Assembly (NCBI GenBank): GCA_014860455.1 | Contig: JACZJQ010000101.1 | Coordinates: forward strand, 1-51,807 | Direction: 5' to 3' | DNA: 51,807 nucleotides | Source: Bryobacteraceae bacterium | GTDB taxonomy: Bacteria; Acidobacteriota; Terriglobia; Bryobacterales; Bryobacteraceae | In this document: positions 1 through 51,807 of the stretch, one piece after another | Numbering within the stretch: the stretch's first letter is position 1 | Layout: each line of letters opens with the position of its first letter | The notes under the pieces: generated by a model | Seen by the model: only the letters and a program-made list of their open reading frames with translations | What the model was told of the DNA's origin: nothing | Database searches by the model: none | Position numbers and translations under genes: made by a program

Positions 1-532
1 CAGGTGGCGGGGCTGGCGCGGTCGCTGACCACGAGTTCGGCGAAGTCGGTGAACTTTTCGGGCGGGATGGTGGTGCAGAGCTTTCGTTTAGAAACCGGAT
101 CGGCGACCGTGCTCCGATTTCGAGAGATTCCTGGGGTGGGCTCGTTCTACATGGTGGGCACGGAGTTCAGCCTGCCGCGGGGGTTGAAGATGTCCTGGAA
201 GACTGTGGAGCAGCCGAAGCGCCGGCGGCAGTAATCGAGAAACTCCTCCCCGTCGAGGCGGGAGCGGTACTGAAGCGAAACGGTCCTGGCGTTTACCTGC
301 ACCAGCAAGAGTGAATGTGCTCGACAGGCTTGCGAACGGTGCTGTGCGGCGTCAGATCCTTCCCCGGGTGACCGCCGCACGGAGACAGAAGCCTGCGCCA
401 TCAGAGTATTTGGAACCAGCCCGGACTCCCAATCGTGCCCGCGGGGCTTGTTTTCGTTCCAATTGGAAGTTGCGGACCATTGACTGCGAAATCGGTTAAG
501 CGCATGATTTGAACCAGAGTCGTACCGTGCGC
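1..532. other. no supported gene; probably decayed DNA
   Basis: I find no reading frame here with a convincing start, ribosome-binding site and protein-like composition. On the minus strand a frame runs from the window edge to about position 300, interrupted by a TAG at 147-149. Its translation has some protein-like stretches (PPEKFTDFAELVV near 25-63, and RSRLDGEEFLDYCRRRFG near 200-260). This could be the eroded end of a gene, but I cannot name a family. The stretch borders a pseudogene, which fits a decaying region. Confidence 0.4.
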
Positions 533-1363
533 ATGGCCCATCTCCTGGAAGGTGCTGTTCTGGCGGTCGGCCTGATGCTGACCTGCTGCGCTCCCTCGGG
601 TCCGCATCCGCCGTAGCCGGGTACGCCTGAGTTCTTCCGGAAGGCTGCCCAGGCCAGCTTCAGCGAAGGCGATCTCGCGGTCGCGCACAGCCATCTGGAC
701 CAGCTCACTTTGTCAGGAAACCCCCACCGAAAGGAAGCAGAGATCTGGCTGATGGTGCTGTCGGCGGGGATGGCAAGGGGTGCGATGGAGTGGGCCGAGA
801 TTCTCGATGAGGGCCTGAAGTCAGCGGGCATGGAGCAGGTCGAGTTCGCGCGGCAGGCCACGGCCGCCCGAAGGACATCCGACCAGCACGCTATGCACCT
901 GGCAGAACTGGTCCATGCGCTGCATGGCGAGCCGGGTCAGGCAGAGGTCAGGCTGGCGTTCAGATTCCCTGCCGTGGACGCCAAGCTTCCAGCAGACGCG
1001 GCGCTGGTGAGGAAAGGCGGCGCCCTGCCGGCCGCGGGGACCGAATTACTGCGGTTAGCCTTGGAGCGGCGTGGCTTGGCGTTAGCGCTTTGCCGGTTGG
1101 CGGGCACGGGCGTTGACATTGCCAAGGCAAGAGATCTCCTGACCGGCGATGCACGAGTCAAGCCGGCCGCCTTCGAGTGGTATCTAGCCCAGGAGTTGGA
1201 CGCTCTCTCGGCGCTGTACTCGCCGGAGAGGCAGGGCCAGACGGCCCGAGCGCGGCTTCTGCTGGGCGAAGCGGCTGCAGCCCTGGCTGCCTCCGGCGAC
1301 AGTCCAGAGGCGAGGAGCCTGGCGAACAAGATCGGCGAGAAACTCAAAGCGGTTGGCCAGTAA
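533..1363 (+). pseudogene. secreted lipoprotein-like helical-repeat protein, interrupted by an amber codon
   Basis: An ATG at 533 (or GTG at 527, same frame) opens a classic lipoprotein signal sequence: a hydrophobic run ending LMLTCCAPSG, so the lipobox cysteine is at residue 18 or 19. The frame then meets TAG at 614-616 and continues in the same frame, starting PGTPEFFRKAAQ, without another stop to 1363. The downstream part (about 248 residues) is alanine/leucine-rich and looks like a TPR-type helical protein. Its only downstream starts, such as TTG at 710, would lack any export signal. The best reading is a gene of about 276 codons inactivated by one nonsense mutation. A sequencing error at 614-616 is the alternative. 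Readthrough is less likely, because TAG has no known special use in such bacteria. Function unknown. Confidence 0.55.
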
Positions 1364-2196
1364 TTCAAGATCCTTCCGGTCGCCGATGCCCAGGTGCGCG
1401 GCCCGTTTCATCAAGGGCGTGGCCGGGCGCCGTCAAGCGGGTTCAGTGCCGTGCGGCGCATAGGCGAGGTGGGCAATGGAGTGGTCAGAGGCAGTGGTGC
1501 ATGGTTTCGACCTGGGGATTCGCCGCGGGCCGGAGTGCGGAGACTGCGAACTCGGCGGGCCAGGAGGGTCCAGCGGCGGAAGAAGAGACGGCAGCCAGAA
1601 CCCCGCCGGCGGCCGCCCACGCCGCATTGAACCGCCCGCCGCGCCGCAGCAGGGCAAGGTAGGGGCCCACAGGAACAGGTGGATTCTGACGGCCCCCATC
1701 GCCAGCAGCGCACCGGCACGCATAGCCCCACCTGACCGGGAGATCCGCAGGGCGGCGGCGAACCAGGGCAGACGGATGAAGAAACTGCCCGTTCCGCGGC
1801 AGCCCCTGAGTTTTCGCCGCGGGTCGCAGACGGCCGCCTGGCCGAAGATAGAACCATGCCAGACGAGCTTTCCTCCCGCGCAGCCTGCCGAGTAATCGGA
1901 GTCGCCCCGCCGGTGCGGCCCAACGAGAACCAGCCCGTGGCGAATTCGATGGCCCCCAAGCTCGGGGTTACGGTCCGTGGGCGCAGGAATCCGGAACCAG
2001 GATTGCCGCGGGCCGGCACCATCGACTGACCAATCAGCTGAGCGGGCCGGTTTGTGTGGGCTGGACCTTAGAACGACTGGGTCAATTCCGCCTAGGGAAA
2101 TAGGGGATAAAGCTAATTTGAACGAATGGGACGTACCGTTACTCTTGGACTAGCAACGAGCAAGAGTGAGTTGCATAGGGAGAGGAGATAGACGAT
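1364..2196. other. 833-base stretch without an intact gene; possible frameshifted membrane-protein remnant
   Basis: All frames here give overlapping low-quality ORFs. On the minus strand, one frame between about 1890 and 1665 reads as a plausible hydrophobic protein (RLPWFAAALRISRSGG, then MRAGALLAMGAVRIHLFLWAP). After about 1670 the hydrophobic character moves to another frame (YLALLRRGGRFNAAWAAAGG, then VLAAVSSSAAG) and ends near 1485. That pattern suggests a frameshifted remnant of a membrane protein, but I cannot assign a family. The last 90 bases before 2197 are less GC-rich and must contain the promoter for the pilin gene. A TTGAAC at 2118-2123 is a possible -35, without a good -10. Confidence 0.3.
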
Positions 2197-2397
2197 ATGA
2201 AGAAGATCAACACCATGCTTTTGAAACTGCGGATCATGAAGGACACCCGCGGTCAGGACCTCATCGAATACGCTTTGATGGCCGGCTTCGTGGCCGTCGC
2301 CGCCGGCGCCATCGTGCCGAGCGTCGCCAGCAGCATCAGCCAAATCTTCACGAAGGTGAACAGCGTCGTTGCGGGCGCGGCCGCTCAGGGCACCTAA
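2197..2397 (+). CDS. Flp/Fap-type (type IVb) prepilin
   Basis: This 66-residue protein is a small pilin subunit of the Flp family, which tad-type machines assemble into thin adhesive pili. A short basic leader ends in glycine 19. The sequence after it, QDLIEYALMAG, gives the family's processing motif, a Gly followed by four residues and then Glu24-Tyr25. One hydrophobic helix follows (about residues 22-50). Flp prepilins are normally 50-70 residues, so it looks complete. A GGAGAGGAGAT ribosome-binding site lies 8-10 bases before the ATG. No tad ATPase, secretin or prepilin peptidase gene is in the window, so the gene is an orphan here, as is common for highly expressed Flp genes. Two strong hairpins follow. 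Identification is secure; the assembly machine must be elsewhere. Confidence 0.9.
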   Translation: MKKINTMLLKLRIMKDTRGQDLIEYALMAGFVAVAAGAIVPSVASSISQIFTKVNSVVAGAAAQGT

Positions 2398-2427
2398 TCG
2401 CTGCTCTAGCGCAAACCTAGCCTTTCA

Positions 2428-2453
2428 GGGGGTGGTCCTTCGGGGCCACCCCC
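2428..2453 (+). terminator. UUCG-tetraloop hairpin after the pilin gene
   Basis: An 11-bp stem (2428-2438 with 2443-2453, one G-U pair) closes a TTCG loop on a C-G pair, the extra-stable C(UUCG)G configuration. No T-run follows directly. It is 30 bases past the pilin stop codon, so it could protect the pilin mRNA from 3' decay, or act with the next hairpin. Confidence 0.7.
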
Positions 2454-2473
2454 AATGCCCGAAAAAGGATCAG

Positions 2474-2496
2474 CCGGCCGAAAGGCCGGTTTTTTT
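2474..2496 (+). terminator. rho-independent terminator, probably bidirectional
   Basis: The stem CCGGCC (2474-2479) and GGCCGG (2484-2489) closes a GAAA loop and is followed by seven T (2490-2496). On the other strand a run of five T lies seven bases after the same stem. It should end the pilin transcript, and it may also end the leftward transcript of the gene at 2521. Confidence 0.85.
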
Positions 2497-2520
2497 GCGA
2501 AATGCCGTGCACGCAGGTGG

Positions 2521-3777
2521 TTAGAGCCACTCCACCAGATCCCCGCGCTCGTCGAAGCTGAGCCGCTTTGCTTTTCCCACGATCTGGACGCCCTGCCGGG
2601 TCTCCAGTTCCTCCCTCATATCCTCGCTGAAGGCCATCAACGACAGATCCTGTGTGTTCCGAATCCAACCCATCGACAGGCTTTCAGCCGTCAATTTCCC
2701 GGCCGTGACCCACGTCTTTTCAAGCGCCTCGCGGTCGGAGCGGAAGGCGGGTGGGGTCTTGATCGAGGCCAAGGCACCGGAGGTGATGCCGTTGACAAAC
2801 GTGGGCCCGCGTTTCATGGCCTTGAGCAGGTGCGAGTGGATGACATCGGCCATGCCGAAGCCGACAGCGTTGCCGTAGCTGTCTTTGTTCAATCCCCTCA
2901 AATAGATACGGCGGATGACGGGGGCGTCGGGCCAGGGGTTGTAGGCGCCGTGGATGGTGCGGTTGACAATCTTCGGGTCCATGCCGGAACCCGAAATCGC
3001 CTTGCCGATCTCGTTCAGGATGAGCCAGTCCAGCGCCCGCACCGGGATGGTGGGCTTCCAGGTCTTCACCAGGCGCAGCAGTTCCTCTTCGCGCACCTCC
3101 ATGCGCTGGATCGGGATGGCTTCCAGATGCGCCGTCGAATGGTTGCCATCCTCCATGATGGCCAGCCCGCCGAGGATCTTGCCCGAGGCCAGGACATGCC
3201 GGCCGACGGTGCGGATGACGTTTTCGAGCCCACGGGAGTGGGCGTGGGCATGATAGGTTTGAGCGCCGGCGAACTTACCCAGGCCAATGGCCATCATCTT
3301 GAATAATCCGCTTTCGAGGTTCCCGGCAAAGTCGGTGTGCCATTTGACGCGGCCGCAGAGCATGACGCCCGCGGAGGCGTAGGCCGTGGCATCCATCAAG
3401 ACCGGGATGCCGTCCGCCGCACCCAGTTCGACCACCTTCAATGAACTACGGATGGGGCAGCCGACGCCCTCCTCGGTGATGCCGTACTTTTCCAGCACTT
3501 CGGCCTGGCCCCTGGCCGTGGCCGCGCCATGACTGCCCATGGCGGGGAAGATGAACGGGCGCATCCCCTTCGACTTCCACCATTTAACTGCGGCGCGGAC
3601 GATCCGTTGATTGTTGGCGATGCCACGGCTGCCAACGCCGATGGCGACTTCGGATCCTCTTGCGAGGCTGCGCTGCATGCCTGAGGCGTCCAGCGTCTGG
3701 CGGACGGCGGCTTCGATGTTGCGGATGCGGAGGTCAGCGAAGCGCTGGCGGACGATCAGGAACCGCGGAAATACCAT
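2521..3777 (-). CDS. LarA-like (lactate racemase domain) protein
   Basis: This 418-residue protein resembles the LarA/DUF2088 family, whose founding member is a nickel-pincer lactate racemase. Many relatives have unknown substrates. Visible marks are GVGSRG (residues 48-52), used in nucleotide-like cofactor binding, and AMGSHG (79-84), carrying the conserved histidine, followed by a typical KYGITEEGVGCPI segment. The start at 3777 (MVFPRF) is preferred over an upstream ATG at 3822, which would overlap the neighbouring gene. No larB, larC or larE cofactor-synthesis gene is nearby, so racemase activity cannot be assumed. It follows the unknown gene at 3807 in the same direction by 29 bases and probably shares its transcript. 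Family confidence is fair; the reaction is unknown. Confidence 0.7.
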   Translation of the reverse strand: MVFPRFLIVRQRFADLRIRNIEAAVRQTLDASGMQRSLARGSEVAIGVGSRGIANNQRIVRAAVKWWKSKGMRPFIFPAMGSHGAATARGQAEVLEKYGITEEGVGCPIRSSLKVVELGAADGIPVLMDATAYASAGVMLCGRVKWHTDFAGNLESGLFKMMAIGLGKFAGAQTYHAHAHSRGLENVIRTVGRHVLASGKILGGLAIMEDGNHSTAHLEAIPIQRMEVREEELLRLVKTWKPTIPVRALDWLILNEIGKAISGSGMDPKIVNRTIHGAYNPWPDAPVIRRIYLRGLNKDSYGNAVGFGMADVIHSHLLKAMKRGPTFVNGITSGALASIKTPPAFRSDREALEKTWVTAGKLTAESLSMGWIRNTQDLSLMAFSEDMREELETRQGVQIVGKAKRLSFDERGDLVEWL

Positions 3778-3806
3778 GTCCGCGATTTTATCAGGATGGG
3801 CTGAGG

Positions 3807-4424
3807 CTAGATCTCTTCCCACTCGCGCTCAAGGATGCGCGAGTACTCGCCCGAGGCGTAAAGGTCAAAGTGGAACTGCTCCGGCGGCAGCGAGGAAAAC
3901 GGCTCGTTGTGCTGGCGGCAGGCGAACAGGTGGTCGGAAAAGCGGTAGTAGTAGCGGATGAAGTGCGGGGTCAGTTGCTCTTGCGTGGGCGCTTCATCGA
4001 ACACCGCCTTTACGCCAAGCGCCCGGCTGAAGATGGACTTGTAATCGGCCACACCCCATCGCGTCAGCTTCTCCCGGACTTCCTGTGTCGGATTGTTGAT
4101 CAACAGCTCAATGAAGCTGCCCGCCGCGACGCCTGCGTTGCGAAGCTCCTCGTCCCGGTCGCCGAGTTCAACACACTGTTCAATCCAGCGTTCCAGGTCC
4201 TTGCCGACGAAATAGAGCATCCGGATCTCGCAGAAGCGTCCGGAGAGGAACCGCCTCTGCAGTTCCTCCGCGCTCAACTCGCCGCTGGGCAGAAGACCCT
4301 GCATCATCAACTGGGCGCGGCTACTTTCAACGAGCCGCTCGGGACCTGTCGGGTCGGCGAAGGGGTGGAGGATCACCGGTGGGAGATCCCATTTGCGTCC
4401 GGCTGGCAGTGAGGCAAATTGCAT
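3807..4424 (-). CDS. conserved hypothetical protein
   Basis: I do not recognise this 205-residue soluble protein. It has no signal peptide or membrane segment. It is rich in charged and aromatic residues, with HFIRYYYRFSDHLF near the C-terminus and a mostly helical look. Codon use matches its neighbours, and the frame is clean from ATG to stop, so it is probably real. It lies directly upstream of the LarA-like gene (29-base gap), which suggests co-transcription. The 94 bases before it hold the terminator of the M28 peptidase gene and therefore also its own promoter. Confidence 0.7.
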   Translation of the reverse strand: MQFASLPAGRKWDLPPVILHPFADPTGPERLVESSRAQLMMQGLLPSGELSAEELQRRFLSGRFCEIRMLYFVGKDLERWIEQCVELGDRDEELRNAGVAAGSFIELLINNPTQEVREKLTRWGVADYKSIFSRALGVKAVFDEAPTQEQLTPHFIRYYYRFSDHLFACRQHNEPFSSLPPEQFHFDLYASGEYSRILEREWEEI

Positions 4425-4488
4425 GTTGGCTGAGGACTCTTCCGTCTTCCATTTTATCGGCAGGAAGTGCTGGAACCATAAACAAAAT

Positions 4489-4511
4489 AGCCCGCCTTCG
4501 TACTAAGGCGG
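4489..4511 (-). terminator. terminator of the M28 peptidase gene
   Basis: On the minus strand, 7 bases after the TAG stop at 4519, a 7-bp stem CCGCCTT/AAGGCGG closes a six-base loop. It is followed by GGCTATTTTGTTTAT. The stem plus T-rich tail is a good rho-independent terminator. Confidence 0.75.
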
Positions 4512-4518
4512 ATGGCGG

Positions 4519-6327
4519 CTATTTCCGGACCGTCAGTACTGTCTTGCCTTCCATCTGCTTGCCGTCTCGCTTCCACTTCACCAGAACCTCGTCGCCGGGC
4601 TTGTGGGCGCGCAGCGCGTAGGTGAACTCGGTGAGGTTGCTCACCGGCTTGCCGCCAAACTCATAAATGACGTCGCCGCCCTTCAATCCGGCCTGCGCGG
4701 CGGGCGAGCCTTCACGGACGTCGGAGAGGCGGAAGCCGCCCGGAACGTCGCTCATATCCGGCACCGAGCCGAAATAGACGCCGCCGCCCATGCGTGCCGA
4801 GGCCGTGGCCATGGCCTGGGGCCGCGGATCGGCCGTGCGGACAAACTGCGGGCGCTCACCGGCATCGGCGAGTTTCACGCTGATATCGGCGACCATGTTC
4901 AGCAGTGTGGCCGCCGAAACGTGGTCGATCTTGTCCCAGGTGTCCGACGGACGGTGGTAGTCGCCATGCAATCCGCTGAAGAAAAACAGCACCGGGATCT
5001 GCTTTGCGGTAAACGAAGTATGGTCAGACGAGCCGTAGCCGCCCTGCTCGGAGAGGTCGACGTTGAGCGTGTACTTGCCTTTGACATCGTCGAGGATGGA
5101 TTTAAGGCTCGACCCCGTGCCGGAGCCGCCGACAAAAACCTTGTTGTCCTTGATACGTCCGATCATGTCCATGTTGATCATGGCCACGGCCTTCTCATTG
5201 GGCAGCAGGGCATTGTTTGCGTAGTAGGCCGAGCCGAGCAGCCCGAGTTCCTCTCCCGCGAAGGCCAGGAACAGGATGCCGCGTTTCAGCTTGCGGCCCG
5301 AGAAGTGGCGCGCCAGTTCGATCACCCCGGCCGTGCCCGAGGCATTGTCGTCCGCGCCGTAGTGGATCTCCTTGCCCGCCAGCGACGGTGCCATCGACGA
5401 ATACTCGCCCATGCCGAGGTGGTCGTAATGGGCGCCGATGACGACGTATTCGTCGGTCTCGCCCTTGAGGTAGGCGCAGACGTTGGGCACTTCCTTCTGT
5501 TCGCGCTCGACGTCGGTGCTGAGCGCCATGCGCACCGCACCCGGCAGTGCGACCGGCTTGGGCTTGAGTTCTTTATCGGTTTCCGCGACCCAGGCCTTCA
5601 GGTCGATGCCCGCTGTGGCGAGCAACTTCTGCGCCTGCTCGACGCGGATCTGGACAAACGGAATCGCCGTGAAGCCCGGCCCGACCACTCGCGCGAAGCG
5701 GTCCAGTTCATCGGGGTCGACCGGGTGGTTCATCAGGTCGTTCACATACAAAACCGCCTTGGCACCGTGGAACTTGGCGTTGACGGCTTTCGAGTCCATC
5801 TGGGCGTGACGCGTATACGCCTTGCCGGCGAAGACGCTCTTCTCGTCGAACTCCTGTGGTTCATGACGCAGCAGGATGACGATCTTGTCCTTCACATCGA
5901 TACCCGCGTAGTCGTCGTAGTTATACTCCGGCGCCGTGATCCCGTAGCCGGCAAAGACCACCTGACCATCGTTGGTCCCGTTGCCCGAAAAGTTGAACGG
6001 AATGAAGTCGGTCAGCGGCGTCAGCGCATACTTCGCCGTCCCATCGGTCCAGCTCAGGCTGTTCTTCGAGCCCGGCTTGGCGTTGGTGGTCACCGTGAAG
6101 CGCTGGAAATACGAGTTGCCAGCCACCGGGGCGATGCCCGCCTTTTCAAACTCGCCGGCGATGTAGCGGGCCGCCTTCTCCAACTCAGGCGTGCCTGTGC
6201 CGCGGCCTTTCATGTCGGCCGAAGACAGGTGTTTCACCGTCTCGCGGTAGCGCAGAGCGTCGATGTCGGCGCCGAAATTGAGGGTGGCGAGCAGGAGGGC
6301 GGCGGCGAACGGGCGAATCAGCATCAT
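4519..6327 (-). CDS. secreted M28-family zinc aminopeptidase with PA and PDZ regions
   Basis: This 602-residue exported peptidase probably removes N-terminal residues from peptides outside the cytoplasm. It starts MMLIRPF with a signal peptide of about 20 residues. A PA-like insert, typical of this family, fills roughly residues 120-230. The M28 zinc site follows: GAHYDH (His300), ADDNASG, AGEELG (catalytic Glu), NMDMIGR and DYHRPSD, all five ligand motifs intact. The last 100 or so residues form a PDZ-like domain (GFRLSDVREGSPAAQAGLKGGDVIYEF). An AAGGAAG ribosome-binding site precedes the start. It lies 18 bases after the DsbA-like gene on the same strand and ends in a clear terminator. Identification is firm; substrates are unknown. 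Confidence 0.93.
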   Translation of the reverse strand: MMLIRPFAAALLLATLNFGADIDALRYRETVKHLSSADMKGRGTGTPELEKAARYIAGEFEKAGIAPVAGNSYFQRFTVTTNAKPGSKNSLSWTDGTAKYALTPLTDFIPFNFSGNGTNDGQVVFAGYGITAPEYNYDDYAGIDVKDKIVILLRHEPQEFDEKSVFAGKAYTRHAQMDSKAVNAKFHGAKAVLYVNDLMNHPVDPDELDRFARVVGPGFTAIPFVQIRVEQAQKLLATAGIDLKAWVAETDKELKPKPVALPGAVRMALSTDVEREQKEVPNVCAYLKGETDEYVVIGAHYDHLGMGEYSSMAPSLAGKEIHYGADDNASGTAGVIELARHFSGRKLKRGILFLAFAGEELGLLGSAYYANNALLPNEKAVAMINMDMIGRIKDNKVFVGGSGTGSSLKSILDDVKGKYTLNVDLSEQGGYGSSDHTSFTAKQIPVLFFFSGLHGDYHRPSDTWDKIDHVSAATLLNMVADISVKLADAGERPQFVRTADPRPQAMATASARMGGGVYFGSVPDMSDVPGGFRLSDVREGSPAAQAGLKGGDVIYEFGGKPVSNLTEFTYALRAHKPGDEVLVKWKRDGKQMEGKTVLTVRK

Positions 6328-6345
6328 GGTTCTTCCTTGGACAAC

Positions 6346-7320
6346 CTATTTCTTGGCGGGCAGCGGCGTGGGCAGCGAAATGGAGCAGCACTCATCGGCC
6401 TCGGCGGCTGCATCCTTGGCGTGTTTCAGTTCCCAGTCGATGATCACCTTCAACTGGTTCCAGGCGAGTGATCCTGGCAACGGTCGCCCGTTGACGAACA
6501 GCGTCGGGGTGGAGGTGACTCGCAGCGTGCGGGCGTCGGCGACATTGCGGTTGATGGCCGGCTCGGTGGCCTTTGAGTCCAGGCAACGGCCAAGCTGGAT
6601 GGTGTCGAGTGACTTCGCCTGGGCCCATTCCATGAACTTCGGCTTGAAGTTCTCCACCCGGATCTCCTGCTGCTTGTCGAACGCCCAGTCGTGAAAACCC
6701 CAATAGGCGGCCGCGTTGGCGGCGTGGACGCAGCGCCCGGCGATGGAGGCCGCTCGCGCCCAGGGGTGGATCTGGTCCAGCGGGAACTCGCGGAAGTAAT
6801 AAACCACTTCCTTCGGGTAGGCCTTCAGCAGGTTCTCGCGGATCGACTTGGCTTCCTCTTTGCAGTATCCGCATTGATAATCGGAGAAGGCGACCAACGT
6901 CACCGGCGCGCCCGGTGTGCCCATGTATGGATCCTTCAGGTCCTTCAGCATCGCCTGTTCGCGTACGAACGGGCTCTGGTTGATGTCGTACACCGACCCG
7001 CGCACAATCTTCGCGCCGTCGTTGCTGACATAGAAGCCCTCATCCAGCGAGACATTACCAAACGACCCCGTGGCCGTCACCTCGCTGTAGCCCGGCATCG
7101 GTCCGGCCTTCAGTGGCGAGACCTTCACGTTGATCTTGTCGTTCCACAGCAGCAGGTGGCGGACATAGGCTTCAAACGCGGCAGCATTGAATGCCGGCGT
7201 CGCTGCCGCTCTGGCCGCAGGCCTTGCTGGGGTCTTGGGAGCGGCTTTCTTCGGCGCCTGCCCATGGGCTGGCCAGAATAGAAACACGGCCGCCACGGCG
7301 GCGGCGTTGATCGACTTCAT
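6346..7320 (-). CDS. exported DsbA-family thiol:disulfide oxidoreductase
   Basis: This is a 324-residue thioredoxin-fold protein of the DsbA/DsbG-like Thioredoxin_4 type. The start MKSINA is chosen because it opens a signal peptide (to about residue 20); the frame extends 48 bases further upstream without a better start. A proline/alanine-rich linker (21-42) precedes an accessory domain (43-130). The catalytic domain then has FSDYQCGYC with redox cysteines 150 and 153, and the cis-proline loop TSTPTLFVNG. It should act in the periplasm on protein disulfides. An extra CC pair occurs near the C-terminus (ADECCS), which could bind metal or form a second redox site. It is followed closely by the M28 peptidase gene, suggesting one transcript. 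Confidence 0.9.
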   Translation of the reverse strand: MKSINAAAVAAVFLFWPAHGQAPKKAAPKTPARPAARAAATPAFNAAAFEAYVRHLLLWNDKINVKVSPLKAGPMPGYSEVTATGSFGNVSLDEGFYVSNDGAKIVRGSVYDINQSPFVREQAMLKDLKDPYMGTPGAPVTLVAFSDYQCGYCKEEAKSIRENLLKAYPKEVVYYFREFPLDQIHPWARAASIAGRCVHAANAAAYWGFHDWAFDKQQEIRVENFKPKFMEWAQAKSLDTIQLGRCLDSKATEPAINRNVADARTLRVTSTPTLFVNGRPLPGSLAWNQLKVIIDWELKHAKDAAAEADECCSISLPTPLPAKK

Positions 7321-7336
7321 ATTCAAGATTCTAACA

Positions 7337-7357
7337 GGCGGCCGGAATGCGGCCGCC
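7337..7357 (-). terminator. hairpin downstream of cydB
   Basis: A perfect 8-bp stem GGCGGCCG/CGGCCGCC closes a five-base loop, 24 bases past the cydB stop and just before the DsbA-like start. No T-run follows it; a run of six T precedes it on the minus strand. It may attenuate or end cyd transcription. Confidence 0.45.
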
Positions 7358-7380
7358 CGTCCAGCCATGAAAAAAGGCGC

Positions 7381-8424
7381 TTAGTGGCCTGCGTCGTCCA
7401 GGTTCACCTTGCCGGCGAACTTGCTGTAGAGGTAAGTGGTGTAGCCGATGGCCAGGATGATGCCCGGCGTGAACCAGGCCAGGCCGACGCGCAGGCCGTA
7501 CTCCGGCGCCGAGGCGTTGTGGATGGTGAGCGCCGTCGACGGATCGCCCACCGTTGGAAGCACCATCGGAAAGACGCCGAACACAACACTGGTCAGCATC
7601 CCGATGATGTAGATGGCCGAGGCCAGAAACGCTTTCAGGTCTTCGCCCTTCTTCAGGAACACTGCGACGCCGCTCATGCCTGCCAGGGCCAGGGCGGGGA
7701 AGATGTAGCCGAACGGCATTTCGGCGAAGCTCTGGGCTAGTTTCGGCTGGATCGAGAAGCTGGCTATGGTGGCGACCACGGTGAGCGCCACCACGGCCAT
7801 CCAGGCCGCGAACGCCGTGCGGCGGGCGCGTGACTGGAGATCGCCCTCGGTCTTGTAGTTCACCCACAGCGAGCCGTGCTGGATGAGCGTCACCAGCGCG
7901 AAAACACCGATCAGGATCGTGTACCAGTCGAGGATACCCGGATTCGGTCCGGGCATGAAGTCGGTCCAGAGCGGCAGGAAGAAATCGCCGTCGGCATTCA
8001 GCGGCACGCCGCGAACGACGTTGCCCAAAGCTGCGCCGAAGAAGACGGCCAGCAGCGCCGAGGCGAAGCTGAACACGACGTCCCAGAACGGACGCCACAC
8101 GGCGTTGTCGATGTGGCTGCGGAACTCCACCGCGCAGCCGCGCAGGATCAGCAGCCACAAAACGATCATCAGCGGCAGGTAGAAGCCCGAAAAGCTCGAA
8201 GCGTAGAGAGCCGGGAAGGCAAAATACAGCGCGCCGCCGCCTGCCAGCAACCACACTTCGTTGCCGTCCCAGACCGGGCCGATCGAACGCAGCACCATGC
8301 GGCGCTCGCGGTCGTTACGCGCCACGCCCAGATGGATGGCGCCCGCGCCGAGGTCAAAGCCGTCCAGCACGACGTACATCGCAACCATCACGGCGACAAT
8401 ACAGAACCAGATGACGGGAAGCAT
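7381..8424 (-). CDS. cydB: cytochrome bd ubiquinol oxidase subunit II
   Basis: This is the 347-residue membrane partner of CydA. The start is the family signature: MLPVIWFCIVAVMVAMY, then VVLDGFDLGAG. It continues with GPVWDGNEVWLL and the usual eight or nine hydrophobic helices. The complex reduces O2 to water with quinol electrons and has high oxygen affinity. An AGGAAAGAGAG ribosome-binding stretch precedes the ATG, and cydA ends 37 bases upstream, so the two form an operon. Whether a CydX-like third subunit exists is unclear; I see no small ORF of that kind after cydB. cydDC exporter genes are not in the window. Confidence 0.95.
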   Translation of the reverse strand: MLPVIWFCIVAVMVAMYVVLDGFDLGAGAIHLGVARNDRERRMVLRSIGPVWDGNEVWLLAGGGALYFAFPALYASSFSGFYLPLMIVLWLLILRGCAVEFRSHIDNAVWRPFWDVVFSFASALLAVFFGAALGNVVRGVPLNADGDFFLPLWTDFMPGPNPGILDWYTILIGVFALVTLIQHGSLWVNYKTEGDLQSRARRTAFAAWMAVVALTVVATIASFSIQPKLAQSFAEMPFGYIFPALALAGMSGVAVFLKKGEDLKAFLASAIYIIGMLTSVVFGVFPMVLPTVGDPSTALTIHNASAPEYGLRVGLAWFTPGIILAIGYTTYLYSKFAGKVNLDDAGH

Positions 8425-8461
8425 ATGTCTTATCTCTCTCTTTCCTGTTGGTCCCTGATCC

Positions 8462-9805
8462 TTAGTAACCGGTGGACGCTTCGCCCTTGGTTCCGGGGCC
8501 GTGATCCAGTTCGCGCCAGATCATGAACAGCCCGAGCATGAACAACATCGAGTACATGCCCATGAAACCCAGCAATGTGAAAGTGGCGCTGCCGGACGAC
8601 ACATGCGGACTCGTGCCAGCCGCCGTCCGCAGCAGTCCGTAGATCAGCCACGGCTGCCGGCCGAGTTCGGTCGTCATCCAGCCGGCCGTGTTGGCGACGT
8701 AGGGCAGCGGCAGAAACATCATCAGGGCCCAGAGCAGTGGCTTTGCCTCGAACAGTTTGCCCCGCCACAGCCACACCGCCGACGATGCCATCACGGCAAT
8801 GAACAGCGTCCCCAGGCCAACCATGATGTGGAATGCGAAATACAGCAGCGGGATCTGGTCCGGCCAGGTGTCCTCGGGGAATTCATTCAGGCCCCTGATT
8901 TCCGCCGTCCATCTGTTCTGCGCGACAAAGCTCAAAACGCCCGGAATGATGAATGGGTTGTCCAGCCGCTTTTTGTCCATATCAGGCTGCCCGAGGATAG
9001 CCAGCGGCGCGCCTTTTGACGTTTCAAACAGAGCCTCCATCGCCGCCAACGTCACCGGTTGGTGCTTCGCCACCAGTTTGGCCTGCATGTCGCCGGTGGG
9101 GAAGGCCACCAACAAGGTCGCCAGAGCCCCGGCCGGCACGCCCAGCCTCAGAAATCTCTTGCCCGCCTCGGGGTGGTGTTTTGTCAGGATGTAATACGCC
9201 CCCACGCCGCACACCACGAAACAGCCCGTGACAATGCCGCCGGTGATCGTATGCACATACTGCCAGAACGCCCATTCGTTAAACACCAGAGACCACCAAC
9301 TGTTCAGCAGAATCTCGCCCTTCGGACCCAGGTGATATCCCGTCGGATGCTGCATCCACGCATTTGTCGCTACGATCAGGTAGCCCGACATCCAGCTCCC
9401 GATCCACACCGCCGCCGTGGCGATCGTATGGCCTATCTGGCCCAGACGCTTCTCGCCAAACAACATCAGGCCCAGGAACGACGACTCGAGGAAGAACGTG
9501 TACAGCCCCTCCATGCCGAGCGTGTGGCCAATCACGCCGCCCGCCCCCTTCGAGAATCTCGACCAGTTCGTGCCGAACTGAAACTCCATTGGGATGCCCG
9601 TGACCACGCCCAGGGCAAAGTTGATGGCGAAGATCTTCGACCAGAAACGCGCGGCCTCATTCCACCGCTCGTCGCCTGTCTTGAGCGCCAGAATCTTCAT
9701 CAGGAAGATGAGAAACCCCAGGCCCAGTGTTAACTGGACGAAAATGTAGTGGAATGTGATCGTGAAGGCAAAGTGGAAACGGTGTAAGGCTAGTGCTGAT
9801 TCCAT
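8462..9805 (-). CDS. cydA: cytochrome bd ubiquinol oxidase subunit I
   Basis: This 447-residue subunit carries the haems of bd oxidase. Haem-ligand positions are visible: His19 in TFHYIF, the VHTITGG histidine near residue 185, and the methionine in LLYFAFHIMVGLG. MEFQFGTNWS, GWMTTELGRQPW and the EWAFWQYVHT region are also family marks. At 447 residues it lacks the long insertion of the E. coli Q-loop, so it belongs to the short Q-loop (CioA-like/S) type. It is the first gene of the cydAB operon. The 59-base gap to the MFS gene must hold the promoter, unless it is transcribed from further upstream. Confidence 0.95.
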   Translation of the reverse strand: MESALALHRFHFAFTITFHYIFVQLTLGLGFLIFLMKILALKTGDERWNEAARFWSKIFAINFALGVVTGIPMEFQFGTNWSRFSKGAGGVIGHTLGMEGLYTFFLESSFLGLMLFGEKRLGQIGHTIATAAVWIGSWMSGYLIVATNAWMQHPTGYHLGPKGEILLNSWWSLVFNEWAFWQYVHTITGGIVTGCFVVCGVGAYYILTKHHPEAGKRFLRLGVPAGALATLLVAFPTGDMQAKLVAKHQPVTLAAMEALFETSKGAPLAILGQPDMDKKRLDNPFIIPGVLSFVAQNRWTAEIRGLNEFPEDTWPDQIPLLYFAFHIMVGLGTLFIAVMASSAVWLWRGKLFEAKPLLWALMMFLPLPYVANTAGWMTTELGRQPWLIYGLLRTAAGTSPHVSSGSATFTLLGFMGMYSMLFMLGLFMIWRELDHGPGTKGEASTGY

Positions 9806-9864
9806 GGCATTGTATGGGCCAGCTTAACAGATCCTCATCCGAATCTCTATTACTCTGGCCGAGT

Positions 9865-11160
9865 TTAGTGGATGCGCCCCTCAGGCTCGGCGTGACGGCC
9901 TCGAATCAGAAAAAGTACGATCGCCGTGGCTGCCAGCGGGATGATGCTCGCCGCGATCAGCACCGGCTCGAACGAGTACTTGTCCGCCATCCAACCGATC
10001 AGCAGCGTCGACAGGATCGTCCCCAGTCCCGCCCCGGTGCCGCTCAATCCGCTCACCGTGGCCACGCTGCGGCTCGGAAAGATGTCGCCCGGTAGCGACA
10101 GCGCCATCGTCGACCATGCCGCGTAACAGAACGTCGAAATGGCAAACAACCCGGCGATCGGCAGCAAAGAGTTGGCGTAAATGGCCGGGATCAGCGCTGT
10201 CATGCCGATGCCGCAGACCGTGATGACCGCCTTGCGCGCCTTCACCACATCCCAGCCACGCTTGATCAGCCAGCTCGAAAACCCTCCGCCGAAGAAGTTG
10301 CCGAAGTCGGCCGCCAGAAATGGGATCCAGAACCCGGCCAGCGTGTCTTCGATCTTGAACCCCTTGGCGACTAGGAAAATCGCAAACCAGTCGGTGATGA
10401 AGAACCACACCGGGTCGGTCAGCGAACGGCCCAGGATGATCCCCCACGTATCGCGCCGCCCGATCAGTTCCCGCCAGCTTGCCGGCGTGGTCACCGTTTC
10501 GGCATGCCCTTCCGCCCGCTTGGATTCGACGATCATCGCCCGTTCGGCGTCGCTGATGTTGGGATGCGACTCCGGCGGGTGGTAGAACATCTTCCACGCC
10601 ACCAGCCACACCAGGCCCAGCAGCCCGGTGATCACAAACGCCGGCCGCCAGCTGCCCGCATAGGCGTAGATCGCAATCACCAGCACCGGCGCAATCGCCC
10701 CGCCGATCGCCGACCCGCTGTCGTACAGCGCCACCGCCCAGCCCCGTTCGTGCTTCGGAAACCACTCGGCCACCGTCTTGGCCGCGCCCGGCCAGTTGGC
10801 CGCCTCGCCCAGCCCCAACAGGAACCGGAACCCCATGAAGCTTCTCAATCCCGTTGCCAGCGACGTGGCCATGGCGGCGATCGAATACCAGCTCACCGTC
10901 AGCAGTAGCCCGCGCTGCGTACCCATGTGGTCCAGCACCCGCCCCATCACCGATTGGCCCACCGCATACGCCACCCGGAACGCGATCACCAGCAGCGCAA
11001 AGTCCTGGTTGGTCCAGTTGAACTCGTCCTTCAGGTGCGGAGCCAGCACCGACAGCGTCTGGCGGTCGATGTAATTGATCACCGTGGAGGCGAACAGCAG
11101 TCCGCCGATCCACCAGCGCAGATTCTTTATAACCCGCCGGCCGCCCTCCACCGTGCTCAC
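9865..11160 (-). CDS. MFS transporter, ACS family (hexuronate/acid-sugar type)
   Basis: This 431-residue, 12-helix permease has the anion:cation symporter signature: [16 protein letters not shown] in helix 1, [13 protein letters not shown] in the loop 2-3 position and [18 protein letters not shown]. The relatives closest by these motifs are ExuT-like importers of uronates and other acid sugars. The GTG start at 11160 overlaps the stop of the preceding amidohydrolase gene by 4 bases (GTGA), so the two are translationally coupled. With a CE15-type glucuronoyl esterase gene divergent to the pair, import of uronic acids from plant polymers is a reasonable inference. The exact substrate cannot be read from sequence. 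Confidence 0.88.
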
Positions 11161-12311
11161 TTGAAGTTCAGCACCTTCAAAGCGGTATCACGATACAGCG
11201 CCTTCAGCGTCGGCTTGCTCAGCTCAAGGCCGTAGTAGGGCCACCAGATGCGGCCTTTCATCCATTCGTCGCCGGTCTCAAGCAGCCGCCACCAGTCCAG
11301 ATACATCTGCTTGTCGCGGCCCATGTCGGTGCCGAACATGATGCGGTCCTTGTACTTGTCCATGAACGCCCGCATCGTCCGCGGCTGACGGCCCATTTCG
11401 TAGTCGCGCGCCGAGATATCGAGATACATGTTCGGGAACCGGTCCAGCATCTTCGCCAGCGCCGCGGTGTCGTGGCCCTGGTTGGAGAAGTGGCAGAAGA
11501 TGAACTTCGTCTTCGGGTGCTTGGCCAGCAACCGTTCACGGACCGTCAGCAGTTCCGCATGATCGGGCACGTCCTTGCCATACAGCGCGAAGGTCTGGAA
11601 ATCGGGGGTGCGCTCCTGGGTGGCGTCCTGCGGCTTCCAGGCCGACGGGTGGTCGGCGATATGGATGTTGATCGGCATGTTCAGCTCGCCGCAGCGCTTC
11701 CAGAACGCATCCAGCCGCGGATCGTCAAAGCGGATGCGCTTGTCGCGCGGCATGGCGTCTTTCTCGCCCAACTCCACGCCCCAGCCCTTGTCGGTCACCT
11801 CGCCTACGCCCCTCGCCCCCAGCTTGTACACCCGCTCAAGCTCGGCCACCGTCTTGGCCGTGAAATCCGGCGCATCGGCGTTCGAGGTGTCGAACGAATA
11901 CCAGAGCTGGAAGCGTTTCGGATACCCCTTATACAGTTCCACCTGCTCGTCGAACTTCGCTCCGCTGGCGTTGGTGAACACCACCGAAAACTCCACCCCC
12001 ACCTCGTCCATCGTCTTCACCCACGCATCCACGTCGGCCTTGGTCTTGATCCTGTTCATCGACGAATGCGAGTGCGCGTCGATCACCGGAAACGCCGGCT
12101 TCGTGATATTCGTCGCCGGCACCGCCAGCGACGATGACGGCCGGTAATCCTTCACCAGGATGTTGTCCATCGGGCCCGCCTTCACCGGCACGCCGTACTT
12201 GGTCACCGTGGCCGCCTCTTTCTTCGCCTGCGCCGGCCCCGGCGTATCCACGTGACCACAGCCAGCCGAAAGCGCGACAACCGCGGGCAGCATCCAGATC
12301 GCTTTTGTCAT
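11157..12311 (-). CDS. amidohydrolase-family lipoprotein (amidohydrolase 2 type)
   Basis: This 384-residue protein starts at 12311, where [19 protein letters not shown] gives a lipoprotein signal with the cysteine at 18. A perfect AGGAGG lies 11 bases upstream. The body is a TIM-barrel metal hydrolase or decarboxylase: VIDAHSHSS replaces the usual metal-binding HxH, with [18 protein letters not shown] and MFGTDMGRD supplying later histidine and aspartate ligands. Being a predicted lipoprotein is unusual for this mostly cytoplasmic superfamily but does occur in this group of bacteria. It shares an operon with the ACS transporter (4-base overlap) and lies divergent to the CE15-like esterase. 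It may process a sugar-acid or aromatic product of plant material; substrate unknown. Confidence 0.8.
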
Positions 12312-12322
12312 CCTGGGTAAGA

Positions 12323-12328
12323 CCTCCT
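12323..12328 (-). promoter_or_regulatory. AGGAGG ribosome-binding site fixing the amidohydrolase start
   Basis: The reverse complement of CCTCCT gives a full AGGAGG, 11 bases before the ATG at 12311. It supports that start over the upstream in-frame ATG at 12404. Confidence 0.8.
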
Positions 12329-12409
12329 GAACAGCATACGCCTTCGCACGCCCCGAGGCACCTGAATCACCGCCGGGCTCGTGTATGATGGCGGCGGAGT
12401 CCACGAACC

Positions 12410-13813
12410 ATGAATCGCATGCCGCTCCTGCTGTGGTCTTTGTGCGCCGTTATCGCCCCGGCCGCCCTGCCGGCTCAGGCGCCTGGGCAGAAAGAGATCC
12501 CCGTCCCGCCCATCCGGACCTCGCTGCCCGCGCTGCCCGCCGTCTCCGCGCTGCCGGTGCGCGCCGAAATGCCCGATGTGATGGTGATGAACGACGGCAC
12601 CCGCGTCACCACTGAAAAGCAGTGGCGCAAGCGCCGCGAAGAGATCCGGCGGATTCTCGAATACTACGTCGTCGGGCGCATGCCGCCCGCGCCGCGCAAC
12701 GTCAAGGGGTTTGTCGAGAAGAACGAAAGCGTGCTCGACGGCAAGGCCGTTTACCGACTGGTCCGTATCACTTTCGGCCCCAACTCGTCGCTCACACTCC
12801 ATGTCGGTCTGCTCGTGCCCGCAGGCAAGGGGCCGCACCCGGCCGTCGTGATGATGGGCTCGACGCCGCCCGGCGCGCCCGAACTCAAGCGTCTGCCGCC
12901 CGGACCGAATCAGGGCCGCGGGCAAAACGTGTTGACCGTAATCGGTCCGGGCCCGGATTCCAAGTCCGCACCCGTGCCGGCGATGTTCCGTGGCCCGGCA
13001 ACTGCCGAAGCTTTCGCGCAACGTCATGCGGCGGTCGTCGAACGGGGCTATGCTGTGGCGATGTTCAATCCGAACGACTGCGCCGAGGACACCACGCTAC
13101 GGAATATGGACGGCAGTTGGGCGTTCCGTAACACGCGGTTCTATCCGGCATATCCGGGCTATGACTGGGGGATTCTGGGCGGATGGGCGTGGGGGGCGTC
13201 GAGGGTGGCGGACTACCTTCAGACCGACAAGTCGATCGACAAAAAGAAGCTGATTGTGACCGGCGCTTCGCGCAACGGCAAGGCTTCAATGATCGCGGCG
13301 GCGTTTGATTCGCGCTTCATGGGCGCGCCAGTGGTGACCGGCGGCGGCGGCATGGGCGCGTACCGGTTCGCAGGTCCGCGGGGCAGCGAGACGCTGGACG
13401 TGATGCTCATGAAGTATCCGAACTGGTTTTCACCGCATCTGTTGCAGTTCCGCGGCCGGAAGGAGCGTTTGCCATTTGACCAGCACTGGTTTGTGGCGCT
13501 CTGCACGCCGCAGCCGTTCATCACGCTGGAGGGGATCACGGATACGATTTCGCTGCCCGAAGCCGTGAAGCAGACCCTCGCCGGGGCGCAGCCAGCCTAT
13601 GATCTGCTTGGCGCGAAAGACCGTTTGGGGGTGAACTTCGCAGCGCACGGCCACGCGTTCACGGCCGAGGACTGGACAGCGATGCTCGATTTCGCCGACT
13701 GGCATTGGCGCGGCAAGCGGCCGGCCAAGCGGTTTGATGCTTATCCGACGGAAACCGAACTCGATGCCGCGCTGGCAAAGGCCAAGGCGGCGGCAGCGGC
13801 GAAGAAGAAGTGA
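12410..13813 (+). CDS. secreted CE15-type glucuronoyl methylesterase-like protein
   Basis: This 467-residue exported alpha/beta-hydrolase has a signal peptide ending near ALPAQA (residue 24). It resembles carbohydrate esterase family 15, which cuts the ester between lignin and glucuronic acid on xylan. The nucleophile elbow is VTGASRNGK with Ser287; the family usually has GCSRxGK. The following region has the characteristic YPNWFSPHLLQF and LPFDQHWFVALCTPQPF. The catalytic histidine is in AAHGHAFTAEDW near the C-terminus. The tail ends in an alanine/lysine-rich stretch. It is divergent from the amidohydrolase-transporter pair with about 100 bases between starts. Confidence is good for CE15-like; the physiological ester is inferred. 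Confidence 0.85.
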   Translation: MNRMPLLLWSLCAVIAPAALPAQAPGQKEIPVPPIRTSLPALPAVSALPVRAEMPDVMVMNDGTRVTTEKQWRKRREEIRRILEYYVVGRMPPAPRNVKGFVEKNESVLDGKAVYRLVRITFGPNSSLTLHVGLLVPAGKGPHPAVVMMGSTPPGAPELKRLPPGPNQGRGQNVLTVIGPGPDSKSAPVPAMFRGPATAEAFAQRHAAVVERGYAVAMFNPNDCAEDTTLRNMDGSWAFRNTRFYPAYPGYDWGILGGWAWGASRVADYLQTDKSIDKKKLIVTGASRNGKASMIAAAFDSRFMGAPVVTGGGGMGAYRFAGPRGSETLDVMLMKYPNWFSPHLLQFRGRKERLPFDQHWFVALCTPQPFITLEGITDTISLPEAVKQTLAGAQPAYDLLGAKDRLGVNFAAHGHAFTAEDWTAMLDFADWHWRGKRPAKRFDAYPTETELDAALAKAKAAAAAKKK

Positions 13814-13826
13814 ATCCGCTTCGCGG

Positions 13827-15080
13827 CTACTCGTATCTGAGCGCGTCGACGGGGTCGAGCCGCGCGGCCTTGGTGGCCGGCCAGAGACCGAAGAAGACGC
13901 CCACGCCGACCGACACAATGACGCCGAGCGCCGCCGCCCACAGTGGGACCGACGTTGGCAGCGACGGGAACACGGCCTTCGCTATGAGCGAGATCACATA
14001 GCCGAAAGCCATGCCGAGCAGTCCGCCGGCGAAGGTGAGAACGACGGCTTCGGTGAGGAATTGGATGACGATATCGGCCCTCCGCGCTCCGATGGCCTTG
14101 CGGATGCCGATCTCCTTGGTTCGTTCTGTCACCGAGACCAGCATGATGTTCATCACGCCGATGCCGCCCACCAGAAGGCCGATGGAACTCAGCACGATCA
14201 TCACCAGAGCGGTGACGGAGGTGACCTGGCGGAAGTCCTCGATCATCTGCTCGGCAGTGGAGAGTCCGAAGTTGTCGGGATCGGAATACTTCAACCGCCG
14301 CTCGGTTCTGAGCACGCCTCGGACCTCATCGAGCGCGACGGGCAACAAGCCGGGCTGTGCGACCACAACCAGCATGTGCTCCTTGGCGCCGGGCTGAAAC
14401 TTGCGCATGGTCCAGTAGGGCAGGATCAACCGGCTGTCTTGCGAACCCGGAAACGAGTTCGCCGGCCGTCTCATCACGCCAACCACCTGAAACGAGTGGC
14501 CGTCCACATCGATTTCCTTGCCGATGACATCACCGCTGGCGAAGAGCGTCTTGTATAGGTCCTCGCCGATCACCGCCACGGGCGACCGGTGGACGTTTTC
14601 AAACTCCGTGAAAAACCGCCCCAACATCATGTCGGCCTGGCCGCCCTCGGCGTAGGACGGATCGGTGCCGCCAAAGTCGAGTTGCAGTGATTCGTTGCCC
14701 TTGTAGCGTGCGCGATGGAAACCCTGCGACGGGAAGAGGTAGGGGCTGACGACGGCCACCGAGGGGCAGCGTTCGCGAATGGCCACGGCGTTTTCATAGG
14801 TGAGCGGCTTGCGGCGGCGCTCCTCGGCCGGGCGCCGGCCGAAGCTGATGCCGGCCTGCCATTTGAAGACGATGATGGAATCGGCGCCGAAGCCCTGGAT
14901 GGCGCTGGTCACAGCCCCGTCGAAGCCCGTCAGAATCGATCCCACGCCGATGATGGTGCCGGTGCCGATGATAACGCCGAGCACAGTCAGGAAGCTCCGC
15001 ATTTTGTGGCCGCGGATGGCATCCATGGCCAGCCCGATGCCGGCGGCGATCAGCAGCCAGTTCTTCTTGCTCCTGCTCAT
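13827..15080 (-). CDS. ABC transporter permease, MacB/FtsX type
   Basis: This 417-residue permease has the MacB layout. One N-terminal helix (near 30-50, SFLTVLGVIIGTGTIIGVGS) is followed by a periplasmic MacB_PCD domain (about 60-270). Three C-terminal helices form the FtsX region, with IGVMNIMLVSVTERTKEIGIRKAIGAR and DPVDALRYE at the end. Its ATG overlaps the stop of the second permease at 15077 by 4 bases, so the two are made together, probably as a heterodimer. No ATP-binding subunit lies next to them. Such pumps act in export of peptides, lipids or lipoproteins by mechanical coupling; the cargo is unknown. Confidence 0.9.
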   Translation of the reverse strand: MSRSKKNWLLIAAGIGLAMDAIRGHKMRSFLTVLGVIIGTGTIIGVGSILTGFDGAVTSAIQGFGADSIIVFKWQAGISFGRRPAEERRRKPLTYENAVAIRERCPSVAVVSPYLFPSQGFHRARYKGNESLQLDFGGTDPSYAEGGQADMMLGRFFTEFENVHRSPVAVIGEDLYKTLFASGDVIGKEIDVDGHSFQVVGVMRRPANSFPGSQDSRLILPYWTMRKFQPGAKEHMLVVVAQPGLLPVALDEVRGVLRTERRLKYSDPDNFGLSTAEQMIEDFRQVTSVTALVMIVLSSIGLLVGGIGVMNIMLVSVTERTKEIGIRKAIGARRADIVIQFLTEAVVLTFAGGLLGMAFGYVISLIAKAVFPSLPTSVPLWAAALGVIVSVGVGVFFGLWPATKAARLDPVDALRYE

Positions 15081-16318
15081 CGTTCAGCCCTCAGCGCTTC
15101 GATTGGATCCAGCTTTGACGCCTGGTGCGCCGGGTAGATCCCGAAGAAAAGTCCCACCACGGCCGAGATGCCGACGCCGAGGAAGATGGCAATGGGCGGC
15201 AACTCCATGGGAACGGGCGTCGCACTCCTTACAATGAGCGCCACCACCCACGCAATGGCCACACCTGCGAGTCCCCCGAAACTCGATAGCACCGCCGATT
15301 CGATGAGAAACTGCTGCAGGATGTCGAGCCGTCGTGCGCCGAGCGATTTGCGGACGCCGATTTCCACCGTCCGTTCGGTGACCACGGCCAGCATGATGTT
15401 CATAATCACCACGCCGCCGACGACCATGAAGACGCTGACCACGGCGACGGCGGTCGCCGCAATGGCGCTGGTGAGCCGTTCCCACAGGCCCATGATCGAA
15501 TCCGACGCAAACACCGTGAAGTTGTCTTCGCGGCCCGGCGGCAGATGGCGGTAGGAGCGCAGCAGTACGCGGACCTCGTCCATGGCCTGCTGGACGTGGT
15601 CCTGGTCGATGGCCTGGATGGCGAAGCTCAAGCCCGCCCGCGCCGTGTACTGCTTGAAGTAGCTGTTGATCGGGATGTGGACGAAGTTGTCCTGCGACTG
15701 TCCGAAGACGCTGCCCATGCGTTTTGCGACGCCGATGACGGTATATGGGCGGCCGGCGATGTTGATCGTCTTGCCCACCGGATCGACGGTTTCGAAGAAT
15801 CGCGTCTTCAGGTCCGCGCCGATGAAGGCCACCGTCCGCCGGTTGTAGTTTTCCGCCTCGGAAAAGTACCGCCCCGATTCAACCTGGATGTTGGACAGCA
15901 CGTTCATGTTCGTCGACCCGCCGGTCACCTGGACTTCGTCCTCGCGGACACCGCCTGCGGTGATGTCCGCGCGGGCGGAACTTCTCATGCCCATGTCGTT
16001 GACCAACCGGGCCTGGGACTTGATGAATTCAAACTCTTCCACCTTCAGCTGCGGATTTTTGCGCATCAGTTCCAGGAATTTCTTGGGGTCAAAGTCGCCG
16101 AAAAACGCCATGCGGACGACAACGAAACCGCCCGCGCCCAGGTCGGCGATCTTGTCGGCGACGTAGCGGTTCATGCCATGGATCACGCTCATCACGGCGA
16201 TCAGCGTGGTGGTGGAGAGGATAATGCCGAGCAATGTTAGAAAGCTGCGGAGTTTGGAGGCCCGCAACGAAGCCATCGCGATCCAAAACGCCTCGGCGAA
16301 AGAGGCTCTGAAGTTCAT
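15077..16318 (-). CDS. ABC transporter permease, MacB/FtsX type (second subunit)
   Basis: This 413-residue paralogue of the neighbouring permease has the same layout. The N-terminal helix is SFLTLLGIILSTTTLIAVMS, a periplasmic domain follows, then FtsX helices with VVIMNIMLAVVTERTVEIGVRKSLGAR and LDPIEALRAER. The start MNFRASF at 16318 is chosen because its ATG shares one base with the stop codon (TGATG) of the hydrolase gene upstream. A longer frame to 16783 only covers antisense of that gene. The three genes (hydrolase, this permease, second permease) overlap or touch and should be one operon. An ATPase must come from elsewhere. Confidence 0.9.
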   Translation of the reverse strand: MNFRASFAEAFWIAMASLRASKLRSFLTLLGIILSTTTLIAVMSVIHGMNRYVADKIADLGAGGFVVVRMAFFGDFDPKKFLELMRKNPQLKVEEFEFIKSQARLVNDMGMRSSARADITAGGVREDEVQVTGGSTNMNVLSNIQVESGRYFSEAENYNRRTVAFIGADLKTRFFETVDPVGKTINIAGRPYTVIGVAKRMGSVFGQSQDNFVHIPINSYFKQYTARAGLSFAIQAIDQDHVQQAMDEVRVLLRSYRHLPPGREDNFTVFASDSIMGLWERLTSAIAATAVAVVSVFMVVGGVVIMNIMLAVVTERTVEIGVRKSLGARRLDILQQFLIESAVLSSFGGLAGVAIAWVVALIVRSATPVPMELPPIAIFLGVGISAVVGLFFGIYPAHQASKLDPIEALRAER

Positions 16319-17298
16319 CAATTGACTAGACGGCGGCCTATACCCACTTGTTCCGTGATCCATTGAATAATCACGCGATCGAGCCAGAAACGGGGCTGCC
16401 GCCGGCTGATGAAGCCCAGATGGCCGCCATGGCCGACGGCACGCAGGCCAATGGCCGGATTCGAAGCCAGGCGCGGGTCTGAATAGAGCCCGAAGGGGAT
16501 CATCGGGTCGTCCTTGGCCTGGATGGCAAGCGTAGGAACGCGAATCCCGGCCACGAAATTCAGCGCCGATTGCGTCTTGTAGTAGTTCGCCGCCGTGCCG
16601 AAACCAAAATGCGGCGCGGTGAACTGGTCGTCGAAGCCATAGATGGTGCTGACGCGATCCAGTCCGTTCAACGGGAAGCGCTCCGGAGCCCCCATATGCC
16701 GCCGTAGATAGCGCCGCCGCAGCGACCGGACGAATCGCTGCTGATATAGGAAATTCTCGCGCGCGTCGATGCGGCGGACGCACTCAGCCAGGTCGATCGG
16801 CGTTGAAACGGCGATGAAGCCCGTCACCAGGCCGTCAGCCGCCGCGCCCAGTTCTCCAGCCAGTTTTAGGGTCAGGTTGCCGCCGAGCGAAAAGCCCGCC
16901 TGAAACAGCGGCGCGGGCGTCTTTTGACGGATCTGCCGCAACACGCTGAGCGCGTCGATAGTCAATCCCGAATGGTACAGCGTCGGCGTCAGGTGCTCGG
17001 TTCCGCCACAGCCGCGCATGTTCAGCCGGTGGGCGGCGAATCCGTTCTCGCACAGCGCCTGGGCCAGCGAAACCATGTATCCGCTTCCACTTGACCCTTC
17101 CAGCCCGTGCACCATCAGCACTTCGCCCTTCGCCTCGCCCGCCGGACAGTTCTCATGCACGATGACCGTCGTGCCCGGTTCGGTCTGATACCGGACCTCG
17201 CGGGTCGGAAACCGTTGTTCATCGATGGCCCGCTTCCAGAAGTTGCCGGCCAGGGTCGACAGATGGGGATTGCGAAAGAAGGGCTCGAAGTCGTTCAA
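16318..17298 (-). CDS. YheT-like alpha/beta hydrolase
   Basis: This 326-residue soluble hydrolase belongs to the YheT/ABHD1-3 group, whose members act on lipid or acyl esters. Marks are the N-terminal FRNPHLSTLAGNFW, the oxyanion region MVHGLEGSSGSGYM, LNMRGCGGTEH, the nucleophile elbow AGFSLGGNLTLK, the acidic residue in AKDDPMIPF, and the histidine in VGHGGHLGFISR. The triad looks complete. It is the first gene of a tightly coupled operon with two MacB-like permeases, which suggests a link between lipid or acyl-group turnover and export. That link is inference. Confidence 0.85.
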   Translation of the reverse strand: MNDFEPFFRNPHLSTLAGNFWKRAIDEQRFPTREVRYQTEPGTTVIVHENCPAGEAKGEVLMVHGLEGSSGSGYMVSLAQALCENGFAAHRLNMRGCGGTEHLTPTLYHSGLTIDALSVLRQIRQKTPAPLFQAGFSLGGNLTLKLAGELGAAADGLVTGFIAVSTPIDLAECVRRIDARENFLYQQRFVRSLRRRYLRRHMGAPERFPLNGLDRVSTIYGFDDQFTAPHFGFGTAANYYKTQSALNFVAGIRVPTLAIQAKDDPMIPFGLYSDPRLASNPAIGLRAVGHGGHLGFISRRQPRFWLDRVIIQWITEQVGIGRRLVN

Positions 17299-17377
17299 CT
17301 TAATAGGTTAGCCCAATGGGCACCCCTGCCAAGTTGAACGGCCCCGAGCCGCTCAGGGTGAGAAATCCTCAGGCGTC

Positions 17378-18226
17378 CTAGTCGCCTTCCACCTCTCGCT
17401 CCAGCGATCCTGGTTCGCCGGATTTGCGCGCAAGATCCTCGGTCAGGATGATCGCCTCGGCCAGGTCGCGCATCGGGCGTCGTAGCCGCCGGCTCTCGTT
17501 ACGCAACCGCAAATAGGCTTCTTCCTCGGTCAGACTGTATTTATACTGCAAGATTCCCTTCGCCCGCTCAACCAGTTTCCGGGTTTCGAGCTGGCGCTTC
17601 ATTTCGAGGGTCTCTTCATGCAGGCGGGCGTTTTCGTCCATCAGTCGGGCGCGGGCAATTGCCCCACCCATCTGCTCGCCGATGAAGGTGATCAGGCTGA
17701 TGGTCTCCACGGTGTATTCATGGGGTTCACGGTGGTGGACGTTGACCACGCCGATGATGTCGCCGCCGCTGATCAGCGGAACCGAGCAAAACGCCTCGTA
17801 CGTGTCTTCCACCAGCCCCGGCAGCCGGATAAAGCGTGGATCGGAAAACGCGTTGTTCGACAGTGCCACAACGCTCTTGTTTTCAACCACCCAGCCCGTG
17901 ATGCCCACGCCGCTTTGTATCGAAAGATGCCCAATCTCGCCGGCATGCGGTACCTGCGATGCACGCAGGACGACATCGCCGGAATCGGCGTCCACCAGAT
18001 AGACCAGGCAGGCGTCGCAATCGGTCACCTGAACGGTGAGACCGACGATTTCGCCCAACATCTCGTCCACGCTGCGGTGGGAGCTGACGATGCTGCTGAT
18101 CCGGTGCAGCAGGGATACTTGTTGTGTGTTTGGCTCCATTGTGAGTGCTGATGCCATCGCTGATTGTAGGATAGATTCAGCGTTGGGCCCGGTCCAATCG
18201 AAGTTTTCTATCGGCCCGATTGGCAT
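17378..18226 (-). CDS. GAF-ANTAR antitermination regulator
   Basis: This protein has up to 282 residues, with a GAF sensor domain (about 45-190) and a C-terminal ANTAR domain (about 205-270: LETRKLVERAKGILQYKYSLTEEEAYLRLRNES). ANTAR domains bind paired RNA hairpins in leader mRNAs and prevent termination. The GAF domain should receive the signal. The start is uncertain. The ATG at 18226 lies only 14 bases from the start of the divergent gene; ATGs at 18157 or 18136 would leave room for promoters, and TACAAT just before 18157 could be a -10 box. No two-component receiver domain or partner kinase is present. The regulated genes are not evident here. Confidence 0.88.
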   Translation of the reverse strand: MPIGPIENFDWTGPNAESILQSAMASALTMEPNTQQVSLLHRISSIVSSHRSVDEMLGEIVGLTVQVTDCDACLVYLVDADSGDVVLRASQVPHAGEIGHLSIQSGVGITGWVVENKSVVALSNNAFSDPRFIRLPGLVEDTYEAFCSVPLISGGDIIGVVNVHHREPHEYTVETISLITFIGEQMGGAIARARLMDENARLHEETLEMKRQLETRKLVERAKGILQYKYSLTEEEAYLRLRNESRRLRRPMRDLAEAIILTEDLARKSGEPGSLEREVEGD

Positions 18227-18240
18227 AGGGTAAGGCCTTC

Positions 18241-19950
18241 ATGCCGTTGAAACACTGTCTTGCCGCTGTTCTGCTCGCGCTGGCCCCCGCCGGCATTGCC
18301 CAGGATGCCGCAGGCTCCGCCAAGACCTCGTGGACCCGCGCCGCATCGGGCCACGTCGAAGTCTACACAGACTCCGGCCGCGGCACAGCCGCCCGAATTC
18401 TCGCCGAAACCCTGCGCTTCCACGCCGCCTGCGCCGCCATCTACCGCCTTCCCCCCGATTCGCCCCCACTCAGCGTCGTCTACTTCGCCTCCGAAGCCGA
18501 CTTCCGCCGGATCCGCGGCGAGGGCTACTCCAAGGGCTTCTTCCAGCGTCAGGGCGACTCCACCTGGATCGTCCTCCACGCCGGACCCGACTCGGTCCGA
18601 CGCCTCCGCCACGAACTCGTCCATCTCATCAACGACCAATCCGGCCTCAGCCCCGCCCCGGCCTGGCTCAACGAAGGACTGGCCGAATACTGGTCCGCAC
18701 TCGACCCAAACGCCTCCGCCAAAGCCCAGCCCCGTGCCGCGCCCATCCTCACCCTGCTCCAACTGCTCGCCGGCTCCGGCGCCTTTTCAGCAGGCGCTCT
18801 CGAAAACGCCCGCCAGGACGCCGATCAGGCCCTGTTCTACGCCCGCTCCTGGCTGCTCGTCCGGGCTTTGATCGAAGACGGCGGCATGGACCGCCTCCGC
18901 CACCTCGGCGGGCTGCTGGTGGCGGGCCAGGATTCCGGCGCGGCTTTCCGGCTGGTGTATGGGGCTGGCATGGACACTTTGATCGCCCGCGCACAGGCCA
19001 CCCCAGCTTTGAGCGCAACCTCGGGCGGCTGGATTGAACAGAACTGGCCGCCGGCCGCGGACGTCAACGAATCCCTGCTCTCCAGCTTCGACGCCGAGTA
19101 CCTGCTGGGCGAACTCGCCGCCTCCACCGGCGCCCTCACCGAATCCCAGCACCGCTACGAAACGGCCCTCGCCGCCGCCGGACGCGGACCCGACAGCCAC
19201 AGCCGCCTCGCCCTGCTCGCCCTCCGCCGCGGCGACCGCGACGAGGCGCTGCGCCTGATGCAATCCGCCGCCCGCGCCGGCACCCGCGACGCCCGCATGT
19301 GGTACGAATACGCCCTGCTTCTGCGCGAGGGCGGAGCCGCGCAGGAGTTGTGGGTGAAGGCCGCGCGGCGGGCGACGGAGCTTGACCCCGAACGCGCCGA
19401 AGCCTGGTTTATTCTCGGCTCGGCCATCCAGGGCGCAGAAGCCGTGGACGCGCTGGCCAGGGCCGCACGATCCGCTCAGTCCCGCTCCTGGATGTGGGAG
19501 GCCTATGGCCGCGCCCTGCTCGGCACCGGCCGCAAAGCTGAAGCCCGTGTGGCCGCAGCCGAAGCACTCAAACGCGCCCGCCGCCCCAGGGAACGCGCCA
19601 TGGCCGAAGGACTGCTCGCCGACATCGACGCCCCTCCTCTGCCGCTACGGCCCACGGGACCGGCCACAGTCACCCCCGAATCCTGGAATCACCGCCAGTC
19701 CGCATCGTCCGTCCAAGGCCGTCTGGTCGAGGTCGATTGCTCCGGCCCCGCCCCGGTCCTTGTCGTCGATGCTCCAGCAGGTCGTGCCCGTATCTCGGTC
19801 AAACAGACCACCGGCCTCGACCTCCCCGCCAATATGAACTTCACCTGCGGTCCCCAATCCCCTCAGCGCCCCGCCATCTTCGGCCACGACGCACTCGCCG
19901 ACACGCAACTGAAAACGGCCGGCGACCTCCGGTCCATTCGATTCAGATAG
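18241..19950 (+). CDS. exported peptidase-MA-like protein with TPR repeats
   Basis: This 569-residue protein has a signal peptide (to about residue 20, ending AGIAQ). A gluzincin-type zinc peptidase domain follows, with HELVH at 124-128 and NEGLAEYW with Glu145, the spacing expected for the two zinc histidines, the catalytic Glu and the third ligand. The C-terminal half (about 270-490) is built of alanine-rich helical repeats of TPR type (for example ELDPERAEAWFILGSAIQ). This resembles the peptidase MA group, common in Acidobacteriota and largely unstudied. An AGGGTAAGG ribosome-binding site precedes the ATG. It is divergent from the GAF-ANTAR gene and followed by the enolase-superfamily gene 59 bases downstream. 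Confidence 0.8.
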   Translation: MPLKHCLAAVLLALAPAGIAQDAAGSAKTSWTRAASGHVEVYTDSGRGTAARILAETLRFHAACAAIYRLPPDSPPLSVVYFASEADFRRIRGEGYSKGFFQRQGDSTWIVLHAGPDSVRRLRHELVHLINDQSGLSPAPAWLNEGLAEYWSALDPNASAKAQPRAAPILTLLQLLAGSGAFSAGALENARQDADQALFYARSWLLVRALIEDGGMDRLRHLGGLLVAGQDSGAAFRLVYGAGMDTLIARAQATPALSATSGGWIEQNWPPAADVNESLLSSFDAEYLLGELAASTGALTESQHRYETALAAAGRGPDSHSRLALLALRRGDRDEALRLMQSAARAGTRDARMWYEYALLLREGGAAQELWVKAARRATELDPERAEAWFILGSAIQGAEAVDALARAARSAQSRSWMWEAYGRALLGTGRKAEARVAAAEALKRARRPRERAMAEGLLADIDAPPLPLRPTGPATVTPESWNHRQSASSVQGRLVEVDCSGPAPVLVVDAPAGRARISVKQTTGLDLPANMNFTCGPQSPQRPAIFGHDALADTQLKTAGDLRSIRFR

Positions 19951-20009
19951 GCCCGTTTCAAACCGGCCCGCCCGCCCTGTACCTGCAAATCTTGATACGT
20001 TGGTTCACT

Positions 20010-21254
20010 GTGAAGATCACCCGCATCTCGACCGCCGTCCTTGAAGCCAATTTCGACTGGACCCTGGTCCGCATCGAGACCGACGAATCGGTCACCGGCT
20101 ACGGCGAAGCCTTCGTCGCCCCCGGACTCACCGCCGTCATCGGCCAGTTCAACGAAATCCTCGTTGGCGAGGACCCCACTTCCATCGACCGCCTCATCCG
20201 CCGCATGAAGGCGTCCACCATCTACTGCGCCCCCGGCATCGTCTACCACGCCATCGGCGGCATCGAAACCGCACTGCTCGACCTGCTCGGCAAGCGCTAC
20301 CAGATGCCCGTCTGGCAGATCCTCGGCGGCAAGTACCGCGACCGCGTGACCGTCTACGCCGATTGCCACGGCGGCGAGGCGCTCGAATCCATCAGCCCCA
20401 TGCTCAAGCCCCGCCGGCCCGGCTGGATGGGCCCCGGCGGCGATCAGGGCGACGCCGTGATCAGCATCAAACACCACGGCTGGGACGCGTCAAAAAAGGA
20501 GTCTCTCGGACCCGCGCAGTACGCCGCCCGCGCCGGGACGATGGCCGAGCGCGGCTTCCGCATGTTGAAGTTCGACGTCGATGTCCCCACGCCCTTCGAG
20601 ACCGATGAATACAACCGCGACCTCAGCCCGGCCGAGGTCGATTTCGCCGCCGCCCTGGTCCACGCCGTGCGCGACGCCGTCGGCATGGAGATCGGCCTCG
20701 CCGTCGATTGCCACTGGAACTACGGCGTTGCCGCTGCCATCGAACTAGCCCGCGCCGTCGAACCCTGCCGTCTGCTCTGGCTCGAAGACCCCATCCCGCC
20801 CGAAAACATCCCCGCCGTCGCTCAGGTCCAGCGCTCCACCCACACCCGCATCGCCACCGGCGAGAATCATTTCCTGCGCACCGATTTCCAACGTCTCATC
20901 GTCGAAGGCGGCCTGCGCGTTCTCGCGCCCGACGTCCAGAAAATCGGCCTCTGGGAAGGACGCAAACTCGCCGACCTGGCCGACATGCACTACGTCAATC
21001 TCACCTGGCACAACATTAGCGGACCCCTCGGCACAATGGCCGGCGTCCATCTCTGCGCCGCCACGCCCAACCTGCTGGCGCTGGAATGGCATGCGGCCTC
21101 GGTGCCGTTTTTCGATCAACTGGTAAAGGGCGCTGACGGGCCCATGATCCGCGACGGCCGGATCGCCGTGCCCAATGCGCCCGGCCTCGGCATCGAAATC
21201 GACCTGGATGTCGCCTGGAATTACCGCAAGGCCGGCGAACCCTTTTTCGAGTAG
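20010..21254 (+). CDS. mandelate racemase/muconate lactonizing enzyme family (enolase superfamily)
   Basis: A 414-residue enzyme starting at GTG 20010 (VKITRIST). The frame runs further upstream only as antisense or shadow of the previous gene. Enolase-superfamily residues line up: Lys187 in LKFDVD, metal ligands Asp233 (DCHWN), Glu259 (LEDPIPP) and Glu285 (TGENH), and a basic His334 (TWHNISG). These enzymes abstract a proton next to a carboxylate; many in soil bacteria dehydrate acid sugars such as gluconate, galactarate or mannonate. With CE15, ACS-transporter and GH106-like genes in the window, an acid-sugar dehydratase is plausible, but the specificity cannot be read. Confidence 0.85.
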   Translation: MKITRISTAVLEANFDWTLVRIETDESVTGYGEAFVAPGLTAVIGQFNEILVGEDPTSIDRLIRRMKASTIYCAPGIVYHAIGGIETALLDLLGKRYQMPVWQILGGKYRDRVTVYADCHGGEALESISPMLKPRRPGWMGPGGDQGDAVISIKHHGWDASKKESLGPAQYAARAGTMAERGFRMLKFDVDVPTPFETDEYNRDLSPAEVDFAAALVHAVRDAVGMEIGLAVDCHWNYGVAAAIELARAVEPCRLLWLEDPIPPENIPAVAQVQRSTHTRIATGENHFLRTDFQRLIVEGGLRVLAPDVQKIGLWEGRKLADLADMHYVNLTWHNISGPLGTMAGVHLCAATPNLLALEWHAASVPFFDQLVKGADGPMIRDGRIAVPNAPGLGIEIDLDVAWNYRKAGEPFFE

Positions 21255-21412
21255 CCGGCGATCGATGGCGAAGGTCAATCGCCGAGCCGCCATGCCGCCG
21301 CACCGCCGCTTCTCAAACGAAGCAGCGTGGACACACATGGCCATCCTGCGCTGGTCTTGAACGGTTTCCGAAGACGATAAGAACGGGACGATCCGGGGTG
21401 CGCGACGGGGAA

Positions 21413-21541
21413 CTAGGCGGTCGGACGGGCCGGCAATTGAACGGCTGCGGCGGCCTTCAGCGCGGCCAACGAAAGCCGCTTGGCGGCCTTGCGTTTACGG
21501 TTGCGGTGGAACCGCGCTTTGTCTCCATTGTTTGCTGACAT
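21413..21541 (-). CDS. 42-residue very basic mini-protein
   Basis: A short clean frame from ATG (21541) to TAG (21413) encodes MSANNGDKARFHRNRKRKAA and then KRLSLAALKAAAAV and QLPARPTA. The N-terminal half is strongly basic, with 10 Lys/Arg in residues 8-22; the C-terminal half is alanine-rich and likely helical. Small proteins that begin with an NGDKARFHR-like block and a basic stretch look familiar to me from Acidobacteriota and Verrucomicrobiota genomes, but I know no function. The composition suggests RNA, ribosome or DNA binding. It fills an otherwise empty gap between convergent and divergent neighbours. The ribosome-binding site is weak. Confidence 0.6.
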   Translation of the reverse strand: MSANNGDKARFHRNRKRKAAKRLSLAALKAAAAVQLPARPTA

Positions 21542-21626
21542 GGTGACCCAAGCTTAGCAGCCAATCGCCACGCGCGCTTGCATTTGTCACAGCTTCCTGC
21601 CGCGGGCCCTGAGTGATAATGGACTT

Positions 21627-23234
21627 ATGCGTCCTTTTCTCCTCGGGCTCCTGTGCCTCCCTCTCGCCCTCGCCCAGTCCCCCGCGCCTCCGGCCAAACC
21701 CGCCACGCCGCCTGACCGCGCCGCGTTCCAGGCCGCCACCAGCGAAAAGGATCCGTCGAAAAAGATCGCCGCACTCGAGAAGTTCCTCGCCGGCTTCCCC
21801 GACAGCCGCATGATGACCACCATGGCCCGGCGCGAACTCGTCTCCACCGCCCTCAAGCAGGACCCTGCGCAGGGTGTCGCCAAAGCCGCCTCGCTCACCG
21901 CATCGCTCCCGTCCAACGATGCCGCCGTCATCAACCGCTTCCTCGCCTCCGAACTGATCGCCGCCAAGAAGCTCCTCCCTGAAGCCGAAACCGCCGCCCT
22001 CCTCGCGCTCAGGCAATTCAACTTCGACGAATTCGCTGCCGGGGCCCGCAAGGACGCCGAGGACTATAAGCAATCGCCCCCTTCCGCGGATCAACTCAAG
22101 GTACGCTTTCACAGCCAGACCGCCCAGTACAAAGAGACCGCCGGCCAGGTCATGATCGAGACCGGCAAGACCGCCGAAGCCCGCGCCATGCTCCTCGACG
22201 CTCTGCGTTCAAACCCCGCACTCACCAACTCCGCCGCCGCCCTCGCCTCACTCGCCGAGAAAGAAGGCAAGGCCCCCGAGGCCCTCGGCTACTTCGCCCA
22301 CGCCATGCTCGCCAAGCCCTCGCCGGCCTCGCGCACCGCCTTCGCCGCCGCATGGAAGAAGCTCAAAGGCGACTTGGACCCCACCTCCTACCTCGACGAT
22401 CTTTATCGCACGGCCTTCAAGTCTCCGATCCATCCCGAACAATACGGTGCCTCGCCGAAACGCTCGACGCGCATCGTGCTGGGCGAGATCTACACCGGCG
22501 CTGGCTGCCCGCCCTGTGTCGCCGCCGACCTTGCCTTCGACTTCGTCCTCGAACGCTACCCCCGCTCCGACGTCGCCATCGTCGCCTATCACGAACACAT
22601 CCCGCGTCCCGACCCCATGGCCAACACCGATACCATCGCCCGCTGGAAGTGGCAGCAGGGCCGCGGCGTGCCCACCTACGCCATCGACGGCGAGCCCGTC
22701 GGGATGGGCGGCGGCGGCCGCGACTCTGCCGGCGAAATCGCCCATCTCCTGCGCGGCAAAATCGACGCCCGCCTTGAAACCGCCCCCGGCGCGCGCCTCA
22801 ACCTGTCTGTTTCTCACAAGGGCAATGCGGTCGAGGCCAAAGCCAGGGTGGACAAAGCCGCCGCCTCGCCTGATCTCGTCCTCAACATCGTCCTGGTCGA
22901 AAAGGAACTCACCTATTCCGGCGAGAACGGCATCCGCTTCCATCCCATGGTCGCCCGTTCCATCGCCTCCTATCCGCTCAACGGCGGCAAGGCCATCAAG
23001 CAGACCCACCGTTTCGATCTCGCCCAGGTCCAGGACGCCCTCGTCCGCCACATTGACGCCTTCGAGAAACACGACGAGCGCCACAACAAAGACGGCAAGT
23101 TCCGTTTCTTTGAACGTAAGACGCAGATCAACGCCTCGCACCTCGCCGTGGTGGCCTTCGTTCAGGATTCGAAAACGAAACAGATCCTTCAGGCGGTCTT
23201 CAGCGAAGCACTGCCGAGAACGGCCACCGACTAG
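21627..23234 (+). CDS. exported thioredoxin-fold protein with CPPC motif
   Basis: This 535-residue secreted protein starts MRPFLLGLLCLPLALAQ (signal peptide of about 17 residues). A helical repeat region (about 30-260) carries TPR-like segments. A thioredoxin-like domain follows, with EIYTGAGCPPC, cysteines 294 and 297, GVPTYAIDG as the cis-proline loop, and a GMGGGGRDSAG loop. The last 150 residues form a beta-rich domain (from about 385). CPPC is a redox motif found in reducing and oxidising members alike. It probably handles thiols in the periplasm or outside the cell. It is transcribed alone; the next gene is convergent. Confidence 0.8.
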   Translation: MRPFLLGLLCLPLALAQSPAPPAKPATPPDRAAFQAATSEKDPSKKIAALEKFLAGFPDSRMMTTMARRELVSTALKQDPAQGVAKAASLTASLPSNDAAVINRFLASELIAAKKLLPEAETAALLALRQFNFDEFAAGARKDAEDYKQSPPSADQLKVRFHSQTAQYKETAGQVMIETGKTAEARAMLLDALRSNPALTNSAAALASLAEKEGKAPEALGYFAHAMLAKPSPASRTAFAAAWKKLKGDLDPTSYLDDLYRTAFKSPIHPEQYGASPKRSTRIVLGEIYTGAGCPPCVAADLAFDFVLERYPRSDVAIVAYHEHIPRPDPMANTDTIARWKWQQGRGVPTYAIDGEPVGMGGGGRDSAGEIAHLLRGKIDARLETAPGARLNLSVSHKGNAVEAKARVDKAAASPDLVLNIVLVEKELTYSGENGIRFHPMVARSIASYPLNGGKAIKQTHRFDLAQVQDALVRHIDAFEKHDERHNKDGKFRFFERKTQINASHLAVVAFVQDSKTKQILQAVFSEALPRTATD

Positions 23235-23321
23235 CCCAAGCGAACCGAGCACGCGCGAAGGCCGCGAGTGCTGCGAGCGGGTCTCCTGGAAATCACAACC
23301 GCGCGCCGCAATCGTTCGTCT

Positions 23322-24341
23322 CTACGCCACCCCGCCCTGACGCAACAGCTTCAGCGCTTCAATCGCCGCCCCGCGCGCGCCAGCCGTATCCCCGTTCGGC
23401 ATGACGTGCACCGGGATGTCGGCCTGCTCTTCGCGCTGCACCGGCATGCCTGCGTGAATCTCGGAGACGAACCAGTCCTGGAACTCTTTGCCCGTCTCGA
23501 TCGCCCCGCCGCCGACGATGAGCGCGTCGGGATCGAACGTGTTCACCATCTCGTCGAAGAACAGGCCCAGCGCATGCGCCTGCACCCGGAAGATGTCGCG
23601 GCACATCGCATCGCCCCGCTCAGCCATGCCCCGCACCAGTTTCGCCGCCTTGTGCAGGTCGCCCAGCTTGCCCAACTCATGGCCCGGATACTTCGTCAGG
23701 AAGTACGGCAGAAAACTCTTCTCAATCGCCGTCAACGAACACAGCGCCTCAAGATCGCCCGTCCGTCCGCAGTTGCATTCCGGATGCAAACCCTCGATGC
23801 CCTTGATGCTCTGATACGGGATCAGCACGTGCCCCAGTTCGCCACCGAAGCCCTTGCGCCCCTTCACCACCATGTCCTCGATGATCACGCCGCCGCCCAA
23901 GCCCGTCCCCACGATCGCCGAAATCGACGTCTTGCCGCTCGACGCTCCGAACAGCGCGAAATGGCCCCACAGCGCGCCCGCATTGCCGTCGTTCAGATAA
24001 ACCACCGGCTTGCCCAGCCGCGCTTCCAGGCCGGCCCGGATGTCGAATCCCGCCCAGTCCGCATGCACGAAATTGGTCGACCCCTTAGCGCTCAACACCC
24101 CCGTCGCGCTCGCCGGACCCGGCGTGTCCAGTCCCACCACCTCCACGTCCGCAAGCGCAATCCCAGCCTTTGCCACGGCCATATCCAGCCCGTCCGAAAT
24201 CTGCTGCAGGCAGATCGCCGGGCCTTCCTTTGACCGCGCCGGGTGCTCGCACAACCCCTCGATCAGAAACTTCTCGTCTTCCGTGATCAGCGTGTAATTG
24301 ACGGCGTTTCCGCCCAGATCGACACCAGCTACGACTTTCAC
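23322..24341 (-). CDS. ROK-family sugar kinase
   Basis: This 339-residue kinase starts at GTG 24341 with an AGGAG site upstream. ROK marks are the phosphate loop VAGVDLGGNAVN, DTPGPAS, the catalytic region VYLNDGNAGALWGH, GTGLGGGVIIED and GGELGHVLI. The zinc motif, normally CxCGxxGCxE, reads CNCGRTGDLE here: the third cysteine is replaced by aspartate, and a cysteine occurs 5 residues later (LEALCS). Such enzymes phosphorylate glucose, N-acetylhexosamines or related sugars. The neighbouring gene downstream is convergent, and the exported unknown gene lies upstream on the same strand. Confidence 0.88.
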   Translation of the reverse strand: MKVVAGVDLGGNAVNYTLITEDEKFLIEGLCEHPARSKEGPAICLQQISDGLDMAVAKAGIALADVEVVGLDTPGPASATGVLSAKGSTNFVHADWAGFDIRAGLEARLGKPVVYLNDGNAGALWGHFALFGASSGKTSISAIVGTGLGGGVIIEDMVVKGRKGFGGELGHVLIPYQSIKGIEGLHPECNCGRTGDLEALCSLTAIEKSFLPYFLTKYPGHELGKLGDLHKAAKLVRGMAERGDAMCRDIFRVQAHALGLFFDEMVNTFDPDALIVGGGAIETGKEFQDWFVSEIHAGMPVQREEQADIPVHVMPNGDTAGARGAAIEALKLLRQGGVA

Positions 24342-24427
24342 AGTCTCGTCTCCTCGTCACTCCAAATTCCTGCTCGCGAACTTCCCACGATAGCAGGACT
24401 CGCCTCGACCGCAATACTCTGCCCGCC

Positions 24428-25210
24428 TCACATCTCCAGGTTGCCCAGGTACACCATCGGCGCTACCGGAAAACTCGCCTTGAACTTGAAAATCTGCATG
24501 TCGCCCGTTACCTCCACCTCCCGGTCTGACACTCGGATCGGCTCGGCATCGGAAAACGTCACCAGGATCGTCAGCGACAACGCATTCACCCGCGCCTCGG
24601 CCTTCACCGGCCTCAACACCCGCCCCGACTTCGTCCTCATCACCACCGACTGCCGCGCAATATCGGCCACCGTCTCCGGACCCTGATGAGCCACCTCCGC
24701 CGGCGCCCCATGCAGTTCCAAAACATATCCGCCCCCGCGTGTTGCAATCAGTTCTGTCGCCCTCTGCACCGGCAATTTCTCGTCCCGCTGCTGATACAGC
24801 GCCTTGGCCTGACGGATCGGCAGCGCCGACGCCCAGCGCACGATGATGTCCGCGTCGCCCGGAATCTTCGGTTTCTTCGCTCCAATCCCACCCACCGGAC
24901 TCCCCCCCTGGATCATCCCCGGCTGCGCCGTCGGCGACCGGTTCACCCCAGGCACGTCCATCGGATTAAACGGCCTCGGCTCGTCCTTGCGCCAGTTCAG
25001 CCTCACGTTCATAGGCTTGGCCCACGGCGACTCAGTCACCAGCTTCACCACAAGATCGTCGCTCCAATCCGGAAACCGCGTCTTCTTCCAATCATCAGCC
25101 GCGCCCGCCGTCTGGCACGCCAACGCTGCCAGCACCGCCGCCGCCCAGTTCAGTCGAAATCGCGCACGCGGAGGGCCCGTCCTTGATTTAGCCTTTTGTT
25201 GATTGCTCAT
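24428..25210 (-). CDS. exported protein of unknown function
   Basis: This 260-residue protein starts MSNQQKAK at 25210, with GGAAGG upstream. A basic N-terminus and a hydrophobic stretch (NWAAAVLAALACQTAGAA) form a signal peptide, possibly a lipoprotein signal with the cysteine near 36. The mature part begins DDWKKTRFPDWSDDLVVKLV, followed by TESPWAKP; this tryptophan- and SPWA-containing pattern seems recurrent in exported Acidobacteriota proteins. I know no function. It lies upstream of the ROK kinase on the same strand (86-base gap) and is divergent from the gene at 25330. Confidence 0.7.
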   Translation of the reverse strand: MSNQQKAKSRTGPPRARFRLNWAAAVLAALACQTAGAADDWKKTRFPDWSDDLVVKLVTESPWAKPMNVRLNWRKDEPRPFNPMDVPGVNRSPTAQPGMIQGGSPVGGIGAKKPKIPGDADIIVRWASALPIRQAKALYQQRDEKLPVQRATELIATRGGGYVLELHGAPAEVAHQGPETVADIARQSVVMRTKSGRVLRPVKAEARVNALSLTILVTFSDAEPIRVSDREVEVTGDMQIFKFKASFPVAPMVYLGNLEM

Positions 25211-25329
25211 CGCTACAACCTTCCCGACGCCTCCCGCATCCCTCTCGTTCCAGGTTACCCCCTCACCCGCGCCAAACAAACCCGCACATCGCAGGGAACT
25301 CCCGCCCCTCTCATCCGTCTTAGTTGCTG

Positions 25330-26184
25330 ATGCCTGCACTTGCATTGCTGCTGCTGCTCGCTCCGCCGCCAGACGCGCCGCCCCTCCCCATCGACGAAAT
25401 CCTCGCCCGCGTCGCCGCCAATCAGGACCGCGCCGAGAAGGTCCGCACCCGCATCGTCTACCAGCAATCGGTCCGCACCCGCCTTCTCCGCGGCGGCGGC
25501 AAACTCGCCCGTGAAGAGAAACGCTTCTACACCGTCACCCCGACCGAGAATGCCACCGGCAAGCAACTCGACAAAGTCGAAGGCCTCTACGAAAAGGGCG
25601 GCAAACTCCACCCTTACTCCGACCCCAAGTTCCGCCACAAAGGCCTTGACCTCGACGGCGAAATCGCCGAATCGCTCACCGACGATCTGGTCAACGACAA
25701 GAACTCCCGCGACGGCATCTCCCGCGACCTCTTCCCCCTCACCCGCTCCGAACAGAGCCACTACACCTTCCGCTTCGACGGCTACCATTCCGTCGCCGGC
25801 GTCCGCGCCCTGCGCCTCGCCTTCTCGCCCGTCAAGCGCCCCAAAGGCGACGCCTGCGAAGACGATTGCGGCCGCCCCTGGTCAGGTACGGTTCTCATCC
25901 ACCCCGACGAGTTCCAGCCCATCAGCATTGTCACCAACATGAGCAACCCCATCCCCGGCTGGGTCAAGGTCGTTTTCGGCATCAACCTCAAACAACTCGG
26001 TTTCAGCCTCGCCTACCGCAAAGTCGCCGGCGGCCTCTGGTTCCCCTCCACCTACGGCACCGAGTTCGGACTCCGCGTCTTTTTCGGCTACGGCCGCACC
26101 GTCACCCTCAGCATGGAAAACACCGACTTCCGCCTCGCCTCCGCCGAATCCTCCATCGTCTACGACCCGCCCACCGCCCGGTAG
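25330..26184 (+). CDS. exported protein, outer-membrane lipoprotein-sorting-like fold
   Basis: This protein of 284 residues has a short signal peptide (MPALALLLLLAPPPDAPP). TTG and CTG codons just before the ATG are possible alternative starts. The mature protein begins with PIDEILARVAANQDRAEKVRTRIVYQQ and continues as a beta-rich protein. It resembles the LolA/LppX-like group, large in Acidobacteriota, where an N-terminal helix is followed by an open beta sheet. It shares this architecture with the protein at 35809. A CEDDCGRPW motif near 175-185 could form a disulfide. Role unknown. It is convergent with the nitrilase gene, with only 3 bases between stops. Confidence 0.65.
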   Translation: MPALALLLLLAPPPDAPPLPIDEILARVAANQDRAEKVRTRIVYQQSVRTRLLRGGGKLAREEKRFYTVTPTENATGKQLDKVEGLYEKGGKLHPYSDPKFRHKGLDLDGEIAESLTDDLVNDKNSRDGISRDLFPLTRSEQSHYTFRFDGYHSVAGVRALRLAFSPVKRPKGDACEDDCGRPWSGTVLIHPDEFQPISIVTNMSNPIPGWVKVVFGINLKQLGFSLAYRKVAGGLWFPSTYGTEFGLRVFFGYGRTVTLSMENTDFRLASAESSIVYDPPTAR

Positions 26185-26187
26185 CCG

Positions 26188-27144
26188 TCACTCTTCAAAC
26201 TTCAACTCCCGCGTCGACCGCTCGTCGCCGGTCGCCTCGCACAGCCGGCCATACAACTCCGGCCTCCGCGACCGCCTCCATCGCCGTCCCGTCGCCTGCT
26301 TCAGCAGTGACAGATCCAGATCGGCCACCACCAGATCCTCGTCCGCTTTCACCGACTCCGCCAGCACCCGCCCATACACATCCAGCACCATCGCATTGCC
26401 CGTCCTGATTTCGTCATCGTCCACCCCGACGCCATTCGAAAACACCAGGAATATCCCGTTGTCGTGCGCCCTCGACGGCAGCCACCTCATCAACCACCCC
26501 CGCCCTTTATCACCCAGAATCTCGCGCTCAATCGCCTCACGGTCGTTATGCCGGTTATGCCACAGCGCTGCGTCCACCACGCCCATCTGATGCGGATTTT
26601 TGCCCCCGCACCCGCCCGTCTGGTGCGGCGCCAGCAACAAATCGGCCCCCATCAGCGCCGTGATCCGCACGTTCTCCACCAGGTTGCAGTCGTAGCAGAT
26701 CAGGATCCCCGCCTTCACCCCGCCCGGCAGTTCAAACACCGTGAACCGGTCCCCGCACGTCAGGCTTGGATGCACAAAGGCATGAATTTTCCTGTGCACC
26801 GCGATGCGCCCGTCCTCCATCGCCACCACATACGGCTTATAGAACTTGCCGTCCGCCCCGCGTTCGATAAACCCCGCCCCGACCGAGATCCCGTGCCGCC
26901 TGGAAATCTCAATCAACCCCCGCGTCGTCTCGCCATCCGGCACAGGCTCCGCCAGTGCGGCAAACTCCTCATGCGGCAGGTTACGCAGAAACCAGTAGCC
27001 GGTCACCGAACACTCCGGCGCCAGCATCAGCCTCGCACCCTTGGCCGCAGCTTCGGCCGCGTACCGGTCGATCTTGGCCAGGTTCGCCGCCTTCTCGGCC
27101 GGCTTCGATTCCATCTGCAACGTGGCTACACGGTAGAGGTCCAT
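26188..27144 (-). CDS. carbon-nitrogen hydrolase (nitrilase superfamily)
   Basis: This 318-residue enzyme has the full Glu-Lys-Cys triad: Glu44 in LAPECSVTGYW, Lys119 in VHRKIHAF and Cys150 in ILICYDCNLVEN. The superfamily cleaves nitriles, amides or carbamoyl groups; the sequence does not show which. It is cytoplasmic, with no signal peptide. The gene lies 13 bases downstream of msrQ on the same strand, so it may be part of that transcript, but a functional link to methionine sulfoxide repair is not obvious. Confidence 0.88.
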   Translation of the reverse strand: MDLYRVATLQMESKPAEKAANLAKIDRYAAEAAAKGARLMLAPECSVTGYWFLRNLPHEEFAALAEPVPDGETTRGLIEISRRHGISVGAGFIERGADGKFYKPYVVAMEDGRIAVHRKIHAFVHPSLTCGDRFTVFELPGGVKAGILICYDCNLVENVRITALMGADLLLAPHQTGGCGGKNPHQMGVVDAALWHNRHNDREAIEREILGDKGRGWLMRWLPSRAHDNGIFLVFSNGVGVDDDEIRTGNAMVLDVYGRVLAESVKADEDLVVADLDLSLLKQATGRRWRRSRRPELYGRLCEATGDERSTRELKFEE

Positions 27145-27157
27145 GACCTCTGTCCTA

Positions 27158-27757
27158 TCACGCCCGGCGCCCCCGCAGCCACTCCCACCCGCGCCACGCC
27201 ATCAGCGCACCCAGCCCCGCCGCATACGATCCCGGCCTCATCACCCCCGCTTTCACCAGCCACAAATAGTGCACCACGCCCGCCGCCGCGCTGATATAAA
27301 CCAGCCTGTGCAGCGCCTGCCAACGCCTCCCGCCCAGCCGCCTGATCCAGCCCGCCGTCGATGTCGCCGCCAGCGGAACCATCAGCGCAAACGCCATCAT
27401 CCCCGCCGTGATGAACCGCCGTTTGACGACATCCTCCCAGATCTCCGGCCACTCAAAGAACTTGTCCAGCCACAGATAAGTGAACAGGTGCAGCGTGCCG
27501 TAGAAAAACGCAAACAGACCCGCCATCCTTCGGAACCGGATCAACTCCGGCAACCCCAGCATCTTCCTCGCCGGCGTGATCGCCAGAGAAATCAGCAGCA
27601 CCCGCAGCGTCCAGATGCCCGTACCCTTCGTGATCGCCTCGATCGGGTTCGCCCCCAGTTCGTCCCTATACCCCTGCCACGCCATCCAAGCCGCCGGCCC
27701 TGCCAGCGCCGCAAACACCGCCGCCTTGGTCCAGCCCGTGCTCAACAACTTCCGCAT
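27158..27757 (-). CDS. msrQ: MsrQ haem-binding membrane subunit
   Basis: This 199-residue membrane protein has about six hydrophobic helices and conserved segments of the MsrQ/YedZ family: RVLLISLAITPARKMLG, FRRMAGLFAFFYGTLHLFTYLW, FITAGMMAFALMVPLAATST, and WQALHRLVYISAAAGVVHYLW. The histidines in the third and fifth helices are the likely haem ligands. It passes electrons from the quinone pool to MsrP, which repairs oxidised methionine in envelope proteins. It lies 12 bases downstream of msrP. Confidence 0.93.
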   Translation of the reverse strand: MRKLLSTGWTKAAVFAALAGPAAWMAWQGYRDELGANPIEAITKGTGIWTLRVLLISLAITPARKMLGLPELIRFRRMAGLFAFFYGTLHLFTYLWLDKFFEWPEIWEDVVKRRFITAGMMAFALMVPLAATSTAGWIRRLGGRRWQALHRLVYISAAAGVVHYLWLVKAGVMRPGSYAAGLGALMAWRGWEWLRGRRA

Positions 27758-27769
27758 TGGCCGCCCGCG

Positions 27770-28690
27770 TCAGTAATTCTTCCGCAGGTCCAGCCCGCTG
27801 TAGAGCGACGCCACCTGATCGCCGTAGCCATTGAACTTCAACGTGTCCCGCTTGCCGAATTCGCCGATCCGCCGCTCCTTCGCCTGCGACCACCGCGGAT
27901 GATCCACCTCCGGGTTCACATTCGCGTAGAACCCGTATTCGCGCCCGTTGGCGATCATCCACGTCGACGCCGGCTGCTTCTCCGTGAACCTGATCCGCAC
28001 AATCGACTTCGCGCTCTTAAACCCGTACTTCCACGGCACCACCAGCCGCACCGGCGCCCCGTTCTGGTTCGGTAGCGTCTCGCCATACAGCCCCACCGAC
28101 AGGATCGTCAACGGGTGCATCGCCTCATCCATCCTCAGCGCTTCGACATAGGGAAACGGCATCCCGGCATAGCGCGCCTCGGGCATCTGCTTCAGGTTGA
28201 AGTACGTTTCAAACCGGACATACTTCGCCTTCGACGTCGGCTCGGCGGCTTTGATCAGCGCGCTCAGCGGAAACCCGATCCACGGCACCACCATCGACCA
28301 CCCCTCCACGCACCGCAGCCTGTACACCCGTTCTTCGAGCGGAGCCATCTTCACCAACGCGTCGAAATCGATCGCCTTTTCCTTCGCCACCTCGCCGTCG
28401 ATGCGGATCGTCCACGGCGACGTCTTGAAGTTGCGCGCATTCCGGGCGGGCATGTCCTTGTCCAGGCCAAACTCGTAGTAGTTGTTGTACGACGTGATGG
28501 CGTTGTACGGGGTCTGCTTCTCCGAGGTGCTGAACGGGCTTTTCCTATAGCCGGTCAGCTTCGTCGCAGCTGCGGCCCTCAATCCGGCAAATGAGAACCC
28601 CGCGGCTGCCAGCAGCGCCCTCCTCGAAAGGTAGTCGCGCTTCGGCGTCACCTCGGAGTAGGGCAGTGAAAAGATGTTTCGGTTCGTCAT
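27770..28690 (-). CDS. msrP: MsrP molybdenum-dependent protein-methionine sulfoxide reductase
   Basis: This 306-residue catalytic subunit has a Tat signal ([17 protein letters not shown]) for export in folded form. Cys127, in [15 protein letters not shown], is the molybdenum ligand. The characteristic [13 protein letters not shown] region, [11 protein letters not shown] and [16 protein letters not shown] are present. The family average is about 310-330 residues, so it is complete. It reduces methionine sulfoxide in periplasmic proteins with electrons from MsrQ. The gap before it (28691-28896) carries several hairpins. Confidence 0.94.
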
Positions 28691-28715
28691 ACCTAACTTA
28701 TTGATGCGCGAACCC

Positions 28716-28786
28716 GGCCTCCGGGCGCGGAGGATTCAACTGGTCGGCGAGACCAGCAATACGCGGAGTGGCGGGGCACTGTCCCC
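28716..28786. repeat. cluster of three short inverted repeats upstream of msrP
   Basis: Three small palindromes lie within about 70 bases: CCTCCG-GGCG-CGGAGG at 28718-28733, CTGGTC-GGCGA-GACCAG at 28740-28756, and the near-palindrome GGGGCACTGTCCCC at 28773-28786. They may form RNA structure in the msrP leader, act as operator sites, or be remnants of a REP-type element. Only the hairpin potential is visible. Confidence 0.45.
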
Positions 28787-28896
28787 ATTGTTCCTGTCTC
28801 AACGGGGGCTCCACTCGACAATTTCCTCGTCGCCACACCGGGGGCGCGGCTGGCCGTTCCGGGCGGTTTGGCGCTCAGCCTGACGGGCAGGGCGAG

Positions 28897-30285
28897 CTAC
28901 TTGCGCAGAGTGTAGCTGTAGATCCCGGCGCCGTCCTGATCGATGAACTTCATGGTGAGGGCGGATTCAGTGGCTTCGAGGACCGAGAAGCCCGACTTGC
29001 TTTCGGCCATGAAGAGGATATTGGGGTAGTCTTTTTGCCGGGCGGTGCGAGCGCCAGCGCCGGCGGCTCCGTTGACGAAAAGGTGGACGTTGCCTTGCGG
29101 CTTGAGGTGCTGGAAGATGTGCTCATGGCCGCAGAAGTAGATGTCGGCCTGATTGGACTGAAGGATCGGGAGGATGTCCTGAATAAGCGTTTCGTTGTCA
29201 CCACGGAGGGCGGAGTAGATCTGGAAGTGGCCGTAGACCACCTTCCAGCGGGACGTGCTGGCCTTCAGTTCGCGATCGAGCCAGATGCGCTGGCGTTCGG
29301 AGATCAGCGGAGTATTGATGACGAAGAACTGGACGGGTCCGGCGGTGTAGGTGTAGTAGAGGGCGGGGAGTTTCCAACTCGGGTTCTTGTAGAGCAGTTC
29401 GGCGGCAGGCCCGGAGGGGTTGCTCCAATCGTGGTTACCGAGGCTGGGGTAGAAGGGGATGCAGAGTTGGGGATAGAAACGTTCCCAGTATCTTTCCCAG
29501 CGGGCGTCGGCGGGGCTCAGCGGGCCGTTGTCCTGGTAGTTGTCGCCGAGCGTGATGCCGAAATCGAAGGGTTGCTCCTGGTGGATGCGGGCCATGGTGT
29601 TGGCGCAGGCCTCCTGGATGGGACTGCCGGTGCCGGTGTCGCCGATAGCGACGATGCGCAGGGAAGCCGATGCGGGCTTGGCTTCAAATTTGGGCGGGGC
29701 TTCCCAGAGGAATGCGGGCAACTGCGAGCCGAGGATCTCCTGGACGCGGCCCAAAGCGAGCAGGGCCTCGGTGTCGTTGGCGGCGCGGGCGATCAGGATG
29801 CGTTTGCGGAGCGTTTCGGACAGCAGTTCCTGGCGGTAGTCGGCTAGGCGATCGAGAGCGTGGATGGCGAGCGTGGGATTGGGGTGGGAAGTGGCCCAGC
29901 GTTCGAGGTGGGCGATGAGGGCGGGATCGGCGGAGCGCCGGATGGCGCGGGCGACATGGCCCAGACAGGCCGAAGATCGCGACGTGAACGTGGGCGATGC
30001 CTCGGGGCATTCGCCGGCATCATAGAGCCCGGTGATGAAGGGGATGACGGCGGCGATGCGTTCGGTTTCATCAGCACCCGGGGCGGAGTCGACGAGCTTG
30101 GAAAGGCCGGCGGCGCGGGCTCTGGGTTCCTTCTGGTCAATGACGGACTGGCCGGCGGCGCGGAGTTCGGCGGGCAGGCGGTCGGCGAGCGAGGCGGTGG
30201 GCTGAGACCAGAGAGGAAAAAGGGCGCTCGCGAACAGAGCCACGGTCAAAAGGCATGCCTTGGCGGTCAGGGGCGAAGGTCTCAA
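28897..30285 (-). CDS. exported metallophosphoesterase (purple-acid-phosphatase-like)
   Basis: This 462-residue protein begins at a TTG codon (30285) with AAGGAG six bases upstream, and has a signal peptide ending near LWSQP. A helical N-terminal region (about 30-200) precedes the calcineurin-like domain: AIGDTGTGSP, TLGDNYQDNG, LGNHDWSN, VYGHFQIYS and FCGHEHIFQH, all metal-binding motifs present. It probably releases phosphate from organic phosphates outside the cytoplasm. The N-terminal helical extension is not typical and may bind a partner. It lies 80 bases downstream of the GH106-like gene on the same strand. Confidence 0.87.
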   Translation of the reverse strand: MRPSPLTAKACLLTVALFASALFPLWSQPTASLADRLPAELRAAGQSVIDQKEPRARAAGLSKLVDSAPGADETERIAAVIPFITGLYDAGECPEASPTFTSRSSACLGHVARAIRRSADPALIAHLERWATSHPNPTLAIHALDRLADYRQELLSETLRKRILIARAANDTEALLALGRVQEILGSQLPAFLWEAPPKFEAKPASASLRIVAIGDTGTGSPIQEACANTMARIHQEQPFDFGITLGDNYQDNGPLSPADARWERYWERFYPQLCIPFYPSLGNHDWSNPSGPAAELLYKNPSWKLPALYYTYTAGPVQFFVINTPLISERQRIWLDRELKASTSRWKVVYGHFQIYSALRGDNETLIQDILPILQSNQADIYFCGHEHIFQHLKPQGNVHLFVNGAAGAGARTARQKDYPNILFMAESKSGFSVLEATESALTMKFIDQDGAGIYSYTLRK

Positions 30286-30291
30286 GAGGTA

Positions 30292-30297
30292 CTCCTT
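30292..30297 (-). promoter_or_regulatory. AAGGAG ribosome-binding site deciding a TTG start
   Basis: AAGGAG on the minus strand is six bases before TTG 30285. It supports a TTG start for the metallophosphoesterase; no ATG nearby would keep the signal peptide. Confidence 0.75.
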
Positions 30298-30365
30298 GAA
30301 GGTCAGGGGTGTTTCAAACTGCCATTTCAGAGCATATCAAGCCGTAGGCAGAGACGGACTCAGTG

Positions 30366-33005
30366 TCAGGGCTTCACAGCGGCCGCTTGGCGCAAGGTGA
30401 CGGGTCCGAGCAGGCCGGAATCAAAGACGGGCCAGTTCGACGCATCGAAGGGTTTGTAGTCGCTGTTGACCAGGTTGATGTCGTGGAAAACGCGCCACGG
30501 GCGATGCTCGCGGTCCATGTGGCGGATGCGGTTGGCGGCCAGCGAGGTGACCTCGACTTCGAGCAGGTTGAAGCGGCGCCGGAGCCGGCCGGCATGGATG
30601 CGGAAGGGCGGCTCGATGAGCGTGCCCAGGTCCTTGCCGTTCAGACGGACACGGGCCGATTCGCGGACTTCGCCAAGGTCGATGAACCAGGCGCCCGCCG
30701 GGGCGTCGAACAGGATCGAATAGCGGGCCGTGCCGGCGAAACGCCCGCCCACGGGGCCGGCGAAGCGGGTCCAGGAATCGGGGCGGGCGATCTCCTTGGT
30801 CGGCGGGACTTCGGGTCCGCCTTCAAGGAATTCGACGGTCCACCGGCCTTCTATCGGGACGGCCTTCACGCTGGGCTTGCGGTAGACCCAGGGCGCGGCT
30901 GCAGGGGGTTTGACTCCGGTCACCGAGTCAACCGGGACCGAGACAACGACGGACTTTCCAGAAGCGGTTTCGGTCGAACGGACGTTGCGCACCGGCAGTT
31001 TGTCTGCCAGCAGACGGACAAAGACGCTCTGGTTGGGTTCGAGTTGGAGATATACGGAGGATTCGCCGCCGGAGGTGCGCGACACGGCGAGGCCGGTGGC
31101 GCCGGTCATCGGGTCCATCAGGACGATGGACGCGGCGGGGTGGGCCAGCGGGACCCAGGACGACAGCGGCTGTGCGGAGCGGTTGGCGATGAAGTACTCG
31201 CGCGCTTGGCCGTCGATGCGGCGGATGAATTCAAGGCCCTTGTTGTCGACCAGCGGTTCGCGTTTGATGCCAGCGCCGGAGAGCGCGGCTTCGGCTGGAC
31301 CAACCAGGACGCGGCCCTGGCCGACGGTCGCCAGTCGGGCGCCCGAGGGGATGGCGGTGTCGAAATTCAGCCGCTCGCGCAGAGCCGTGTATTGGGCGCG
31401 GCGGGATTCCAGATCGCCGAAGCCGGGGACGTCGGCGGGCAGAGCATCGGCGAAGATGACCGTCGTGCCGGCGTAGGCGAGGTCGAGCAGGCGAGAGAAG
31501 GTCTCGACCGGCATGTATTGCGTGGGCGGCACGAGGATGGCGCGGAACTCAGCGCCGGGGGCGCGGAGCGTGCGGCCGTCGGCCTTGATCTTCTCGAGGA
31601 GGCGGTCGGAGATGAAGTCGAAGGTCCAGCCGCGGTCATAGAGCGACTGGGCGAAGCGGCCGAAGGGCTGGTCGGTGAGCCAATCACGGCTGTGGACGGT
31701 GAACTTCATTTCCAGACCCTTGGGGTCGTGCCAGACGTCGTGGACGGGCCAGTAGAGAAGCAGGTCGTTGTCGCTGCGGCCGTTCTGGAGCATGGCCTGG
31801 CTGCGGGAAATCCAGGCGTTCAGCGCCGGCGCGTCGCGGAAGATGGGATTGCGCCAGTTCATTTCGGTGGAGGCGTAGAACAGCCATCCGGGCCATGGAG
31901 CGTCGGCGGGCGAATAGGCCGAGCCATGGTAGACGACGTGGTTGACCCCGGCGACAAAGAGTTGCTGGATGAGTTCTTTCATGTCCGAGAGCCGCTCCTG
32001 GAAGTGTTCCTTCATCCAGGTGCCGGTTTCCGATGCCACCTGGCGGCGGCCCTCGATATGGGCGGCTGAGGAGGCCAGCTTCGAGATCAGCGTGCTGCGG
32101 TCGTGGCGGAACATCTCGGTTTCCGGGATGTCGGCCAGGGCGTAGAGGTCGAGCAGATTGGCGGGCGAGCCATGGGCCTGGTTGCGGGTGAGGATGCGGC
32201 GGCCGCGGGCCCAGGAGGTCCAGACGGCGGTAAATTCGTCAGTCACCAGATCGGAGAGCGTGGCGCGGTAATCGGCTTTCACTCGGGCCGTGCGGTCGTC
32301 GTTGAGGTTGCCGAACAGGGCGTCGTAGTGGTCTTCAAGACGGTAGCTGCGGCGGCGCTGGAACTCGGCAAGCAGGTTCGCCGACCAGTTGGCGTTGTAT
32401 TCGAACGAGTCGTGGTAGACAGCGCGGGGCAGGGCGCCGGAGTGCGATGAAAATGCGGCGGTGAAGCGTTCGAGGTAAGCGGTGATGGCGTCTCGGGAAA
32501 GCGGGTTGAGCATCCAGCCTTCGCCGCCGGGCGCGGCGCGTTTGACGCGCATGGACTCGCGGACGCCCACCTGCCAGCCGTCAGGGGTCTGCTTTGGGAC
32601 GGCGATGACGTTGGCGTTCTCGCGCGTGATGTTGGGTCCGCCGAAGCACCAGCCGGAGCCGAGGGTCATGTCGATGTCCATGCCTAGGCGGCGGGCCTCG
32701 GAGGCAGAGTGCGACATCATGGACATCCACTTGGGGCTGAGGTAATCGATGTAGCGCGATTCGTAGCCCTTGGCGCCGTAGATGGGAATGATGTGGAGAC
32801 CGCCCCAGCCGGCGCGCTGGTAGGTTTCGAGTTCGCGCGTGATGTTGGCCTGGTCGACGGCCGAGGCCATCCACCACCAATAGCTCCAGGGCTTGGTCTG
32901 GGCCGATTGCGCGGGCCAGTCGAGCGGTCCTGCGGCCGTGCCCGGCAGGGCGGATAGGCAGGCGATTGCGATCAGTAGTGCGCGCCGGGTGGCAGTTGTA
33001 CCCAT
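30366..33005 (-). CDS. secreted glycoside hydrolase, family 106-like (alpha-L-rhamnosidase type)
   Basis: This 879-residue exported enzyme starts MGTTATRRALLIAIACLSAL at 33005, preferred because it opens a signal peptide. The N-terminal barrel has the GH106-like block PWSYWWWMASAVDQANITRELETYQRAGWGGL, then a metal- and sugar-binding region GSGWCFGGPNIT. The middle has PRAVYHDSFEYNANW, where the acidic residues are good catalytic candidates. The C-terminal part (about 740-870) is a beta-sandwich of the galactose-binding type (AGAWFIDLGEVRESARVRLNG). GH106 enzymes remove rhamnose from plant pectin side chains and glycosides. The family call rests on these segments. No pectin gene cluster surrounds it, except the uronate-like genes elsewhere in the window. 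Confidence 0.8.
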   Translation of the reverse strand: MGTTATRRALLIAIACLSALPGTAAGPLDWPAQSAQTKPWSYWWWMASAVDQANITRELETYQRAGWGGLHIIPIYGAKGYESRYIDYLSPKWMSMMSHSASEARRLGMDIDMTLGSGWCFGGPNITRENANVIAVPKQTPDGWQVGVRESMRVKRAAPGGEGWMLNPLSRDAITAYLERFTAAFSSHSGALPRAVYHDSFEYNANWSANLLAEFQRRRSYRLEDHYDALFGNLNDDRTARVKADYRATLSDLVTDEFTAVWTSWARGRRILTRNQAHGSPANLLDLYALADIPETEMFRHDRSTLISKLASSAAHIEGRRQVASETGTWMKEHFQERLSDMKELIQQLFVAGVNHVVYHGSAYSPADAPWPGWLFYASTEMNWRNPIFRDAPALNAWISRSQAMLQNGRSDNDLLLYWPVHDVWHDPKGLEMKFTVHSRDWLTDQPFGRFAQSLYDRGWTFDFISDRLLEKIKADGRTLRAPGAEFRAILVPPTQYMPVETFSRLLDLAYAGTTVIFADALPADVPGFGDLESRRAQYTALRERLNFDTAIPSGARLATVGQGRVLVGPAEAALSGAGIKREPLVDNKGLEFIRRIDGQAREYFIANRSAQPLSSWVPLAHPAASIVLMDPMTGATGLAVSRTSGGESSVYLQLEPNQSVFVRLLADKLPVRNVRSTETASGKSVVVSVPVDSVTGVKPPAAAPWVYRKPSVKAVPIEGRWTVEFLEGGPEVPPTKEIARPDSWTRFAGPVGGRFAGTARYSILFDAPAGAWFIDLGEVRESARVRLNGKDLGTLIEPPFRIHAGRLRRRFNLLEVEVTSLAANRIRHMDREHRPWRVFHDINLVNSDYKPFDASNWPVFDSGLLGPVTLRQAAAVKP

Positions 33006-33051
33006 GAGTGAAGTGATACAACGCCCGAGCGCGGAACGCAAACTGTGCGGG

Positions 33052-34455
33052 CTAAATAACCGCCGGGCAGGGCAGTTTTTCGAGCGCCAGCGCCTTTTCG
33101 AAGGCGTGGGCGATCTGCAGCAGCCGCGCGTCGCCGAACGGACGGCCGATCAACTGGATGCCGACCGGCAGCCCCGCGGGGGTGTATCCGACATGGATGG
33201 CGGCGGCCGGGAAACCGAGGGCGTTGACGCCGCGAAGCAGCCGTGTGGAGGCGACACGGACGTCTTCCATCTGGCCGGCGATGTCGATTGTGGTCTGGCC
33301 GATATGGGGCGCGGCGATGGGACAGATGGGCGTCAGGATACAGTCGGACTTGTCCAGGAACATGCGCCAGACCTGCTGCAGGCGGGTGCGCAGGCGCTGC
33401 GCCTGGACGTAGGCCGTGCCTGGGATGGCGCGTCCGATGTCGACGCTGGATGCGACGTCTGCGCCGTAGTCTGAACGGCGCTTGCGGATATAGGGCTCGT
33501 GGACGGCGGCGGCTTCGACGCCAAAGGTGACGCTGGCAACGGCATTGAGTTGGTTCGGCTCAGGGACGGCGCCCATGACGAAGGTGGCTCCGGCTGTTTC
33601 CACCGCTTGGGCGGCCAGCAGGATGACGCGTTTGACGTCGGTGTCGATATTCTCGAAATAGAAGTTGCGCGGCAGCAGGATGCGGACTTGGCGCAGCGTT
33701 TCCTCGACGTTGCCGGTGTTGACGGCGTAGGGGCCGGCGATGCGCTGGACGGTGGACGGGTCTTTCGGGTCGTGGCCGGCGAGGGCATCGATCATGAGAG
33801 CCGAGTCTTCTATCGTTTGCGTGAGGGGACCAATGTGGTCGAGGGAGAAGGCGAGGGGGAGTGCGCCGTATTTCGAGACCAGGCCATAGGTGGGCTTGAA
33901 CCCGGCCAGGCCGCAGTAGTGGGCGGGGACGCGGATGGAGCCGCCGGTGTCGGAGCCGGTCGCGGCTAGCGCCATGCCTGTGGCGACGGCGACGGCGGAA
34001 CCGCCGCTGGAGCCGCCGGGAATGCGCTCTGGATCGTAAGGATTGCGGATCGAGCCGAAGTGGGGGTTGTCGGAGGTGATTCCGCAGGCGTGTTCATGGA
34101 GTCCGGTCTTGCCCAGCATGACGGCGCCGGCTTCAGCCAGGCGCGAGACGGCCGTGGCGTCGAAATCAGGAACGTAGTCGGCAAAGATCTTCGAGCCCGA
34201 AGTCGTGCGCACGTTCATGGTGCAGAGCAGGTCCTTGTGGGCGATGGGGATGCCGTGCAAGGGGCCACGGTCGTGGCCGGAGCGGAGTTCGTCGTCGGCC
34301 TTAGCGGCCTGGGCGTGGGCGAGATCCGCGGTTACGGTGATGAAGGCGTTGAGCTTGGGATTGAGCTGATCAATGCGCTGGAGGCAGGCTTCGGTGAGTT
34401 CGACGGAGCTGACCTGGCCTGAGCGCAGGGCCGCCGCGGCTTCGGCGATGGTCAT
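33052..34455 (-). CDS. amidase-signature amidohydrolase (AtzE/GatA-like)
   Basis: This 467-residue amidase has the signature triad Lys74 (GIPIAHKD), Ser149 (PGGSSGGSA) and Ser173 (GSDTGGSIRVPA). The spacing is standard, and GLAGFKPTYG follows. The length fits GatA or AtzE-type enzymes. Its ATG overlaps the stop of the 54-residue gene upstream by 4 bases (ATGA), the same arrangement as small GatC- or AtzG-like subunits with their amidases. gatB is not adjacent, so a role in tRNA-dependent amidation is unlikely. A biuret- or urea-type amide hydrolase is possible. Substrate unknown. Confidence 0.88.
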   Translation of the reverse strand: MTIAEAAAALRSGQVSSVELTEACLQRIDQLNPKLNAFITVTADLAHAQAAKADDELRSGHDRGPLHGIPIAHKDLLCTMNVRTTSGSKIFADYVPDFDATAVSRLAEAGAVMLGKTGLHEHACGITSDNPHFGSIRNPYDPERIPGGSSGGSAVAVATGMALAATGSDTGGSIRVPAHYCGLAGFKPTYGLVSKYGALPLAFSLDHIGPLTQTIEDSALMIDALAGHDPKDPSTVQRIAGPYAVNTGNVEETLRQVRILLPRNFYFENIDTDVKRVILLAAQAVETAGATFVMGAVPEPNQLNAVASVTFGVEAAAVHEPYIRKRRSDYGADVASSVDIGRAIPGTAYVQAQRLRTRLQQVWRMFLDKSDCILTPICPIAAPHIGQTTIDIAGQMEDVRVASTRLLRGVNALGFPAAAIHVGYTPAGLPVGIQLIGRPFGDARLLQIAHAFEKALALEKLPCPAVI

Positions 34456-34616
34456 TCGGGGTCCTCCTGGACGCGGAAGTACATGCAGGGTTCTTCCTTC
34501 CAGTCAATCATCGCGGAGAGCAGGGTAATCGACTTTTCCATCGCTTCCAGGCGCTGGCGCTGGGTTTCATTGAGTTCGATGCCGCGCGCCTCGGCGGCTT
34601 GAGTCCAATCGGCCAT
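34452..34616 (-). CDS. 54-residue GatC/AtzG-like amidase partner
   Basis: ATG at 34616 opens a 54-residue frame ending TGA at 34452, which overlaps the amidase ATG. The protein reads MADWTQAAEARGIELNETQR, a helix (QRLEAMEKSITLLSAMIDW), then EEPCMYFRVQEDPE. GatC and AtzG-like subunits have the same plan: a short helical segment with ELxxxxxxRL, then an extended tail that wraps the amidase. The family is usually 65-100 residues, so this is a short variant. It is probably a chaperone-like or stabilising subunit of the amidase. The start codon is 14 bases from the divergent acyl-CoA dehydrogenase start. Confidence 0.65.
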   Translation of the reverse strand: MADWTQAAEARGIELNETQRQRLEAMEKSITLLSAMIDWKEEPCMYFRVQEDPE

Positions 34617-34630
34617 GGTTTAATCATGGC

Positions 34631-35800
34631 ATGGGCGCGATGACGAGCATGGGCACGGTGCGGCCGCTCACCGCATTGGACGAAGACGAGCAGATGCTCC
34701 GGGACATGGCGGCCGGATTCAGCCGCAACGAGATCGGGCCGAAAGTCCGCGAAATGGACGAAAACGGAGTCTTCGACAAGGCGCTGCTGAAGCAGATGTT
34801 CGACCTGGGGCTGATGGGCATCGAGATCCCGGAAGAGTACGGCGGGCAGGGTGGGACGTTCGTGCAAGCGCTGATCGTCATCGAAGAGATGGCCGCGGTG
34901 GACCCTTCTGCGGCCGTGATCGTCGATGTCCAGAACACGCTGGTCAACAACGCAGTGATGCGGTGGGGCACTGATGATCAGAAGCGGCGGTGGCTGCCGC
35001 GGCTGGCGGCGGATACGCTAGGGGCGTATGCGTTGTCTGAAGCGTCCGCCGGCTCGGATGCGTTTGCACTGGAGACGCGGGCGGTGGAGGACCGCGACGG
35101 CTACGTGATCACTGGGCGGAAGTTGTGGATCACGAACGCGGCCGAGGCGGGACTGTTTCTGGTGTTCGCGAATCTGCGGCCGGAGGCGGGGTACAAGGGG
35201 ATCACGTGTTTTGTGGTCGAGCGCGGGGCGGCAGGTTTCACGGTAGGGCGGAAGGAAGACAAGTTGGGCATCAGGGCGTCGTCCACGTGTGAGCTGATTC
35301 TGGACGAGGTGCGTGTGGCGAAGGGTGCTTTGCTGGGAGAGCCGGGCAAGGGCTACAAGATCGCCATCGAAACGCTGAACGAGGGCCGCATCGGCATTGG
35401 CGCGCAGATGGCGGGGCTGGCGCGGGGGGCGCTGGCGCACGCGGCAGCGTATGCGAAGGAACGCAAGCAGTTTGGACGGGCGATCGCCGAGTTTCAGGCC
35501 GTGCAGTTTGCGCTGGCGCGGATGGCAACCGATATCGAGACGGCGCGTCTATTGGTTTTGAACGCGGCGCGGCTGAGGGAGGCCGGCGCGGCGTTTGTGA
35601 AGGAGGCGGCGATGGCGAAGTACTGGTCGTCGCAGGTGGCCGAGCGCGTGGCGTCAGAGGCGGTCGAGATCTTCGGCGGCGCGGGGTTCACGCGGGACTA
35701 CCCCGTGGAGAAGCTGTATCGCGATGCCAAGATCGGGCGCATCTATGAAGGCACGTCGAACATGCAACTGGCGACCATCGGACGTCAGATACTGGGATGA
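34631..35800 (+). CDS. acyl-CoA dehydrogenase
   Basis: This 389-residue flavoenzyme oxidises acyl-CoA to enoyl-CoA in fatty-acid or branched-chain amino-acid breakdown. Family marks are YALSEASAGSDA with the FAD site, LWITNAAEAGLF, KLGIRASSTCEL, ERKQFGRAIAEFQAVQF and IFGGAGFTRDYPVEKLYRDAKIGRIYEGTSNMQ, where the glutamate of YEGTS is the catalytic base. It looks like the short/branched-chain group. ATGs at 34631, 34640 and 34649 are all possible starts. Its stop overlaps the ATG at 35797 by 4 bases, although 35809 may be the true start of the next gene. Confidence 0.93.
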   Translation: MGAMTSMGTVRPLTALDEDEQMLRDMAAGFSRNEIGPKVREMDENGVFDKALLKQMFDLGLMGIEIPEEYGGQGGTFVQALIVIEEMAAVDPSAAVIVDVQNTLVNNAVMRWGTDDQKRRWLPRLAADTLGAYALSEASAGSDAFALETRAVEDRDGYVITGRKLWITNAAEAGLFLVFANLRPEAGYKGITCFVVERGAAGFTVGRKEDKLGIRASSTCELILDEVRVAKGALLGEPGKGYKIAIETLNEGRIGIGAQMAGLARGALAHAAAYAKERKQFGRAIAEFQAVQFALARMATDIETARLLVLNAARLREAGAAFVKEAAMAKYWSSQVAERVASEAVEIFGGAGFTRDYPVEKLYRDAKIGRIYEGTSNMQLATIGRQILG

Positions 35801-35808
35801 GAGGCAAG

Positions 35809-36576
35809 ATGATGAAGCGAGTGGCGATTCTACTGATGGCGGCCGCGACGGCGTTCGCGCAGGACCTGAGCGAGGCCGAGGTGAGTGACATCATCCGGCG
35901 GTTCGCGGCTAAGGAGGCCGAGTTCGCGAGGGCGCGTGAGAACTATACATACCGCCAGCGTTACCGCATCGAGGAACTCGACATGAGCGGGAAGGTGATC
36001 GGCAAGATGGAGACCGTGGCCGACATCGTCTTCACCTCCGATGGCAAACGGACCGAGCGCGTCGTGTTCGCGCCCATGAACACGCTGCAAGGGCTGCAAC
36101 TGACGCCGGAAGACGAGCAGGATCTGCGCAATGTGCAGCCGTTCGTGCTGACGACCAAGGAAGTGAACGACTATAAGGTGCGCTATGTCGGCAAAGAGAA
36201 GATCGATGAGATCGGGACGTATGTGTTTGCGGTGAAGCCGAAGCAGATGGTGGAAGGGCGGCGGTATTTCGGCGGCATGATCTGGGTGGACGACCGCGAC
36301 CTGCAGATTGTCAAGACGTATGGGCGGGCGATCGGCATCGGCAAGAGGGTGGAGAAGCAGCGGTTTCCGAAGTTCGAAACCTGGCGGGAGCAGATCGACG
36401 GCAAGTACTGGTTCCCGACTTACACTGCGGCCAACGATACGCTGCCGTTTGAGAGCGGTCCTCTGCCGATCAAAATGCTGGTCACCTACCGCGACTACAA
36501 GCAGTTTAAAAGCGATGTCGTCATAACCTATGGCGACGAGGTGGACGAGACCAAGCCGGCGCCGAAGAAGCAGTAG
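35809..36576 (+). CDS. exported protein of LolA-like/outer-membrane sorting type
   Basis: This 255-residue protein has a signal peptide MMKRVAILLMAAATAFAQ. GAGAGG lies 6-9 bases upstream of 35809, so this start is preferred over the ATG at 35797, which overlaps the previous stop (ATGA). The mature part begins SEAEVSDIIRRFAAKEAEFAR, with a YTYRQRYRIEEL segment, followed by beta-rich sequence and WFPTYTAANDTL near the end. It is similar in layout to the protein at 25330. Such proteins are frequent in Acidobacteriota and unassigned. It may be co-transcribed with the acyl-CoA dehydrogenase, but a functional link is not evident. Confidence 0.7.
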   Translation: MMKRVAILLMAAATAFAQDLSEAEVSDIIRRFAAKEAEFARARENYTYRQRYRIEELDMSGKVIGKMETVADIVFTSDGKRTERVVFAPMNTLQGLQLTPEDEQDLRNVQPFVLTTKEVNDYKVRYVGKEKIDEIGTYVFAVKPKQMVEGRRYFGGMIWVDDRDLQIVKTYGRAIGIGKRVEKQRFPKFETWREQIDGKYWFPTYTAANDTLPFESGPLPIKMLVTYRDYKQFKSDVVITYGDEVDETKPAPKKQ

Positions 36577-36708
36577 CGGCGAAGCGATGGGGATGAAGCC
36601 GGGCGCAGGGACGGAGTGTGCGGATTGATAATGTTGATTTGCGTTTTCCGAATTTACTTTCAAGTTCCCTGAGAAGTTGCCGATCTCACCAGCACTGATT
36701 AGATGCGA

Positions 36709-36784
36709 GGGCCGGAAAGCTCCGCAGGACGCGCGATGGCCGCTCGGCCGGGCGGATTATTCCGGGCCTACCCGCACAGGCGGG
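36709..36784 (+). promoter_or_regulatory. structured 5' leader of the collagen-like gene
   Basis: Three stems can form. An outer stem pairs 36710-36717 (GGCCGGAA) with 36760-36768, with a bulged G. An inner hairpin GGCC-GCTC-GGCC lies at 36738-36749. A CCCGC-ACAG-GCGGG hairpin is at 36771-36784, ending 30 bases before the ATG. This could be a cis-regulatory RNA or a simple stabilising leader. I see no match to a known riboswitch core. Confidence 0.35.
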
Positions 36785-36814
36785 CCGCGAGTATCGGCAA
36801 AGGAAAAGCAGGAA

Positions 36815-38038
36815 ATGAAACTTCTCCATTGGCTCCCCATGATTGCGCTGACCTTGGGGTCTGGCGCGGCTGGGGCGGCCGACTTGAAAGTAGTAGCGTC
36901 GCCGCACACCTTCCAGGTGAGCAGGACGCAGGACATCGTACTGAGCATCGCCAACACCACGCCCGGATCTGGCGGGGGCGTCGCATTGATGAACGGCGAC
37001 ACGATCGAGTTGTATCTCGATCTGCGCGGAGGCAGCCTCGCCGAGGCTCCGGTTGCGACATTGCTGCAGGGAGAGCGATTCGAGGGGCAGAACTTTACGG
37101 TCGAGCCGGTTTCGGGCGAGAACCGGATCCGGATCACTTACGCTGGAGCCGGGACACAGTGGAGTTCGGCCGAGAGCATTCAGCTGAGTTTGAAAATAAC
37201 CACGCCGAGCACGCCGGGGGTAGCTTTGGTTGTGATGAAGCTGCCGACCCTGGACGGACGGTTCGGGGCGGCGGAATGGAACGTCTTCCCGATCAACGTG
37301 TTGACGGCCGATCAGACGCCGGCGGCCGGGCCGCAGGGGCCTGAGGGTCCGCAGGGGCCGGCGGGTCCGCAAGGCGAAGTTGGACCGCTGGGTCCTGTTG
37401 GCGGGCGTGGACCGATGGGCGACAGCGGGCCTCGCGGTCCGCAGGGCGAACCAGGTTCGGCGGGCGCGACTGGCGCCAATGGCGCGACGGGCGCACAGGG
37501 TCCGGCTGGACCGGCTGGCGAGACTGGCGCGACGGGGCCGGCAGGTCCGCAAGGTGAGACAGGAGCCGCGGGTGCCACAGGCGCTACCGGCGCAGCGGGT
37601 CCGCAAGGCGACGTTGGTCCGGCTGGCGCTGCCGGCGCACAGGGCGCGCAGGGCGAAGTTGGTCCGGCCGGCCCTGCCGGCGCACAGGGTGCGCAGGGCG
37701 AAGTTGGTCCGGCTGGAGCGCAGGGACCGGCGGGTCCGCAGGGAGCGGCGGGAGCCACGGGTGCGGCCGGCGCCAACGGCGTGAGCGGGTGGACTCGCAC
37801 ATCGAGTTCGACCGCGACCGACCCTGGAGCGAGTGCTGTAACGAACCACTCGGTGAGTTGCGGGGCGAAGAAGGTGGTTGGCGGCGGCTGCCGGATCACC
37901 GTCGATTTGGAGGGCGGCATCATCGTCGGCAGTTACCCTGGGTCTGACAACACTTGGGACTGTGTCTTTGTGAATTGGACTGGCGGCGCCACGCTGGAGG
38001 CCCACGCCATCTGCGCAGACATAGCGATACCAGACTAG
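36815..38038 (+). CDS. secreted collagen-like protein
   Basis: This 407-residue protein starts at 36815, after AAGGAAAAGCAGGAA. A signal peptide ([20 protein letters not shown]) covers residues 1-22. A beta-rich N-terminal domain (about 23-165) follows; it resembles cohesin-like or carbohydrate-binding folds, but I cannot name it. From residue 172 about 51 uninterrupted Gly-X-Y triplets follow, rich in GPQ, GAQ, GPA, GAT and GEV. The last 80 or so residues form a C-terminal domain with three cysteines ([25 protein letters not shown]). Collagen-like triplets form trimeric triple helices, so a surface or matrix role is likely. The GC-rich repeats include repeated DNA units, so copy number may vary between strains. 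Confidence 0.88.
37634..37716 (+). repeat. direct repeats within the collagen-like region
   Basis: A unit reading GCGCAGGGCGAAGTTGGTCC recurs about 45 bases apart, around 37646 and 37691, within blocks coding [15 protein letters not shown] and [14 protein letters not shown]. Short in-frame repeats of this kind favour triplet-number variation. Confidence 0.6.
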
Positions 38039-38232
38039 TCGACCTCAGTTGGAGCGGTCTGATAATGGGCGTGCCGCTCTGTCGTCAGGAGTGGTGCGCC
38101 CGGTTCATTCTCAGAACTCTGGCAATGCGGAGATGCTGGACGCCGTGCCAAGGGCCGCCCACAGCGCAATCGTGCAGCGCATGCTTGCCAGTGATGCCGC
38201 CCTAAATGTGATGGGAGGTTGGTTGATGGATG

Positions 38233-38583
38233 GTGGAGGCGGCGGGAGTTGAACCCGCGTCCGAAATGGCCCGCCGTGACAAGACTACGTGCGTATCCGG
38301 TCCGGAATTTCGGCTGCGGACCTCGAACCGGCAAACGGTCACGCAACCCAGCCTGATTGATCTCGGGCCTTTCGCCCCAGACGGAGGCTTGGACCCTATC
38401 CTGCAAAAATGACGCTCGATCGATGACGCGCAGGCTCGTCACCGGCGAGCGGCTACCTATTTAATTAGGCAGCGTATGCAAACTGCTGATTGGCAGTTGT
38501 GTTTTTCCGATCGTTTAACGGGAGCTCGGAACCCGGCACGCCTCATCACTTCGGCTCCATCCCGTCGAAGCCGTTACGCCCCC
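38233..38583 (-). ncRNA. ssrA: tmRNA
   Basis: Transfer-messenger RNA of 351 bases on the minus strand. Its 5' end GGGGGCGTAACGGCTTCGACGGG and its 3' end GCGGGTTCAACTCCCGCCGCCTCCACCA are the conserved tRNA-like halves. They pair in a 7-bp acceptor stem with the G3-U70 pair read by alanyl-tRNA synthetase. CCA is encoded. The tag reading frame ends AATTTGCATACGCTGCC then TAA; from the likely resume codon GCC it gives ANQQFAYAA (38494-38465), a typical proteolysis tag ending. It rescues stalled ribosomes together with SmpB. A TATAAT at 38600-38605 (minus strand) is a plausible -10, although it lies 16 bases from the mature 5' end. Confidence 0.95.
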
Positions 38584-38599
38584 TCCTTTCAACACTTCC

Positions 38600-38605
38600 A
38601 TTATA
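38600..38605 (-). promoter_or_regulatory. -10 box of the tmRNA promoter
   Basis: Perfect TATAAT on the minus strand. It would place the start of transcription about 8 bases upstream of the mature tmRNA 5' end, consistent with processing. The -35 region is poor. Some tmRNA could also come from readthrough of the peroxiredoxin transcript. Confidence 0.5.
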
Positions 38606-38651
38606 GGCGACGCGGAGCCGGCCGTTTCCGTTCCATTCGAGGGCAGGGCGG

Positions 38652-39104
38652 TCAGACACGGCCGGGCCATTGGGTGATTGCGTCCAGGATCTCCTCCACT
38701 GGCGGGCTGCCGCGTTTGGAGAAAGCGATCCGGCCATCGGGTGACACAACATAGACGGTTCGTCTGACAACTGCGGCCCAGCCGGACTGGTAGGCGCGGG
38801 CGATGCGGCTTCCGGCATCGACAATGAGCGGAAAGCTGAGTTTCAGCTTCTCCGCATAGCGCTTATGGCTCGCATCGCTTGCCGGGTTGACGCCATACAC
38901 GATGGCGCCGGCTTCCTGAAGCCGCCCGTATGCGGCATTCAATCCGCCGAGTTGGGCAGTTCAACCAGGCGTGTCGTCGGCGGGGTAGAAGACCAGGACG
39001 GCGAAGCGGCCGGCGATGGACTCCAGCGAGACGGTGGCGCCGTGCTGGTCCTTGCCGTGGAAGGCCGGGGCAGGCTCGCCAACCCGGATGGGTGCGCCAA
39101 GCAT
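38652..39104 (-). CDS. Bcp/AhpC-type peroxiredoxin with an in-frame TGA at the peroxidatic position: candidate selenoprotein
   Basis: From ATG 39104 the frame reads MLGAPIRVGEPAPAFHGKDQ and onward to FYPADDTPG, then TGA at 38963-38961 (codon 48), then TAQLGGLNAAYG to a stop at 38652. The total is 150 residues, counting the TGA as one. TPG-C-T is the peroxidatic cysteine motif of Bcp/AhpC proteins, so the TGA replaces exactly the catalytic cysteine. The expected downstream arginine is present (Arg115 in VVRRTVYVV). The frame is clean on both sides, and no other cysteine occurs, so a resolving partner would be external. Selenocysteine peroxiredoxins are known in bacteria, and a SECIS-like hairpin follows. 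Alternatives are a TGC sequencing error or a nonsense mutation. ATG lies 4 bases after the argR stop. Confidence 0.75.
38922..38959 (-). promoter_or_regulatory. SECIS-like hairpin just after the TGA
   Basis: Starting 1 base after the TGA, a 6-bp outer stem CUGCCC/GGGCGG encloses an internal loop (AACU/CAUAC) and a 4-bp inner stem CGGC/GCCG. The apical loop is 9 bases, GGAUUGAAU. Bacterial SECIS elements lie directly downstream of the UGA and have a guanosine at the start of the apical loop at about 16-37 bases from the codon; here the loop begins at base 16. Energy was not computed. Confidence 0.5.
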
Positions 39105-39108
39105 GACG

Positions 39109-39543
39109 TTAGTTTTGCACAAACGTGAGCAGGCGCTCGTGGACCGTCTTGGCGCGCTGGTCGTCCCAGCAGGCGATCAGGACGGTATCGTCACCGGCAA
39201 TGGTACCGGCGATCTCGGCCCAATCCTCCTGATCCAGCGCGACGGCGAGTGAACTCGCGCTGCCGATCGAGGTTTTCAGGATGACGAGATTCTGGGCGAG
39301 CCGGACGTCGAGCAGGTATTCACCCATCACCGTGGCCAGGTCGGGCCCGGTGGGATCGGGCAGGATCTCGACATAGCCTTCGCTGGTTTTTGCCAGGCCC
39401 ATTTCGCGCAGGTCGCGCGAGAGCGTCACTTGCGTGGCTTCAATGCCCTGGGCGCGGAGTTCCCGGGCGAGTTCATCCTGCGTCTGGATGCGCTTGGAGC
39501 GGATGAGCTTGAGGATCTGTCCTTGGCGGTAGTTCTTTGTCAT
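39109..39543 (-). CDS. argR: arginine repressor
   Basis: This 144-residue regulator has a winged-helix DNA-binding half, RQGQILKLIRSKRIQTQDELARELRAQGIEATQVTLSRDLREMGL. The C-terminal hexamerisation and arginine-binding half includes SIGSASSLAVALDQEDWAEIAGTIAGDDTVLIAC, where GDDT is the arginine-contact motif. In the presence of arginine, ArgR binds ARG boxes and represses biosynthesis. The gene is third in argF-argH-argR; its ATG overlaps argH's stop by 4 bases, and its TAA is 4 bases before the peroxiredoxin ATG. Autoregulation through the ARG box near 41930 is likely. Confidence 0.95.
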   Translation of the reverse strand: MTKNYRQGQILKLIRSKRIQTQDELARELRAQGIEATQVTLSRDLREMGLAKTSEGYVEILPDPTGPDLATVMGEYLLDVRLAQNLVILKTSIGSASSLAVALDQEDWAEIAGTIAGDDTVLIACWDDQRAKTVHERLLTFVQN

Positions 39544-40940
39544 GAGAGTTTCTCCAAACGGGTGCGGGCTTCGGTGAGCGCCGCAGCGACGGTATCCGGG
39601 GCGGTACCGCCGGGGGCGCGGCGGGTCTTCATGCCTTCGGCGGGGTCCATGAGGGCGGCCATTTCGGGATTGAAGCGCGGGTCGAAGGCGACCAGCGCTT
39701 CGGGGGTCCAGCCGGAAGGCGGGATTTCGTTTTGCACGGATTCGAGGACGAGCTTTCCGGCGAGTTGGTGGGCCTGATGGAACGGCACGCCGGAGCGGGC
39801 GAGGGCTTCGGCGAGGTCGGTGGCCACCACCCAGGATTCGGCGGCGGCACGGCGCGGGCGGTCCGGCTTGAGCGAAGTGGTTTCGAGGACTTCGCGGACC
39901 ATTTCAAGGGACTGGGCGAGCGTGGAGGCGGCGTCGAAAAGCGGCTCCTTGTCCTCCTGCATGTCGCGATTGTAGGTCATCGGCAGGCCCTTCATGAGGA
40001 CCAGCAGCGAGGTGAGTGCGCCGACGACGCGGCCGGATTTGCCGCGGACCAGTTCCATCGAGTCCGGGTTCTTCTTTTGCGGCATCAGCGAACTGCCGCT
40101 GGTGACGCCGTCGCCGAGTTCGAGCCAGTCGTACTCTTCCGAGCTGTAAAGGATCCAGTCCTCGGCCAGCCGGGAGAGATGGATCATGGCGATGGAGGCG
40201 GCCGAGAGGAAGTCGAGCACGAAGTCGCGATCGGCGGAGACATCCATCGAGTTGCGGGTGATGGATTCGAATCCGAGTTCGGCCGCCAGGGCGTCGCGGT
40301 CCACAGGGAAGCCGGAGCCGGCCAGCGCGCCAGAGCCGAGCGGCATCACGTTGACCCGCGCGCGGGTCTGGGTCAACCGCTCATGGTCCCGCATAAACAT
40401 CTCGAAATAGGCCAGCAGGTAGTGCGGCCACAGCACGGCCTGGGCACGGCGGACATGGGTATAGCCGGGGATGATGGCGTCGGGGTAGCGGGCGGCGAGG
40501 CCGAGCAGCGCGGCCAGCACGCCGCGCAGCAGCGCGAGCGTCTCGTCGATCTCCGAGCGCAGCCATAGCCGGGTGTCGAGAGACACCTGTTCGTTGCGGC
40601 TGCGGCCGGTGTGGATCTTGTCGGCCAGCGCCCCGGCCTTGTCCTTAAGGCAGCGGATGACGTAGGTGTGGACATCCTCATCGGAGGCCGCTGCGGCGGC
40701 TTCACGGTCGATTGAATCCAGGGCGGCGCAGATCTGGTCCGCCTCGGCAGGGGCAAGGATGCCGGCGCCGGCTAGCGCCCGGGCATAGGCCTTCGAGCCG
40801 AGAATGTCGGCATCGATGAGGCGGCGGTCGAAATGGAGCGATCCGGAGAAGCGTTCGAAGACGGGCGAGGGGCCGGACTTGAAGCGTCCGCCCCAAAGCT
40901 TCATGCCGGGTTTGGATTCGTTGGTGGGTTGATCGGCCAT
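39540..40940 (-). CDS. argH: argininosuccinate lyase
   Basis: A 466-residue enzyme of the fumarase/aspartase superfamily, catalysing the last step of arginine synthesis: argininosuccinate to arginine and fumarate. Marks are WGGRFKSGPSP at the start, SLDTRLWLRSEID, the signature GSSLMPQKKNPDSMELVRGKSGR and VMPLGSGALAGSGFPVDR. It lies 8 bases downstream of argF on the same strand and overlaps argR by 4 bases. The synthetase gene argG is not in the window. Confidence 0.96.
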   Translation of the reverse strand: MADQPTNESKPGMKLWGGRFKSGPSPVFERFSGSLHFDRRLIDADILGSKAYARALAGAGILAPAEADQICAALDSIDREAAAAASDEDVHTYVIRCLKDKAGALADKIHTGRSRNEQVSLDTRLWLRSEIDETLALLRGVLAALLGLAARYPDAIIPGYTHVRRAQAVLWPHYLLAYFEMFMRDHERLTQTRARVNVMPLGSGALAGSGFPVDRDALAAELGFESITRNSMDVSADRDFVLDFLSAASIAMIHLSRLAEDWILYSSEEYDWLELGDGVTSGSSLMPQKKNPDSMELVRGKSGRVVGALTSLLVLMKGLPMTYNRDMQEDKEPLFDAASTLAQSLEMVREVLETTSLKPDRPRRAAAESWVVATDLAEALARSGVPFHQAHQLAGKLVLESVQNEIPPSGWTPEALVAFDPRFNPEMAALMDPAEGMKTRRAPGGTAPDTVAAALTEARTRLEKLS

Positions 40941-40948
40941 CGTGTGGG

Positions 40949-41917
40949 CTAGTCCTTCTTGTCGCCGCAGGCAAGCATGAGCATGAGCGACTTCTGGGCG
41001 TGGAGGCGGTTTTCGGCCTGGTCGAAGATGACGGAAACGGGCGATTCCATCACCTCGTCCGTGGTTTCCTCCTCGCGGTGGGCGGGCAGGCAGTGCATGA
41101 AGAGGGCGCCGGGAGCGGCCATGCTCATGAGAGCGGCGTTCACCTGATAAGAGGCGAACAGCCGGGCGCGTTCGGCGGCTTCATGTTCCTGGCCCATGGA
41201 TGCCCAAACGTCAGTGTAAACGGCATTGGCGCCGGCCAGGCCGACTTCGAGCGAATCGGTTGAGCGGATGGCGGCCCCGGTGGCGGCGGCGAAGCGTCGG
41301 GCAGCGGCGAGGATTTCCATCGACGGTTCGTAGCCGGGCGGCGTGATGCAGGTAAAGTTGACGCCAAGGCGGGCACAGTCGAGCATAAGCGAGTGGGCGA
41401 CGTTGTTGCCGTCGCCGACAAAGGCCAAGGTGCGGCCGTCGAAGCCGCCCCAGTGCTCGCGGAGGGTGAGCATGTCGGCCAGCGCCTGACAGGGGTGGTA
41501 CAAGTCGCTGAGGGCATTGATGACGGGGGAGGAGGACCAGGCCGCGAGTTCGTCCACGGTGGTTTGAGAGAAGGTGCGGGCGACGATCATGGAGGTCCAG
41601 CGTTCGAGGTTGCGGGCGACGTCCTTGACCGGTTCGCGGCCGCCAATGGGCCCGGTGTAGAGGATGGAATCGCCGCCGAGCTGCTTGGCGGCGACTTCAA
41701 AGGTGATGCGGGTGCGTAGCGAAGGCTTCTCGAAGAGCAGGCTGACCACCATGCCGTCCAGAGCGCGGCTGTAGCTCTTCGGGCTTGATTTGATGCCGGC
41801 GGCGAGGTCGAGGCAGGCGTGGAGTTCGGATTCGGTGAGGTCGAAGTCGGACCGTGCATCGCCGGAGAGAACCGGGCTCGGAGCGATAGGGACAGGCGAC
41901 GGGGGGTGGGTGGACAT
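40949..41917 (-). CDS. argF: ornithine carbamoyltransferase
   Basis: This 322-residue enzyme joins carbamoyl phosphate to ornithine to give citrulline. The phosphate-binding motif is FEKPSLRTRITFEVAAKQLGG, with SLRTR where many relatives have STRTR. A carbamoyl and ornithine region, SDLYHPCQALADMLT, and the catalytic HCLPAHREEE follow. The N-terminus carries about 15 extra proline/serine-rich residues before the conserved fold, so a later start is possible. It is the first gene of the arginine operon. An ARG-box-like palindrome lies 13-26 bases upstream of its start codon. Confidence 0.94.
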   Translation of the reverse strand: MSTHPPSPVPIAPSPVLSGDARSDFDLTESELHACLDLAAGIKSSPKSYSRALDGMVVSLLFEKPSLRTRITFEVAAKQLGGDSILYTGPIGGREPVKDVARNLERWTSMIVARTFSQTTVDELAAWSSSPVINALSDLYHPCQALADMLTLREHWGGFDGRTLAFVGDGNNVAHSLMLDCARLGVNFTCITPPGYEPSMEILAAARRFAAATGAAIRSTDSLEVGLAGANAVYTDVWASMGQEHEAAERARLFASYQVNAALMSMAAPGALFMHCLPAHREEETTDEVMESPVSVIFDQAENRLHAQKSLMLMLACGDKKD

Positions 41918-41929
41918 GGTCGTTTCGGT

Positions 41930-41943
41930 TGAATACTTATGCA
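41930..41943 (-). promoter_or_regulatory. ARG box upstream of argF
   Basis: On the minus strand TGCATAAGTATTCA matches the ArgR consensus core (TGAAT-WWWW-ATTCA) at 12 of 14 positions. It is 13 bases before the argF ATG and downstream of a TTGACC (41963-41968) that could be the -35. Binding here would block the promoter. A second, weaker half-site-like sequence lies around 41948-41961. ArgR is encoded in the same operon. Confidence 0.6.
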
Positions 41944-42008
41944 GTCTAATGTATAATTACACGGTCAAATACGCCGCGTCAAACAGGAAGGAGGGTGCGG
42001 GGAGCTGT

Positions 42009-42395
42009 TCAGAAGTGGTCGGGAAGGAAAAACAAGAGAGCAGACAGCAGTGGGGGGCCGCTGATGATGGAGCCGGCCTGGAGGACGTAGAGGGCGCCGC
42101 GGTGGCCCATGAGGTGGTTGTATTCGAGCAGGATGGCGGCCGCTAAGGCGAGCAGGATCCAGGCGGCGGCCCTGCGGTGGCGAAGCGAGAGCAGGGCGAT
42201 GAACGCACAGACGGCGGCGGGAGCGGCGATGTGGAGCGTGATGGCCAAGGGGTGCAGGTGAGCAGAGAGGCCGGAGGAGAGTCCAAACCAGAGCCAGAAA
42301 CAGGCCCAACTGAACAGCACCATCCTGGCCGCGGAGGGTGCGATCGTGGACCAGTTGCCGGACGAATAGAGCCGGGAGAACCGGAGGGCGTGCAC
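42009..42395 (-). CDS. small multi-pass membrane protein of unknown function
   Basis: This 128-residue protein starts at GTG 42395 (VHALRFSRLY), with AGAGGC upstream. An ATG at 42464 is possible but gives a non-protein-like N-terminus. Three to four hydrophobic helices follow: MVLFSWACFWLWFGLSSGL, ITLHIAAPAAVCAFIALL, AAAWILLALAAAILLEY and SIISGPPLLSALLFFL. Small proteins of this size with a YNHLMGHRGAL loop look like membrane proteins of unknown role. It is divergent from the hybrid kinase gene, with 76 bases between. The argF promoter lies behind its stop. Confidence 0.65.
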   Translation of the reverse strand: MHALRFSRLYSSGNWSTIAPSAARMVLFSWACFWLWFGLSSGLSAHLHPLAITLHIAAPAAVCAFIALLSLRHRRAAAWILLALAAAILLEYNHLMGHRGALYVLQAGSIISGPPLLSALLFFLPDHF

Positions 42396-42414
42396 GGGGC
42401 TGCCTCTGGGCGGA

Positions 42415-42438
42415 AGTATACCTTCGAACCCATATAAA
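42415..42438. promoter_or_regulatory. divergent promoter region between small membrane gene and hybrid kinase
   Basis: The 76-base gap holds two -10-like sequences: TATACT (minus strand, 42420-42415) and TATAAA (plus strand, 42433-42438). They are close enough that one polymerase would interfere with the other. -35 boxes are poor. Kept only as a likely location of both promoters. Confidence 0.35.
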
Positions 42439-42471
42439 AGAAAGCGCTGAATCGGGCTAAACAATTAGTCC

Positions 42472-45400
42472 ATGGAGGCCGATGGATTCGATGTGAGCCT
42501 CATGAGGTCGCACGTCCGCCGTCCAGGCCGCGGAAGCCCGCGGAGCCCAGGTCTGCCAGGCAGGCTGGCCATGATGCTGCTGGCCGCGGCAGGGTTGGTG
42601 CAGGGGCAGCGGGCAGTGCACGACCTGTATGGCGTGGACCGGGGGCTGACGAACCTGTCGATCACGGCCTGGGCGCAGGACAGGCGGGGATTCGTCTGGG
42701 TGGGGACCGAGCAGGGCTTGTTCCGGTTTGACGGATCGCAATTCAGGAGGTATGGGGAAGAAGACGGGCTGCCGCATGAACTGGTGATGGGCCTGGGGGT
42801 GACGCCGGAGGGCAACATCTGGGTGTCGACCTATGGCGGGTTGGTTTGGAAGAAGTCGGCGAAGTTCGAGCGGCCGGAATCGGCCTTGCTGAACGGGCCG
42901 CTGACGGCGCAGGCGGTTGCGTTCAGGGAGGGTAAAGTGTATTTTGCCACGCATGTGGGCGTGGCCTATGGAGCCTGGCCGCCGGGCAAGGACGGTCTTA
43001 AGCTGACGATGCTGCCGGCGCCGGTGGAGCGGAGAGACCGGCTGTCGAAGGCGATCACGCTGGGACCCGACGGGGAGGTGTGGTGGAGTTGCGGACGCGG
43101 GCTGTGCCGGTTTGCGGGCAAGCACCTTGAGCAGTTTGGCCCGGCGCAGGGCGTGCCGCCGGACGATTACTATTCGCTGGTGGTTGACCGGCAGGGCAAG
43201 GTATGGGCGCGGTCGCGGGGCAATCTGCTGGGCATGGAGCCGGGACGCGAGCATTTCGCATTAGACGGCAATGGGACGGTTGGGAAGACGTCGGTGGGGT
43301 ATGCGCAGATCTCGCTGGACCCGGATGGCCGGCTGCTGGTGGGTAGCGTGAAGGGTCTGGCGATCAGGGAGCGGGGGCAATGGAGGCTGCTGAACGCGAA
43401 CAACGGACTGCCGGTGAGCGGGGTAAGCGGCGCGTGGAGTGACCGGGAAGGGGCGCTGTGGATCGGATTGAGCGGGGCGGGTTTGGCGAGGTTGCCCGGC
43501 TATGGGGAGTGGACATCGTTTGCGCAGCAGGACGGCCTGGACGGAGACATCGTCACGGGGCTGGGGCAGTCTGGTGACGGGCGGATCTGGGTGGCGACAT
43601 CAACGGGACTTCGGACGGCGGCCGGGCAGGGCGGGATGACGAAATGGTCGCAGGTTGAAGTGCCGGGGATGGAGATGATCAGTTCGATGGTCCAAGCCAG
43701 GGACGGCAGTCTGCTGCTGACCGGCAGCAGCCAGCACGTGCTGCGTCTCAGGCCGGAGACCGGCCAGTGGACGGCATACTCGCGGGTTACGGGAAGCGTG
43801 AACGGGGCGACGCTGGACAAAGCTGGCAGATTGTGGGTGTTCACCGACCGGGGGCTGTTCCGGTCAGTGGGGCAAAGCACTCGCATGGAGCGCGTGGACG
43901 AGGCGATTCCCCGGGACGGGCACGAAAAGCCGAAGACGCCAGTATTCACTGGGGTGGCGGCTGGAGCGAGCGAGGACGAGGTGTGGGTAACCACCTATGG
44001 CGGACTGTTGCACCACCACAACGGGCGCTGGCGGTGGCTGAAGGAGGCCGACGGGCTGCGAACCAGAGTGTTGGGGATGCCGTCATTGGATCCTGCGGGG
44101 AGGCTGTGGGTAGGGCATCGTGACGTTGGCGGCGCGAGCCGGGTCGAGTACCGCGGGGGATCGTACCAGGTTGTCAACATCGAGGGCGCCAAGGGCTCTC
44201 TCAGCGATTTCATGTACAGCTTCCATTTTCCGCCGACGGGCGGAGTGTGGTCGCTGACATCGAGCGGGGTTCAGATCCTGAAGGCGGGGCGGTGGGTGCG
44301 GCTGGACCGGTCAGACGGGCTGCTGTGGGACGAATGCAGCCAGGGAGCGTTTCTGAGGGCGAGCGATGGCAGCTACTGGATCGGCACCTCGCGAGGCGTG
44401 TCAAGGTATGCGCCACGCATTGAGCCTGAGCCATCGGATCCGCCGGCCGCGACCATTGCGGAGGTGCGGTGGGGGCAGTCGTCGATCGAGCCGGAGGGCG
44501 GAGTTCGGTTTGATGTCGATGGGCGAACGGTACAGGTTCGCTTCAGCGTTCTGGAGTTCCGCCACGCTGCGCGGAACCGGTTCCGCTACCGGGTGGACGG
44601 CCGCGATTGGGTGGAGACCTCGGACCGCAGCCTAAATCTGGAACAGTTAGCGGCAGGCCGGCACCGGGTGGAGGTGAAGGCGGGCAGCGCCGAAGCGGGC
44701 TGGAGCGACGGGGCCGAGTCTCTGGAATTCGAGGTTGCTCCGAGATGGTATGAGTTGTGGTGGATCCGGCTGCTGATTTCGCTCGCTTCGCTGGCCATGG
44801 TGATCGTGATCTGGAGGCTGCGAAACCGGCGTCTGGAATCGGCCCGGCGGGCGCTGGAGCGGGCCGTTGAGGTGAGGACCGAGCAGTTGAGGCGCGAAAA
44901 GCAGAAGGTGGAGAACCAGCACGAGCAGATCGGGCACCTGCTGGAACAGGCTTTGGAGGCGAGCCGGCTGAAAAGCGAGTTCCTGGCCAACATGAGCCAC
45001 GAGATCCGGACGCCGATGAATGCGGTTCTTGGGCTGATGAGCCTTACGCTGGAATCGAGCCTGGACGATAAACAGCGCGAACAGCTTGAGGGGGCGAGGT
45101 CGGCGGCGGTGTCTCTGTTGGGTGTGCTGACCGACATCCTGGATCTGTCGAAGATCGAGGCGGGCAGGTTTGAGCTTTACACGGCGCCGTTCGATCTGCA
45201 CCGGCTGGTGTCTTCAGTGCATTCGCTGTTCACCCATGAGGCGGAAGCCAAGGGGCTGGAGCTGGAAATGCATCTCGGCCTGGACGTTCCGGTGTGGGTG
45301 GAGGGCGACAAGGACCGGCTACGACAGGTGCTAGTGAACCTGATGAGCAATGCGTTGAAGTTCACCGAGCAGGGCAGGGTGTCGATCTCCGCACACGCTG

Positions 45401-46122
45401 GACCGGAGCGCGGAGGCAGGCGAGAGATCTCGATTGCGGTAGAGGATACGGGGATCGGCATCGCGGATCAACACCGGGAACTGATCTTCGAGGGGTTCCG
45501 GCAGGCTGATGGGTCGATTACCCGGAGGTTTGGCGGTACGGGCCTTGGTCTGGCCATCTCGAAGAAGATCGTCGAGGGGATGGGCGGAAGGATTGAGATG
45601 CGCAGCCAGTTGGGACGCGGCACGAAGTTCACGGTGGTGGTGGCGATGCCGGCGGTGAGGGAACCGGTGCGCGCGGCGGTGCACGTGCCCGCACAGGAGC
45701 CCGAGCCCGGCAGGCTACGGGTTCTGGTGGCGGAAGACAATCTCCTCAACCAGAAGGTGGCGCAGCGTGTGCTGGAGAGGAGAGGCCACGAAGTGGTGCT
45801 GGCCTCGACCGGGCTTCTGGCTCTGGACGCGATGGCGCGGCAGGATTTCGACGTTGTGGTGATGGACCTTCAGATGCCTGAGATGGATGGCATCGAGGCG
45901 ACACGGCGGCTGAGGCGGGACGGAGGGGCGAAGAGCGCGATTCCAATACTGGGATTCACGGCGAGCGCTCTGCCCGAGGACCGGGAGGCCTGTATGGCGG
46001 CTGGTATGGACGGGATGGTAAACAAACCCGTCGAGCCCAAGCTGCTCATCTCAGAGGTCGAGCGGCTTGGGCGATTCAGGAAGAGCCTTGAACTCGGCAG
46101 CAACGAAGGTTCCGCCAAATAG
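42472..46122 (+). CDS. hybrid two-component sensor with propeller, histidine kinase and receiver
   Basis: This 1216-residue sensor starts at 42472 (or 42502), with an N-terminal signal or anchor (LAMMLLAAAGLVQGQ). Residues about 45-660 form two seven-bladed-type propellers with repeats such as WVGTEQGLFRFDG, WVSTYGGL and WVATSTGL. A Y_Y_Y-type domain (about 680-760) follows. The transmembrane helix is at about 764-785. HisKA carries His843 (NMSHEIRTPMN), HATPase has N-box Asn960 and GTGLGLAI, and the receiver has acidic residues Glu1088/Asp1089, Asp1132 as phosphoacceptor and Lys1185. It resembles HTCS sensors of polysaccharide utilisation but ends in a receiver, with no AraC-type output. So it should pass phosphate on to another protein. 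The PP2C gene follows 27 bases later, making one transcript likely. Confidence 0.93.
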   Translation: MEADGFDVSLMRSHVRRPGRGSPRSPGLPGRLAMMLLAAAGLVQGQRAVHDLYGVDRGLTNLSITAWAQDRRGFVWVGTEQGLFRFDGSQFRRYGEEDGLPHELVMGLGVTPEGNIWVSTYGGLVWKKSAKFERPESALLNGPLTAQAVAFREGKVYFATHVGVAYGAWPPGKDGLKLTMLPAPVERRDRLSKAITLGPDGEVWWSCGRGLCRFAGKHLEQFGPAQGVPPDDYYSLVVDRQGKVWARSRGNLLGMEPGREHFALDGNGTVGKTSVGYAQISLDPDGRLLVGSVKGLAIRERGQWRLLNANNGLPVSGVSGAWSDREGALWIGLSGAGLARLPGYGEWTSFAQQDGLDGDIVTGLGQSGDGRIWVATSTGLRTAAGQGGMTKWSQVEVPGMEMISSMVQARDGSLLLTGSSQHVLRLRPETGQWTAYSRVTGSVNGATLDKAGRLWVFTDRGLFRSVGQSTRMERVDEAIPRDGHEKPKTPVFTGVAAGASEDEVWVTTYGGLLHHHNGRWRWLKEADGLRTRVLGMPSLDPAGRLWVGHRDVGGASRVEYRGGSYQVVNIEGAKGSLSDFMYSFHFPPTGGVWSLTSSGVQILKAGRWVRLDRSDGLLWDECSQGAFLRASDGSYWIGTSRGVSRYAPRIEPEPSDPPAATIAEVRWGQSSIEPEGGVRFDVDGRTVQVRFSVLEFRHAARNRFRYRVDGRDWVETSDRSLNLEQLAAGRHRVEVKAGSAEAGWSDGAESLEFEVAPRWYELWWIRLLISLASLAMVIVIWRLRNRRLESARRALERAVEVRTEQLRREKQKVENQHEQIGHLLEQALEASRLKSEFLANMSHEIRTPMNAVLGLMSLTLESSLDDKQREQLEGARSAAVSLLGVLTDILDLSKIEAGRFELYTAPFDLHRLVSSVHSLFTHEAEAKGLELEMHLGLDVPVWVEGDKDRLRQVLVNLMSNALKFTEQGRVSISAHAGPERGGRREISIAVEDTGIGIADQHRELIFEGFRQADGSITRRFGGTGLGLAISKKIVEGMGGRIEMRSQLGRGTKFTVVVAMPAVREPVRAAVHVPAQEPEPGRLRVLVAEDNLLNQKVAQRVLERRGHEVVLASTGLLALDAMARQDFDVVVMDLQMPEMDGIEATRRLRRDGGAKSAIPILGFTASALPEDREACMAAGMDGMVNKPVEPKLLISEVERLGRFRKSLELGSNEGSAK

Positions 46123-46149
46123 GGTCCGCCCGACGCTAAGCTTTGAGTG

Positions 46150-47745
46150 ATGGATCAGCGCCTCGACGCCTCACGATTGGCAAGCCTCCTCGAATCGGCT
46201 AAGGTGCTGGGTTCGTCGCTTGAACTCGAGCAGCAGCTCAACCATCTTCTAAGGACTGTGATGGGGAGGCTTTTGTCCACGCGCGCCGTCATCTCGCTGG
46301 GCGATGAGGGAAGCTATCGCGTTGCAGCGGTGCGCGGAGTCCCAGGTCTGCGCCGGGGCGACGAGTTGAATCCGGACCAGGCGAAGAAATTGGGGCTGAA
46401 CTGTTCGTTCGCCATCGGGGAGGGGGACGCGCCCTGGGGCTATCTGGCGGTGAGCGATCCGGCGGGCCGGGTGAGCGATGAGGCCGAGGGCGAGTTTGTG
46501 CGGGCGCTGGCGGTACTCTCGGCGGCATCGATTTCCAATGCCCGCGCGCACCAGGAGGCTCTGAGGAGCAACCAGGAATTGCGGGCGATGCTCGAGTTGA
46601 GCACGAGCCTGGCTGCGGCGATTGAACCCGAGGAAGTGGCGCGGCTGCTGATGCTGACGCTTGCGGGCAGGTGGGCGGTGCTGAAGCATGGCTTCGTGAC
46701 GTGGAAGGATGGCGTGGCGGCGGTGAGGAGGCTGAAGGGATTGACCCCGCCCACGGATGAGGAGATCCGGGCGGCGATCGAGGGGGCGGAATCGGCCGTG
46801 AGGATGGGCGAGATCATCGTGTTTCCGCTGAGGGTGGGCGAGGCGGCGGTGGGGGCGGCGTTGCTTGGACCGGCGGCGGTGGCTGGCGGGCTGAGCGATG
46901 ACGACCTGGGGTTTGGCTGCGGTCTGGTGGCGCTGGCTGCGGTGGCGCTGGATAAGGCGTGGCGGGTGCAGGACAGTCTTTTCCGACATCGGGTGGAGCG
47001 GGAATTGAGCCTGGCGGCGAGCATTCAACTCGACCTGTTTCCGAAGCGTCTGCCAGAGCTGCGGGCGACTGAGATTTCGGCTCGCAACCGGCCGGCGCGC
47101 GAGGTGGGCGGCGACTACTACGATGTGTTGAGCATGGGCGGCGCGGAGGGCGGCGGGCCCCACCTGCTGGCTGTGGCTGACATTTCGGGCAAGGGCGTGG
47201 GGGCGTCGCTGCTGATGGCGATTATCCAGGCGACGCTGAGGGCGTTACTGTCTGTGGAACAGTCGCTGGATGAGGTTGCCCGGCGGACTTCCGAACTGCT
47301 CTACGCTTCGACGCCGCCTAGCAAGTACGCGACGGCGATCCTGGTGAAATACGACCCGTCGAGCGGGCTGTGCGCCTACATCAATGCCGGACATAACGAG
47401 GGGTTGATCCTGCGGCGGACCGGCGAAATCGAGCGGCTGGGAGCGACCAGCATACCGATGGCGCTGCTGCCGGGCACCTGCTTCCCCGAAAAGACGTTTG
47501 AACTGGCCGAGGGCGATATCCTGCTGCTGTACTCGGACGGGGTGACCGACGCGGTCGATCCGGACGGCGAAGAGTACGGCACCGAGCGGCTGATCGGGAT
47601 GCTCGCCCGGCACGGCGATGCGGGCATGGATTCGCTGATCGACGCGATCTTCCATTCCCTTGATGCGTTCGCCTCAGGCCAGCCGCAACATGATGACATC
47701 ACAATGTTGGCGCTGCGGCGGGACGCGGCGGGTGGCGTAAGATGA
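46150..47745 (+). CDS. PP2C-type serine phosphatase with GAF domain (RsbU/SpoIIE-like)
   Basis: This 531-residue phosphatase starts at ATG 46150; a GTG at 46147 is in frame. A GAF-like sensor fills about residues 15-150, a second one about 150-270, and the C-terminal phosphatase domain about 290-530. Metal-binding residues are intact: REVGGDYYDV, ADISGKGVGASLLM, LLYSDGVTDAV and HDDITMLALRR. Such enzymes dephosphorylate a STAS-domain antagonist. The RsbV-like and RsbW-like genes follow directly, so this is the upstream switch. No sigma factor gene is adjacent. The input may come from the neighbouring hybrid kinase or from a small molecule binding the GAF domains. Confidence 0.9.
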   Translation: MDQRLDASRLASLLESAKVLGSSLELEQQLNHLLRTVMGRLLSTRAVISLGDEGSYRVAAVRGVPGLRRGDELNPDQAKKLGLNCSFAIGEGDAPWGYLAVSDPAGRVSDEAEGEFVRALAVLSAASISNARAHQEALRSNQELRAMLELSTSLAAAIEPEEVARLLMLTLAGRWAVLKHGFVTWKDGVAAVRRLKGLTPPTDEEIRAAIEGAESAVRMGEIIVFPLRVGEAAVGAALLGPAAVAGGLSDDDLGFGCGLVALAAVALDKAWRVQDSLFRHRVERELSLAASIQLDLFPKRLPELRATEISARNRPAREVGGDYYDVLSMGGAEGGGPHLLAVADISGKGVGASLLMAIIQATLRALLSVEQSLDEVARRTSELLYASTPPSKYATAILVKYDPSSGLCAYINAGHNEGLILRRTGEIERLGATSIPMALLPGTCFPEKTFELAEGDILLLYSDGVTDAVDPDGEEYGTERLIGMLARHGDAGMDSLIDAIFHSLDAFASGQPQHDDITMLALRRDAAGGVR

Positions 47746-47774
47746 AGGGCAGAAAGTAAGCAGAGGCATCCAGA

Positions 47775-48152
47775 GTGAGCCAGTCATTTCAAATTGAGTG
47801 CAGCGACCGGGATGGGATCAGGCTTCTGTCGATATCCGGCTACCTTGATGCGCATACGGCGCCGGCGTTTGAACGGGCGATCGAGAACGAACTGCGATCA
47901 GGCAACGTGCGCCTTGTGGTGGACTGCACTGGGCTGACCTACATTTCGTCGGCTGGCCTGGGCGTCTTCATGAGTTATCTGGAGGAGATCCGTGAGAAGG
48001 GCGGCGACATTAAGCTGGCGGCGGTGAAGCCGAAGGTCTACCAGATCTTCGACGTGCTGGGCTTCCCGCAACTGTTCGACATTGTGGACACGGTAGAGGA
48101 CGCTGAAGGACGGTTCGGCCTGCAGGGGGGAGCGCGAGATGGACGCCTTTGA
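47775..48152 (+). CDS. STAS-domain anti-sigma factor antagonist (RsbV/SpoIIAA-like)
   Basis: This 125-residue antagonist starts at GTG 47775. The STAS fold has SISGYLDAHTAPAFE and the phosphoacceptor segment VVDCTGLTYISSAGLGVF; by alignment with SpoIIAA, Ser59 is the switch residue. When unphosphorylated it should bind and inhibit the kinase encoded next. The gene overlaps the kinase gene by 14 bases, so the two are translationally coupled. The upstream phosphatase gene ends 29 bases before. The target sigma factor or other partner is not in the window. Confidence 0.9.
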   Translation: MSQSFQIECSDRDGIRLLSISGYLDAHTAPAFERAIENELRSGNVRLVVDCTGLTYISSAGLGVFMSYLEEIREKGGDIKLAAVKPKVYQIFDVLGFPQLFDIVDTVEDAEGRFGLQGGARDGRL

Positions 48153-48573
48153 ACGCACTTTCGCGCTGCACGTTCCTTCATCGACAGGTAATCTGGCGAT
48201 GATCCGCGATTTTGTGGCCTCGATTGGAGCGAAGGCGGGCTTCGACGACAACGAAGTGGCGAGGATTACGCTGGCGGTGGACGAAGCGTGCGCGAACGTG
48301 ATCGAACACGCATATTCGCTGGACGAGACGCGGCAGGTGACGATCCGGGCGACGTTGGACAGCCAGGATCTTTCGTTTGAGATCGTCGACAACGGGCGGG
48401 GTTTCGAGCCGTCGCAGGTGTCAGAAGACGATGTCGCCGAACTGATCCGCCAGCGCAAGTCAGGGGGGCTGGGGATGCGGCTGATCCGGGCGGTGATGGA
48501 CGACGTGAAATACCAGATCACGCCGGGCGAGAAGAACGAACTGCGGATGGTGAAGCACATCAAACGCGGCTGA
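48139..48573 (+). CDS. anti-sigma serine kinase (RsbW/SpoIIAB-like)
   Basis: This 144-residue GHKL-type kinase has the N-box TLAVDEACANVIEHAY, the G1 motif EIVDNGRGFEP and the G2 region SGGLGMRLIRAVMD. It should phosphorylate the STAS protein encoded just upstream and bind a sigma factor, or act in a non-sigma partner switch. The 14-base overlap ensures balanced synthesis. It is convergent with the glycosyltransferase gene, with a hairpin in the gap. Confidence 0.92.
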   Translation: MDAFERTFALHVPSSTGNLAMIRDFVASIGAKAGFDDNEVARITLAVDEACANVIEHAYSLDETRQVTIRATLDSQDLSFEIVDNGRGFEPSQVSEDDVAELIRQRKSGGLGMRLIRAVMDDVKYQITPGEKNELRMVKHIKRG

Positions 48574-48592
48574 GCGCATCGCGAACGAGACG

Positions 48593-48612
48593 GGTCCGGC
48601 ACGGGGCGGACC
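48593..48612 (+). terminator. weak hairpin between convergent genes
   Basis: A 6-bp stem GGTCCG/CGGACC closes an 8-base loop, 20 bases past the kinase stop. No T-run follows, so termination efficiency is doubtful. Confidence 0.3.
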
Positions 48613-48632
48613 AACCGGGGAAGGCGCTGAAT

Positions 48633-49874
48633 CTACAGCGAAAGGGCCTGGACGGCGGCGTCGAGGAGGCGGGCGTGGTCTTGATACCGGTCGGCGCGCA
48701 ATACCGTGACCGGGCCGGGGCCGTGCGGGGTCCAGCGGGCAAGCATGCGCTCGTTGGCAAAGCCTTTGAAGACGGAAACGACGGGTACGCCCATGGCGGC
48801 GGCGACGTGCTGGCCGGCCGAGTCGTAGCCGAAATAGAGGTTGGAGACGGCGATCATGGCGGCGAAGCTGGCGAACGAGCCGGTATGGATACCGATGCGC
48901 TTGCCCTGTTCGCCGGCGGCTTCGACGGCGGCTCGGACCCGCGCTTCCTCCTCGCTGCCAGGGATGCCGGCGTCGATGAACACCTGGGCGGGCAAGGAAG
49001 CGAGGTGGGCGGCGATTTCGTGTTCGAAGAGATCGTCGATGCGTTTGGAATGGTTGTCGCCGACGCCGAAACTGGCGGTGACGACCGGGGAGGCGCCGAA
49101 TTCGTAGTTAAAACGCGGGTGGAGGTACGGCTCGGCGTCGTTGATGCCGAGGGTTTGTTCGATCCAGCGGCAGGCGAGGACGGGGAGGGGGTCAATCGAG
49201 TCGCCGCCGAAGGCCCGGCTTTGGAAGAGGAAGTGGTTTTCGGCGGGGCAGAGGGGGAGAAGGCCGAGTTGGGAGAGGCGGGAGTCGGGGTCGAGCAGGA
49301 TCGTGCCGGGCTGATCGCAGAGACGCCGCAGCGGCGCGTAGGTCGACAGGCGTTCGGCTAGGGTTGCGGAGCGGCCGTATTCGACGGCGAACATCGTCAG
49401 GCGGGGGTCGCGTTCGAAGAGTTCCCAGGCCTTGCTGGTTCCGGCAAGAATGATCTCGGCGCCGGGGAAGCGGCGTTTGGCGGCGTCGAGGAAGAGGCTG
49501 GTAATGGAGACGTCGGCGCCGAGGGTGACCCTGGACAGGACGACCACCCGCTTCGGTTCGCCCTGGACTGCTCGGACAGTGGAGACTTCGCCGTAGCGGG
49601 ACAGCAGATCTCCGGCGCGCAAGGCAGGCAAGGCGCGGGCGATCACGACGCTGAAGATGGCGGCGTAGTCGGCGGCAAGCTGGGGTTCAAAGAGGTCGGC
49701 GAGGGGCTCGATCAAGCCGGCGAATAGCGCGCGTGCCGCTGAGCGGGCCTGGCGCGGGTCGTCGGAGAGTGCGGCCGAGGCGAGCGAATCGGCGTCGGCC
49801 GGGCTCCAGGGCCGGGCGTTCAGGCAGTCGTCGAGAAGTTTGGCGGCCAGTTCACTAGCCGAGGTATTTGCCAA
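48633..49874 (-). CDS. glycosyltransferase family 9-like (heptosyltransferase-type) protein
   Basis: This 413-residue protein has a C-terminal half (about 250-405) with the GT9 arrangement: an [13 protein letters not shown] motif, [47 protein letters not shown]. The last block is the donor-binding segment. The middle has [35 protein letters not shown], the usual N-terminal Rossmann start. About 120 helical residues before it are unusual. It could add sugars to LPS or another glycan. It overlaps the MTA phosphorylase gene by 20 bases at its start, so they are one transcript. Confidence 0.7.
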
Positions 49875-50718
49875 CGATGAGCTCCAGTTTTTTGCGTGTG
49901 ACGTCCGGGATGGTGGACCGGTCGGTGATCAGGGCGTATTCGAGCGCCCGAGAGCATGGGCATGAGCGTTCGCCCATGCCGAGCAGGCGGACGGCGGCGC
50001 GCACGACCTTTTGCGCGTTTTCGGCGTTATGTGTGAGGTTGCGGATAATGTCGGCGACTGTGACGGCGTCGTGGTCAGGGTGCCAGCAGTCGTAGTCGGT
50101 AACCATGGCGATGGTCGAGTAGCAGATTTCGGCTTCGCGGGCTAATTTGGCTTCCTGGAGGTTGGTCATGCCAATGACGTCCATGCCCCAACTGCGGTAG
50201 AGGTTGGACTCGGCCTTGGTGGAAAACGCCGGACCCTCCATGCAGATATAAGTACCGCCGAGCTTGGCGGGGACTCCGGCTTCGGTGCATGCCTCCTTGA
50301 GCAGGTTGGCGAGCTTGCCGCAAATGGGGTCGCCGAAGCTGACGTGAGCGACGAGGCCTTCGCCGAAGAAGGTGGATTTACGGCCCATGGTGCGGTCAAC
50401 GAACTGGTCCGGGATGACGAAGTCGAGCGGCTTGTGCTCTTCCTTGAGCGAGCCGACGGCGCTGAGCGAGATGATCCATTCGACGCCAAGCTGCTTGAAC
50501 CCGTGGATGTTTGCGCGGAAGTTCAGATCAGAGGGGCTGATGCGGTGGCCACGGCCGTGGCGGGCGAGGAATGCGACGGGTTTGTCTTCCAGGTCGCCGA
50601 CGATGTAGGCGTCAGAGGGGTCGCCGAAAGGGGTTTCCAGACGCACCTCGCGCTGCCCTGTGAATCCGGGCATGGAATAGAGCCCGCTGCCGCCAACGAT
50701 ACCGATTTTCGCTTCCAA
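49855..50718 (-). CDS. mtnP: S-methyl-5'-thioadenosine phosphorylase
   Basis: This 287-residue enzyme starts at TTG 50718, with AAAGGAG eight bases upstream, reading [19 protein letters not shown]. The phosphate- and purine-binding motifs are intact: [44 protein letters not shown], and [23 protein letters not shown]. The length is typical (about 280-290). It splits methylthioadenosine, a by-product of polyamine and other SAM-using reactions, into adenine and methylthioribose-1-phosphate. The long minus-strand frame further upstream is a shadow of the GlcE-like gene. It overlaps the glycosyltransferase gene at its end. Confidence 0.92.
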
Positions 50719-50726
50719 GAGATGCA

Positions 50727-50733
50727 CTCCTTT
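50727..50733 (-). promoter_or_regulatory. AAAGGAG ribosome-binding site deciding the mtnP TTG start
   Basis: AAAGGAG is 8 bases before TTG 50718. A GTG at 50727 overlaps the site, so it is not a likely start. Confidence 0.75.
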
Positions 50734-50862
50734 GCCGGGTTGGGGCGCAGTGATCGGCGCCACTCTCACATGATCGTCGATGGGCGGGGCAGCGCGCCAC
50801 TCAGGGTGTGAGTGGCATCGGCCGGGGGCTGAATCTGACACAATATTGAGATTCGGTTCCTG

Positions 50863-51807
50863 ATGGTGAAAGTAACTCAACCAACGACGCCGGACGAACT
50901 GCGTGAGGCCCTCAGAGAGGCTGCGTCGGCGGGCAGCCGTATCCTGCTGGGTGGCGGTTTCACCAAAGACGCGATGGGCGGGGCGGTGGCCGATGCCGGG
51001 ACCCGGATTTCGACAGCGGGGTTGAAGCGCGTGCTGGCCTATGAGCCAAACGATCTGACGGTATCGGTGGAGGCCGGGCTGCCGTATGCGGAGCTGACGG
51101 CGATGCTCGGGCGCGAGAAGCAGATGATTCCGCTGGATCCGCCGTTGGGCGAGGTGTCGACGGTGGGCGGGGTGGTGGCGGCAAATGTGAGCGGGTCTAG
51201 GCGCAGGCTGTATGGGACGGCGCGGGACCTGGTGATCGGGATGTCGTACTGCACGCTGGAGGGCGATGTCGCCGAGACCGGCGCGCTGGTGGTGAAAAGC
51301 GTGGCGGGCTACGACATACACAAGCTGCTGATCGGGAGCTTCGGGACGCTGGCAGCGATTGCGAGCGTGAATTTCAAAGTGACCCCGGCGCCGGAGGTGA
51401 CGCGAACGTTCGTCTTCAGCTACGGCGCGGCCGAGCAGGCGATGGAGATGCGGGGGCGGATCGCGGGCAGCGTGTTGCAGCCGGCGGCGGTGGATTACCT
51501 GAATCCGGAGGCGGCGTTCAGAGCGGGGCTGAAGGGGCACTTAATTCTGGTGCGGGCGGCAGGGACCGAGAGGTTGCTGGCGCGGTATGCGGCAGAACTC
51601 GCCGGGGCCGAGGTGTATGAAGGAACGCGCGAGGCGGCCGTGTGGGAGGCGATCGGGAGGATGGCGCCGAGGTGGATCAAAGAGGATGGCGGGTTGGCGG
51701 TGGTGAAGCTGGCGCACGGGGCGAAGGCGATCGCGGAGATTGAAGCGGCGGCCGATGGACCGGTATGGTCACAGGCGCTGAACGGGGTGACGCGGGTGGG
51801 GTGCAGG
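50863..51807 (+). CDS. FAD-binding oxidase subunit, GlcE-like (partial at 3' end)
   Basis: The first 315 residues of an FAD-linked oxidase subunit. The FAD_binding_4 domain is visible: [68 protein letters not shown], then [25 protein letters not shown]. The last block is typical of GlcE, the second subunit of glycolate oxidase, which takes electrons from glycolate. It begins at ATG 50863 (the next codon is GTG). Normal GlcE is 350-420 residues, so about 40-100 are cut off by the window edge. It is divergent from mtnP. The glcD and glcF partners may lie beyond the edge. Confidence 0.85.

Follow-up and report, generated by a model that had tools for sequence, protein, structure and literature searches.

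Is the TGA codon inside a small peroxiredoxin gene of a Bryobacteraceae bacterium a lesion, or is it read as selenocysteine (Sec)? The gene lies in the window, the whole 51,807-nt stretch of DNA analysed here, which is contig C198 of a metagenome-type assembly of 5.29 Mb in 356 contigs (95% complete, 0.09% contamination). Translation of positions 38652-39104 on the minus strand gives MLGAPIRV...FYPADDTPG*TAQLGG...RV*, with one internal stop, and the gene has the following features:

38652..39104, minus strand: candidate Sec-peroxiredoxin gene, PrxQ/Bcp-like, of 150 residues plus a TGA stop, with Sec as residue 48 and no Cys
38961..38963, minus strand: internal TGA at the peroxidatic position (TPG-U-T), taken as a selenocysteine codon from the TGA/Cys alternation in homologues
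38946..38948, minus strand: GGC (Gly53) at the +5 position, which holds the resolving Cys in Cys homologues (alignment)
38760..38765, minus strand: Arg114-Arg115, the conserved catalytic-arginine region (alignment; the role of the Arg is that known from peroxiredoxin chemistry)

The original prediction of a selenoprotein placed the TGA in a TPG-x-T motif, and direct reading of the codon agrees: U48 follows T45-P46-G47 within FYPADDTPG-U-T, at the peroxidatic Cys site of PrxQ/Bcp proteins. The Pfam AhpC-TSA domain (PF00578) spans the stop (residues 7-127, E = 7.7e-33, 113.5 bits against a cut-off of 26), so peroxiredoxin sequence does continue in one frame on both sides, as had been claimed. 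Translation also confirmed that the protein has no cysteine, and the catalytic arginine is kept, with R115 nearly invariant and T116 invariant in a 45-row alignment. Among open reading frames of at least 80 aa, the same frame is represented only by 38652-38942, a 96-aa frame with a TTG start, which is the truncated fragment that had been foreseen; ordinary ORF calling thus cuts off the active-site half of a real enzyme. An AlphaFold2 model, made from the 45-row alignment with the UGA modelled as Cys, reached a pLDDT of 94.8 and placed residue 48 near the start of a helix (46-57). Its best PDB matches in Foldseek were Bcp1 (3drn) and a Burkholderia protein (5enu), followed by PrxQ and the 1-Cys AhpE. 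While the protein scored below the NCBIfam PrxQ/Bcp cut-offs (NF053650, 71.8 of 260 bits; NF006960, 60.5 of 140 bits), these nearest models and the Bcp structures point to an enzyme of the PrxQ/Bcp type, probably of COG1225.

We searched for homologues in 201 genomes (its own and 200 relatives) using a match threshold of E 1e-30 or better. A match was found in 71 genomes, its own included, and none in 130; same-genus genome G001 (84% complete) had no homologue at E 1e-30. At the aligned codon, nine of the 71 homologues had TGA and 62 had TGC or TGT, with no other codon seen. This places TGA at the active-site codon beyond chance, as first argued, and the proposed alignment check, whether Cys replaces Sec in homologues, came out positive. 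In a second set, the best 80 of 522 relatives from named genomes, which overlaps the first, TGA was found in nine and Cys in 71; most of these 80 were from Acidobacteriota, with many MAGs of Bryobacteraceae, Bryobacterales or Solibacter, and the nearest was Candidatus Solibacter sp. PR.3.38 (81%). Counting identical proteins once reduced 151 rows to 109 distinct proteins, 13 with Sec (the window's included) and 96 with Cys, and the same TGA is present in 12 other distinct genes from other assemblies. The G003 peroxiredoxin is 81% identical and also has TGA. Compared with G003, the closest relative, dN/dS was about 0.20 for the part preceding the UGA and 0.18 for the part following it, and both halves remained below 1 compared with three more distant relatives: purifying selection acts on either side of the UGA. 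Immediately before the TGA, the Gly codon (38964-38966, minus strand) is GGT in 11 of the 13 Sec genes, rows that are related to one another; the 36 Cys homologues with Gly there mostly use GGC, and only 2 of them have GGT.

The genes to look for, according to the original prediction, were selA, selB, selC and selD. The genome contains selA (489 bits, cut-off 268), selB (365 bits, cut-off 242) and a tRNA-Sec (73 bits, gathering threshold 47) with anticodon UCA according to ARAGORN, but selD was not found in the assembly: the best model score was 46 bits compared to a cut-off of 125, and a relative's SelD protein used as query against the assembly gave nothing better than the model match. In same-genus G003, selD is located at C33:25581-26486. 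The surroundings of that gene match our genome until C244 runs out (base 9321 of 9321), and the match resumes with the opening base of C302; the part of the G003 query without a match (2212-4754), between C244 and C302, contains selD. Because the place of selD in the relative coincides exactly with an assembly gap, the gap is the likely explanation for its absence. The gene was found in all three same-genus relatives searched and in 171 of the 201 genomes overall. Across the same 201 genomes, selA was present in 170 (match at 1e-60), including all nine TGA genomes; it had no match at 1e-60 in 9 of the 62 Cys genomes, and every homologue-bearing genome lacking selA carries the Cys form. Since selA occurs in most of these genomes, its association with TGA among homologue-bearing genomes is not significant when taken alone (Fisher p = 0.59). 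One TGA genome, G006, has selA and no selD match at 1e-25. With Sec machinery present and Cys at the same codon in homologues, the candidate selenoprotein reading is supported.

Downstream of the UGA, constrained folding and comparison between groups point to a further candidate feature:

38916..38942, minus strand: SECIS-like hairpin, its apical loop spanning nt 30-35 past the UGA (38926-38931)

The fold was constrained to an apex at nt 31-33 after the UGA, which was picked after the sequences had been viewed. At the nt-31 apex, mean folding energy was -11.3 kcal/mol for the 13 Sec genes compared to -5.4 kcal/mol for the 96 Cys genes (MWU p = 5e-6), and the mean fraction of synonymous recodings that folded equally well was 0.15 for Sec genes compared to 0.46 for Cys genes (p = 1e-4). 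At nt 31, 12 of 13 Sec genes form a hairpin better than -3 kcal/mol, L091 being the exception. As 69 of 96 Cys genes form one too, what separates the groups is hairpin strength. Because the apex was chosen with the sequences in view, we scanned 16 codon-aligned apex positions. Position 31 was by far the strongest (p = 1e-5), followed by 58 (p = 0.008) and 13 (p = 0.019), and none of 5,000 label shuffles reached the observed extreme, although shuffling ignores relatedness and the rows are not independent. The window's own 49 nt folded at -19.9 kcal/mol (z = -2.8), with 2 of 200 dinucleotide shuffles as good, and for this gene alone 15% of synonymous recodings folded equally well. Generic folding of the 42 nt after the UGA differed weakly between Sec and Cys genes (p = 0.043). 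A bSECIS-like model that required G in the first two positions of a loop starting 15-38 nt after the UGA gave no Sec/Cys difference (p = 0.19), and an Rfam search of the peroxiredoxin gene returned no SECIS and nothing credible.

We hold with high confidence that the gene encodes a Sec-containing PrxQ/Bcp-type peroxiredoxin, with a UGA that SelB would decode through a putative hairpin signal, and thus a predicted 1-Sec enzyme whose selenium incorporation and activity we infer. Very probably, the in-frame UGA makes selenocysteine the active-site residue of a small antioxidant enzyme. In the mechanism we propose, SelA would make Sec-tRNA(UCA), SelB, guided by the hairpin just after the UGA, would deliver Sec at codon 48, and the second TGA would end the chain. 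The selenol would then attack H2O2 or an organic hydroperoxide, aided by Thr45 and Arg115, whose roles are established peroxiredoxin chemistry, and the resulting selenenic acid would be reduced by an outside thiol, which could be a low-molecular-weight thiol, thioredoxin or another redoxin. Because the protein has no other Sec or Cys, no internal Se-S bond could form and an outside thiol would be needed, which from its residues alone suggests a 1-Sec enzyme.

Directly upstream of the peroxiredoxin gene and on the same strand are three arginine genes, with argR 4 nt from its start:

39109..39543, minus strand: argR, arginine repressor (TIGR01529, 124.2 bits, just under the cut-off of 130.45; synteny)
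39540..40940, minus strand: argH, argininosuccinate lyase (TIGR00838, 525 bits, above cut-off)
40949..41917, minus strand: argF, ornithine carbamoyltransferase (TIGR00658, 340 bits, above cut-off)

The 4-nt spacing and the conserved order make co-expression of the peroxiredoxin with argF-argH-argR probable. Among the best 80 of 522 named loci, argR was on the flank in nine, namely eight of the 9 Sec loci and, out of 71 Cys loci, L124 alone, and these counts are lower bounds because some flanks end at contig ends. The distance to argR is about 1.7 kb at L116 and 0.7 kb at L118 (both Sec loci); argR is adjacent in the others, and in the seven adjacent loci the spacing, which depends on the start codons chosen, is -1 to 14 nt. 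Among 29 relatives' loci (L027-L055), argR lies beside L027, L028, L029 and L032, all Sec, and also beside two Cys forms, L031 (which has Ser at +5) and L033 (Cys/Cys), the latter taken to be on one genome contig with L124. Altogether, argR is near 10 of the 13 distinct Sec genes and near only two Cys forms seen; at the Sec loci L044, L045 and L091 there is no argR as far as the flanks reach. The pattern suggests that the argR-linked genes are orthologues, with Cys/Cys, Sec/Cys, Sec/Ser and Sec/Gly forms among them. Scanning positions 38200-39300 for promoters gave no candidate, and for terminators two candidate sites compared to 0.9 expected; we conclude nothing from either result. A tmRNA (38231-38583, minus strand; tag ANQQFAYAA) lies 68 nt downstream of the peroxiredoxin gene. 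Beyond it is a 453-aa ORF (36677-38038, plus strand) with collagen-like adhesin matches below cut-off; the opposite strand is also open for 439 aa, and either frame may be the true gene.

Could the TGA instead mark a gene that has been lost? A nonsense mutation at the active-site codon, leaving the downstream half as a remnant, would be in keeping with an ORF list that yields only a fragment in frame and with an assembly that lacks selD. However, the same TGA recurs in the 12 other distinct genes, the genome has Sec machinery, and the downstream half evolves at a dN/dS of about 0.18 relative to G003; because this indicates purifying selection after the UGA, a pseudogene is disfavoured and we give it a very slight chance. 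A sequencing or assembly error in a TGC or TGT codon might be suspected in a single metagenome-type assembly of 356 contigs, but TGA is found at this codon in independent assemblies of other species, among them the 81%-identical protein of G003. Recurrence in 12 other distinct genes makes such an error very unlikely, to the point of being negligible. Genome-wide reassignment of TGA (for example, to Trp), or its reading by a suppressor, would equally leave the frame open through the codon. Against this, argH ends in TGA and so does the peroxiredoxin gene, in which TGA would thus carry two meanings; tRNA-Trp(CCA) and tRNA-Sec(UCA) were both among the eight tRNA loci scanned; and the codon alternates with Cys codons only. 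We regard reassignment, too, as having next to no chance.

A different alternative accepts that Sec is inserted but holds that the protein acts mainly in redox sensing or as a thiol-disulphide enzyme, with a link to arginine metabolism. The lack of a resolving Cys and the conserved place after argR would fit such a role, but the protein keeps the TxxU motif, the catalytic Arg and the Bcp/AhpE fold, and we consider this unlikely, if less so than the alternatives that deny Sec altogether. The preferred reading remains a Sec-dependent peroxidase.

In the Cys homologues, a second Cys lies five residues beyond the peroxidatic one (TPGCTKQLC) and is kept in 93 of the 96 distinct Cys proteins, while the same position in the 13 Sec proteins is Cys in five, Gly in seven and Ser in one. 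The resolving Cys has therefore been lost in 8 of 13 Sec forms compared to 3 of 96 Cys forms (Fisher p = 5e-7, with relatedness ignored), indicating that Sec goes hand in hand with loss of the resolving Cys and that both states of the Sec form survive. A tree of 109 rows and 148 columns, with both trait residues masked, was poorly resolved. The best tree needs at least seven changes, but an AU test on the 109 rows does not reject one clade holding all Sec forms (p = 0.335), so the tree cannot say how often the Sec/resolving-Cys change happened. Tentatively, and with the odds somewhat against it, we suggest that a 2-Cys PrxQ gained Sec first and then lost the resolving Cys, giving a Cys-free 1-Sec peroxidase that was kept in argF-argH-argR-prx and would tie a selenium-dependent peroxide or redox response to arginine control. 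The argR-linked Cys/Cys, Sec/Cys and Sec/Gly forms are a natural series in which to ask whether a resolving cysteine becomes dispensable once Sec is present. The argR-linked Cys form with Ser at the resolving-Cys place (L031, from G101) is possibly a Sec-to-Cys reversion or a separate loss.

Sec-peroxiredoxins with a TxxU motif (COG1225) have been in print since at least 2005: a Sargasso Sea selenoproteome includes 43 peroxiredoxin selenoproteins of COG1225 with TXXU (PMC1088965), another survey reports 12 Prx selenoproteins, five Cys-to-Sec events, and Acidobacteria with four selenoproteins of three families (PMC1794560), and Peroxiredoxin is defined as COG1225 (Bcp) with TxxU in PMC9312934, with PMC13188914 a further source for the selenoprotein family Peroxiredoxin (Prx), COG1225 (Bcp), TxxU. 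Such proteins are already known in other bacteria, and the window gene adds a member. It shares with them the AhpC/TSA domain, Sec at the peroxidatic position, the TxxU motif and widespread Cys homologues; it differs in occurring in Bryobacteraceae after argF-argH-argR and perhaps also in encoding a Cys-free protein. The less ordinary features are the Cys-free form and the place at the end of an arginine-making cluster. A search of the open-access literature, in which arginine was not a search term, found no paper naming the gene or an argR-linked Sec peroxiredoxin.

The window protein also has Sec in a peroxiredoxin in common with PrxU (NF040737), which we take to be the model for the Sec-peroxiredoxin of Eubacterium acidaminophilum, but it scores only 40.3 bits with that model (cut-off 270), in contrast to 399 bits for L004, a separate TGA gene of the same genome. 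The 2-Cys PrxQ/Bcp proteins (3drn, 5iiz and others) are its best Foldseek and sequence matches and share the fold and the TPG-[U/C]-T site, whereas the window protein has Sec in place of Cys and Gly in place of the resolving Cys at +5. The 1-Cys AhpE proteins (1xvw, 4xih) likewise have a single catalytic chalcogen and a similar structure (TM-score (query) 0.86-0.89); however, they have Cys rather than Sec, are 23-25% identical and are not the nearest subfamily by sequence.

At least three further TGA thiol proteins are present in the same genome, in which case several thiol peroxidases of a soil acidobacterial group use Sec. L003 (C324:1864-2262), another TGA peroxiredoxin, is AhpC/AhpE-like and has the motif FTGG-U-T and an N-terminus resembling a signal; a TGA homologue with the same motif was found in all six relatives searched, and its downstream hairpin is no better than those of synonymous recodings. 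L004 (C245:4349-4789), for which the PrxU score was given above, has TGA at an FTFV-U position, followed by a hairpin whose GGTC loop begins 18 nt past the TGA. The thioredoxin-like L006 (C314:36227-36529; DW-U-PWC) falls below the cut-off of every NCBIfam model listed and has a hairpin whose GGTCG loop begins 21 nt past the TGA. Alongside the Sec form, the genome has L002 (C281:25180-25581; TPGCTTEACSFRE), a Bcp/PrxQ paralogue of the ordinary Cys kind.
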